Part shown: positions 1 to 64,000 of the stretch, one piece after another
Layout of the letters: every line of letters starts with the position of its first letter
Numbering within the stretch: position 1 is the first letter of the stretch
Assembly: GCF_963675165.1 (NCBI RefSeq)
Contig: NC_087392.1
Span: 1,193,001-1,257,000, forward strand
DNA: 64,000 nucleotides
Direction of reading: 5' to 3'
Origin: Halichondria panicea
Lineage: Eukaryota; Porifera; Demospongiae; Suberitida; Halichondriidae
The notes under the pieces: model-generated
Told to the model about the DNA's origin: nothing
The model's database searches: none
Seen by the model: the letters and a program-made list of their open reading frames with translations, nothing else
Translations under genes and position numbers: made by a program

Positions 1-209
1 TGTATTTTGGCCCTGTTTTTGACAAAATAACAATGTACCATGAGCACATTACCCATGGTATTTTTTCGAAAATAAGAAATTATGGCCCGTTTTTCAAATT
101 TGAGATTTAAGCATACCATCTGAAAGAGCTCTTTCTAAGCTGAAAATCAGTTGAAAATTAGGCTGCCAGAACTCAATTTAAAGAACTGGCTCTCAGTATG
201 AAATTGCAG
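1..209. other. Partial intron at the window edge
   Basis: AT-rich sequence ending in a splice acceptor (AG at 208-209) directly before the first visible exon of the LRRK-like gene. All three forward frames contain stops. The gene therefore begins outside the window. No other feature was recognised here. Confidence 0.6.
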
Positions 210-3200
210 GGGACCCAGCGTTGTAGAGTTCATTTCCCTGTCCATGCAGATTGCGACTGGGTCCTTCACCCCCTCCTGTCTGGTGCTCCACCCAGTGCTC
301 CAGTTGGTCAGACAGGATGTACCCACTGCATACGTGCGTCTGGAGCAAATCATTCGTGATATGAGGATCTCCCTACACAAGTCAGGGCGTGAGGGGGAGC
401 AGCGGCCATTTTACACTCTGGAGCAGTTTGGAGAGAAGATGCATCAGTCAATGAAAGAGGCGAAAATACGAGAGAGTGACCTCATACCAGGACTCAGATT
501 CCTGCACAATGTGAGCAGTTGGGTACATGTGTATATACAGTGGAACCTCTGTTAACAACCACCTCCGAATAAAGGCCAGTTGCTATATAACGGCCAAGCA
601 CCCAGGTCCCAAATGAACAGTTTGTGTACAAAACAACCTCTCAACAAAGGCCACCTCTGTATAAAGGCCAAAACATTGTTCCCCAAAGGTGTCCGTTATA
701 GAGGGGTTCCACTGTATAACAATTTGAATGGACTGTTAATCCTCTCATTTTTGTCTCTAAATCTCTGCTAGCACTTTACTTTTAGTACGTACATAGCTGC
801 CACGATTGTATTTGCATTTCTTGTAAGCCCCTGTCAGTATGAGCTATCCCACGTACAAACTACACCTCCTTAGTTACCCCCTTTAAAGTAGTTATGTTTG
901 AAATTTTAGCCCACTCATTTATAGCCAATGTACGATCCAGCATCTCTTTTAATTGTTACCTACCGTCTCTTTACCCCCTCACAGTTGGGTTTTGTGCTGA
1001 TCCACGATTGCTCGTACGACAAGTCTCTCCTGATCTCAATAGACCCTCAAATGGTAGGGTTCCTCTTCCAGAGGATGATCCGGGCCGGACTCATTGCCAA
1101 GGAAACTGAACCCTCGTTCTTTCATCTCCCAAACACACACCTCTTCATGCTGTGGGGGGTCGACCCTGTGTGGTCTCACGAGGCTGACCACACCCACTCC
1201 GTCTCGACCAGACAGCTTCTAGACTTTCTCTACTCCACAAATATCTTTGCCCCTCTCATACCTGGAGTCATGCTACTGCCTTCTCTCCTGCCACACACTC
1301 TACCACGATCGTGTGACCCAGAGTCAGACTCTCTCATTCCAAGAAGAACGTACTTCTTCTCATATCTTCCCTCCATCTTCTCCGCCCAGCTCATCGCTAG
1401 AGTGGTGTCCAAGATACAGCCAACTGCCTCTCAACCACTCTCCCCCGGCCATACCACACCCACTCTCACCTTGCCCATACTCACTGCCTCAGGTACACGC
1501 GGTGCATTTTTTAATTTGACCAACTTGACCTGTACATGTACCTTCCAAAGTTTAAGTGTACATGTGTGTAAGCCCCTAACTGTAGCAAACTGGCAGTGAA
1601 ATAGTAATTTCATTTGAGGAGTGATCTTTTTCCTGCTGCACTGCGTATAAATATACTTTTATTGCAGGGTACAGAGTCCACCTGTGGCGTAGGAACCTGT
1701 TCATTGAGGACACTCAGGACAACTCTAAGATGTGGATGTATGTACGAGAGGGCAAGGCAGTGGGTCCGGACACCTCCCCCCATTGTGGGCGTGTTGATAT
1801 CCTCCTGAACGCACCCCTAGAGAGAGAGGCACTCTGGCTGAGACTAGTCTCCACTGAGATTGACCAGGTACCCAGCTTTATCTTGTACATGCATGTGTAC
1901 CACATCTGTAGAAGAACTTACAAAAGGAGCACATAATAAAATGACATTATTATGTCCTTGTAAGCTTCATATAATTATACACATCATCACGATACCTGCA
2001 TGCGTAATGGTACCGGTATTACATATGTAGGTCACAAATATTATATTTCTGATGCAGCTAATTCCACAAGAGTACCCCACCCTTCTCGAGCCCCCCCATC
2101 AAGTGGATAGTTTCTTTCCTTTGAGACCGGAGGCAATCAGTGGGAGCAGCAGCACTGAAGAGACGAGGGATGTCGCGTGTGCCCCACCCCTCCCAAACTG
2201 TGGATCCCTGCCAGCAGGAAGCCCCTCCCTCTCTCAGATGAGCGATAACTCCGAGTGGGAGGTTATCTCCAAGCAGAGCACCACAAGTACCCGTCTTAGC
2301 ATGAGGGTGGAGCTGGGCTCTCCACAGACACACCTCGTCGCCCTCTGGGACTGCCTACAGGTGATCTCTCAGTAATCTAAGTCAGTAATCTAAGAGCTGT
2401 TTGTCACATGCTTATCTAGACGTGTTCTGTTTGTCCACTTTTTTCACTTGTCATGTGACTCTTACATACATAGGAGGCATTCAAAGCACCTGTAATTCAA
2501 GTCAACTCTAGTCGACTAATTCTTCGCAATGCTCTTCCGGACCTCCTGTTTGCCGATCTCCCCCCGGAGCTGTTGCTACGGACAACCGTATCCTCCCCCG
2601 ATCAGTACCTCCTCTCTCTGGAGAACCACTTTAACGGAGGGGGTTCCCCCACTGACAGTGAGACAGGCTTCTACACACGCTCCTATTACACCTCAAGGGA
2701 AGCAGACGTCTGCATAGCAAAACCTGCTGGTGCTCTCAGAACAGTATGTCACCTCATAACACATGCAGTACATCTGTACGCTATGTTCAATACATAATAT
2801 ACAAGTAATGCAGTCCAGTGTTAGTTACTGCTCAAGTAAACAAAGTGCAATATTCATGTCATGTCCTTCATGCTAACTCTTTTATTCTCCTTACAGTTCC
2901 ACTTACAGAGTTTATTGTCTCGTATTCGTGGTGATCTGGAAGTGTTACAAAAGCTCCGATGTCCCCATCTGGTTGTTCCAGTGGGAATCCATTATTGCCC
3001 CCCCTCTCTGGCCCTGGAGTTTGCCCCCTGTGGCAGTCTGAGCTCCCTGCTCAAGCGAGGAAGGTCACACATAAGAAGGGATATCATACATCACATATCA
3101 CTGCAGGTATATGTGGGCTCATAAATAGAATAGAGTTTAGGTTTCAAATGATCGATATAATCGTTAAAATTAACAGACAATTTTATTTGATGGAGCCAAA

Positions 3201-5778
3201 ATCACCAATTTTTTCCTCCAGTTGCTACAAGCGTTGAAGTTCTTCCACGATCGAGACATAACCTATCACAGCATCAACTCAGACCATGTGCTAGTGTGGA
3301 GCATGGATCCTGTTTTGGTGAAGCTGTCTGATGCAGGAATCACTCACTCTGAGAGCAGCTGTGATCTCTGTGGCTACCTGCACTCCATCCCCAACTCCAC
3401 ACTGAGAGCAAAGACTGCCAGTAGAGTGAGTCAATTAACCATTACTTCTAGTATCACAATTACTAGCCTACACACAATGGCACACAGGATTGATAGCCTG
3501 CATGCCGTGTGCTTTCACTGTAGCTGAGTGTGTGTGTATATTTGGACGGTAGCCTTTGTAAGATGTGCTTGCTAGGATATCATCAACATTTTATGCGTGA
3601 TTACAGATTGATATACTCCCACACACACACACACACACACAGTGTGACTATGTTCTGCTGGGTCTATTGGTGTACCAGATGGCGACAGGGAAGTGTCCCT
3701 ATGACAGCATCCACTCTCTGAACATGCTGGCCATTGCCACTCTCGAGGGAAAGGTCAATCTCAGTGTGGAAGCTGAGCACTTTCTGCAAAACCAACAGGT
3801 TGGTGTTGGTTAACCATTGCACTGAATAACGCTCTGAGAGCCACTATTTTGGTGTTATTTAAACAAAAAGATTGTTTGTCTAGCATTAAGTTATGAAACA
3901 CTCTAAGCCTTTCACCACAATTAACACAAGTGTTTTCACTGTAATTAATCCATTTTCTATTTCATTCACATCTCTATTAAATATGTGCAACGTATATATT
4001 CTTCCTAGGTGGACAGTGAGAATACCTATGCAACAGGTTGTCAGCGTCTGTGTCTCCAGTCGGCCATTGATGGTTGTGTGACTGTCTCCCAGCCTCTCTC
4101 TACCTCGGTCCTTCAGGCACGCTTCAGTCTGTGTGCCGGCGATTACCAGTGGTCACCCATGAGGCTACACGTCAACGTGGAGGCTATGATCTGCTCGGAA
4201 GACGCCGATTATGTCTACTGGGCCTCAGGCTCTCGTGGTCTCGTTACGGGGACCATTCAGCCTATCAATGGAGAGTTGCTCAGCAACATCCTTCAAGAAG
4301 CACCACCTCCCGAATCGGGAATGTTTGCAAATCGACGAGCGAAACCTGTACCTATTGCGGTTGGTCGAGCCACTTCTGTCGCTTTGGTGTCGCGCACCCA
4401 ACAGTTGTGGGTGGGGACTGAGAATGGGCAAATGGGATCTGTGTATGTGTTCAATTTACCAGACATGAGAAGACACCATCACATTCATCTACAAGATGCT
4501 GTATTGTCTATTTGTGCTGTGAACAGTACTGCCGAGAGACTGGGAGAAGAGGGGGGAATGGTGTATCGTGTGCTGGTCGGCTTGGCCAATGGAACGGTCA
4601 TCTTGTTTCTGGGTGTGAAAGGAGACAAGGTTCTCGAGAATCCCCTACTGGGCCCTAAACAGATTGTCATCACTTACTGCCGCAAACCGTGCCTGGCGTT
4701 GGAACTGACAAGAGATGGTTACATCTGGTGCAGTGTGGGAGAGTCCCTGGAGGTGTTCGATATGAAGACTCTTAAATCTGTTCGACGACTCAACTGTCAG
4801 ATCTCGTCACCAGACGATTCTGCTGGGAGGCGTAGTGCATGTCGTGGTGATGTCATCATCCTAATGTGTGTCAACAGTCTTGGGGTGTGGACTGTGAGTA
4901 GGCGGAGTCACGTGCTGCGACTGTGGGACCAATTCAACGGCTCTCTCCTCTCATCATACAGTGTTCGGTGAGTAATGTACCTCCTAATTTGCTTACCGTG
5001 GGCCCCCTTTTATATCTACAACTTCCTTGCTAGCTTTTTTGACCTAAATTGCATTCCACCGCATCGATGCATGGATACAAACATAGTCATTCTGGTGTCT
5101 ATATATATCACCACTGATATAACCCCCCTCCCCCTCCCTCCCTTTCCAGGAACATTCTGATCAATGATGAGCCAGACATCACAGCCCTGTCCATACACGG
5201 AGGAGCAGTTTGGCTGGGCACCAGGAACGGTTACATCTTTGTCCTGGACGCCAACAAAATGAGCTGTGCCTGCGACGACCCTCTCCTGGGTCTGCAGTTC
5301 TGTGGGGAGGGGAGAGTGAAGGGGATACTCCCTCTAAAGCCCTGGAAGAAAGTCACATCAAAACTAGAGGTGAATTTTGATCACGATGGCCATGGATGTT
5401 AACCTTAGACCTACTAACCATTTACCAGTGTACTGTACTACATTTTGAGTACATGCTGAACTATTTTTTATCCTGAGCACTTGTAAAGTAGTTCTACATA
5501 TACTGCCCTAATAATTGTCAGCACAATCTACCAACGCTGGCTCAAGTATTAATCTGATTGTGTAGGTGCTGTGCAGTCTTGAGCTCCCTGACGAGGTGTC
5601 TGGTATGCTCATGTCGTGGGAGTACCTCCCCCACAATCAGTCAGCTATCCCCACTCAAGCTGCAGGGATCGTGCCTCGTACTCTCAGCACTCCTAGGGGT
5701 GTGGCTATAGCCATACCAACCACACCCACCAGAACTAACGGCGATTTACATGTATTGGAGATGTGTAAATCTGTGTGA
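210..5778 (+). CDS. LRRK-like ROCO protein, C-terminal part: COR, degenerate kinase, WD40-like
   Basis: Eleven exons: 210-510, 985-1492, 1668-1867, 2058-2360, 2474-2743, 2897-3106, 3222-3425, 3643-3798, 4009-4967, 5150-5369, 5566-5778. All joins keep phase and give 1180 residues; the N-terminus is off the window. Residues 1 to about 435 look like the COR dimerisation region of ROCO proteins. About 440-717 is a kinase-like fold, and the rest resembles the C-terminal WD40 propeller of LRRK1/LRRK2. The kinase keeps the beta-3 lysine (about K519, in VCIAK). The HRD/YRD motif reads YHS, so the catalytic aspartate is serine (about 614). The next lysine and asparagine are also changed, DFG/DYG is DAG (634-636), and no APE motif is seen. 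The LRR and Roc GTPase parts should lie upstream. In family members the GTPase regulates the kinase; here a scaffold or pseudokinase role is inferred. An AATAAA at 5838-5843 fits as its polyadenylation signal. Confidence 0.86.
538..714. mobile_element. Short TA-flanked inverted-repeat element (MITE)
   Basis: This 177-bp element lies in the first visible LRRK-like intron. It starts CAGTGGAACCTCTGTTAAC and ends with the inverted counterpart GTTATAGAGGGGTTCCACTG. TA lies directly outside each end (536-537 and 715-716). Inside are repeated pieces resembling AAAGGCCA. No coding capacity. The TA target and CAGTG ends fit a non-autonomous Tc1/mariner or pogo-like element, by inference. Confidence 0.75.
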
Positions 5779-5837
5779 TTTTTCTTTTACTGGCAGTGTG
5801 ATCATTCAACTCATCATTTCTTTTTGAACAATGTTTT

Positions 5838-5843
5838 AATAAA
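5838..5843 (+). promoter_or_regulatory. Polyadenylation signal AATAA A of the LRRK-like gene
   Basis: AATAAA sixty bases past the stop codon of the LRRK-like gene, in the 117-bp gap before the FBXO8 stop codon on the other strand. The two 3' UTRs probably meet or overlap here. Confidence 0.5.
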
Positions 5844-5895
5844 AAATATTATATTGACAGTATATATACAACACACAAAAACTAATAATAACTGC

Positions 5896-7472
5896 CTAGC
5901 GATGAGCTCCATAGTCCGTGGCAACATGGCCACTCAGGTAGATATTGTCATACATGTGTCCAAAGGTCTCGTCACTGACGTCCACTGTAGCGTGACGGAG
6001 GTTTCTGATGAATTCTCTCTTGGACATCTTGTTCTTGACGTGGGGACTGGTGAGGTCCACACTCAGCAGGATGAGTGAGTAGCAGATCACATGGAGGCAG
6101 TCTGAGGGAAGAAATGGGGGGGGGGGTGAGTATTTTGTATCCCTATCGTACAGGTACGTAGTGTTGCCTTGGGAATGAATATAACTTGTTGTCTTTTGAC
6201 CTCTGAGATCAATGGGAAGCAGTGCCAGTATTAGCATATTGTAGGGCCAATAATTATAATTATGTGGCACTCACAGCCATGTAATAACTAGCGGGGTTAA
6301 AGTGACCTTGTGGCACTCATAGCCATGTAATAACTAGCAGGGTTAAAGTGACCTTGTGGCACTCACAGCCATGTAATAACTATTACACACAGCAGTACAT
6401 GTAGCTAGATGTTATTAGAGGCCAAATTTCGCAGGGCTCTGTCACAATTAACACTAATTAATCTCCATCGATAAGAAGCACCAGATACGTCACTTATATA
6501 TACTCACCTTTGCTCATAGAGAGGTGTGTGTTACAGTCCATATAGCGGCCACTGAACTTGTTGACCAGTGTTTCCAGAAACAGGCCCCTCTCATTGGGTG
6601 CCGGGATCACGGAGAAGAAATGCCTGAGGGCGTCTGGGAGGAAGATGTTCTGGTAGTCCTGGAGAGAGACCAAACAGTCCAGTATGTCTGCGTTGTCTCG
6701 CAGGAGGGTTTCCAGAGAGTACCAGTTGAGAGAGCGCGTACTGTTGATAAACTCGGCAATGGCCTGAGGGGAATCGTCTAGCACACCAGCCCTCACCAGA
6801 TAGCCGATACCCTGAGGGAAAGAGATGGACAGTTAACTAAGTGTAGCTTTCGAGGAGGTACAGTAAATTCGAGTGAGTGAGTTTATACTATAATTTTTTA
6901 TGATTACATTAAGTGACAAACACCAAACAAACATAACACCGCTAGAGATAACAGTTGGCTCGAGTACGAGCGCCTGCTGGTTACCTCGTGAGCGTTGTTG
7001 GAGAAGGTGAGAGAGGCGTTGTCCAGGATCATATAGAGGTCCTTGTAGGAGTGCTGAACGGGGTAGTCAGTATGGTACGCAGTCACCTGACCCCAGCGAC
7101 TGTGGCATAAGCTACACAGGAGAACAGATAATAAAGTAATAATTATTTCAGCAATAATATTAGGCAATTAGTGTAACCAGGTGTAACCAGGTGTAACCCT
7201 TACCTAATACTTGAAAGCAATTATATAATCAACACACCTGGGAGTTTACAATAACAGAACATAATTAATGGCTACCTTTTCCAGAGTGGGTCGACGTTGG
7301 CCAGACTGCTCCACACCTCATTGACACAGGAGGCAAGACACAGGTCAGTGGCGTCAAGGTGACTGAGCACTTGTACGGCTAATTCTGGGGGCAGGGTCAC
7401 TAGATCTGGAAATGACTTCATTCTACCTTGCCTTACTCCTTGCCGACTGGCACAAGACACACGCTGACCCAT
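5896..7472 (-). CDS. FBXO8: F-box only protein 8 (F-box plus Sec7 domain)
   Basis: Four exons, read on the minus strand: 7472-7276, 7111-6985, 6811-6508, 6101-5896. They join in phase to give 277 residues, slightly shorter than the roughly 319-residue human protein. The start MGQ and an F-box (LPPELAVQVLSHLDATDLCL) lie in exon 1. Exons 3-4 encode a Sec7-like domain, with GVLDDSPQAIAEFI, then APNERGLFLETLVNKFS (which may carry the Sec7 glutamate), and LTSPHVKNKMSKREFIRN near the end. FBXO8 links an SCF ubiquitin-ligase adaptor module to an ARF-GEF-type fold and acts on ARF6 in vertebrates. It is tail-to-tail with the LRRK-like gene and head-to-head with the ABC transporter. Identification rests on near-identical blocks at both ends. 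Confidence 0.93.
6263..6381. repeat. 46-bp tandem repeat, about 2.6 copies
   Basis: Units start at 6263, 6309 and 6355 with TGTGGCACTCAYAGCCATG and differ by one or two bases. The array lies in the FBXO8 intron between exons 3 and 4. Confidence 0.9.
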
Positions 7473-7891
7473 CTGTGAAAAACCGTCACAACAATGAACT
7501 TAATTAAAATGTATATAAATAAACAAAGCTTTAAGTTTAACAATGTAATAACTCAATCCTAGGTAGCTGGCTTCAATTGAAATGATGGAGCCTACTTCAG
7601 CGATACCTTACACTCTTTTTCTCATCTTCTCGTCCAAATTGTCCACTGTATAAAGGTATAGGTATAGTGCTAGTGCACGACAAAGACAAATCATAAGCAA
7701 TTTTGACGTGGCAATCCAATTCTGATTGATTGAGGGCAGCTTAGATTCGAGGGGTCAATTTAACCACAAGAAGCCATGCGCGTGTAGGTCTAATCATGTA
7801 CATGCAGCACTTTTCTAGATATATAATTATTCTGATCTCCCAGAGCACCTCAAGTGTATTGAGATATCTTTGTAACTTAGCACCAGCATAA
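7473..7891. promoter_or_regulatory. Shared divergent promoter region of FBXO8 and the ABC transporter
   Basis: A 419-bp gap between two start codons pointing away from each other. It must hold both 5' UTRs and both promoters. It is AT-rich; no TATA box or other motif could be assigned with confidence. Confidence 0.5.
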
Positions 7892-10800
7892 ATGGATAGC
7901 ACGGAAGAGGTCCCTGCTGAGGTGGAACCAAGTGTAGAAATAGATGTAGACCTGTCAGCCTCCAGTCCCACTCCCAAAGAGTTGGAGATTCAAGCTGATC
8001 TTGATGAGCCTGATGGGGGTGTGCTTGATCCCCCTAAGAGCATACTGAAGAACTCTACAGTGACACAAGGGGAGGAAGATGACCACGAGAGCAGTGAAAA
8101 TGACGAGAAAAAGAAGGACAAGTGAGTTATAATTATAATTATATTAAAAGGCACATGCAGTATTAATTAATTAATTAATTCACTGCAGAACACCTCAAAG
8201 AAAGTTAATTCCATTTCGGAAACTGGTAAGTAAATTTCATAATTATACATAGTACGTAGATTGCGGACAACCAATCGTAATTCTAATCCTTTCCCTAATA
8301 GTTTCGGTATGCTGATTGCTGGGACGTGCTCATGATCTTGTTTGGTGCAGTCCTGGCTATAGCGGCCGGTGTGGCCCTACCCGCTCACATGCTCCTCTTT
8401 GGTCGAGTCATCAGCGAATTTGTCACCTTTGGTATTGTGAACGATAACACGCTACTTAGAAATGCGACAAGTTCACTGGATCAGGCTTGTTCTGCGGATG
8501 CCATCTTCTCCAGTCCTGCCTACTTGGATTATGTGAACAGTACTGAGAGCTACTTCTGTGTATCGGACCCCAATTCGACTGACGGTATAGCCGGTAACAT
8601 CCTTCGCTATGCCTGCGACCCTAAAGAGACCCTGAGGTTTAGCGTTGGCCAGCTGTCACTCTACTATCTTGCTATTGCTATTGGGGTTTTTATTGCACTT
8701 TTCTTCGCAAACATCTTCTGGAACGTAAGTGCCTATCGACAGACAAGAAGAATACGTTTGGCATTTTACAAGTCAATTCTCCGTCAAGAGCTCGGCTGGT
8801 TTGATGTGCATGAAGCCTCTCAGTTGAACACAAGACTTGTTGAGTGAGTTGAGATCATGTGAGATCATGTGCTTGCACCATTATCAGTGTTCTCAATTAG
8901 CACTTGTGCTCCATCATTATCAGTGTTCTCATTAGTTGCATCATTTATTAGTGTTCCTTAGCATTTGTGTGACCTCTCTGGTGTGACCTTACACTGTGCA
9001 CAAAGGAAATTAGCTCTCTTTGTGGTCAGAATGTGATGCATTATTATGAATTATTACACTTCATATAGTGACATTGAGAAGATACAAGCTGGGATCGGTG
9101 ACAAGATCGCCCTATTCTTGCAGTACATGTCCACCTTTGTCTCAGGCTTTGTCATAGCTTATGTACTCAGCTGGAAGATGGCTCTGGTGGTATCAATCAT
9201 GTTACCCCTCCTCACGTTTACAGCTTTCATGATTGCCAAGGTAAGGTCACCACATAACCTAATTAGTTTATCATAATAAAGACCCTATTTTTTTCTGTAG
9301 GTTATAGCTTCGTTTACAGTAAGGGAGCAGAGTGCTTATGCAGCTGCTGGGGCAGTGGCAGAGGAGGTGCTCTCTTCAATCAGGACAGTTGTTGCTTTCG
9401 GTGGAGAGGCCAAAGAAACTGAGAGGTGAGTGTATTCATTGTTATTGCAGTCATGTTTGATTGCTCGTGCAGTCATGCTTGTAAGTACGTATGTGTTTAC
9501 ACTGTACTGTACGTGTTATGCTTGACTGCTTTGTTCCTATGGTAAAGGTATGGTGACCAGTTGAAGAAGGCACGCAATGTAGGAATGAAGAAAGCACTGC
9601 TCTCGAGTATCATTTCATCTCTCCTGTACATAATCATCTTTGGCACTTACGCTCTTGGCTTTGGGTAAGAAGAGTTATGTCAGAAATGTTACAGGGTTCA
9701 TTATTTTGTTTCTAGATATGGCTCCACTTTGATCATTTCCTGTGAGCTGACTGCTGGAGTCATTGTCACAGTGAGTCATGCAGTCATGTGATTGGTAGCG
9801 AGCGTCAGAGATGATTGTCGTGCATTGTTTTGTACTTACAGGTATTATTCACGATAATCATCGGGAGCTTCAACCTGGGCAATGCCCTTCCTGAGATACA
9901 GACCATAGCTACTGCCCTGGGTGCAGCCTCTATCGTCTACGAAATCATTGACAGGGTAAATTTTATCATACTTAATTTTTCGAAGTAAGGCAACTCCCTA
10001 ACACTTTGACATTTTGTACAGTCATGTAGCACCATTTTGTTTTGTGTACTATACATTATGTGTTCTCATATCATTCAGACTACATGTACTGTTATTATTT
10101 TGCATGTACAGTACACGTATGTATGTGTTAATTAGTATTGCTAATCATTTCCCCAGGAACCTGAGATTGATTCGCTCTCTGATAGTGGCGTGGTGCTGGA
10201 CCAATTTGAAGGCAATATCAAACTGAGTGATGTCGTGTTCCATTACCCTGCACGTCCCAATATTCAGGTATTGCCAGGACTCTACATTTCAATATTGTAC
10301 AGCTTATATTGTGTGTGTTAATTACAGATTCTGCACGGACTGGATCTGGAGGTGAAGACAGGTCAAACTGTCGCTCTGGTGGGTCCCAGTGGGTGTGGTA
10401 AAAGCACTGTTGTCCAGTTAATCCAGCGACTCTATGACCCGAAGGCTGGACTGGTGAGGGAGTGACACATCACAAACCGTTTACTCTTTAATTGTTAATT
10501 TGTACACACTATCAATTCTTTCTTAGTATACAGTGTACACATACTTGTACTTGCAGTTTCAATATAATTGTACCTTATATACAGCGTAGGTACTTGTACT
10601 TGCAGTTTCAGTTTCAATATGCATACAGTATAGTACATGTACTTGTCACCACCCTATGAACCTTACGGAATAAAGAAACGGGCGACGCTTAAAAGTTTCA
10701 AAATTATTTATGTAGATCACGATTGATGGCCATGATGTCAAGACCCTAAACTTGAAGTGGCTGAGAAGGAACATAGGCATTGTGAGCCAGGAGCCATCAC

Positions 10801-13800
10801 TCTTCAACGCCACCATTGTTGAGAATATCCGATTTGGAAAAAAGAATGCTACTATGGAAGAAATTGTCGAAGCAGCCAAAAATGCCAACGCACATAATTT
10901 TATCTCTGGGTTACCAGATGGCTATGACACTCATGTAGGCGAGAGAGGGGCTCAGTTGAGTGGAGGTCAAAAGCAGCGGATTGCCATCGCAAGAGCTATT
11001 ATCAAAGATCCCAAAGTTCTCCTACTGGACGAGGCCACCTCTGCCCTCGACAACGAGAGTGAGAAGATTGTCCAGGACGCTCTAGACAAGGCCAGAGAGG
11101 GAAGGACCACTATCATCATCGCTCATCGTCTCTCTACCATCCAGACTGCCGACATCATCGTGTCAATCAATAAGGGCTGTGTGGTGGAGATGGGCTCTCA
11201 TGCTGACCTCATGGACAGGGAAGGCCTCTACTATGACCTAGTCACTGCACAGACCATTGCAGACGAGGAACACGGTGGGTACTATATTTATCTCAGGCCA
11301 TAATTATCCATGCAGGCACTCACTGTAAGTATTTTATCTCATACAGCTGTACTATTTTTTATCTCTATGTGTAATTATTATTTTATCTGTATACAGAGCC
11401 CCTTGCTGACTTCAAGGCTGCTGTTAAACGCTCCATTTCTAACCGTCTGACGTCTACCAATTCAACTTCGAGCAATCCGCACAGCTTCTCCAGACAAGCC
11501 TCTCAGCAGGATGATGTTTTTCCTGGTCTCTCTGACTATCTCTCGAGGTTCAGTGTTGAAGACCTCCCGATTATGGCTGCTCCCTCCCCCCGGCCAGGAC
11601 GTGCCAGTTTTCCCGGCCCCAGCGAGGTCTTGTCACAAACTGGCAATGATGATGGTGATGATGATGAAGAAGACGAAGATAAAGTAAGAGCTTTATTTAA
11701 TTAGATAGCACTTACTCATTGAGTCTCTTTGTGTTTAGGTTGTGAGGTTTCAAAGTGATGCGGAAGAGGCTGAGATATCCGAGGGACGTGGTAAATCACA
11801 CTCGTTACGGAAACTGGTTCGTAGGAGGAGGAAAAAGAAGGAAAATGTTCCGAATGTGTCCTTTACCGAGCTCCTCAAGCTCAACAAACCGGATTGGTTG
11901 CTGGTGCTGGTCGGTGTCATTGGATCAGCTATGCTCGGTGTTCTCTTTCCACTTCTAGCCATCCTCTTCAGCAACGTCTTAGCGGTAAGTCTTGTTCAGC
12001 TGTATTGTTGTGTGCTGTACGTGCATATATAATATTCTGTACGTACTGTGCATGTAGATCTACACAGGCACTCTTTTAACACATTTAATTATGGGATACC
12101 CCATAGATATTTGGACTTCCTGACCCGGTTTTGATCATGGAACAGACTCTTGCGGTCGTGGCAGGCTTCATAGCGTTGGCTGTTGGATCGGCTGCTACTC
12201 AGTTTATTGCCAGTTTCCTGCTAAGCGTGGCAGGAGAGAGACTCACTAAGAGGCTGCGATACCTCAGCTTTCAGGCCATGCTAAGACAAGAGATTGCCTG
12301 GTTCGACAAAAAGGGTAACTCCACTGGAGCACTCACCACCAAACTAGCCACAGATGCATCGGAAGTGAAGGGGGTAAGCACTTTCTAAAATTATTGTTTT
12401 CATCAAAATAATTTTTTTCCCCTCCACAGGCCACTGGAATTCGTTTGGGTGTTGTTCTTCAGCAAATATTTGGCCTAATAGCTGCTCTTATTGTGGCCTT
12501 TGTAGCCTCCTGGGAGCTGACTCTGCTGCTTATGTTTTGTTTCCCTGTTCTGGTCATCGTGGGGTTCTTTCAGATCAGTCAAGTCGCTGGAAAGGCACAA
12601 AAGAACAAGAAGGGGATCGAGAATGCTGGCCAGATTGCAGTTGAATCCATTGACAACATTCGAACGGTTGTATCACTCTCCGTTGAGCCAGAATTCTTTG
12701 ACAACTACAAACAGCAGATTCGAGTACCTTTCATGTAAGTATTGCTTTGGCTAATAAAATTCAATTCTGCATTATTTTTATGAGTTTCCTTTTTTCATTA
12801 GCAACAACATCAAGAGCACCTTTGGCACAGCTGTTGTGTTGGCAGTGGCCCAGTCACTCATCTTCTTCATGTTCTCTGCCGGCTATAGCTTTGGTGCATT
12901 CTTGGTCATTGAAGGGAGGGCTGACTATCAAGATATATTCCAGTGAGCCACTTAACACATGACTATTGGTTTGATCGTTTGAGTGTTGCTGTACACGTAC
13001 GTGTATTATGTGGAGAAGGCATTCATGCATCATACTGTGCCTCGACACACACACACACACAGGACATTTGCTGCCGTGGTGTTCACTGCTTTGTCTGTTG
13101 GTCGAGCCAGCTCATTTGCCCCTGATGCTTCCAAGGCCAAGATATCGGCAGGGCGAGTACTGGCACTGCTACGTAGAGAACCAGCCATTGATACCACCAG
13201 CAAGGATGGAACGAAACCAGTACGTCACACTATCTATATATAAAGTACACATAGTAATACTGTACATCAGGTAGATCCTGCACATGCAATTTACATTTTT
13301 TTTATGGACTTTCATCTTCACACGTATTACATGTAGGAAGCTACAAGTGGTGCAATCGATATCAACCTTGTACACTTCAACTACCCTGAGCGACCTGAGG
13401 TGAACGTACTGCAGGGACTGTCTGTCTCAGTGAAGCCTGGTCAAACGCTGGCTCTTGTTGGTCCAAGTGGGTGTGGCAAGAGCACCTCCGTCTCGCTCAT
13501 CGAGAGGTTCTACGACCCTTCCTCTGGAAATCTTTCTCTGGATGGCACAGATCTGAGGGACCTCAATCTCAAGTGGCTAAGATCAAAGATTGGAATCGTA
13601 TCACAGGAGCCAATCCTCTTTGATGCCTCCATCGCTGAGAACATCCGTTATGGGGCTCTATTCAGAAAGGTGTCTGACGAGGAAGTCATTGAAGCAGCCA
13701 AATCTGCAAACATCCACCAGTTCATCAATACCCTTCCCATGGTGAGTAGCTTGATTTTATACTATTTTGAGTTGTTGAATACTGTAGTGTATTTCTACAC

Positions 13801-14280
13801 GTATGTATACATTTTTGTTATAACCCTTTTGAAGTTTCATGTGTTGTGTAGTTTGTGCTATTTCCTATATACACATACTTAACACTGAAGCTCATTACTA
13901 CCTCTCTTTACTTGCTCCCTTCCATACAGGGATACAACACAAATGTGGGAGCTAAGGGCACACAGCTGAGTGGAGGCCAGAAGCAGCGGATAGCCATCGC
14001 TAGAGCTCTTATGAGGGACCCCAAAGTCCTCCTACTGGACGAGGCCACCTCTGCCCTCGACACTGAGAGTGAGAAGATTGTCCAGGACGCTCTAGACAAG
14101 GCCAGAGAGGGAAGGACGAGTATTGTAATCGCCCATCGTTTGTCTACAGTGTACAACTCTGACGTGATTGCTGTTATTCACAATGGTCAGGTGATCGAGA
14201 CCGGGACACATAGTGAGCTGATGGCTTTGGGTGGAGCCTACTATCATCTCAACACTGTGCAAGTAGATGGCTTTGAGTGA
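7892..14280 (+). CDS. ABCB/MDR-type full ABC transporter (P-glycoprotein-like)
   Basis: Nineteen exons: 7892-8121, 8189-8225, 8302-8843, 9069-9240, 9301-9425, 9548-9664, 9716-9770, 9842-9955, 10157-10267, 10328-10453, 10716-11274, 11397-11683, 11739-11984, 12107-12373, 12430-12734, 12802-12942, 13063-13219, 13337-13741, 13930-14280. All joins are in phase, giving 1448 residues. Order: acidic cytosolic N-terminus (about 1-90), six-helix membrane domain, NBD1, acidic serine-rich linker (about 730-850), second membrane domain, NBD2. Both NBDs have Walker [10 protein letters not shown] (about 520 and 1239), signature LSGGQ, Walker [13 protein letters not shown] and an AHRLST switch histidine, so both sites look competent. 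A first extracellular loop with several cysteines lies around 125-175. Family members export lipophilic compounds using ATP. It is longer than typical P-glycoprotein (about 1280) because of the N-terminus and linker. An AATAAA is at 14465-14470. Confidence 0.93.
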
Positions 14281-14494
14281 CATTTATAGTGACGTTAAAG
14301 GACATTTATAGCATTTATATGCTTATTTATTTAACTGTGTTTCTTTTCTAGTTTTTGTTGTTATGTTGGCAGTATGCTATGGTTAATATGAACTTGTTAC
14401 AGCACTAGTGATGTATATAATTATTTTGTTTCAGAATCATTCTATACAATGACAGTACGCATCAAATAAAATTAATTTCGTTCAGTCTAATTAT

Positions 14495-15987
14495 CTAGCT
14501 AGACTTGGACTTGGGTAGCTTGAGAGTCCAAAGTCCAAATGTGTACCTCAGTCGGATAAAGAGTAAATCCCTGCCCATTTGCAACCAACTCCAAAGCGGC
14601 ACCAGCTTGGAACCTACAATAAAGATAATTATGACTATAATCAATTTTTCTATAATTAATAAACTGAACATGAAGCAAATTAAAAACTGACCTTCAATTT
14701 CTTGCCAGTTGACAGCCACCTCTTTGATAGGCATCTTGAGTTGTTGGGCTATATAAAGCAGCTCCACATCAAAAGCCCATCGATCAATATGCATCAGTTG
14801 GAAGAGGGTAGAAGCTGCAGACCTGGTCAACATCTTGAACCCACACTGGGTGTCCTTGACCCCTTTGACACATAGCACATACACAGCCAGGTGGAATCCG
14901 TACGTAAGAATGTTACGGAAGAAAGACCTCTATATACAAAAATAGACACATTTTTAAAAGACTTGCCAGCAAACGAATACCTGAGCTGTTGCCTCTTCTT
15001 GCAAGTGTGCACGTGACCCAATAGCTAAGGCTGGCACAGACTGTAGGATTGACAAACAAAAAATTATTATGACTGACAATTAATTGTAAACAATTATGGC
15101 CTTGCTCAGCCAATAATTGATACTAACATGGTCAGTGGTCAAAGCATCCAGGGCTTTCTCCAATCTGGCCACATCCTTGATATCAGTGGCTGCATCAGCA
15201 TCCAGGAAGAGTACTCTCTCTCCCCTCACACTCAGACATCCCTGCAATGGAGCTAGCTCAGGTCACCGCGGGTAACATTCACCCACCATTCTCACTGCTC
15301 CTCCTTTCCCTCTGTTCTTGTCCAACTCTAGAAGACGGATCTTATCACAGCCATACTGTTGAACAAAATTGATAGCTTCCTGTGCACAGAAATATACAGT
15401 AATTAAGTTCAACTCTCAGTATCTCATTAAAATTAACTAACTAACTAACCTGAGATGTGTTGTCTGGGCTACCATCGTTGACCACGACCACCTCGTACGT
15501 AAAAGACGGGTCTGATTTTTGTCGGTTCTCCAAGTACTCCATAGTCTCTCCCAACATTTTAGGCACTGTGGGTATATAAACGAATTGCTCAGGTATACTA
15601 GAGGGGGCTCACATCTGTCCTGCTCCTTGTATGCTGGAGCCACTAGACTGAGGTAGAGGGTGGGAGAGGTCGCAACAGTCAGCGGAAACATGTGTGTCTG
15701 GTTGGATACTGGGTCACGGAACACACTCTCAGACTTTGACCTTTGCACAGGGGGATCTCTGAGTGTTGTCGTCCATAGGAATATGTACAACTGAGGGAGG
15801 GAGGGGATGATCAATCCATACACACACACACACAATGAAGTGTAGCTATATAGTGTACATGGTGTAGGGCATGTGAACTTACCACAAGAAAAGCACAGAC
15901 AGCAAATCCTCCCAGTAAAATGAGCACAGTCGAGAGTGACAGGTTTACATTCAACCATTGGTGAAGATCATCACACAATGAGGACAT
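14495..15987 (-). CDS. ALG5: Dolichyl-phosphate beta-glucosyltransferase
   Basis: Eight exons on the minus strand: 15987-15883, 15790-15613, 15565-15450, 15379-15287, 15241-15128, 15040-14981, 14929-14692, 14613-14495. They give 340 residues (human 324). A single N-terminal membrane helix ([18 protein letters not shown]) anchors it to the ER. A GT2 fold follows with [25 protein letters not shown] and the metal-site DAD ([11 protein letters not shown]; many relatives read DADGAT). The ALG5-specific blocks [11 protein letters not shown] and [13 protein letters not shown] are present, ending in [20 protein letters not shown]. The enzyme makes dolichyl-phosphate glucose from UDP-glucose for N-glycan assembly. 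It is tail-to-tail with the ABC transporter, 214 bp apart. The start is chosen because it opens the anchor helix. Confidence 0.95.
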
Positions 15988-16272
15988 ATTCTTTGTATTC
16001 TTTACTTTTTTCTCTGAGGCATACGTAATCTAGCTATATTCCAGCTATTGCCCACCTAACTAAGTTAGCTCATGAAATCATTAATTATTTTGCAAACCAC
16101 AAGTAATAAATTTATTGGCACTGTTTATGTTTCTGGGGCGGGAATGTTCAATAAAAATAATACTGATGTAAAATGCAAAGTGCTAGTTTTACTGTTCTGT
16201 GAGGATGGTGTGGAAAAAGTAATGTTACTGAAACAGATGTATATTATTATACAAAGAAATGTAGAGATTAAA

Positions 16273-19200
16273 TTAGTCAGTTTTACTGTCCTGTGTGGAG
16301 TGTGTGAGGTGTGTGGGGTGTGTGGAGTGTGTGGGGTGTGTGGAGTGCGGTGGAGAGGGGTGGGGAGATGATGATGATCCAGTTATTGACTCAGAATAAC
16401 GTGAGGAGCTGGATGACAGCAACTCACTCACTAGTCCTACAAGTGGAGAAAGCAGAGGATTAAAAATGAATCTAAATGTCCATGCAACGCTCAAAGGTAG
16501 ATACAACAAAGTGACTGACTTACTTGCACTCTCTGAAGCAATGCTTTCCTTCTCTTTTGAAAATGAATCTACTCCCTCCTGTAACAACAAAATACACATG
16601 TAATAAACTGTGGCTGGAAGAAAGTGAGCTCACCAAGGAGTATTGATGGCTGGTGGTTGGGAGAGCGCTGAAAGGGGCCAAAGTCGTGGTGGTTTGCTGA
16701 GGTAGAGATGGGTCCAGAGTTGTGGTCACTCTCACACGAGCCTGTAGCTGCTGCTTAGTGTGCTCCCTGAAAACAGAAAAAAACATACGATAAGTCCAGC
16801 TGACATACAATGTATAAATGCCAGCAAATTTAAATCCAATTTGAGTACAAGCACATTTACACAGATTACAAGTCTGAAAAAATGTAGTTGAATAGCCAAC
16901 CAGCCATTTACCTCTGAAACTTTTCAGCTGCCAGCTCTGATTTTAGCCTCTGTACCTCCTCGTTCTTGACAGTTATTTCAGCTCTCATTGCCTTCAACTG
17001 CTCGCTAAGAGTCAACCTACACATAAACCATCACAATATTGATCACAACACCCCCAGAGGACGCACACACTCGCCTGTCTGCCTCGAGCCTTGCCAGTTG
17101 CTTCTGCAGGTGCTGTATCTCAGTCTCCCTCTCTTGCCCCGTCTGTTGAGACTGGAATTCCTTCCTTCGCTCGCCTGTCATCATGACCTGAAGGTTCTCC
17201 ACATTCGTACGCTCTGTCTGCAGCTGTGAGGATGAACACGTGGTATAATGAATATGAATTAAGAGAGATCTACATTTGCAGTACGACACAACTGCTATAT
17301 TGACAAGTAATCAGTAAGATACTTACTTGTTGCTTAACAAGGTCTCTTTCAGATTCTAGGTCTTGAATTCTCACTTGAACCTGATGGGAATATTAAAAAC
17401 AATAAGCCTAAATGCGCTGATATACCTAACAGTCATTTCTTACCTGTTCATAGCTCATAGTCTGTGTTGTGATCTGTCTCTGTAGAGATTCCTTGGTCTT
17501 CTGTAGCTGGACACACAAGTCTCTGGTGGCCTCAATGTCACCCAGTAGGGCAGCCTACAAACACGCATAATTAAAGTACTGTATCTGTACACAAGTAAAG
17601 TTACTGTAGGCACAACTAAAAGACTGTACCAGTTACCTTCAGGTACTGTAGACACAATTAAGAGTTGCAACAGACTACCTAGCTTTTACTAAGCTTATGC
17701 TTTTTTAATACATTTCAGCTATGTATTTTGTACACCAGTATTAAACACATTATATGTCACAAACCACTACTACTAGTACCCACCTTCTCATCTTGAGCTT
17801 GTCTGAGTGCAGCATCATACTTGGTGAGGGAGTGTGTGAGGTTGGAGAGCTGGAGCTCGTACGACTGAAGTGACTGCATGTGTGTCTGGATCTCAGCTGC
17901 CTGTTGTCTTACCACATCCTCCAAGTGTTGCTTCTCCTGTGGAGTACCAAGGCAAGAACTGTCACTCACTAAAAGTGCAAGGCTTGCTACTCGAAATCTA
18001 GCTCTAAATCAAGGACACAGACTTGGTACATCGTATCCTAGGTGATGTCTGATGTCCAGTCTTCCCCCAGGCACTACTTATAATCTTACTTCCTCAGTTG
18101 ATACACGTACACATAAAGCATCTTGATAATAATGTGCATGTGATACAGGCAATGAAATTGAAAAAGTTTGTGTAAGCTTGATAGTATTGAACTGAGCTAG
18201 CTACCTATACCATGAAGCCTGCAGTCAAATCTTGCTCTGTGCTTTCTATTCAAGGCTGTGGCTCAGAGGTAGAGGATCTGTAGTGATTACAGTTACAAGT
18301 AGACTAGGTAGTCTAGACTAAGTTCAGAGCTAGAGCTAGCTAGAGCTAGCTCAAACCAGCAAACTGCAGCTGCATAATATAGTGGTGGGCGGGTTATTTA
18401 AAGTGTATGGCTTCCAGCTAGGTAGCAGCTCATGTAGCGCGCTCTACACCTGTAACTGTTCTAACTGCATATTCTGAGGCTGTGAGAGCAAGCTTGCACT
18501 GATGTTCAAATGACTGTTTTGCTATTTTTTGCCTGGCTTATAACCAACCTCAGGCGAACTATAACATAATGGGTACGTCATGATGTCATCGATGTGGTAC
18601 ATGTAGTTGAAGGCAACATTCATTCTGTACAACATTCTTCCCCGAGTTTTAGCAAAATTAACAATTATGTTACCTGAGCAATTGTTGATAGTTCCAGCTT
18701 GGTGGCTGAGTTCTCTCCGAGGGACACCTGTACAGTGGAGTCTAGTTTGTCTGCCTCCTCACTGAGTGCTCGATAAGACTCAACCAACTCAGATTTCTCC
18801 CTTTCTTTGACTGCAATGGCCTCCTCTGCTCGTAGGAGGCTCTGGGCATACTCCTGGACCTTGAGGGAAAGGGACTCCTTCTCTGCAACTGTTCTCTGCA
18901 GCTCAGTGCGTACTGCCTGACACTCCTGGGGAGAGAATAGAAATGATTTTATAGTGCATTCATAATAGAAGTGGGTGGACACTAATAAGGGGATGTACAT
19001 GTAGACACACAAAATTTGGCACACTCCCTTAGTAAGTGCATACATTTGAGGTGAGGTACACATGCATGCATGTACTGCATGCAATGTGCAGAAAGTGCAG
19101 TACCTGTGTCATGGTAGAGAGGTCATCTCTGAGTTGATTCCCCTCCCTGGCCAGAGTCTCACAATGACTCCGTAGCTCCCCAACCTCCTTGCCCCCTCCC

Positions 19201-22200
19201 TCAAGTTGTGAGCATAGCTTGGTCCTCTCCATCACCTTCTGTTCCAACTGTCCCTTTACATGAGCTGTTTCTCCCTCTAGCTGGGCCACCCTGCTCTGTG
19301 CCTCACTCAAAGACTTCTCTCTCTCTTCCATCTCTCGATTGAGACGTGCGATTGTCTCTGATTTCTCGTCCACTTCTGCCATAACAGCATCGTGGTCCTT
19401 GTCCAGAGAGCCCAAGGCATGACGGAGCTCAGCTATCTTGTCATCTCTTTCTCTCAGCTCATACTCAAGTTGGGCTGTACGGGTACACTACCTTGACAGC
19501 ACTGAACACAATCAGTACATACTTGTAGCAAGTTCAACGACTCAAATTATACACACTAACTTCAAACAATGGTATTAACGTGGCACAATAACATCTGAAC
19601 AGGTACATTTCAGAAATGTGTTTCAATAGGGAATTGGGAAAAGCTATAGAGGAATAGATAGGCTTAGTTGGAATGATGTTTTTCTTCTCTGTAATGCATA
19701 GTACCTGATACCAATAACCAAATAGCCTCCTCTTTAAACAGTGAATCCCTCAAAATATGACAGCTAGCACATACCAATCTTGCTGTTGAGTCTAGAGACA
19801 CTCAACTTGGCCTCACTGACATCAGACACTTGTTTCTTCCTATCCCGCTGCTCAGTATGCCGTGACTTCTCTGCTGAGTCCAGCAGGGCCTGCAACTGGT
19901 TGGCCCTACAACGATGGCGAGAGACCTCAGCATTGGCAGTGGAGAGGGAAGTGCTGGAACTCTGTAGCTCAGCCTCGAGTGACTTAATCATGTCTTTCAT
20001 GGTGCTAGCCCTCTCAGTCAACTCACCTCGCTCAGCACAGGCCTGCATAGGGAACAATCAGTCGTGCAGATATCAAAACTCTTACATGTATGTCTGATAC
20101 TGTATCCATGGGATATAGTGGACATACAGTGTATATACATGTCATTTGTTATTAGCATAAGTACATGTATTATGTCACAACACCAACTGAATTGCCTATT
20201 GACATATAATGTACACACATAACTAAAATTAAGCTCTCACATCATCCAGTTGTAGTTGCAGCTCAGCACACCTGTCCTCAATAGACCTGAGGTCAGCTTG
20301 TTGGGAGTCCTGGAGACTCTTGAGTCGTGTCTTAAGGCTCTTGCTTTCTGCTCGTTGCTGTCTCATTTCCATCTGAGCATCGTCCCTCTCTCTCTCCAAG
20401 CGTCGTACCACTGAGGCTCCACCCACTGCTGGACCACGGGCCTGCTGACGAGCACGGGAGAGCTGATCACTAACCTGGAGAAGAAGTACAAGAATAGCTA
20501 GAGCAATACATGTAGCAATGTGTGCTGCAGACAGATACCAAGTTAACTGTACATGCACACACACACTGCGTAGCCATATGAAGAATACAGAATAAAAACT
20601 GACTGTGTGTGTGTGTGTGTGTTTGTGGGATTATTCAAGTTACAGTACCTGCTCATAGAGTAGTTTGAAGTTGTCCCTGTCCTCAGCTAGTGCTTTTGCC
20701 TCGGCTTGGATCTCAACCAGCTCAGTTTCGAACCCACCCACGGCCTGTTTTAGCTCATCTCTCTCTTTCGCAACTTGTCTCAACCCAGCTGTGTCACATG
20801 ATTGACCCTCCACCTCTAGAAGACGTCTACGCAACTCCATCTCTGTGTTGAGGTGAAATAACCAGATAATTCTGTCTGTGCATTTCCCAGTCTAAAATTC
20901 ATGTATGGTAGCTAGTAAACTACCATTCACTATTCTTTTGTGTTTTGCAATTTCTGGCCAGAAAGCAGTCTATACAATTTACTTGCCTTTTGAAGATGGA
21001 AAATCTAAAGAGCTCTCAGAGGAAGCTAGCAATAATAATATAAAGCCTCACCAGCTTGCTTGTGTTCCTGACACTGTGTGATGAGGTTCTCCCTCTCCTG
21101 AGTGAGTTTTTCCATCACATTGGCCACCTCCTGGGTTTCTCCTTCACTCGTGCCAAGGAGCTCAGCCATTCGACAGTTGTCAGAGTGGAGCTCCTCACTG
21201 TGTCGCGTTAGCTCAACTACCCTTGCCTCCAGGGAACCACGAATCTCTTTCATACCAGCTAGCTCACTCTGGAAACAAACAAAATAAGAGCACAGGCCTG
21301 TAAATGTGAACGTAGCATTAAAAACAGCAGTACAGCATTCATAATTTAAATAGCACAGATTAGATACTGCACTGTACGTATATGTATGCACTGATCTACT
21401 TAGACACTCACTCTGAGTTCTTTAACGGTGTCTGTGAGCTCTTCCTCGCTAGACCCCCTCTCAGATTCCATCTGTTTCACCAATCCCCCAATCTCCTGGA
21501 GCTCTGAGCAGATACGAGAGTTCTTATTGCTCAGTTCAGTCACTCGAGTCTCCGACTCTTCTTTGGCTAACTCGACACTGGACAGCTTCTTCTCCAGCTC
21601 GTGATTAGCTTGCTGTAGGAAATCTATCTGTATATTGAGATGAGCCACCATTCTCTCATTCGTTTCTCTTGCACCTACAGCCGCAAGTGCCTCTGGTGGT
21701 CGACCTCCCTTGAGTAATGAGGTAAGTCTTGCTATCTCCTCCTCTCTGTTCTCTAGTTGTTTCCTCATCGACTGAATTGATGCCTCCAGACTCTTTCTTT
21801 CATGCTCGCCCTGGCTGACAAGGGCCTGAAAATCTGCCATTCTCTGGTCTGCCACACTGAGGAGGTCAGCAATGTAGGGGTCTTGTGGAGGTAGTCTCAT
21901 AGTAGGCATGCCTCTTGAATTGGGGAGGGTTGAATCGATCTCCATTCGCTGTCGTCTGAAAGGAATGTGCTTCTTTCGACCACCAGGAGTTTGAATAACA
22001 GCTTGAAAGTTTTTCTCTTGTAATTCGAGGATCTTATCAGTCTTGGCTTGGTTTTCTTTTTCCTGGGCCCTCAATCGTTGCATGTACTGAGTGTTAAGAA
22101 ATTTTAGGTCAGAGTTTTCGTGGTCTATACGTCTTAAAGTGGCTTTCAAATCTTTAATTCTTGTCTCACTTGTTTCCTTCAGTTTGGGTAGTTGCTGATG

Positions 22201-22601
22201 TAACTCATTATTCTCCTTCACCAGACGAGCATTGTCAGTTCTGTAAGGCTCCACATGACGCTCCCATACATCCTGCACACACAAAATCAAAATCAAAGTT
22301 CCAACTATTAAAAATGGGTGTGTTTTATGCAAAAACAAGACGTTTTTTGTATCAAACGTACATATTGGATTGTATTGGATTTGTGGTGAATGTACAATGT
22401 ACCTATGCATAATTATACCTTTTGCTCCTTGTTCTTTCCTAGCTGCAATTTGGCATTCTTCAAGCTCTCAGTGGTGTGCATGAGGTCAGCAAATAACTTC
22501 TCTACCAGTGGAAGGGAGTCTATCACCAAGGGCTGTCGGTAGCCCATCTGATCCAGACGCTTTCTCAAGCTAGTGAACTTTCTCTCTGTTGCCGTTGCCA
22601 T
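16273..22601 (-). CDS. CEP135: Centrosomal protein CEP135 (long coiled coil)
   Basis: Sixteen exons on the minus strand: 22601-22419, 22272-21412, 21268-21052, 20842-20649, 20474-20241, 20042-19775, 19474-19104, 18925-18674, 17936-17784, 17554-17444, 17380-17327, 17223-17075, 17016-16912, 16766-16634, 16578-16524, 16436-16273. They give 1167 residues (human 1140). The N-terminus (ERKFTSLRKRLDQMGYRQPL, then LPLVEKLFADL) and the block AVIQTPGGRKKHIPFRRQRM are CEP135 hallmarks, followed by DPYIADLLSVADQR. The rest is almost continuous coiled coil, ending in a Ser/Thr/Pro/His-rich tail. CEP135 (Bld10) builds the cartwheel and wall of centrioles, which fits the presence of IFT172 nearby. The intron after exon 12 uses a GC donor at 17074-17073. 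The gene is head-to-head with AKAP17A. Confidence 0.95.
17937..18673. other. Long intron of CEP135
   Basis: 737 bp without a recognisable gene. It contains a small self-complementary run built from GAGCTAGCTAGAGCTAGCTC near 18330-18350 and otherwise nothing that could be assigned. Confidence 0.6.
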
Positions 22602-22742
22602 CTTTGTATTTTCTCTTCAAAACAATGTGCACTTTCTAGAATAGGGAAAATTGAATGGGTAAAGGTCTTTAAAATACAACCGCCAATCACAAGTTTAGTG
22701 GGTAAGGATCGATGATCGTCAGATTGACAGTTAAAAATCAAG
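22602..22742. promoter_or_regulatory. Bidirectional promoter, CEP135 / AKAP17A
   Basis: Only 141 bp separate the two divergent start codons, so both transcripts must start from this stretch. No TATA box or other motif could be assigned. Confidence 0.6.
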
Positions 22743-24330
22743 ATGGCACGTAAGATGGCAGATGAAGTTCCCTTAACTTTTTACTTACCTGCTGGACTAT
22801 TCCTTAAACCAGATGCTAGAATAACCATTCAAGTGAAGCTTCCGCAGATCAAAGTGTGTGGAATTTCCATCTCAAACTGGGAGGTCATGGAACGAATCAA
22901 AGAACTTGTCAAACCCGAAACATTCGTATCACTGAGAGTTATCCACTATTCAAGAGAGGTTATCAACTTTGAGGGGGATGTTGAGTCAGTGAGAGCAATG
23001 CGTAAAGTTGTCCTATTACTTCACAAGAAGGCAATTAAGTTGAGTGGATTTTCCGAGGTCCTGCGAGTGTCTGCAAAGCCCTATCAACAGTCGTATCCCA
23101 CAAAGGAAAAATGGGAAGAATATTTTGAGGAGAGAGGCGTCGAATCATTTGAGAATGGACGGCCGGGGGAAAGAGCTGATACTGTTGTTCTAAAGGAACT
23201 CCCGGTAAAGTGGTTTGCCAGTCGAACGTCAGATGGTAAACCTTGCCCTCGGTTACTTTCACAGGCATTCCAAAAGTTTGGTGCAGTCAGGAAAGTTGGA
23301 ATCTCTGACTATCACTCTCAGGCAAACACATTTGGACCAAGAGCTGAATCGATTAATTTCGACTGTTACATACAATATGAGAAGTATGCATCCTTCACTA
23401 ATGCTATGTCTGGTCTGAAATCAATGAAGCTACTGCGACTGGAGGATGCAGGAAAAGAGTCGACCATACCCATGAGAGTGGACTTTGATCGAGGTGCTTA
23501 TTTGAGTGATCGAAACATTCGTAAGAGACAGCGCGAGGAAGAGAGACAGAGAAAGGAGGCAGAAGAACAGGAGAAGAAAGAGCAGGAGAAGCAGAGAGAG
23601 CTTGAGCTCCAGAAAGAAGCTGAAAAGAGACGTGAGGAAGAAGTTCGGTTGGCACGGAGAGCCAAGAAACTGGAAGAGAAGAAAAAGAGAAAGGAACAGA
23701 GATCACTTCTTATTGGCCACCTAAAGTCCATTGCAGTGCGAAGGAAGCAAGAAGCTCAGAGGCTACTGTCTGTGTTACTGTCTGCAGCTGCAGAAGCAAC
23801 GTGTGTTAAAGATTATGCTCTATATACCCCTGCTAAATTTAATATCGAGTACTTAGATTGAGACACCCTATTATCAGTATTTCAGTGCATGGTCATTGCA
23901 TGTGCTTGTAGGTGGTACAGATGTCATATGAGGTCCATGCTTAGATTTGCTACATGTACGTATAATATCATGGTTATTGTGATGTGCATGTGTGCATTTG
24001 TAGGTATAACCTCGTCCCTAGGCCGAGTTGTCTCTAAAATAACGCTATCCGTTCTATTAAAAGAAAATCGGCCTGGGAACGAGGCTAGTAGGTACATAAT
24101 ACATAAATCATTGCAGGTACGAGGAGGAGGAACGCGAGCGAGATACACTGATGGAGAAGAAAAGAAAAGAGGAGACGATGAAGGAAGAAGAGGAGCTAAG
24201 AGACAAGCTGTTGAAGAATGTGCAGCAGCTGGAGCAGAGGAGGATGGAGGTTCAAAGAGAACTATTATTGAGGACACTACCTAGTGGGAAACAACGGAAA
24301 TCAGCTAAAATTGCACCCAATAATGATTGA
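22743..24330 (+). CDS. AKAP17A: A-kinase anchor protein 17A-like splicing regulator
   Basis: Two exons, 22743-23800 and 24117-24330, predicted to join in phase (donor AC|GTGTGT at 23801) for 423 residues. The N-terminal half matches AKAP17A: GLFLKPDARITIQVKLPQ, KVCGISISNWEVMERIKELV, and an RRM-like fold with TVVLKELPVKWFA and AFQKFGAVRKVGI. A long charged helix, rich in Arg/Lys/Glu, fills the C-terminal third and runs on through exon 2 (YEEEERERDTLMEKKRKEE), which supports the splice. If the intron is retained, the frame continues to a stop at 23859-23861, giving a shorter 372-residue form. The human protein binds PKA regulatory subunits and works in pre-mRNA splicing. The RS-rich tail of the human protein is not seen here. 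Confidence 0.88.
24010..24084. repeat. Small inverted repeat (75 bp) in the AKAP17A intron
   Basis: Left arm CCTCGTCCCTAGGCCGA (24010-24026) pairs with right arm TCGGCCTGGGAACGAGG (24068-24084), with two mismatches and a 41-bp loop. A sequence like the right end recurs near 31147 (CTTGGGAACAAGGCTAG). It may be a minimal MITE. Confidence 0.6.
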
Positions 24331-24584
24331 TGCTATTGTTTTGTCCTCCTTGTGAAGATGTTCATGGGTCAGATAAGTAATTTTATTTGTGATCTTATGA
24401 CCTTTACCAAAACACATTTGCAACATGGCTATAATTAGAACAAGACATTGATTCAACATAAAATGAATGGTGTAGTAATACATCTTTGCAGTTACAGCAT
24501 GTGCATCTCAGAAAGAAAAAAGGGAACAGAACAGACTAGTTGTATTTATACTCAAAATAAGTCCAGAGAGAGTTATTTCTATGA

Positions 24585-27500
24585 TCAGTAGCACTTGGCC
24601 AGTTGATTGAGGCACGGCTGAATCAGATGTCTGTACTCCACCAGGGCATAGTCTGAGGGCAGGGGAAGGCGGCTTAGTGTCCGTGACAACTCAGCATACA
24701 GCTGTCCAGAGTCTTCCGGGTACTGAGAGAAATACACACTATATTATTTACAGACTGTATAATTATATAGACACGCATCATAATACATACACGGCGTCAT
24801 GTGAAAATGAACATGTACCTTAAGTGAAAGGACCAGTTTTGTGTAAGTAGCAGTTTTCTTGGCCATCTCTGCCTGACACAAACTGTGAGAGGGGAATGAC
24901 AAACATAAGTACACAGCGCACGCACAAAGCTAGTCTTAGTTCAGGCAGCAGTCACCAAACTGTTTGCGTTACAAGGTGATACAACAAGACTCACGTTTCT
25001 TTGGGTGTGGAGCAGGGCAGCTGTCCAATCCTGTCGGCCAGAGTATTGAGACCCAGAATCAGCTCATCCAATAACTGACCAGAACCCTCGGCCAATTCCT
25101 CACTCTTTGAGATCAGCTGATCACCAATACTCAGGAAGTCCAAATAGACCGATCCCCCAGTGTCCCAGTTGGCAATACAGCTGTACCTATTCGAATCAGA
25201 CAACACCTTCAGCATTTGGAGCAAGTCCTCGCTCACATCTGTGGAGTGGGTGTGGTCAGTCAATCACAATATAATAATAAGTGGTTTTAGCTTACCATTG
25301 ATAATGGCATCAGCTGCAAGTTGTTGAACGATAACAGTGTGAGAATCATTCCATTGGCCAGCCTCCAGTAAGTGCCACGCCTCCAGCTCATAGTTATTCT
25401 CGTAGTGTGCCCTGAGGGCCTTAGCAGCAAACACCCACTCTCGGGCCACATGTAACTGCTCAATCACAAACACCTCCTGCTCAGAAAGCTCTTCACTGGA
25501 GGAGCAGTTTCGTGCTAGAAGCTCTCGGATTGCGTTCTCCATATGTGGAGGGTCGGAAATGTGTTGTAGAGGAAGCACCGCCCACTGCCACACACCCTCA
25601 CGCTCCAACTGGGTAGAGAAACTGGTGTGTAGCTGTGCCTGTCGTATGGATTCCATGTGAGTGTAGCCCAGTGCCGTGAAAACAGACCATAGCAGCCAAC
25701 TGTCAAATAAACAACAGACAGTTACGCATACACAAACTCAGATCTATAGCTTATTATGGATCTTTCTGGTTTAGCTACGTTAACAGGAACACCAGAATTT
25801 CAAATTTTTAAGCCGAATTTTTATAGCCCCCAAAACTTCTTAGCTAGAAAAATAACTACAAGCAAGGCAAGATGTGCACCGTACCTAATCCCATAGTCGA
25901 GGTGATGAGGTACTGATGAGGAGGGGTCGAGAGTCTGCTCCAGACTGTGGTCTTGCTGGCAGTACAGCTGAAGGAGGTGGAAGCATGTATCCGAGGGGAG
26001 ATGCATGTTACAATGGGTGTGGCCTGACTCCAAGTACGGAGGTTGAGGGCAAGCAGCATTCGGATTGTCACCCTGCAGAAAGACACATATGTTGTAAAAT
26101 ACAGTTTACCGTATACAGATGTATTTTCCACATATGTACTGCATGCGCATACATACATGTAATCCACAATGCCAATAGTAATGTGCTGATCAAGTAAGAA
26201 CTATGTACCTGGAAAGAGTTGAAGTAGCTGGATACAGCAGAGGAGACACTTGAGGAAGGGGCAACCACATAACACAAGTGGAGGGCCAATGCTCTCTTCC
26301 AATCCAGGTCCTTGCACACCTTCACCACTCTTGCCACCTCCGAGGTGTCTCTTCTCCTGTCCATAGACAGCTCCCAGACTAGCTCACCAGACAAGAGCAC
26401 ATACAGTTTCAGTCGCTCGGGGTCAATGTGTCGATCTGTACCGTGTCTCTTCCACTCTTCCAGCTGCTTCCGTATGTATACCCTGAGGTAGGGAAATCAG
26501 ACTTAGCACTGTAGCTACATGTTATGATCTAAGCTTATAGTATGATTGTATACCAGTATAATAATGAACCAGAGTGGCTGGCCTGCCACACATAAACATC
26601 GTGATAGTCAGGCAGTTTGAACAAGGACTTACTATACATTTTTAGAAAAAGTTTATAGCGTACTACTATAATTTTTAGCTCAACACACGGTAAGCTAGTA
26701 CCTGTTGACAATGGTGTTCTGAGTGGCCTGACTGAGGAGGAGGGCTAGTCGGTAGTCTCCCTTCTCGTGGGCAAGGTGACATGCTTCACTCAGCTGCTGT
26801 CCAGCAACAAGGCTAAACAACGTCTTCAGGTAGTTCTCCTGCAGAATAACGTGTTAACAATAATAACGATATAACTGATGACTGCCATTTCTTGTTTCAA
26901 ACTTACTGCATCAGAATCTCTGCTTGTTGCTTCACTGTTGGTGCTCTTCAGCCACTTGTAAACATTCCGCTTTCGAGCCACGACTACCTCATACGACTCT
27001 GGATCTGAGAGAGAGAGAATATTACCATCATAATTACACACATGTACATGTAGCTATACACGCACACACTAGTCTCACAATGCACACACCCTCACAACAC
27101 CACACACCCTCACAATGCACACACCCTCACAATGCACACACCCTCACAACACCACACACCAGTCTCACAATACACACACCCTCACAACACACACACAACT
27201 CACCAGGGTCACAATCACCCGGCAAGTCCCCCCAAAGAGCCACGGCTAATTCCAGAGCCCTCTTGAGTTGTTCCGCAGCCTGACTGTCTGTAGGCGTGGC
27301 CTGTACGAGATCTGTTAGTGCGTGGAGGAGTCTGCTGCCCGAAGTGGGAGTGGCTTGTGTGGGGTTGGCAGAGAACTGAGTGTGACTGAGTTGAACCTCC
27401 AGAAATTTTGTATAGTATGCCTGCAATTTGAAAATACAAGTACACTTATATGTCATTTAGCCAGACATGCAGAGTACACGTACGCTAGATAACAAACATA

Positions 27501-30500
27501 CATACGTATACAAGTACAACACTCATTACACGCATGCACACACACACATAGGCACACACTCACTGAGGTGTCCTGGCTACCCTCCGTCACAGCCACCCTC
27601 TCCACCACGGCCCTCACTGGTAGTCCACTACTCGCTGACACAGGACGTCCAAATCCACCAAACATACTCCCAGAATGAACTTGAGAACGAGACAGCTGAA
27701 CACCGGAATGAGACAGACTCCAGTGTGGTCCCCATCCCACGCGAAACGATTTCCCCATAAACAGCCCCAAATCAGCGATGCGGCGTTCTCGTCCCTTCAC
27801 TATACTGTCTTTATAAGGAACCAACGTCTGGAGGCCCTGATTGGCCAGCAGTACTGAAGATTGTGCTTGTAGTACTGAAGCTGGAGGGGTGTGGTTTACA
27901 TTCACTGTCCGTTGAGCAAGGGGTGTGGTTTGTGGTATAAGGGGGGTGATCCGTTGAGGTCCCCTCAGTAAGCCCTGTCGGCCCAGTTGAAGAGGTGGAG
28001 TCTGAGATCGTTTTGGGGGTTCTTCTTGTCCAAAGAATGACGCCTTCATAACTTGCACCCTGTGAGTACGCACTCCCATGGTAGCCGCCAACTGCTGGGA
28101 CATTGGAAGTGGGTGTGGTTTATACGAGTCGGCCACGCCTATTGCATCCTCAAACCCATCATCGTCTGACATGTCCTCATCTTGATCGGTACGCATTACT
28201 GTAGTGGTAGGTTGACGAGGTGCAAGGACAGGTCTCACCGGCTGCACTGTCACCGTGGCAGCAGTGGTCGGCTGTTTGCTGCCCTCCTGTGACAGTACAA
28301 TCAATGATAACAAAGACATTATAATAATAATACAGTGAAACCGGTCTATTGTGGTCAGATCAGCCTATAAATAGGCCACCTGCTATACTAGTAGTCAGGT
28401 TTAATAGAGCCCCAAGTCTCCATAGCATGTGTTTAAACCTGTGATAGCCGGCCACCTCTTTATTACACTGTTTCAATTGGCTTCCCCATTGGTGACCACT
28501 ATAGACAAGTTTCACTGTACACAAATTTTATACTGATACACAGAATCACATAATTATGTGAAACACACACAAAAACAGCAGTTACAGTGGCTATTAAATG
28601 GTAAAAATTGAAGTGAATTTTAGAAAAACAGATTTCTTTATTCTAGTCTATAAATGTTGCAATGGTAAAGTTACCAGGTCATGTGATCAACCACACACCT
28701 GAGTCTTTAGCTTCTTGACTCCGCCCACATCCTGTCCATTCTCATCGTCGGATTCATCGTCAGCCACCAGCTTGTACTTGGAGAAATGGCTCACCTGTAC
28801 ACAAACAAAATGAGTGAGTGGGCGTCATGTCAGGCATATTTTAGAAACTACCGTATAGCGCGAAATTTTCGAGGGGCTTAATTTTCGCGGATTTCGTGGG
28901 TTAGAATTCTACACGAAAATTAAAGTCCACAAAAGTGTTCTTTAATTAGAATTACCTGCTATCATGCAAAGATTTAAAGGCGTGGCTTCCGGTAAGCAGT
29001 CATTCCGCAAACATTGTGCAACGAAATGGTTTTTAGAGGCCAATCCACGAAATATAAGTGCCTCGAAAATTTCGCGCTCTACGGTATATAGACAGCCCAA
29101 ACGTGCAGAATATTAGTGTCCTGTACATGTACACTGTATAATATAAAGTTGCAGTAGATGTATGGGGTGCCGTTTGTGTGAAAATATTCACATGTGACAA
29201 AAGCACCTGGTGTTAGCAAAAGCATGAGGGTATTTTGTAAAAGCACGAGGGTATTTTAGCACAGTAAGATGCTTATCAACAAACACAATGTACCCTGTCA
29301 TATAAAGCAACCCATATCAAAGCTCACCTCAAACCGACACACTCCAGAGTTGGGATCGTAGCCTAGAAACGTGGCACCGATCTTGTCAGTCATTCTCTCC
29401 AGTTTGTTTACATATCCCATCTTCTCAATCCTGTCTGGATCTTTGATAGGCTCTCGAGTGCTCTTGTCCACGGGCCAGTTCCCCTCCAGGCTCACCACCG
29501 CCTTCTTGTTGAGCCCCTCCCCCTCCAGAGGTTTCTTCCTGTCGTCAGGGTACACCACCACCTCTTTGGAGTCGATTGTCACTGCAGATAGAGTTAAGAC
29601 ACGATAATTCATTTACATATTTAGTCTAGAATATCCATGAAGTGGTATTGGCAGGTCTGTAAATCATCAATCTATCAGTTCAAACTAGACATTTGTTATT
29701 TTGTAGAACAGCTAATACACTAACTTATTATGACTACATGTACACTTACTCGAGTGGGCTTACACATGTATAGAAAAATCATTGAAATAGATTATCCAAA
29801 CTCGCCACTCCCCAAAGACACTACCCTGTGGTAGTGTGATACTAGTACTCACCGATCTGTTCCAGGTTCATCCCGTACACGTCAGTGAGTCCAGGAAAAT
29901 GAATTTCTCCGTAGCTCTGTCTACCAATAGTGAAGTTCTGGACAAGGCAGGTGGAGCCTGTTGCTATGGAGTCTAGTTCATCCAATGGAGGGATGGTATG
30001 GTATCCAAGGGGAAGAGTGACAGCACATCGTCTGAAGGGACCAAATATCAACACATTTTAATTCAAGATAATTCCGGGGGTCAAAACATTCATGTTGAGC
30101 AAAATTTAGTCAGTAAGTGGATATTATTTTTGTGGTTGCTGCTTGCACTGCAGGTAAAGTGGTCAATAATTGCTTCATAATATTTGTGCTCAGAGATTCA
30201 ACCACGAACTTGTTTGCCCCTCCCCCCGAAATTACCTGCTATATTGGCAACCACTTAGTAAAATGTAACATTCTCACCTTGGCCTGAGGGGTGAGCGTGT
30301 CAGTGACCCTGTGTCCGAGCGAGACCCGGCGGGGGAAATTCCCTTTGCGGGTGTGGATGTGTCTGTTGGTGACGCTCCCACACTGAGGGGCGTGGCAATC
30401 GCACTAGTAGTGGGTGTGGTCCGAGGCCTGCAGTGTGAGCACAATAAACATACTATACACAATAAGTATTCTTTGTGTACCTGATAGGAACTGGTTTTTC

Positions 30501-33500
30501 GAGGGGTGTGGCCAGGAGTGAGGTTTGGGGGCTGCTCATACTGACATCCTGCTGATGCAGCGTGGAAATAGTGGGAGTTGGTCGGAATGCAGCCGTACGA
30601 GAAGAAAAGGGTGTGGCCTCTACCACCGGTGTATCAGGAAGGGGAGGTGGTGTTGACTCTAACAGAGGCTGAAAAACATGGAAGTATCTTAATTAAATCG
30701 GCACTACCATCCAAAACTAACCTTTGATGGTTTTGGCTTCATCCTAAGGGTCTTGATACTGCGAGGCACAAAGGTCTCCCCGCTTCCTCCAGCCATTGAT
30801 GATGCGTTGGAATCATCAAGTCCGTCAAAGAGCTGCAGCTTCTGTTGATGTCTCATTGGAGAGTTCAAAGACTTTGGCTTGAGTCTCGGAGATGGACGCA
30901 TGTTGACCTTGTAGTGCGGAGAGTGGGTGGGTGTGGCTTTAGATAGAACAGGGGTGGAGCCTTCCTTGCTCTTACGTTTGGCAGCGTCCTAAAAAGTAAA
31001 TAATTACAGGTGGTTTGAGTATTACAGCCTCATTTCCAGCACAATTATAACTGATAGTAGGCGAACAATTAAGATGACAAATACAGTGTTTTTAATAGGT
31101 ACAACAACAGAGTAATCTTTTTGTATGTTACCTAGTGCTACATTCAGCTTGGGAACAAGGCTAGATAGGCCTACAAAAACAGAGCAGAGCAGTAGAGACT
31201 TACTGATAGGGCACTTCGGAAGAGAGGGGAGTCACCAAATGGAGAGTTAGCTAGGTTCTCTAGTTGCTGATTGAGATGGGCCTGCTGCTGTTGGAGGGAC
31301 ACACTCTGGAGGGAGGATTGGCCCCTACATACGGAGAAATACACAATGGCTAACAACAAGCACACTTGAGGAGGTTATACATGTACACACAAGCGTTTCC
31401 ATGACAAATATCAAATAGAACATTCCTGTGTGTTCCTGGCAACATAAGCATAACAGCTTCCATACATACAACATTCATCACACTCACATGCTTGTGTTTT
31501 GTACTCCTCCGAGTGTTCCCATCCCAACACCCAGTCCAGTACCATAGCCCATTCCCAGACCTCCTCTATTGAGATTACCAGCTCCAAGACCGTACTGGCC
31601 ACCCATACCCAGTCCAGTGCCCAGACCACTGCCGAAGTTGGTATTGCCACCAATACCTGCAAGAATAAAAAATGAAAGGAACATCTTTTCCATATATGTA
31701 CGTAAGTGATAGAGCTACGTGTAAAGAAAATGTTGAATGGTGAAAGGTACGTAGCTTCTTGGCACAACATCCCGTTTCCCCAGAAAAACTCAGTGTGTAC
31801 ACATTTGACATACCTCCTCCTAAAGATAGCCCACCTCCTCCTAGGCCAGTCTGTCCCATGCCTAGAGAGAGACCCCCTCCCAGGGTAGACATGGTTCCTA
31901 GTGGCTTGTTGAACAGAGATCCAGCTTGACTTGATTGTAGACTAGTGCCGAGTCCAGTGACTCCTCCTCGGCTAAATAGACTACCTCCCCCAAGGCCAGT
32001 AGTTCCTAGTCCACCGAGCCCACCTGCTTGACTCACTTGGTTGAACATACCACCTCCAGCTAGGATGCAAAATGACAGCATTTATACATAAAGTATGAAC
32101 AAAATGATTGTGCCTACTATAACGTAATAAGGCGATACTAAAAATATTCAGACACAAAACTATACATGGTGTTACATACATGTAATGTCCATCCAAGTGT
32201 CACATATTTAGAGGGTCACCAATAATTATACGGTAATAGTCATCGAATGTGTACGCACACGCTCACCTGTATTTCCGAGTCCACCCAGTGTGTTGGTGTT
32301 ACTGAATAGCCCTCCTCCTCCCAGCTGCTGCTGTTGCTGCGAGAAGAGTCCTCCACCGGTAGAGGTGATAGTACCCAGCCCTCCAAGTGTCGGCTGTTGG
32401 GAGCTCTGACTAAACAAACCACCACCACCACCAAGACCTGACAGAGAAGAGATCAGGTGATACTCTGTACTACGGATAACTCACTAACCTCCTACTAACG
32501 GCTTGCTCTGTCCAAAAATGGATCCTCCTCCTAGTCCTCCTGCGTGATAAAATCAACAGTTAAATTTATAGCTCATCCTACAATGAACACATGCAGGGGC
32601 ATACATTTAACACTTAGCCTCTATAATTATGTACCGTACAGCGGGTAATTTTTTTCGTATTTATTTATTTTTAAATATTTAGTATCTTAAATATTCGTAC
32701 AGCTCAGGATAGTGACGTTGAATCTATTGCGGTAGAATAATTTCGTAGTTTTAATTGATGCTCTACAATACGAAATATACAAAAATTTCCACCATATGAA
32801 AATAACCCGCTATACGGATTAGTATCCAAACCCTAACCCTCACCTGCTCCTAAGCCACCAGCCTGTGCTCCCATGAGCCCTCCCCCCAGACTCAGCCCAG
32901 TGCCCAGCCCTCCTCCGCCGCTGGAACCTTTACGACCGGCTTGGTAGTCAGATATACGAATCTCCTACAGTGATTGTTGAACATTTTTAAAATACAGCAA
33001 AAGACAAGGGCTTGTGAATGCTATACCTCAGTACCACATGTGTATGTCTCAAATGTTAACTATTAAAATAACAGCATAAGAACAAGAGTTTGTGAATAAC
33101 TCGCTATGCTACAAGAATATGCACATCTATGCACAATTAAGGTAGCTTGATTATTGATCAAGTTGCTTACCTCAAGGCTCTGTGTTTCATACTGCTTCAT
33201 TGCACTGATGCAGTAAAGCTTGGTGGCGACTGAGTGATTAACGCCGTTTTTACTTATAGTATCTGTTCCTGGCATTGGTTCAAACTTGACACTCATGCCT
33301 GTCCCCAGACCTCCTCCTAGACCACCACCCAGGCCGGTACTAAGACCACCCAAGCCTGCAACAAAAAAACTTGTATTGAAAACGCCTTGGTCTAATAAAT
33401 GTACACACAACAAGAATGATCTCCAACGAATAAGTACACTGATCATTATTGATGTGAGTTGCATGGTTTACAGTATGCATTAGCTTTTTATGCACCTTTG

Positions 33501-34330
33501 TTTCCAAATAGACCGCCTCCTGAGGTACCCCCCAAGCCAGAAACAGTGCTCTGTTGTCGGCTAAAGAGGCCACCAGTAGCAGGTGTGGCCTGTGGCTGTG
33601 AGAACAACCCTCCACCACCGCCACCTAAAAGACCACCACCACCAAGTCCACCAGTGGACACGCCCCCCAGAGAGGGGGAATTCCCAAAGATACTACCTCC
33701 ACCGAAACTCTTTTGTTGATTTAGACCTCCTCCTAAGAGATATAAAAAATCAAGAAGTAAAGGAATTAAACGTGTGCTATTTCTATTCAACATACCCTGA
33801 GGGGTTTGGAAGAGACCTCCCCCCGTGTTTCCAGCACCAAACAGGCCACCCCCAGTTTGAGCAGCTGGGGTTTGTTGGCCCATAGATTGCTGACCAAAGA
33901 GTCCACCTTGTAGGGAAACACACACGTACACGTTACGTTAAGAGGTGGACTCTTCACAATCAATGACAGCCTACCTCCTGTGCTCTGTGTAGCTCCCCCA
34001 CTAAACAGTCCGCCGGGTTTTGTGGCAAACAATCCTCCACCAGTCCCACCTAAACCACCACCACCTACGGATAATGATAATAATGATGTAAATCCAATTA
34101 TTGTTATTTACACATACACTTACCGAGACCTCTGCCCAGTCCACCCAGTCCACCCTGGGGAGTATTGAACAAGCTACCTCGACCAAGCCCTCCTGAGCAA
34201 TGTACATTCATAAAGGAATAGTAAAACACCTAACAATACATACAGGACAATACAGTTAACTTGTAGCCATGCTTGCACCCTACCCCCTTTCATGTGCTTG
34301 TGATCCCCATGAATGAAGCTTACCTTGCAT
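24585..34330 (-). CDS. NUP98: Nucleoporin NUP98-NUP96 precursor
   Basis: Twenty-eight exons in phase on the minus strand: 34330-34324, 34192-34124, 34064-33975, 33906-33796, 33732-33496, 33355-33171, 32964-32844, 32539-32489, 32437-32267, 32059-31814, 31656-31488, 31324-31204, 30988-30722, 30668-30481, 30427-30278, 30031-29853, 29581-29328, 28794-28699, 28286-27564, 27420-27204, 27004-26907, 26838-26702, 26482-26209, 26072-25885, 25699-25296, 25238-24995, 24882-24819, 24722-24585. Product 1732 residues (human 1817). Gly-rich LF repeats surround a GLEBS motif (VKFEPMPGTDTISKNG, exon 33355-33171). Then come SPFGDSPLFR, the autoproteolytic domain with SHFSKYKL (cleavage between about F876 and S877), and a NUP96 half (FMGKSFRVGWGPHWSL onwards, alpha-solenoid). 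Cleavage yields the mobile FG nucleoporin NUP98 and the Y-complex scaffold NUP96. The start ATGCAAG is a 7-base coding exon; it is chosen because it supplies the phase needed by exon 2. Confidence 0.93.
28333..28517. mobile_element. TA-flanked MITE in a NUP98 intron
   Basis: 185 bp bounded by CAGTGAAACCGGTCTATTG and the inverted CAATAGAC-like right end CTATAGACAAGTTTCACTG, with TA outside each end (28331-28332, 28518-28519). A partial relative, sharing AAGTCTCCATAGCATGTG, occurs near 44877 in UNC50. Confidence 0.75.
28849..29086. mobile_element. MITE with 26-bp near-perfect terminal inverted repeats
   Basis: The left end TACCGTATAGCGCGAAATTT (continuing to 28874) matches the inverted right end with a single mismatch over 26 bp. 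The element is 238 bp, non-coding, and lies in the NUP98 intron next to the cleavage-site exon. The high arm identity suggests recent activity. Confidence 0.85.
30060..30247. mobile_element. MITE copy of the family also seen at 47045
   Basis: Lies in the NUP98 intron upstream of exon 30031-29853. It shares GTGGTTGCTGCTTGCACTGC and flanking similarity with the reverse complement of the 47-kb element. Its right end (GAAATTACCTGCTATATTGG) is a diverged form of the TACCGTATAG-type terminus. Confidence 0.7.
32632..32819. mobile_element. MITE with TACCGTACAGCGGGTAATTT terminus
   Basis: About 188 bp in a NUP98 intron. The left end TACCGTACAGCGGGTAATTT is mirrored by AAAATAACCCGCTATACGG at the right. 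AT-rich centre, no coding capacity. Confidence 0.75.
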
Positions 34331-34643
34331 AATTATTTCAGATGATCAAGTAGTTTAAAGACACCAGATTTGCTTGATTTTATACTGTTTAGAGCTTAGG
34401 AATGAGTCATCAATGAGTAGCTATCTTTAGAGACCGAGGTAGTACTATCTGATGACTAGGCTGCTAGGTGCAGAGTGGACCAGTTCCAACTGGAAACACC
34501 ACGTGGTGGCCGAAGATTTTCATATGACAGGATCTTTGCGGCTCGTTCTCGAACAGAATATTTGTGTCAACTGTGTCCATAGTAACCGCGACACAATCAC
34601 AAAGCTAGCTAGCTTGTTGCAGTGGATGTTTTGATCTCTCAGC
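34331..34643. promoter_or_regulatory. Divergent promoter region, NUP98 / IFT172
   Basis: A 313-bp gap between divergent start codons holds both 5' UTRs. No confident motif was recognised. Confidence 0.5.
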
Positions 34644-37600
34644 ATGCATCTGAAACACTTGAAGACACTCGTAAATGCACAGGTAAGTATGAGTGTGTAT
34701 CCATGTAGCTAGCTGCATAAAACAACTTGACACAAGTGTGTGGTGGGTATTAATTAGAACTCTCCTTGCAAATTGAGGTCTACATGCATTCTGCAGAATG
34801 GTTCTTCCAGAGTTGTTGCAATGGCCTGGTCCCCCTGCAACAGTAAACTGGCTGTGTGCACAGTGGAGAGGGTAGTGTGGCTGTTTGATGAGCAGGGAGA
34901 GAGACAAGACAAGTTCTCTACCAAACCTGCAAACTCAAGCGTAAGTATGCCGGCCATCATAGTGGGTACCTATTGCATACTTTTTTTTTCCCTCTGTAGT
35001 TGGGTAAGAAATGCTACCAGGTGACATGTCTTGCCTTCTCCCCGGACTCCACCAAGATTGCTGTGGGACAAACGGACAATATTGTGTTTGTGTACAAGAT
35101 CGGAGAATCCTGGTGAGAAAATAAAATAAAGTCATGTCATTTCATAGAAACTGGTACTGATTAGGGGTGAGAAGAAAGTGATCTGTAACAAGATCATTGT
35201 CCAGAGTGCAGTGACGTGTATGGTGTGGCCGCCTGAACAAACCTCCTTTGTGTTTGGGCTGGCAGACGGGAAGGTCAAGCTGGGTGCACTCAAGGGCAGC
35301 AAATCACAGACTATATACAACACTGGAGCTTGCACTGTGTCCATAGCCCTCAGGTAAGCATCGTTACAGCTGTTATATGTATAATATTATTATTGTTCAC
35401 TTTGTATAGTTAGCTGTTAATGTTGTCTGTGTTTGTTCCTCCACAGTCCCTCTGGGAAAGGTGTACTCACGGGCCATGCAGACGGTACCATTGTGAAGTA
35501 CATGTTCGAGGAAGATGGTGGAAACTCTTCTACTGCTAGGGTGAGAGCCTCTCTAGTGTGTGTATACTGTACTAGTCTCTTATTGCTTGTCTCAGGGCCC
35601 TGTGTGTCGTCATCCGTGCCCTCCATACGCTCTAGCCTGGGGAGGCTCCACCATTTTGGCTGCTGGATGTGACAGGAGAGTCCTAGTATACAGCAATGAG
35701 GGTAAGCACACAATCACTATCAAGCTAGCTGTCAATGAGTATTGATATGTTTTTTGGAGTGCACTGTTTTTATGCATTTTCCGATAGGCATACCTTGTAT
35801 GCTGCAATAATTTATTATTGATACATTTACAGGTACGTTTCATGCTGCAAAATATATGTGTCTTTTGCAGGAAAGATAGTCCAGCAGTTTGATTACTCCA
35901 AGGAAGACAATGAGAAAGAGTTCACATGTGCCACTGCCAGTCCTAGTGGACAGTCGTTTGTGCTGGGCAGTTTTGATCGTCTGAGAGTCTACAATTGGTC
36001 ACCTAAGAAGGAGAGTTGGGAGGAGGTGGCCCCCAAAGAGGTGGAGAATCTCTACACACTCACTGCTCTCTCTTGGAAGAAAGATGGCTCTCGACTAGTG
36101 GCTGTGAGTGGCTCCTTCCTATCTGCATGTGTCAGTGTAGTTAGTTGTATGTTGCTTTAGGGCTCTCTATGTGGTGCTGTGGAGCTGTTTGATTGTTGCC
36201 TCAAGAGAGTGCGCTTCAAGAACAAATTCGAGATGACGTATGTCGGCCTCAGTCAGGTAAGGTGGAGCTGTAGCTAAGTTGAGCCTTGACTGAGTTATTC
36301 TCTGTTTATTGTGGGTAGGTGATAGTCAAGAACCTGACCTCTGGTAGTCGTGTAGTCCTCAAATCTCACTATGGCTATGAGGTACGTGTGTACATGCAGT
36401 GAAAATATGTGTGTGCATAATTATGTGTACATGCAATAATTATTGTTGTTACAATTATTATCTTATACACATTTGTTTCTCTCCAGATTGAGCGAGTACA
36501 GATTATGGGCAAGGATCGTTACCTGGTGGCTCACACCTCGGCCACACTGCTCCTGGGTGACCTCCTCTCCTGTAAACTCAGTGAGGTGGCCTGGCAGGAC
36601 ACGGGAGGCAATGAGAAGTTCTACTTTGAGAATGAAAACGTAAGCTGTTCTGTGTACATTAGTATGTACATGTAGCTGTTCTTGATTACCATACATGTAG
36701 CATGTACGTGTGAATGCATGGTGTGCTTGTAATGTCTATCTCATACTGATACTGTTCTCATTATAGCTGAATTCTGCAAAAATATGATGAAGGAACTGTG
36801 TGCCTTTACATACATATATTTTAGGTTTTCAGTCGTCGTGTACTTTACATACACCCACTGTACCCGTTTTCTTATACTTGTATGTGTATAGGTGTGCATG
36901 ATTTTCAATGCTGGTGAGCTGTCGCTGGTGGAGTATGGAGTGAATGACCTTTTGGGTTTGGTGAGGACAGAGTTCATGAACCCTCACCTCATCAGTGTGC
37001 GGATCAATGAGAGGAAGCAGGTTGACAACAAAAAACTTGCCTACCTCATTGACATGCACTCCATCTGCATACGTGAGTCTACTAGCTCTTTCATTTTATA
37101 CCGTGCATTGATATTGCGTCTGCTTGTGGTGCAGTTGACCTTGTACATGGACTCACAGTGACTACAGTCAATCATGACACTAGAATCAACTGGCTAGAGG
37201 TAATAGCATGCCCATCACAAACACATGTGACACACACACATTCACTGGTGCCCCTACTGTGGCTAATACATGTACATCTCTATACGTATAGCTCAATGAG
37301 ACTGGCAGGAAGCTGCTCTTTAGGGACAAAAAGTTAAAGGTAATATTGTGTCTGTTTTGAATGGTCCGGCCAGTTCCATTGTTCACCCTACCCCACCCTC
37401 CCCCAGCTGCACCTGTATGACATTGAGAGTGACTCGAGGGCTACTCTCCTTAGCTACTGCTCCTATGTGCAATGGGTCCCCCTCAGTGACGTGGTCGTGG
37501 GTCAGAACAGAGGGAACCTCTGCGTCTGGTACAACATCGACATGCCAGACAAAGTCACCACTTTCCCACTAAAGGTGATTCTTTTAGCATTATTTTGTAC

Positions 37601-40600
37601 ACCGTGCATTTCTAGCTAGCGGTATTAATAGGATAAGGTTCTGAATGCAAATCTTCTGTATGCAACTTTTTTCCTCATACCAAAAAAAGGTTCCCCTGAC
37701 ATTATTTGGTATGTGCATGAAAAGCACCACTCAATGATAGTATTTTGTAATAACAGGGTGAGGTGTCTGATCTTGAAAGACGTGATGGACGTACAGAGGT
37801 CATAGTTCAATCTGGTGTTGATACGGTGTCCTACACTCTTGACGAGGGTCTGATTGAGTTTGGTACTGCAATTGATGACCACGACTACCTGAGAGCTCTC
37901 ACATTCCTGGAGACTCTCGAGATGACCCCTGAGACAGAAGCCATGTGGAAGAGTCTGGGAGACCTAGCTCTCAAGGCCAGACAGTTAAAGATTGCTGAGA
38001 GGTGTTATGCTGCACTTGGTGATATTGCCAAGGCTAGATATCTCAGGGAAGTGGGGGAAATGGCGCGGAAGATTGAGACAGAGACTGTGAGTACTGTATA
38101 TTTTTTAACCAGGTTTGTGTGTGTTTTTTCTAGCTCTTGATTCCCCTAGTCTAGAGGGTCCAGTTTATAGCTTTAATTAGATGTATAATTGTAATGTACC
38201 TGCATCTACACACTGTATGTAACTTGCGACTGTAATGTTTCAGGGCCATTCTGATGGGACTAAGCACTACCTGGTTCAGGCCAAACTGGCTGTACTCAGA
38301 AAGCAGTTCAAAGAGGCAGAGGCCATACTGCTGGAGAGAGGGGAGGTGGACAAGGCTATGGCTATGTATATGGACGTGTTCAGATGGGAGGATGCCATTG
38401 CTGTGGCACAGAGCAGAGTGAGTTCAGTACACAGGTGCACTGTGCGTAATGAGATTGCATTCTCTCTGTCACAGGGGCATTCTGATCTTCCCACAATTCG
38501 CACCAACTACTTCCAATGGTTGATGGACAGTGGTCAAGAGGAGAGGGCTGGTGAAGTGAGGGAGAGAGAGGGTGACCTGGACGCTGCCATATCCCTATAC
38601 ATGAAGGCTGGGCTCCCTGCTCGTGCTGCCAGGGTGGTGCAGCATCACCCACAACTTTCAGGGCAGCCTGACCTACTCCAACAGATTGCCTCGTCCCTAG
38701 GCAAGGCTGGGCTTCAAGAGAAAGCTGGAGAGATGTACGAGCTGGCTCGCAACTTCCAACAAGCTATGGAGGCCTATCGATCTGGAGGGGCTTATCGCAG
38801 AGCGGTAGAGTTGGCTCGTGTGACGTATCCGAACGAGGTGGTGGGTCTGGAAGAACAATGGGGAGACCATCTCTGCTCTAGGAAGCAGTACGATGCTGCC
38901 ATAATGCACTACATCGAAGCTGGGTAAGTCTCATGTACATGTATATTCACACACACATGTATGGTGTACTTATGCTATTTTGTTTCCTCTCTCAGTTGCT
39001 CACAGAAAGCAATAGAGGCAGCTCTGCAAGCACGTCAATGGAACAAGGCCATTCAAATCCTTGATCTGCAGGAGCCATCGGAAAGTGTGAACTATTTCAA
39101 GCAGATAGCAGAGCACTACTCGAGTACTCGTGAGTATGGCCTTGCCGAGCAGTTCTATATGAAGGCAGGCGTGGCACAGGAAGCTGTGGACATGTACATC
39201 AAAGCTGACAAGTGAGACAATCCCCCTCAACATGCACTACTACAGTGTGCCTTTGATTGCTCATAATTTAGTCTAGATTGCCTAGAACTTTTTACTCTGT
39301 CAGAAACGTAAGTAGTGTAGTTGTTTCCAGCTAAGTTGATTCTGAGAGAGAAGTTACTCTGTACTAGTAAAGCTGCAGAATTGCACCTGTATGTGTACCT
39401 CTATGTTGCAGATGGGAGGAGGCATACCCTCTTGCTGTGGGGTGCATGCCACAGGATGAGGTGAGACAGCTCTATGTGACCAAGGCCCTGGAGCTGGAGG
39501 CTGGAGGCAAGCTAAAGGAGGCAGAGAGACTCTATGTGGTCGTGGAGGAACCTGATCTGGCCATCAGCATGTACAAGAAAGCCAAGCAGTACGATCCCAT
39601 GGTCAAACTAGTTGCCCAGTTCCATGAAGACCTGCTCAAAGACACACATCTGCATCTGGCTAAGGTCAGTGTTATATTATAATCAACATTTGTGATGTGT
39701 GGCAATTTTGAGTTGAAGTTATTTCTTTTGTAGGAGCTAGAGAGAGAGGAGCACTTTCGTCAAGCTGAGCACCATTTTGTGGAGAGTGGAGACTGGAAGG
39801 CTGCCATCAATATGTACAGGACCAAGAGCATGTGGGATGATGCGTACAGGGTCAGTCACAGTGTACCTATAGTGTATGTACGTACGTACTCTACACACTA
39901 GTATAATCCATACACACGCACACTGTACATGTACAGGTAGCCAAAGGTCATGGAGGGTCAAATGCTGCAAATCAAGTGGCATACCTCTGGGCTAAGAGCT
40001 TAGGTAAGAGATTTCGTATGTAAGGTCCCCTTCCTTTGACAGTACTAGAATCGTCTCTGTAACTAGAGTTAGAGCTCTGAGGATCGTAAAACGTAGTTCC
40101 GATGATTAATTGAAAGCTTAGAACACATAATCTGAAAAGCCTCTCTCAAGCTTTCAGTAAAATTAACATTATTGGACCAACGGAACTGAAGTTTATGGCC
40201 ATTTAAAGATGCTCTATTTAACGCTACATAAACAGCTTGTCAATTAATCATACCATGTACGTGATATAGGAGGAGAAAGTGCTGTAAAACTTCTCACAAA
40301 GTTCGGGCTCTTGGAGGCAGCAGTGGACTATGCAACTGAGAATTTGTAAGAATCAAAATTCATGCAGTTTTATAATATTTCATGTACTCACACCTTTCAC
40401 AGCGCCTTTGAGTTTGCATTCAGCATTGCCAAAGTTGCCCTCAAATCAAAACTATCAGAGATTTATCTCAAGTATGCCCTCTACCTAGAGGACGAGGTAT
40501 GTCCCTTTTCATCACGTAGCACTATTACATCTATTTTCTGTATATAGGGCAAATACTCTGAGGCTGAGACTGCGTTTGTGAGAGGTGGGAAGCCCAAAGA

Positions 40601-43218
40601 GGCTGTGTTGATGTATGTCCATCAACAGAAGTGGGACTCTGCTCAGAGAGTGGCCGAGGAACACTGTCCAGAGAGTGTACCAGATGTGTTAGTCGGACAG
40701 GTGAGCTGCACGGTGACATATGCTACATATGTTAAATTTTTAATATTGTTGGTGTGCTTATAATTAATTATATTATATGTAGGCGAGAAGTGCCTTTGAG
40801 AGGAAAGACTTTCAAAAAGCAGAGACCTTCTTATTGAGGGCCGAGCGACCTGACTTGGCTGCAAAATTCTACAAAGTGAGTTAGTACACATAGTACGTTC
40901 AAGCTCATACATGTAGTCTCGCAAAACGTAGTGTTGCCTTAATTGTTTATAATCTTACGGTACATTCACCCTAGGATGCTGATATGTGGGCTGATGCTCT
41001 GAGGATCGTAAAAGACTACATTCCCAGCAATTTGGACAGTTTCCAAAAGGAAATGGCCTCCAAAAGTGGAAAGTATGTTCATACATGTTGTACTACCACC
41101 ATTACCATCATCCTCCTATTGATTTCACGCTGACATCCACACAGGAACTATGAGGAGCTACTGTCACAAGGCTCCATGTGGGAACAAAATGGAGAGTACT
41201 CTCATGCTATAGACCTCTACCTCCAACTCAATACTCAAAACTGCTCTGACATGTCCCTACTCATTAGCACATGGGAGAAGGTACGCATATGTATGTGGAT
41301 CTACCTATTATACATTGTTGTATACTTCTTTAGACTGTTATAACCGTATTTTTTCCTCTTTAGACTGTAGACTTGGCACAGAAGTTTGTGCCTGAGCGTT
41401 GTGTGGATGTGGCTGCCCTTGTGTGTGATCGTCTGGCCCATATGGGTGACTATCGTAGAGCGGGAGAGCTGTTTGTGAGTGTGGACATGATCAAGGAGGC
41501 TCTGGACATGTTCATGATGTCCGAGGACTGGGAAAGGGCCAGGCACATTGCGAGAAATGTGGCACCAAAGTAAGGGTCTGATTGGAGGCTTTTCCTACAT
41601 ATGACAGTCGTAGTATTAGTTGCTGTCTGCAAAGTCTTTTTTCTACATGTATAATATTATTATTAACTATAATTATATATACATGTACGTAGGTACGTAT
41701 ATATACACATACACTGTACACTACTGTAAATGTGGATATTATTAAACGGTATCATTTTAGTATGCATGTGTTTGTGTTCAGGTATGAGCAGTATGTGGAG
41801 GATGCTTATGTGGATTTCTTGAAGAATCACAACAAAGCTGAGGAGGTAAAAATCAAATATATACACGTCCATTGATCAATCTTACATACCTATTTAGATG
41901 AGTGATGTGAATCCAGAGGGTGCCCTCAAGATGTACTGTGAGGCTGGGGAGTGGGAGAAATGTCTGGAGCTGGCTGGAAAACAAGGAACGGGGATACTTG
42001 CCAAATATGTGGCTCTTTATGCTGCCCATCTCATCAAGTCCAATGCTTCTCTGAGTGCTCTCCAGTTGTTCTTAAAGTATGGGGCTCCTGCTAACCCACA
42101 GAACTTCAATATCTACAAGCGACTCTGTCTGGAGGTGTACGGTCAACAAGTGGAGGGAGTGGCAAGCTACAGCACGTATGCCAACCTCAGAAACATGCTC
42201 TACACATTGGTAAGTGATTTAACTACTATTGTGTGTCACATACTGTATTTATATAATTATAGCTAGCATATTATAGTCATACTCGTTTCTCATTAAAGGT
42301 TGAGGATCTTGGACAGACTTCTGAGGCTGGTAGTGTGACTCATAGGGAGTTTGAAAAGCACCTTCTCATTTCCCACTATCTTGCTACCCGGGCTGCCTTC
42401 CAGGGCTCTCAGCAGTTGGACCAGTTAGTGGCCAAGCTCTCCGTCTCATTGTTGCGTCACACTGACATTGTGCCTGCTGACAAGGCATTCTTTGAGGCTG
42501 GCACTCACTGTAGGACAGTGGAATGGGACAACATGGCGTTTGTGTTTGCCAACAGGTTCCTGGATCTGTGTGAAGTGAGTGAGAGCGGAGTTAATTAATA
42601 GGTGTATTTAATTTTTTTTTCAGGCAATCGAGGAAGGCTCCCTTGACATGCTGGACAACTCAGACTTCACAGAGACTGACATTCCATTTGAGGTCCCTCT
42701 TCCAGAAACACCTTACCTCCCTGTATGTGACCTCTATAGCTAGCTAGTGAAATCACCATCTCTCCATATGCAGGAGGAGAAGCGAGAGGAACTGAAAGAA
42801 TGGGTATTGGCTGTGTCCATGGATCAGAGGGTGGAGCAAATCTTGCCCTCTGATGATAGGGGCACTTATGTTGCATCACTTTCCTGCCCTCACACACAGG
42901 TCACCTCACTCCCTTGTGTTATCACAGGTGACACCTGGTCAAGCATTTGTAGGTATTGTCATGACAATGTGTTTCCACAGGCTATCCAGTGCTGCGACAT
43001 AAAGTGGAATTCAAGAGAGGTGGACGCTGTGCCAACAAGGAAGACTGGAACAAGTTTGTCATGGCCACCAAGGTATGTCCTCATATTTGTCTCAATTTTA
43101 ATGAGGGTATTATTTGTACACACTGCAGGTGTCCAGAACTGAGGAGTGTTTAGATGTGTGGAAATTTCTATCCAAGTGGTGTGGAACTGCCCTTTCCCCT
43201 TCCTACTCATTTCAATGA
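34644..43218 (+). CDS. IFT172: Intraflagellar transport protein 172
   Basis: Thirty-five exons: 34644-34682, 34797-34940, 35000-35112, 35165-35353, 35447-35540, 35596-35701, 35871-36103, 36161-36256, 36319-36381, 36487-36639, 36892-37072, 37135-37199, 37292-37339, 37407-37574, 37757-38086, 38244-38417, 38475-38923, 38996-39211, 39412-39664, 39734-39850, 39937-40003, 40270-40345, 40403-40496, 40548-40700, 40783-40875, 40975-41072, 41145-41280, 41364-41569, 41782-41845, 41898-42209, 42299-42574, 42624-42722, 42774-42927, 42981-43072, 43129-43218. All joins keep phase and give 1746 residues (human 1749). The start [10 protein letters not shown] is the family's. WD40 repeats fill about 1-560 ([29 protein letters not shown]-like block), followed by TPR-like helices to the C-terminus ([16 protein letters not shown]). 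It is the IFT-B adaptor needed for cilium assembly, so the organism is ciliated. Confidence 0.97.
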
Positions 43219-43402
43219 ACACTGCAACCCGAACGCTTATACAAATAGCTATAATTATACTATAACTGGCAAATACTGTTTATAATAATTTAAAGTTGAT
43301 GCAGATAATTTCTCTGATTGTTGTACTGTGAACAAACTTTCATAATTCATCTTCTAAAACAGTCAATACATGTAGTTGATTTCTCTAATCAGCTAACAGA
43401 GT

Positions 43403-44053
43403 TTATTCATAGATCCATTGCTGCTCTGTGGGGGTCCATTTCACCAATTCTTCCTCCTTGAACCACAGGGCAATCTCCTTGTTTGCACTGTCAACCGAGT
43501 CACTTCCATGGCAGATGTTACGTCCAATGTGGATACAGAAATCACCTCGAATGGTGCCTGGATTAGACTTGCCCTGTAGTGATAAATATATGATGATTTC
43601 ATACAGTATATACACAGTACAAGTCACAAGCCAGTACTATATACTTACTGGATCAGTTTCACCGAGCATTGTCCTGCCAGTGGCGACGACACCCAGACCT
43701 TCCCACACCTGCAAACAGATCGGCTAGTGAAACAACACACGATGGCTCATGGTACACTCACCATGCATACCACAGGAGAGGAGGCCATGAACTTCACTAG
43801 CGTTGGGAAAAATGGCTTTGAACTCAAATCACCATAATGCTTCGCCAGTAGTTCCTCGGTTGGCTGTATTGAGTACAGAAATAGATTATTAATTAAGCGA
43901 GGCTCTTTGTAGTACTGTTACCTGCATGAACTTCATTGCAACCAGCTTGAATCCTTTCTGTTCAAATCTTTTGAGGATATCACCTATGAGTCCACGCTGG
44001 ACGCCATCAGGCTTGATCATAATGTAGGTACGCTCATCCTTCTTGCTTGCCAT
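43403..44053 (-). CDS. Nucleoside diphosphate kinase (NME1/NME2 type)
   Basis: Four exons on the minus strand: 44053-43922, 43863-43762, 43708-43649, 43573-43403, giving 154 residues, the normal length for group I enzymes. [19 protein letters not shown] is the N-terminal signature and NICHGSDS holds the phosphorylated active-site histidine. [12 protein letters not shown] and the C-terminal WIYE also match. The enzyme passes phosphate from NTP to NDP via phosphohistidine. The stop codon overlaps an AATAAA (43406-43401 on the minus strand), a possible polyadenylation signal. The gene is tail-to-tail with IFT172 and 125 bp head-to-head with UNC50. Confidence 0.97.
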
Positions 44054-44178
44054 CGTCGAAAACTCTTCTCTGTACTACTGTACTGTGTAGCTGCTAGTTT
44101 TTCAGGAAATCCACGTGTTTCACAGTGACATCTTATTGATTTTCTACCACTGATGATCATTTCCTAATTTTCTAAAAG
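44054..44178. promoter_or_regulatory. Bidirectional promoter, NDPK / UNC50
   Basis: 125 bp between divergent start codons. Both core promoters and 5' UTRs must fit here or run into the partner's transcript. Confidence 0.6.
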
Positions 44179-45848
44179 ATGTCTCAGTTTGGAAAAGGAA
44201 AGTTTCTATCAAGATTCTTCAAGCTACGCCATTTGGAGTTTGACAGTGCACTACAGCAGATAGTATGGACTGTGATAAATCCAAAGAGAGTGTAAGTGAA
44301 GCCTTGTCAGTTGTTCTGGTGAAAATAAACCATTATTTCTATCTCTCCTTGTAGTTTCCGATACCATAAGGATCAGTATGGTATGTTGTAATGTGCACTG
44401 TAGATATGATTGCTCCTCATTGTGCATTTGTTTCAGCCATGCGTGGGAGGTGGTCTCGAGATGACCCTGCAATGCTACTCCTCCTCTTAGGCTATGTCAC
44501 AGGTACGACACTCATTCACTACGTGTAATGATAATGCCATTGCTTCAGTTGTTTCCCTGGGCTACTGTGGATGGATGAGGGTGCCTGTGGGCTCCTACTT
44601 TGCTGCTCTTGCATGGACACTACTGGTCGACTGTTTAGCTCTGGGTGTACTCATTGCATCAATACTCTGGTGAGAGCAACCCTCTCTACGCTTTTACATG
44701 TTTAATAGCAGGTCACCCTTAACATGCCGGGTTGATAAGCCCTGGTGAAGTTGAGGCAGTTATTGCATCCATTACATTCATCAACAACGAGGCAGAACCT
44801 TATGCTGGTGATAGGGCTTACTGTTTCACTGTAATCAATGATCAACAACTAGCAAGTCCGTCTGAATGTGTCCCCTAAGTCTCCATAGCATGTGTTTTGA
44901 CATGTAGTCAGTCATAGTTGGTATATATAGCCACTAGTGACTACACATATAATTATATAAACCTACCCATTCAGGTTTCTGTGCAACAAGCTGCTGGCTG
45001 TCCAGTCAACTGCCCTCAGTCAGAGTGTAGAGTGGGCCTACTGCTTTGATATCCACCTCAATGCTGTGCTCCCCTTCTCATTGCTCCTCTATGGCCCGCA
45101 GATGTTGCTATGGATACCTTGTAAGCTAACCATACATACTTTAAAAACAAATGTAAATTTCATCGATTTCAGTGTCTTCTACATCCATTTTGAGTGTGCT
45201 GACCTCCAACACTCTCTGGCTCCTCACACTGTGTTACTACCTCTACATCGTATTTCTGGGATGCACAAGTGAGTCTGGCTAGTGTTTGATTTTAACCGAT
45301 TAGCCGCGGTTATGATTTCATACGTAGTACTGCCCACCGTGAAACCTAATTTTAACTTTTCATTATGAGCCAGTAGGTTATAGAAGAGGTTTCCCAATAG
45401 TCATTTGTCGAAATTGGCTGTTTTTTGCCACTCCCAGAAGTTTTCCAAGTGATAGGCCTTGTCTAGGTACAGAATAGCATAAATTATTTTTAGTTTTGAT
45501 TTTTAGTGAAGTTATAATTATGACCTCCCAAAAGAAGCTAGCGTAATTTGGAAAATATAAGGCTATAATTATAATTATAATTATAATTATGTAGCTAGCG
45601 TCAATCATACTATTAAGAGAATGATACGAACCCACTCTCTCTCCCCCCACACACACCCACCCTCCCCCTACACACACACACACACGCTAGCAGTCCTCCC
45701 CTCGGCTCAACACACAATGTCCCTCCTCTATGCTGCCCTCCCACTCATGCTACTCTATGTGATCGCAATTCCTCTCAAAATAAACGCAACTAGAATTTTC
45801 ACATACATTTTTGCCTGGCGTATTGGCGCTGGAAACGTATTGTTGTAA
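44179..45848 (+). CDS. UNC50: UNC-50 homologue, multipass Golgi/ER membrane protein
   Basis: Seven exons: 44179-44291, 44355-44380, 44437-44502, 44549-44669, 44975-45120, 45173-45268, 45694-45848. In phase, 240 residues (human 259). Family blocks are FFKLRHLEFDSALQQIVW, a WSRDDPAMLLLLLGYV segment, WFLCNKLL and VEWAYCFDIHLNAVLPFSLL. About five membrane helices are visible. The last acceptor could be at 45691 or 45694, which differ by one codon. UNC50 is needed for trafficking of some membrane receptors, for example nicotinic receptors in C. elegans. A 304-bp intron (44670-44974) holds a fragment related to the MITE at 28333. Confidence 0.93.
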
Positions 45849-46043
45849 ATATCACTTCATTTTAATGACTGTATAATGAAATAATTATATATATCTCTTT
45901 ATTATAATTTCATTAAAATTCTACACATTCTACTTGTATGATAATACTAGTAGTGAAGTGATATATAATATGACATTAAATAAATAGCAACATGTATCAG
46001 AGCTCAGCTAAAAACTTTATTTCACAATTAAAAAGAAAACAGA

Positions 46044-49000
46044 TTAAGTTTGTAATTTCTTGTAAGTTCCCTCGGGGGGTCTATAGAGAGGGGGGAGGGT
46101 GAACACTTGGATTGCATTGAAGGCGTACAAAGGAACACCAACGTTCTTCTCAGTGTTTCGCAGCCTCGTTCCTTGACTGTGCATGTGTGCGTGCGTGTGT
46201 GTGTGTGCATGTGTGTGTGTGTTTGCTAGGAGAAGCTCTACTGAAGACTTGGAGCATGGTATCTATGGCTATGTGAAGACGCACTTTCTTTTGTAAGCTT
46301 GACTATATTATATACACAAACACTCACCTTCTCATAGCGTCGAGGGTGTGTTGCTGACAGCTAGGGTCCATCTGCATACCTAGTAGTATTCGTGTTTGCT
46401 CCAGAGTCACTGCCATAGCCGTACGATCCTTAGCACTCTTACAGCTAGTGACACGCCCGCAATCCAGTGTCCGACACAACTGCAGGTGGACCAAGCAAAC
46501 AATGGAATATCAATGAGCATCTAATTATTATGTTACATATACATAACATAACATTCCTAAGCAATGATGTGCCATAAACATCAAAACACAGAATAGATAA
46601 TATCAATTAATCCTCAAATACATTTAAGCCATACAGTTGAATGATGCAAATTAAGCTGATGCAAATGCAAAAAGCTGCATAAGTGATGCCAACCCCTACA
46701 AGTACTGCATAGTGTACCCAAAACATACTGTACGTACGTACATCTGCACTGAGTGAGAGAATTTCAACATTCTTGTCTTTTCTTGTGTGTACTTGAGTTC
46801 TAAGCTGCTCCAGTAGTTGGTTAGCCTTTATAGCCTTCAAGTGCAACTTGGCGTCTATGTGCACAACAATACAAGGGACGGTAAAAATGAATTTCTAACG
46901 GTGGGCGTGTTTTTTAATTTACTGGCACTTCCAAAATGGTCATGATATCTGGTGCAGTAACTGGTGAGTTTCTGGAGACTTTTCATGTTGATCTGGTCTT
47001 GATAAGAACTGTCGAAAAATCTGCACAAAGCAAACGTTGTGGTATACCGTATAGTTGGTAATTTCTGGGGACAAAATATTAGTGGTTTTCGTGGTTGGAG
47101 CTCAGACCATGAATATTTTACCCACGAATGAAGCGACCTTGACTACCTTTACCTGCAGTGCAAGCAGCAACCACGAAAATATTATCCACAAAGTGACTAA
47201 ATATCGCTCAACCACAATAATGTTTTGCCCCCCCCCCCCCCCCATTTATGGCTATACCGTGATAAAGAATAAAGCCCAGAATCCATAATTAATTATTGGT
47301 GATAAGGAAATAGAATTAAGAGGAAACAAAATTTTAGAGTATGTAAATGCTTATATAGCAGGAAGCCCATTACCATGCATTCCTGGCATTATGATGGTAA
47401 CAGGTGTGCATGTAACAACAGACAAACAGCCAATATAAATGTGAGAATGTGCTTACTTGTCAGCGAAGGTTTGCTGTTCGTTGATGCCTTGTGTGAAGAG
47501 CACAGCACATACAGTGATAACTTGTCCTTCCTGCACCGAGGGAGGCAGCATCCGAAATAGGGCTCTTTGGAGAGGCACCTCTACAATCACTTTGTATCTA
47601 TGGCAATGAACACATAAATATGTATAGTATCAGATCTATGTGGTGAGACGGCAGCCATGGGAAACAGGAAATAAGGGAACACACAAACCACCTTGAGCCC
47701 TTGACAAGTGGTACGTCACTGAGTGAGTCAGAGAGGGTCAGCTGTGCAAAGAGATTTAATAATGGAATTATCAGTAACCATAACAAATAACACACGCTAT
47801 GGAGGAATGTTTTAAAAAAATTAAAAATCATTTCTACAATGCTTGCAAGCTGTAGGGGTTTTCCCACTCACCTTGAACTTGACATTGTTGAGGTCGTGAA
47901 TGGCAGTAATGAAGTCTTCCAGCATGCCCAGTTCATCACCCATAGTAGAGAGCAAGCTCTCCCAGTGCACAAGAAACCCCACAGTCACCAGCTGGGACAG
48001 AAACGAGGGCACCACCAGACATTGAGTGAGCTTCACCACAAAACTGGTCACCACAGAAGCGAGAGCCTGGGAGAACACAATGTCATGACGATTGATGAGT
48101 CCTCGCAGACCAATGGGGAATTTGTCCATCATGAAATAGCTCTCCTGTGGTGGTGGGCGGTGTTGGTGGTGGTGGGCAGTGTTAGGGTGTGTACATGACC
48201 ACGATGCATAAATTGCCCATATTTGTACTTCTACAAAGAGAATGAGAACAGAAACTACCATTGTACATGTGTATTAGTGTACACACAGCACTCCACCTAT
48301 ACAAACACAAAACCCTCACAAAGAAACAACAATGTGGTGATACCTTAAGAATGACAAAATAGAGTGCCTTAATGATCAGACTGACGACTTCATCCAGCAC
48401 AGTTCTCAAGTGCCCCACTGCCTCAATGAGCTCCCTGCTGTTCACTGAGATGTCAACCAGAGGTGAAATGAGTGCCTCCACCTTGGCCTCCACACAGTAC
48501 ACGTGCTCCTCTATCTTATGAAACAGTGAGCTCTGAACAAAACGAAGGCAGTACATGTGCAATAAGTACGTACAAGGAAGTAACTAACCTCACTGTGAGA
48601 TCATACCCACAACAAAGTGTGTCATGCCGTATGGATTCAACACGGTATATTACATTGCAATAGTGGTCAAAAGAACAACACACGGTGTATGCAATAAGAG
48701 ATATCTATTTCACTGATACCTCTGAGCAATTACGACAGGGCCTAATAAGCTTAAGTAATTGGAGGCGTACCACATTAAGGTTGGCTATGGGAATGGTCTT
48801 CTCTGCCAGCTCAGCATACAACGCCCTCAAGGCATCGTTGGTGAGTGTGATATTGGAGTGAGACTTGATCTGGTGCACCTTGTCTGCCACCACTCGTACA
48901 CATCGCTCCATACCCTCCGTCGACATTTTTCTACCTAAGTTCACCAGCTGCTCCAAGTCACGAAGTATGCTCAAATTCACAGTTTCAACACGACCTGAAG

Positions 49001-52000
49001 GCAATAACAATAAATTAGAATGTATGACTTTTCAAGGAGGTATTACTGCATAATAATATTTACTTGTTCTATTTTGAGTACCCATACCTGGGTTGTTAAT
49101 TTCAAAATTAAAAAGTATAACTATTTTTAGTACCTCCACAACATGCTAGCTGCTAGTACTTACTGGCCACTCCCTTTGCTCTCGTTGACTTGGTGTCTCC
49201 AGAGCCTCCTAGACCAACCAGTGCATGTGTGTTCTGTAGTTTGGCCAGACCACCTGCCTTGAACTTGAGACTGTACGCCGTCGGACAACCCACTGTCACA
49301 GCAGAGAACACCATCTTATCTGTGGAGACAAACGAACATGCAACATTATTAGTCAATCCTCACTGTAAAGAAAATTGAAAGTGCTTCCTAATTGAGATAC
49401 TAGCACATCCTATAGTAGAGATTATGCACGTACTTCCAGTTCAAATAATTTAATGTGTTATTCATACATACCTTTAAAATCAGTCTCCTCACTCACAACC
49501 TTAAGCTGTTGAATGTGCAGATTAACCGGTACAAAGTCCAAATCGGAGGAACCTTTAGCAGTACTCTTTTTGAAGGTGATGCCTGCCTCTAACTGAGCCT
49601 GGAGTCCGGACTTACTCTCTCGATAGTGCTGCACCACTCTCTGGTGTTCCACCATCACAGCTTGCTTGTTGATCTCCCACTCTTGATTCAACTGTACGTG
49701 TGTCGGTGGTTGATCATATTACTTTGTAAGGGATATGCATAATACATTATGTAATAATCGTGTTGTGAGAGAGCTCATATGACATATTGATACTTACTCT
49801 GTTGATGGAGTTGTAGTGGGCCAATAAATGGCTTTCCTCAACGATATACAAATCACTATATAGAAACAATCATCAACTAACACAGCGTAACGAAACAGGG
49901 ACAACTCACAGCATCTGCATGGGAATGGAGAACGAGAATTTGCCTTCGCCCATCACCTCTGTCACCTTCAGAAACTGGTCTGGCTTACCACTATAGAGTT
50001 ATATACCGTGATTGACATGTGATCAGACCTAAGGTCACCCTTCAACTCACCTCACTGGGAACTGGAAATTTCTGATGACAATGTTATCCATGGAGGCCTG
50101 ATAGTTGAACCCTCCCCTCCCGACCCCATCCTCACACACTTGACTCCCACTTGTGACTAGTGTGGGGCTGTGAGTCTCTCTGAGGAGCGGTGGCTGGTAA
50201 ATACCACCCACCAACTGAGCTCCATCACTCTCACGGCTCTGAAGGGAAAATTTAGGTACAGATACTGAAAGAAAGAGCAGTTAATTCTCTAGTTTAATAC
50301 ATACTGTTTTACGACATTAGATGTAACTCAAGCATTCTTATAAACTTTCACTTTGTGCTCAATCAAATAAGAATTAAAGACCAATGATTGCTTGCATTTT
50401 GGCTGCGTCTCTAAGTTGCTCACCTTGGTTGCTTTAACAGTGAGATAGCCACAAGTAGATCTATCAAACAGTATCTCGTGTCTCTGTGACTGGTCAGGTG
50501 ATCTGAGGAGGTCCATCACTTGACACTGGGCGGCACCAATCGGACACACCTTCGTCTCTTTGCGATCGTACACGTCAAATATCTCAAACTTGAGTTTGGT
50601 TGCCATGGCAACTGAGCCCATATAAAACACCACAGTAGTGAAGAACCGTGGGTCACAATTATGCTGAGGGAACAACAAGGTGAGTATGATGCTTCTCTCC
50701 AGCCAAACAAAGTGAATCTCAGGCTACTATCATAAGGGCATGAACTCCTGATGATTCATGATGGTAGGGATGGTTTTGTGGATACAAACTACACTTACTA
50801 CAAGGGGCCCTTATGTTGAGAAAGAGGCTTGTACACACACAATATACTGTTTTAAGAGATGATGGCTTACCTCCACAACTTCTGTCTGGGCATATCTGAT
50901 CCAGTATGCCTGGGGAGGTGTCATCACACTGGTCACTATCATGGCACTGGGCACACAGTCTCCAAGGCTACCCACCAATGAGCTACATGCTGACAGGATT
51001 AACAATGGGTCAATCACAGAGTAGTGGGCACACACTGAATGCTAATGCAATTTAATAGAGTACGTCCAATAGTTGTCTGCATGAGCTAGAAACTCAATTA
51101 ATGGCTACTCACCAAGTGACAGTTCAAAGACAGGCTCTCCCTCGTAGGCTGGAGCCGAAGCTAGAGGCAGGAATACAGAGCATAAAGTGGATTATAGGTA
51201 ATCTATAATTAAGAGAGACCTTACCTGGGATAGGAGATATATTCTTGATAGGCTCGTTGAAATAAGGGTGGTCCTCAACCAGTGGGTCCTTCCCCGTGAG
51301 GTGGAGCAGCTGCCCTCGTAGGTCACTGAACAGTACACGCAGGTACTCGTAACTGCAAGTAAAGTAACGTACCATAGTGAACACTGACATGGGCTAGGCA
51401 GTGTACACACTGACATGAGCTAGGCAGTGTACACACTGACATGGGCTAAGCAGTGTAAACACTGACATGGGCTAGGCAGTGTACACAGTTTACCTGCTTG
51501 AGTTGAGAGCTGTGGTCCATTCGTCTTGGTCCCTGGCAGAGTTGGCAGTAAAGAGGTAACCAAATTCACTCTCATCAAACGCTAAAAAAGGTAATAGTGT
51601 CAATCTCATAGTGACTAGTGTAATTACATATAGTTACCTAGCTTGAATGAGTTCCTATTCCCACTCTCATTGTCTGGCTCCACTCGACATCGCTCCAGAA
51701 TGATCACACCCACCACGCCAGAGTCCTGCAATGAGTCATGAATTATTAACTGTGTGATCACGAAGACGAGAAACCATGCAAGTGAAAACTTACAGATAAA
51801 TCACTTTTGCTGTAAAAAAGCATGTTCCCCGACAAAGTGAACCATCGTTGTGCATACCCTACATACAACAAAGAGAGTGTCTGTAATTTGTTTCATTGAG
51901 AAACCTTGCAAGCCTAGCCTAGCCATTGTGAGCACCTTGTTTTTTCTTGACTTTGGTTCCATCAATTTCTCTCAGCCATAAGACACCCTCCTTGTCTGCC

Positions 52001-52053
52001 TTTCCCTGACGTGATGAGGCAAATAAAGCTAGCTCCTGTTGATTGAACTTCAT
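46044..52053 (-). CDS. INPP4-type inositol polyphosphate 4-phosphatase with N-terminal PH domain
   Basis: Twenty-two exons on the minus strand: 52053-51936, 51858-51794, 51725-51638, 51581-51494, 51352-51225, 51160-51113, 50989-50871, 50663-50424, 50238-50051, 49990-49910, 49855-49798, 49691-49472, 49319-49164, 48994-48771, 48532-48344, 48144-47872, 47741-47692, 47597-47457, 47020-46923, 46854-46742, 46479-46328, 46176-46044. In phase, 989 residues. Residues about 18-120 form a PH domain ([20 protein letters not shown], ending [10 protein letters not shown]). A C2 domain follows ([20 protein letters not shown] to [14 protein letters not shown]). The catalytic loop CKSAKDRT starts at about C908, in the Cys-X5-Arg-Thr form of this family. 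The C-terminus [14 protein letters not shown] matches INPP4. The enzyme removes the 4-phosphate from PI(3,4)P2. Vertebrate INPP4A/B have C2 but no PH. The gene is tail-to-tail with UNC50 and head-to-head with COA5. Confidence 0.92.
47045..47260. mobile_element. MITE in an INPP4-like intron, with a C homopolymer
   Basis: Starts TACCGTATAGTTGGTAATTT and ends in an inverted near-match (GGCTATACCGT). Its inner part matches the element at 30060-30247 in opposite orientation. A run of about 17 C lies near 47228. Confidence 0.7.
51381..51487. repeat. 26-bp tandem repeat, about four copies
   Basis: Units begin at 51381, 51407, 51433 and 51459, each opening ACACTGACATGRGCTARGCA. Located in an INPP4-like intron. 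Each unit is partly palindromic (CACTG at the start, CAGTG near the end). Confidence 0.9.
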
Positions 52054-52178
52054 GCTCTTGGAGTACTTTTCGAGAGTACTTCTCAGTTCTAGCCTTTGCT
52101 ACTTGTTGCTTGTTTTGTTGATGTCACAAAACATAGGGGGAGTCCCTTTCCTGGGCGTGTGCATTAAATTCTGACAGC
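52054..52178. promoter_or_regulatory. Bidirectional promoter, INPP4-like / COA5
   Basis: 125 bp between divergent start codons, the same spacing as the NDPK/UNC50 pair. No motif assigned. Confidence 0.6.
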
Positions 52179-52975
52179 ATGATGTCTTCAGAGGAGAGTG
52201 CTGCACACAGTAAGAAGATAGGAAGGGCATGTGAGGGGTCAAAACAAGAATTACTGAAATGCCTCAAAGAAAGTGATTGTGTAAAGGTATATATCGAAGA
52301 GCGACGAGTTTGCGTGCACGTCAGATTTCTGTAGATCTATATCTACTTCACGTCAGTAGCTTACGTTGTTCTGTTGATACTCTAACCACCTATTTCCAAT
52401 CGTGCATCGTGAGACTCTCCCCAAGTACATGCGTGCTCCATGTTTCTATTTTTGGGACTGTTTTCAATTTGTTGCAATTTTGATTAGTCTCGCGGAAATA
52501 ATAGTTACCTTTGAGAAGAAATGTCTGGCTTGCGAGACTAGATTTGATTGTTGATTGCTCATAAAAATAGAGTAATAAATTCAATTACAATAATGCATTT
52601 GTAGTGGCATAGTGTAAAAGCTGGAATGCGAAATGGAATGGAATATGGAGTAAAAAGAGAGCTGCTGATGGTGCTTATATTACTAGTGCAGTATGGCTTA
52701 TAAAAAGTGTTACAGAAGCCTTTTATAGACACAAAGCTAATTATAAGAGGAGTAAGAGAAGTAGACTATACTTCAATATATATTAAATTTCTGAGACATA
52801 ATACAAATTACACATTATGGACGGGGCCTAGCCTTAGCGAAGTAATTGCGCTGTGCCCAAAACAAGGTGGACTGTTAAGTCTATAAGACACTCCAAAGCT
52901 ATACCTTTCTTCTATCTGCATGCCTGCAACGTTTTGGCCCTTATAAACAATTTGTGGGTGTTGAAGAGTGAACAG

Positions 52976-53066
<91 letters not shown>

Positions 53067-53958
53067 ATTTCGTATGGAGAAAATGATTCACAACCATTCA
53101 CTCAAGCTAGGAAAACTCTTCTCTATTCGATTAAGCTATAAAGATACTTCGCACATGAAATCTTGGCTTGAATATCACATGCTCAATCCGAAAACACCAG
53201 AAAGATAGCACGTAGCTGACTGTAATCATCACATGACACCATAGGAAAGAGTATCAACAGCTTAATTGCCACACCGTTGCACAGTGGTAATGACTTCTTT
53301 GTTGAGGGTATGTAAATGTGGAATTTTGCTGACTCTGCAACCCTATGTGTGTGGGTAAGCTGTTGATCCTCTTTCCTACAGGGTGTCATGTGATGATTAC
53401 AGCCAGCTACATGCTTTCTCTCGGGTTTTTTTTTTTGTGTTTTCAGATTGCATGATTGCAACTGATATTCAAGTCAAATGTCATCTTCAAAGTATCTTTA
53501 TAGCAGGAGCGTTATTCCAGAGGGTGGGTGAAAATATACACTCAGCCAAGGGGGGGCAGAGCCCGCCCTGTATTAATAACACCAATGATCAAAACATACC
53601 AGAGAGTCTTGTGTTTACTGTTATAGAGAAATGAATTCCATTACTGTGGGAACTGATCATATTAATTTAATTAATGTGATCAGTGGTTTATGTGCACTTG
53701 CGTCCATACAGCGAGGTATGTCTCCCAAGGAGTGCCTGGGAACTAATGCTACTGATTGTGGACATCTGCAAGTGGCGTTCTTTGAATGCAAGCGATCATT
53801 AGTAAGATCAGTATCATGTTAGCGAGAAATGTGTAAATACTAGTTCGATGCAAAGTTGATAGCATACGTATAGTTTATAATTATAATTATTATGTTGCTC
53901 TCTTTTTATTACCTAGTTGGACAACAGAGTTCGATTCAGGGGAAGAAAAGGATATTGA
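52179..53958 (+). CDS. COA5: Cytochrome c oxidase assembly factor 5 (PET191)
   Basis: Three exons, 52179-52286, 53712-53801 and 53917-53958, give 79 residues (human 74). The twin Cys motifs are visible: C-x9-C in ACEGSKQELLKCLKESDC, and C-x9-C in DCGHLQVAFFECKRS. The C-terminus LDNRVRFRGRKGY is almost the human one. COA5 is a small intermembrane-space protein needed for complex IV assembly. Two ATGs open the frame; the first was used. Intron 1 is 1.4 kb, unusually long for this window, and holds a foldback element and a long CA repeat. The exons are too short to be found without the homology. Confidence 0.93.
52977..53065. repeat. CA microsatellite, about 44 units
   Basis: An uninterrupted CA run of 89 bp in COA5 intron 1. 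Open frames on both strands through it (Thr-His or Val-Cys repeats) are artefacts. Confidence 0.97.
53185..53449. mobile_element. Foldback element with arms of about 80 bp
   Basis: Left arm AATCCGAAAACACCAGAAAG through to about 53265 is mirrored by the right arm ending at 53449. The best block, TGTAATCATCACATGACACC, is inverted at 53380-53402. The loop is about 90 bp. No coding capacity; lies in COA5 intron 1. Confidence 0.8.
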
Positions 53959-54281
53959 ACACTGGCACTACTTTAGTATCATGTTACTATCTGATCACCT
54001 TTTTTTGTTCATGGTTTGTCAGGGTATTATTATGTAACCACCAAGTCTATTGTGACATCATTGGAATTCATATCCTCCTAATATGGATTCGCACGCTTTT
54101 CAGCGATCATAATCAACTGGTTATCAGTCTCGGTAACAAGTAAAGAAGTTTGCTTCTCTCGTCACTCGGTGTGCACCTTAGCACGACAATACCCTCTGGG
54201 TAAACAAAGTTTTAGACTCCTACCAAAGGCTAACTCAGTCTTTTAAAGTTTCAACCGTCCAAGATTGGATATATTACAAGA
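53959..54281. other. Intergenic region COA5 to FAM181-like gene
   Basis: 323 bp, both neighbours on the plus strand. It must hold the COA5 3' UTR and the promoter of the next gene. No recognisable motif. Confidence 0.4.
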
Positions 54282-55166
54282 ATGGCTCTGACCGAAAACA
54301 CAAGCAACGCAGGCGTATCTCAGCCGAAGGCAACATCTAACAACCTATTGGACTTTATCAACGGAGCCTCAAGCAGCATACAAGATGCCATGGTCTCCAA
54401 AAAAAAACGAACCGTCAATGTCAGGAAATACATCCAGAAGCGTGTGAAGCGGTTAAACGATCACCAAGGCCCCAAGTCAACGAAGAACAAGTCAGTTCTG
54501 AGGAAACCAGGCTCTGCAAAGCAACTTCAGTGCCTAGGATCCATGTCTTGGCCCCTACTTACCACACCCAGTGATTATTCTGCACAGACACAAGGTCTTG
54601 AAACATCTAATTACCCCACTGTCTGCTCACCCCCTTCTTCTGGCTCGTATGCCGCTGGCAACGAGATCGAAACAAGCCTCTACCGAACGTCAGCTAGCAA
54701 CAAGGTCATCGATGCTGAGCTCGACACTCTATTGTCTGAACTAGCTGGACTTGACAGTCAACCAAGTACTCGTCACAGCTCCGACTCGTTCCAAACTGGT
54801 GCATCACCGAGTTACACTCCCCAGTCAACACTAGAAAGTCAAGTCTACCTGGCAGAGCACCCATACTCTCCACTGAATTCCGACTGCTCCGACGATGTCT
54901 ACGAAGACTCTGCATACTCTTCACCCGTTGGAAGTGTGGATTACAGAAGCGTGGCATGCTCACCCCATATGCCGGCTTCCGATTGGTCCGTCCAAAATTC
55001 CGCTCCTGCTCCCACCATTTGTCCAGTAACCTCGACTGCGTGGTTCTCGGAGCAGCAAGCCGTTTCTGGGTCAGGGTGGCTCCCCCACTTTTCGTCATAC
55101 GAACAAGGCCCACCCATGACGCCTACCGTCTCCGAACTTTTACTAGATAGAGCTTCTTATTTCTGA
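54282..55166 (+). CDS. FAM181-like protein, possible TEAD-binding factor
   Basis: An intronless frame of 294 residues. Residues about 20-57 (LLDFINGASSSIQDAM, then RTVNVRKYIQKRVKR) resemble the conserved N-terminal block of vertebrate FAM181A/B: a short helix LLxFxNxASSxI, a spacer, then RKYxQKxxKR. The rest is Ser/Pro/Tyr-rich and probably disordered. Near the C-terminus (about 266-270) WLPHF resembles Leu-Pro/His-Phe omega-loop motifs used by TEAD partners; human FAM181 proteins are reported to bind TEADs through such a motif. The first point is seen in sequence; the functional reading is inferred. No other domain was recognised. It is single-exon while most neighbours are intron-rich. Confidence 0.65.
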   Translation: MALTENTSNAGVSQPKATSNNLLDFINGASSSIQDAMVSKKKRTVNVRKYIQKRVKRLNDHQGPKSTKNKSVLRKPGSAKQLQCLGSMSWPLLTTPSDYSAQTQGLETSNYPTVCSPPSSGSYAAGNEIETSLYRTSASNKVIDAELDTLLSELAGLDSQPSTRHSSDSFQTGASPSYTPQSTLESQVYLAEHPYSPLNSDCSDDVYEDSAYSSPVGSVDYRSVACSPHMPASDWSVQNSAPAPTICPVTSTAWFSEQQAVSGSGWLPHFSSYEQGPPMTPTVSELLLDRASYF

Positions 55167-55324
55167 AGTTCTAATTTCTCTCGTCTTTTTTCTGTGTGTG
55201 TGCTTTCTTTTTGTAAATGACGACAGGTCAAATGGCCTGGACTATTCCCTTATAAAATTAACATAATTCAATTAATTAGCATGTTGTGTACATACATGCC
55301 AGAGACAGCAGAATGTGTTTTGGC

Positions 55325-55732
55325 TAGGCCCTGGCAAATTATGCTCCTTTTTCTGCCTATTATGCTTTTGAGCAGTGCCCCAAATTCAGCCTGTTATGCT
55401 CGTTGAAAGAACCCATTATGCCCATATTGACGTCATAAATAATCTTTTTTCAGCAGTAGTAACAACTCTTGTTGTATTGTACATTTCAATGCAACAAGAG
55501 ATAATTTCATTTGTAACATAACTGAAGACAAAAGATTCTTCTAGATGTAAAAGAGGCATTTAAAAGAGAAAAAACACGTTCAGCAGCAGCAGAGGACCGT
55601 TACATTTGGACCGTTACATTTGCACCAAACTGACCAAATTCAAAATTTTAACCCTATTATGCCCCAATTATGCCAGCATAATGACCTAACCTATTATGCC
55701 CTAAATTATGCCGGCATAAAATGCCAGGCCTA
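55325..55732. mobile_element. hAT-like MITE with 8-bp target-site duplication
   Basis: 408 bp. The left terminus TAGGCCCTGGCAAATTATGC matches the inverted right terminus TAGGCCTGGCATTTTATGCC. A perfect direct repeat GTTTTGGC flanks it (55317-55324 and 55733-55740). The interior carries many TTATGCC/TTATGC motifs. An 8-bp duplication is typical of hAT elements. Confidence 0.85.
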
Positions 55733-55754
55733 GTTTTGGCACGTGTGTACATAG

Positions 55755-55814
55755 CCAAAAATCCACGGGTCCGTTTGATTTCAGGATGCTGGAAACGGTC
55801 CCGTGGATTTTTGG
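55755..55814. repeat. Strong hairpin, 22-bp stem
   Basis: CCAAAAATCCACGGGTCCG pairs with CGGTCCCGTGGATTTTTGG around a 16-base loop, with one mismatch. It is 14 bp beyond the hAT-like element and 92 bp before the MAT2B start codon. Confidence 0.85.
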
Positions 55815-56215
55815 ATATTATGCCGATTTTCCTCTAATATAACAGCGTTAGATTAGCCTTACAATAAAGACAATTCGTGCCGGAAACAAGCTAGTGGCAA
55901 ATAAAAATGGCTAATAAAGTGCTTGTAACTGGAGCTTCCGGCCTTCTTGGAAGAGAAATTTTGAGACAGTTTGTGTTCAATGGATGGGATGCTCTAGGCC
56001 TAGCCTACTCCAGGGTCCATGGCTCCCTGAGAAAAGTTGATCTCTGTGAGGAGGCTCAAATTGAAGCAGTTCTTGATGAGTTCTCCCCTGCGGTGGTGGT
56101 GCACTCTGCTGCTGAAAGAAGACCTGATGTGGTAGAGAAGCAAACACAATCCGCTACTGCCCTAAATGTTAACGCTACTGAGAAGTTAGCGTCGCTCTGT
56201 GCTAAGAAAAACATC

Positions 56216-56224
56216 TATCTTCTT
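56216..56224 (+). repeat. Target-site duplication, left copy
   Basis: TATCTTCTT, directly before the transposon's first base. Repeated exactly at 61568-61576. Confidence 0.88.
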
Positions 56225-56291
56225 TAGTCTGGCCACGCCCTCCCATACTTCGTATATGGTCGGGTGAACTTGCAATGAACAGTTCGTGCAG

Positions 56292-56316
56292 ACACCCCAA
56301 GATTTTCTTGGGGTGT
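56292..56316. repeat. Perfect 10-bp stem hairpin inside the transposon's left end
   Basis: ACACCCCAAG and CTTGGGGTGT around a 5-base loop, between the left terminus and the transposase start. A candidate transposase-binding or regulatory site. Confidence 0.8.
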
Positions 56317-56405
56317 GAAACCGCTTGTCAAGTGCCTTGTGGGCCGTTGTGGCCTGTTGTGTAAACTGTTACGTAAGCTATTGCATCACGAAAAAGTAGC
56401 TAGAT

Positions 56406-59400
56406 ATGGGCCTCTACTGCTGTTTGTGTGCGAATGAGTCTCTGGACAACCGAAGGCGAAAGAAGCTCAATGGTCATAGCTGTTCTGAAGCAAGAGAAGT
56501 ACTTGTGCAGCTCCTTCCAGTACCTCTGCATTGCATCCCTGAAACTAGTGCTAGTGACAGTATATTGTGTCACCAGTGCGAGAAACAACTGAAGAATGTC
56601 CATGCTCAACAAGAAAAGCTATGCAAGGTAAAGAAGGAAGCAACAGAGCTAATAAATGGTCTGCTTTCAAGACATGCAGAAGATAACTTATTACCACCAC
56701 CACCAAAAAGAAGTAGAGTTATGCAGGAACCCCCCACACCACCCATTCCATCATCTGTTTCAGTACCAACCATTCCATCAGTGTCAGCAGCAACCATTCC
56801 ACCAGTGTCAGCAGCAACCATTCCATCAGCGTCAGCAGCAACCATTCCACCGGTGTACGTGTCAGCAGCAACCATTCCACCAGTGTCAGCAGCAACCATT
56901 CCATCAGCGTCAGCAGCAACCATTCCACCGGTGTACGTGTCAGCAGCAACCATTCCACCAGTGTCAGCAGCAACCATTCCATCAGCGTCAGCAGCAATGT
57001 CAGCAGCTAATCTACGAACAACTGCAGCCACTCAGCTACCATCATCTCAGATACCGCAAAGCAGCTCTAATTTGCCCAGTTTTGAGGTACATTGATCACA
57101 TGTATTTATAAATATCACTGTTTATGTGCACATATTATATACATTGTATAATTATAGGTTGTAGTACCCTATTCGCAGCAGACCCGAAAGTACATTATCA
57201 AAACTCCGACTCGACAGACTGCCATTAGGCGTTTGGTCCGAAAGAGTTACACCGCTCTTACCTCTGGTACCGTAAACTCTCCTAGGGCAAAGAGGGCATT
57301 GTTATCACAGTTGGCACTGACAATCAAAAATGAGATGAAGAAGATAGGTACAAATAAACATGATTCAATTTTAAGGGACAACAATGAAGCAGTGAAACGA
57401 TTCAGCTGGGAGACAGTGAGATTGGAGCTTTATAAGATGGTTCCAACTCTCATGTCACTGCTTTCGCTGCTGATACCAAACCCAGAAAACCGTATACCCC
57501 TTATTTGCACTATTGCATCCCAATTGTTGAAGTGCAGGCATCAACACCTATCGTTAGTCCAGAGGGTTGTTTCCGTCATGTTGTATGGACATGGAACTCA
57601 CAAGCAGGTATTAATTAATTGTTATCATAACTCAATAATATTAACACATATTGTTTAATTCCAAGGTGTTCAGCAATCTGCAGCCACTGAACTTATGCCT
57701 CTCCCACAAAGGATCGCTGAACATTGTGAGAGGTATTTCTCAAGACTATGACGTTGAAGTACAAGAGTGGCGGGACAAGTTGATTGAGAGAATCCCCAAA
57801 CCCACTGCGGATGTATCGGTAAAATTTGTATCATTTAGTAATTTTAGCGTGTATAGAATACTCATATCACAGTATCGATCGCTGACACTACCATCACAAA
57901 CCGCTACTGATGCGGACTACTCCCTGACAGAACAGGATGTACCTCTGAGCGAGCTTAACGCAAGCTTCTCATCTGATGACTATAGTCATCCAGATTTTAG
58001 TCCGATTACATCTGTTGAGGATAATGAGGTGGATGAGAACGTAGCAGATGATCTGGAGACCAGTTTAATCGTTGATGATCCTCAGGTAGGTTAGGATAAA
58101 TACTGTAGACCCATCTAAAACTGACTTCTTCAGAATCAAAGTGACCAGTCCCAGCCAACATCAAGTTCCACTTTCACCTGGACTGGATTTAAATTTGTTG
58201 GGGACAACCTCGATAAGAGGGTGAAGCCACGGTATCAAAGAGCAGATATGAGAGGCCATGAAGGGCACTATTTTCATGGTTTTGCTGTTCGTGATAGAAT
58301 AGATATGTGCAGGTTTTCAGAAGAGAAACCATCTCGAGTTGAACCACAGGCATCAGAGCTACTAGCCTCCAGTGATGACGTCTCAGCTTACAAAACGGAG
58401 TTGGAGATACTAATTTCACGGTAAAGTATCAGCAAATAATTATTGCGTTCCATTAGGTTATTTGTATTATAATGCAGAATACTAGTTGAGCACATGGGAG
58501 ATGTATTTGACAGTGAGAAGAAAAACGTCATGAAACACATCCCCAGTAAATACTCGGAGGAAATGGCATCTTCATCGAAAACGGTATGAAACGTATACAA
58601 AGAAAGTGCACTAGTATACATTTACTCATGCATGCATATACTAACACTTTGCCTCTCTTAACTTTTTAATTAGGTTCCGCTTAGTGTATTGCTTCTTAAT
58701 GAGAATAAGCTGGAGGAGATGAGCCAAATTTTGAAGCACTACATGGAGCTGGTCCCTGCTTTGTCTTGTGAAGGCAAATTTACTCTTGGGAATGGAACCA
58801 CTATCACGTTCGACGATACAAGGCTATGGGAAGTGCTTTTTGGAGGAGATCAATTAACGGTAGCCAGAATTCGTGGAACACAGACTCTGAGGGACACTGA
58901 GGAAAGCCCTGGAGATCGGCTTGAGGGCATCATCCCTGTGGTGGAGGACTGGCACACTAGGATGACCTTCTTGAGGGTACAGCAAAGTACAATAATTATA
59001 TGTGCATGCATGCGCATGCAATAATTATACCCTCGAATGTTGCAATAAACTTTTTATGTTTGTTGCCACAGCTTGTCTGGGGGCGTCACTATAGTAAAGA
59101 GTCTACCCGGGAAGTAGGCACCATGTATCACCTTCGAAATCTAATATGCAGGAATGTTGTACCAGCTGACCCGGAGAAGAACATGAATGCAGCCGAAGAC
59201 TTTATGCTCCTCCTTGTACATTGCCATGTCACAGCAGCTGCACATCATTTAATGCAAAAGAAAGCTCACAATTTGGCCACGTTAACCAAGGAGATAATCG
59301 ATACGTTTGTGCATTTTCAAGATGTTTCTCAGATTGGTCAAACAACACCCGATTCTAATGATAAGGTGCATCTATACGCCACAGAGCTTCTCTCGTTGGG

Positions 59401-59989
59401 TCTTCTTTGGTACGGGTTTCACGATGCTGTAAGGGAGGCAGATGGAGACCGCATATTAAGATACTGGAAGCTGCTTTTGGTGCCTTTCAAATCATCAGCG
59501 CATAGGAATTATGCCAAAGAAGCAGTGAATATTCTTTTTCAGTATCATTATGTATTTTCTGAGAGGCAAAAGATGCAGTTGCTGTGGAGCAGGTGTGTTA
59601 ACACAAGAGGTTACAAAGGTGCTAACATACCATGTGATTTATACATGGAGCATCTCAATCGAAGATTGAAGACAGTTGTTCGTGGCATGGGCTCCAATGT
59701 GTCACCAGATAAAATACAGAGAGCTGGGAAAACACTACAGCCGATACAAACTGTGTGCGAAGCATTTGAGAAAGAGACTACCAATGAAATACGAAGTGAT
59801 AGGCATCCCTATCCATCTTTTGAAAAAGATTTTAAGCTAATTTTTGATACACTGATCAAAAACAAAGTGTTTAGCGATGTTCCTGGCCGAAACCATCCCA
59901 GTTATAAATTCAAGAAAAGTATTTTCAAACTGAACTCCAGAAATGAACTTATAAAAAAAGTTAACACAACCTTAAAGAAGCTAGTCTAG
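56406..59989 (+). CDS. DUF6589-like putative transposase
   Basis: Seven exons: 56406-57086, 57158-57607, 57666-58085, 58134-58420, 58478-58583, 58674-58976, 59072-59989, in phase, 1054 residues. The N-terminus holds spaced cysteine pairs (YCCLCANE, then CHQCEKQL), a zinc-binding-like region. A linker of ATIPPVSA-type repeats follows. The core has VGDNLDKRV and HYFHGFAVRDRID (exon 4), then LFGGDQLTVARIRGTQTLR and VVEDWHTRM (exon 6). These resemble the conserved blocks of DUF6589 proteins, with aspartates that could form a DDE/D-type site. A 54-base stretch (57819-57872) bounded by GT and AG could also be a retained in-frame intron. Family identity is from memory of motifs. Confidence 0.72.
56756..56996 (+). 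repeat. 24-bp repeats in 78-bp higher-order units inside the transposase frame
   Basis: Units of TCAGCAGCAACCATTCCA encode (S)AATIPP/SVSA. A longer 78-bp period is marked by CCGGTGTACGTG at 56850 and 56928. The repeats stay in frame. Confidence 0.9.
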
Positions 59990-60020
59990 AATAATACTTT
60001 GCATGTTGTGTGTAATGTAA

Positions 60021-61350
60021 TCATGAGTTCGTTGCAATAAAGCCACAAATGTCACAACAACTACTACCTTCTACGTTAATACTGTCTTCTTTGTAATATA
60101 AAAAATCTTTAAAAAGTAAACGACGTCTACACATGCTACTGTTTAAAACATAGTCTTTCATTTTCTTACTAGCATATCTTCCTCCTTTTCCTGCAAATAG
60201 TAGTGCTTGTGAGGGTTGTCCATCCCTGCCACTACGCCCAGTTTCTTGTACATACTCCTCAACTGATGAAGGCATACCCCAATGAACAATGGTTCGTATG
60301 TCTGGGCAGTCAATACCCATTCCGAAAGCTGTTGTGGCAATCACTAAACGTAATGTGCTGTCAACTGAGGTGAAAGAATTCAACACATCTTCTTTTTTGC
60401 TAACAGAAAGCACTCTAGTAAACATGTCAACTAGTCGATGACCTTTAACATTGGGACATCCAGGTGGATCAGTTATATAGGATCCGAGACTGCACTTAAT
60501 CACCATATATAAAGATGAGCAATCGGCATAACTTCGTACGTAAATCACTGTTTTAGGGTATGACTTCCGTTTTTCTCGAATTTCATCAGCAATTTTTTCA
60601 CCAAGGCTTTCAACGTCAATCTTAGAGTGAACCTCATAAGAAATATTGTCTCGGAAAGGAGGGGAGGCAATTAAAGTAGGATCGTCCATACATAACCTTC
60701 TACTGACAATGTAAAATGTTTCTGTTGTAGAGGTAGCAGTAAGTGCGTGAACACCGACATTGTCTGGAATGAGGCTCCTTAAATCTCCAATCTCCGAAAA
60801 AGCGACTCGAAAATCATCTCCCCAGGTTTTAACGCAGTGGGCTTCATCAACTACTACTGCAACGAGATTCTTTATATACGGTGGTGACAGAAGCATATTT
60901 CGAAAAATACCCTTCGCTAATATGCTCTCTGGGGAGATGAACACCAACTGAGCTTCTCCTTTCAGTACTCTGTTAATAGCACTACGGTCTGTCTGAGCTT
61001 CTCCAACGTATTCCACTGTCAATCCTCCAGCTGCATACTTTTTTTGTTGATCCATCATCAGCGAAGTGAGGGGACTAATACAAAGTACAATGCTTCCAGA
61101 TGTTCCTGCAAAACAGAAAAATATAGGTACACTCATACAGCAATTTTAGTTCACCTTTCAATTGGTCAAAGGCCATAGGTAATGCAGCAAAGATTACTGA
61201 CTTTCCATAGCCAGTTGGCAGTGACACAAATGTGTCCTTTCCTCCAATGATCGAATACATTGCTTTCATTTGCTCTGGCTTTAAATAATGGATCCCAATT
61301 GCTCTAGCACTCTCAATTATCACGTCTTGCATCTTCATGTGTCTTTCCAT
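60021..61350 (-). CDS. RecQ-like SF2 helicase of the transposon
   Basis: Two exons on the minus strand, 61350-61155 and 61105-60021, giving 426 residues. Motif order is that of RecQ: motif 0 region YLKPEQMKAM, Walker A LPTGYGKS, motif Ia SPLTSLMMDQ, motif II VVVDEAHCVKTWGDDF, motif III ALTATSTT, motif V ATTAFGMGIDCPDIR, motif VI QETGRSGRDGQ. A C-terminal cysteine group (CCDICGF) may be the remains of the RecQ zinc site. HRDC and WRN-type extensions are absent. It likely assists transposition by unwinding DNA; that role is inferred from location. It is convergent with the transposase gene; an AATAAA at 60036-60041 for that gene lies inside this coding region. Confidence 0.9.
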
Positions 61351-61567
61351 AGTCTTGCACTATAATTATGTACTAAATCTTGAAAGTCATAAACTAAATG
61401 TTCCACACTGATTTTTGGCCACACCTAGTACCTGTACCACACTACATGTATTTGGTTAACACCCAATTATCACTACTAGGTTATCTAACCGCGGCACTTA
61501 GGGCCTGACACGAGTGGTGATAGTGAAGTTCACCAGACTCTTGCAAAGAGGCTGGAAATCGAGACTA

Positions 61568-61576
61568 TATCTTCTT
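61568..61576 (+). repeat. Target-site duplication, right copy
   Basis: TATCTTCTT, directly after the transposon's last base. MAT2B coding resumes here. Confidence 0.88.
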
Positions 61577-62155
61577 TACATAAGTTCCGACTACGTATTT
61601 GATGGAAATAATGCACCTTACAAGCCTGGGGATTCCACCAATCCACTCAACACGTATGGACAAATGAAACTCGATGGAGAAATTGCCGTGAGAAAGTACA
61701 ATCAATTTGGTGTGCTGAGAATTCCCGTTCTATATGGAAGTGTAGAATCGCTGGGAGAAAGTGCCGTTACAACTCTATTTCAAGCTGTCTTGGATTCGAG
61801 CAAGCCTGTCAAGATGAACGATTTTCAACTCCGATATCCCACCCATGTAGCTGACTGTGCCCAAGTTTGTGTTGGGTTAGCGAACAGACAAGTGAGCGAC
61901 GGTGACAGTAATGCTGGTGGAGTATGGCATTGGAGTGCTGAGGAATGTTTCACCAAGTACACTATGGCAATGGCTATGGCTCAGGTGTTTGGACTCAGTA
62001 GTGATCACTTGGTTGCTGACAAAAGTCCTCCCAGTGGAGCTCCAAGGCCGTTTGACTGTAATTTAGATACAACAGAAACAAAGAAAGCTGTGCAAGTTCA
62101 ACAAACACCCTTCAAAGATGGAATTCGAGCAGTCCTTGAGTCATATCTCCCATAA

Positions 62156-62568
62156 ACTGTTTTAGAACTTATAGACTTGCTAATTAGTGCTACTTGCTTT
62201 GACATTATTGTTGTGCTAATTATAGACTAGCTAATTTGCTACTTGTATAATTATTGCTTTGATATTAGTATTGTGCTAATGCGCTATGCAGTGACAAGGT
62301 TTACATTGTTTACAACACTTGATCTGGTCATAATGTGGGGGCGTACACTGCTTTTGAATACCACACTCATGTTCAACAGTCATGCATCACTGCTGAGTAT
62401 TTACTATTACAGCATTCTTGCAAGTGGTTTGTGTATCACTGCAATGCGCTAGTTATTCTCTAGCTAATATCCTGTATGTACAGAAGTTTGACTGAGCAAG
62501 CTAATTAACAATTCTACCACATCTGAGTCTATTAGATCTAGCTACTTGTATTTTATTAGAGCTGAATT
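62156..62568. other. Intergenic region MAT2B to the CH-domain gene
   Basis: 413 bp, AT-rich. A diverged direct duplication of about 50 bp (both halves containing GCTACTTG and ending TTGTGCTAAT) spans 62176-62280. No promoter motif assigned. Confidence 0.5.
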
Positions 62569-64000
62569 ATGAGCCGACAGGCCCTATCTCCACCTCCAGT
62601 ATTCAGTGATGCTGGTACACAAGACAATGCAGTTATTGTGAGAGAAGCACAGGAATGGATTGAGGTAGGTTGTTGTACTTCTAAGCTGTAGTAATACAAC
62701 AATGTGGTTTACTTTGTGACCACAAGGCTCTTTGTGCAAAACAACTACACATTGTGTGTACATTATTTATTCTGTAGGAAGTGACTGGAAAGTCCTTCGG
62801 AGACTCTTTCAAGGATTCACTCAAGGATGGAGTTCTGTTGTGCGAGTAAGTTGGCTCTAATGTTACACCTCTCAGTGTGTCTCAACTGTGTACACTTGCA
62901 GGCTCATGAAGAAAATCAATCCAGGCAGCATTTCTAAAATCAACAAACTCAAATCTCCGATTGCACACTTGGTGAGTGCACATAGTAGCAAGGCTGTCTC
63001 TAGACAAAGCTTTCTAACACAATGACTGTGTGTGGTATATTAATGGGAGTGTCTCTGATTATTCCTTGTTTTGACTGCGTGTTACTTACCTCCTTAGGAC
63101 AACATTCAACAATTCTTGAACGCTTGTCAAGAATTGGGTATGAAGCAATCTCAAATGTTTGATGTAATGGACCTACAATCGTCTCAGATCACGCCCAAAA
63201 AAATTGGGTAATTCATACATTGGTCATGCTTTGTTTAGCGTCTCAATTGATATATTTTTGGTTGTTTACAGTGTAAAGAGAGATGATGCAGACAGGAAAA
63301 TTAGAAGTGTAAGTTATACCCTCGTGTATTGTAATTATTTACAGTTCAAATTAAGTCTTGTAAGTTTACCAGGATGGTATGCTATTTAGTTATATCCTCC
63401 TTTGAAATCCCCCTCTGTATACAATGTGTAGGTGTGTATGACTCTCTATTGGCTGGGCAGAACTGTAGCAGAGATGGAGGAATACAGGGGCCCCCAGTTG
63501 GACCGGAGTGCATTTTCAGCTATTATGCAAGTTGGACAGGTGAGGGAGTAAATCAAGTGTTATAACAACTGTGTCCAGCCCACTTGCATAGCTAAATAAC
63601 AATGCACTCACTTGGCCTTCTATGTACACTGTCACTCATGCTTGTGTACATGGAATGTAGTACTCGGATGACGAAGAGAGCAATGGAAGTCCAACTCCCG
63701 AGTCACCTGACCACTACCAAATTGAGTTGGACAACCACATCTCAAGTCCTGAGCTCCCATCAACCGGCCCAATTGAGAATGGAATGGGACTCACGTTTGA
63801 GCAAGAACAAACTGCTGACCAGTTGCTGGCTGACATACAGAGTGCTGTAGACGAAATGCTTCATGACTTCCAATCTGGATACATTCCCGAAGAGACACCA
63901 GAGGTAAGTATGACTGCACTGTATTATTGGATGGATATTATTGACGTTTAATTGCAGAAGGAATCTGGTAGTCGTGTGGGTATAAGTGTGCACATGATCA
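62569..64000 (+). CDS. LMO7/LIMCH1-type calponin-homology protein, 5' part
   Basis: Eight exons visible: 62569-62664, 62778-62845, 62902-62971, 63098-63207, 63272-63308, 63432-63539, 63661-63903, 63958 to the window end. In phase, about 258 residues so far. One calponin-homology domain covers about 22-158: EAQEWIEEVTGKSFGDSF, DGVLLCELMKKINPGSISKI, LDNIQQFLNACQELGMKQSQ and TLYWLGRTVAEM. These blocks are closer to the single CH domain of LIMCH1/LMO7 than to transgelin. An acidic Ser/Pro-rich region follows (YSDDEESNGSPTPESPD). Family members are actin-linked, junction-associated proteins with a C-terminal LIM domain; that part would lie off the window. Confidence 0.85.

Follow-up and report, generated by a model that had tools for sequence, protein, structure and literature searches.

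A DNA transposon with a helicase gene inside the single coding exon of MAT2B in the sponge Halichondria panicea

A 64,000-nucleotide stretch of the genome of the sponge Halichondria panicea (GCF_963675165.1, NC_087392.1, positions 1,193,001 to 1,257,000; hereafter the window) contains a reading frame for MAT2B, the regulatory subunit of SAM synthesis, that breaks off and is taken up again several kilobases downstream. This raises the question of what separated the two parts and whether the gene on this haplotype can still encode its product. A first-pass annotation, made from the sequence alone, had proposed a recent DNA transposon insertion and a likely null allele. The analysis described here leads us to conclude that a full-length, recently mobile DNA transposon almost certainly entered the single MAT2B coding exon, duplicating 9 bp of its target (Table 1).

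Table 1. Positions in the window of the two parts of MAT2B and of the element between them
Feature	Position	Strand	Basis
MAT2B coding sequence, first 106 codons; last 9 bp are the left duplication	55907..56224	+	frame; Pfam RmlD_sub_bind and Epimerase; phmmer of joined protein
Target site duplication, 9 bp, left copy, TATCTTCTT	56216..56224	+	sequence
Apparently autonomous DNA transposon of 5343 bp with a helicase gene (AcademH-like)	56225..61567	+	ends, duplication, copies, gene models
Left terminal inverted repeat TAGTCT, which supplies the TAG that stops MAT2B	56225..56230	+	sequence
Transposase gene, 8 exons, 1036 aa	56406..59989	+	gene model
Transposase exons	56406-57086, 57158-57607, 57666-57818, 57873-58085, 58134-58420, 58478-58583, 58674-58976, 59072-59989	+	gene model
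Repetitive Ser/Ala/Thr/Pro-rich linker, transposase exon 1 (bounds approximate)	56750..57000	+	sequence
Gene for a RecQ-like DNA helicase of 426 aa in 2 exons, in convergent orientation with the transposase gene	60021..61350	-	gene model
Right terminal inverted repeat AGACTA	61562..61567	+	sequence
Target site duplication, 9 bp, right copy, TATCTTCTT	61568..61576	+	exact match to left copy
MAT2B coding sequence, other 192 codons and stop TAA	61577..62155	+	frame; joined-protein match

The interrupted MAT2B frame

When the element is removed from the MAT2B flanks and one copy of TATCTTCTT is kept, 298 codons join in frame without an internal stop. In phmmer searches of PDB sequences, MAT2B was the best match to the joined 298-aa protein (E 1.6e-76), with chain 2ydx_A scoring 260.8 bits over residues 2-294 of 298 versus 80.5 bits for the next differently named molecule; among these sequences, the protein is closest to MAT2B, and over its full length. 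The alignment with MAT2B (PDB 2ydx) is ungapped at the junction, bearing out the earlier reading that the frame runs to 56224 and resumes at 61577 with no codon lost. The inverted ends and the exact 9-bp duplication were likewise found as originally described, and the in-frame TAG at 56225-56227 does consist of the first three bases of the element. This first codon of the element would end MAT2B after 106 of its 298 residues, and a search of the 131-Mb assembly for a second MAT2B, recommended in the first-pass annotation and run with the left part of the gene as DNA and the whole as protein, found none. Given the early stop, MAT2B on the assembled haplotype is most likely a null allele, and the earlier suggestion to this effect holds as a strong inference.

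The element, its copies and its genes

Apart from the short terminal inverted repeats, the left and right ends of the element show an imperfect likeness across ~60-70 bp. Among 17 distinct places with both family ends, the window copy included, an exact 9-bp duplication is present in 13 and an exact 8-bp duplication in three, while one has none and a 10-bp duplication occurs in 0 of 17; the 16 duplicated places carry 16 different duplication sequences. With the window copy set aside, 15 of the 16 other places are bounded by an exact duplication and one is without. A second full-length copy, in which the transposase and helicase genes are both open, differs from the window copy by nine mismatches in 5265 aligned bases and by one 78-bp gap, the absent 78 bp belonging to the Ser/Ala/Thr/Pro-rich linker of the transposase. 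Using as query the junction sequence with a single copy of this second copy's 8-bp duplication, we found 38 other places that match unbroken across the junction and thus represent its target in the empty state. Shorter deletion derivatives in the genome have the same ends as the full-length element, and a sister family, with the end TAGCCTCGAG.. versus TAGTCT..AGACTA here, differs from it chiefly at third codon positions. The terminal repeats, the duplication, the near-identical second copy, the deletion derivatives and the empty sites of the second copy together indicate a recent insertion, in agreement with the first-pass annotation.

Both genes of the element had been described as open, which is correct after splicing (seven GT-AG introns in the transposase gene model and one in the helicase gene model) and incorrect without it. 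The transposase has a Cys-rich N-terminus and matches Pfam DUF6589 at residues 572-976 (E 2.1e-51), the only other entry in its Pfam list being a chance-level match to PB2_627-dom (E 0.21). The helicase matches Pfam DEAD and Helicase_C, with RecQ_Zn_bind only below its cut-off, and matches RecQ, WRN, BLM and other RecQ-family chains in the PDB. Neither protein had an XPG-type nuclease match in Pfam at E values up to 10.

In Pfam, DUF6589 is entered simply as a family whose function is unknown, and we found no mention of it in the literature searched and no relatives in a scan of viral contigs. A helicase lies within 3 kb of 29 of the 63 DUF6589 loci in the genome, a count built from all 92 DUF6589 rows together with 111 and 47 further rows, and the nearest helicase is convergent at all 29; random placement gave an expectation of 0.51 such loci, with a maximum of three in 200 trials. 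Another 27 of the 63 loci lack both a nearby helicase match and the extra domain described below. The recurrent, uniformly convergent pairing suggests a function for DUF6589, probably as the core of the transposase in DNA transposons that carry a helicase. The DUF6589 protein would then act as a DDE-type cut-and-paste transposase, for which GDQLT, EDWH and MEHLN supply candidate acidic residues; a motif search across 18 loci recovered the two Asp motifs in 12 and the Glu motif in 14. Its two cuts in the target would lie 9 bp from each other. The RecQ-like helicase may assist transposition, and the short derivatives could be mobilised by proteins from full-length copies.

The remaining seven of the 63 loci, L046 and its kin, have a further domain on the same strand. 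By eye, the motifs NAEESDTRIW, SPDTDVYHVG and TGCDYISFF gave the impression of an XPG/FEN nuclease, a reading that the searches did not support: Pfam gave no support for XPG in this domain, phmmer against the PDB returned two chance-level matches, a profile of the seven stretches had no match in the PDB, and in hhalign the comparison with three XPG_I stretches from this genome reached a probability of 0.2. The nuclease of AcademX transposons is of the XPG type, and the likeness, if upheld, would have tied DUF6589 to AcademX. A literature search for 'Academ' as a whole word together with XPG found nothing.

Alternative readings and the fate of MAT2B

MAT2B might still be functional if the element were spliced from the RNA as an intron, either exactly or via cryptic sites. 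The first-pass annotation had envisaged a transcript joining 56224 exactly to 61577, which no normal intron could produce, since the ten possible registers begin with TA, AT, TC, CT or TT and none ends with AG; that a GT-AG intron cannot remove the element exactly again makes a null allele most likely. The gene models of the element do contain short GT-AG introns, and a cryptic pair of sites exists: a weak donor lies at 56185, an acceptor rich in pyrimidines ends at 61584, and since the two share a phase, splicing between them would take out the entire element without shifting the frame. This junction, however, would cost MAT2B 16 codons, including those leading up to SSDYVFD. On a crude scoring matrix the donor reaches 2.9 bits, versus 2.5 to 10.1 for the seven donors of the transposase gene model. 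We therefore hold out very little hope for a spliced, functional MAT2B. A false joining of the element into MAT2B during assembly, which the presence of a single haplotype in the assembly might allow, is scarcely credible: the element is complete end to end and flanked on both sides by an exact duplication, as are nearly all other places of the family, and both junctions lie within one open MAT2B frame. The duplications elsewhere, the near-identical second copy and the openness of both genes make assembly error or an intron very unlikely as the cause of the break.

A recent transposon insertion thus remains our explanation. Given one assembled haplotype, it could be heterozygous, somatic or rare; we consider it quite improbable that it is common or fixed, with the animal either lacking MAT2B or regaining it by excision. 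Because of the 9-bp duplication, an excision keeping both copies would restore the MAT2B frame with three additional codons, in which case the locus could serve as a natural excision reporter. The animal may be able to do without the regulatory subunit, possibly because the catalytic methionine adenosyltransferase is encoded at another locus; three matches to its C-terminal domain lie on C6, away from MAT2B. Disruption of genes by active transposons is ordinary in itself, and the insertion is a clean natural case of a known type of event, not new biology. Its value is twofold: a sponge genome yields an entire transposon whose two genes are open, along with a nearly identical sister copy and shorter deletion derivatives, and the natural disruption allows one to ask what role the regulatory subunit of SAM synthesis plays in such an animal.

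Comparison with known transposon superfamilies

Mutator elements make 9-bp duplications, and Pfam holds KDZ and MULE models. The Pfam list for the transposase, consisting of DUF6589 and one chance-level match, therefore contains no KDZ, MULE or Kolobok-type model, and we think it rather unlikely that the element belongs to Mutator, to KDZ/Zisupton or to Kolobok with a RecQ helicase. PMC9587614 describes a RecQ helicase in KolobokH, a group reported from fungi alone, and another in the red-algal element Kolobok-1_CCri, where it lies on the complementary strand, as in our element. The same paper gives Kolobok TTAA duplications and 5'-RR ends, in contrast to the varied 8-9 bp duplications and TAG end found here. 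Zisupton shares long duplications with the element, 8 bp according to PMC12730594, whereas most copies here have 9 bp and the transposase has no listed KDZ profile match.

We judge the element to be closest to AcademH, and probably so, on account of its encoded helicase and the length of its duplication, as compared with published descriptions. A 2020 paper by Kojima (Mob DNA 11:15) is said to treat AcademH as a lineage of the Academ superfamily. AcademX was rejected, since PMC10045372 describes a 3-4 bp duplication and a nuclease, versus 8-9 bp and a helicase here; the lack of an XPG-type nuclease match in either protein agrees with AcademH. For AcademH, which the title of one paper reports from animals and fungi, PMC10045372 gives target site duplications 9 or 10 bp long, and PMC10799480 ascribes DEAD and Helicase_C domains to AcademH, KolobokH or Helitron. 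While our family departs from this description in its 8-bp copies, its one unduplicated copy and its lack of 10-bp duplications, the window copy and 13 of the 17 places overall have a duplication of the reported length, and, as in AcademH, a helicase is encoded beside the transposase.

Interruption of the MAT2B coding exon

The coding sequence of MAT2B is a single exon whose left part, read from the window sequence, runs from an ATG at 55907 to 56224. There the frame is broken by a TAG (56225-56227) formed by the first three bases of the element, leaving a truncated product of 106 of 298 residues. When the element and one duplicate were removed in silico, 298 codons were open, and the joined product aligned with 2ydx_A, a MAT2B structure that we take to be the human protein, over residues 2-294 (E 1.6e-76) with no gap across the insertion junction. 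The next molecule below this match, a dTDP-4-dehydrorhamnose reductase, scored 80.5 bits, well under 2ydx_A. The first-pass annotation had described the broken frame, its recovery once one copy of TATCTTCTT is taken out, the exact 9-bp duplication and the inverted ends, and all of these read in the window as claimed.

Features of the insertion and predicted genes of the element (window positions)
Feature	Position	Strand	Description
Target site duplication TATCTTCTT	56216-56224 and 61568-61576		two copies flanking the element
Element	56225-61567		5343 bp; start TAGTCT, end AGACTA
Transposase gene model		+	eight exons, seven GT-AG introns of 48-95 bp; 1036 aa
Helicase gene model		-	two exons; 426 aa

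That annotation had also proposed looking for a second MAT2B. A protein search of the assembly (131,455,214 bases, 39 contigs) returned no further MAT2B: besides the two halves in the window, there were two weak matches (E 0.18 and 0.2). The C-terminal domain of the catalytic subunit gave three neighbouring matches on contig C6. A transcript joining 56224 to 61577 had been suggested as well, but exact removal of the element as a GT-AG intron is ruled out. A cryptic junction at 56184/61585 would keep the frame with the loss of 16 codons of the Rossmann part (splice-site scoring with a crude weight matrix). Because the duplication is 9 bp, excision leaving both duplicates is predicted to yield in-frame MAT2B with three extra codons.

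An imperfect inverted repeat seen by eye ~90 bp before the ATG of MAT2B (AAAAATCCACGGG.. / ..CCCGTGGATTTTT, 55750-55820) is possibly a small MITE. Pfam matches were present in six of the 10 window frames scanned and absent from four; they comprise an LRRK2-type propeller, the membrane and ATPase parts of an ABC transporter, an AKAP-17A-like RNA-binding domain, TPR of ciliary transport proteins and a coiled coil, a set consistent with an animal. The genome is small, with tiny introns and AT-rich palindromic filler, traits that may point to a demosponge.

Element genes and the DUF6589 domain

Both gene models were drawn by eye from the DNA and are predicted. The earlier statement that both genes are open stands for the spliced models, in the window copy and in L003, a second full-length copy (1010 and 426 aa), but not for uninterrupted frames, given the introns. 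Pfam placed DUF6589 at residues 572-976 of the 1036-aa protein (E 2.1e-51); the start of its first exon is Cys-rich and resembles a ZAD finger, for which Pfam lists no match. The 426-aa protein matched DEAD (1e-19) and Helicase_C (1.1e-12), with ResIII and RecQ_Zn_bind each under its own cut-off, and its relatives in the PDB are RecQ, WRN, BLM and RECQ1, 4 and 5. Differences between the window family and L047, a copy of a sister family, at codon positions 1/2/3 were 0.43/0.24/0.66 in transposase exon 8, 0.36/0.15/0.63 in exon 7 and 0.34/0.24/0.64 in the helicase, a pattern that would be expected under selection on the protein. The transposase linker (56750-57000) is a coding minisatellite, at which the two full-length copies differ by 78 bp, in frame; between a third long copy and the window copy the gap lengths are different again.

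The DUF6589 model matched 92 places in this genome and none of 14 control genomes, all prokaryotes and so saying little on eukaryotes. Clustered by position, the matches form 63 loci. A helicase match lay within 3 kb of 29 of these, and in all 29 the nearest helicase was downstream on the opposite strand; random placement gave a mean of 0.51 and a maximum of 3 in 200 trials, versus the 29 observed. Seven of the 63 carried a same-strand extra domain instead of the helicase, 27 had neither, and none had both. The candidate triad consists of the D of GDQLT, the D of EDWH and the E of MEHLN. Among 18 loci searched, which include several copies of one family, the two Asp motifs occurred in 12 and the Glu motif in 14; the latter was absent from L046 and L050, and L052 and L054 had no triad motif at all. 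The Glu of MEHLN was invariant in six aligned last-exon stretches. L046 (C3:3625500-3632500), which may represent another lineage of DUF6589 elements, has a single 1617-aa open frame (1784-6637, minus strand) that includes DUF6589 and, at its C-terminus, a domain of unknown kind; both C9 and C14 hold matches to it that are 99% alike.

Copies, empty sites and a sister family

With the element as query, at least 70 matches were found in the assembly (40 of 56 candidates scored). Both ends were present at 17 distinct places among 45 loci examined, with an exact 9-bp duplication at 13, an 8-bp one at three and none at one. At least two further intervals outside these 17 scored places (C8:4399808-4400670 and C5:105487-106083) also match both ends; other matches lack one or both. 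Ten of the 17 are 1.56-1.62 kb long; of the rest, three measure 5.1-5.3 kb, another three 2.0-2.9 kb and a single copy 0.65 kb. In the short copies the ends are kept and the middle is largely missing, as is usual for non-autonomous derivatives. The window copy differs from L003 (C3:6274705-6279969) by 9 mismatches in 5265 aligned bases and one 78-bp gap, and from the third long copy by 32 in 5083 and several gaps. The family has moved recently, and the closeness to L003 bears out the recent insertion originally proposed.

L003 (region C3:6274555-6280127) lies within a very common repeat with 399 first-look candidates. With its flanks joined and its 8-bp duplication kept once, the query sequence matched across the junction, at 97-99%, in at least 38 other places (40 of the 399 scored). 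Among these listed places ~140 bp of the host repeat show 97-99% likeness, and the matches checked are too short to hold an 8-bp gap. The short copy L011 has three paralogous places, 86-87% across the junction, which are no clean test of the duplication because each exceeds the query stretch by 12-18 bases.

The two sister-family copies, L047 and L048, are 99.925% identical over 5349 bp (4 differences), with inverted ends of ~70 bp beginning TAGCCTCGAG; by eye, one has a 9-bp duplication, TCTAGTGCT, and the other none. Since the DUF6589 score is identical at six loci, this family was probably recently active. Elsewhere, in C13:3752339-3866203, Asteroid-like in appearance by eye, XPG_I matches six open frames (588-601 aa) above cut-off and a shorter seventh below it; the frames are spaced ~17-24 kb and are possibly a local gene expansion.

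Placement among DNA transposons

In PMC10045372, AcademH is described as making duplications of 9 or 10 bp and AcademX of 3 or 4 bp, lengths that are related to the encoded helicase and nuclease. The helicase of our element fits AcademH, and the duplication length mostly fits. A RecQ helicase is also known from Kolobok elements, one of which carries it on the complementary strand, but the Kolobok duplication is TTAA (PMC9587614), whereas the window element duplicated 9 bp. We therefore describe the element as AcademH-like, a placement made by helicase and, mostly, duplication length.
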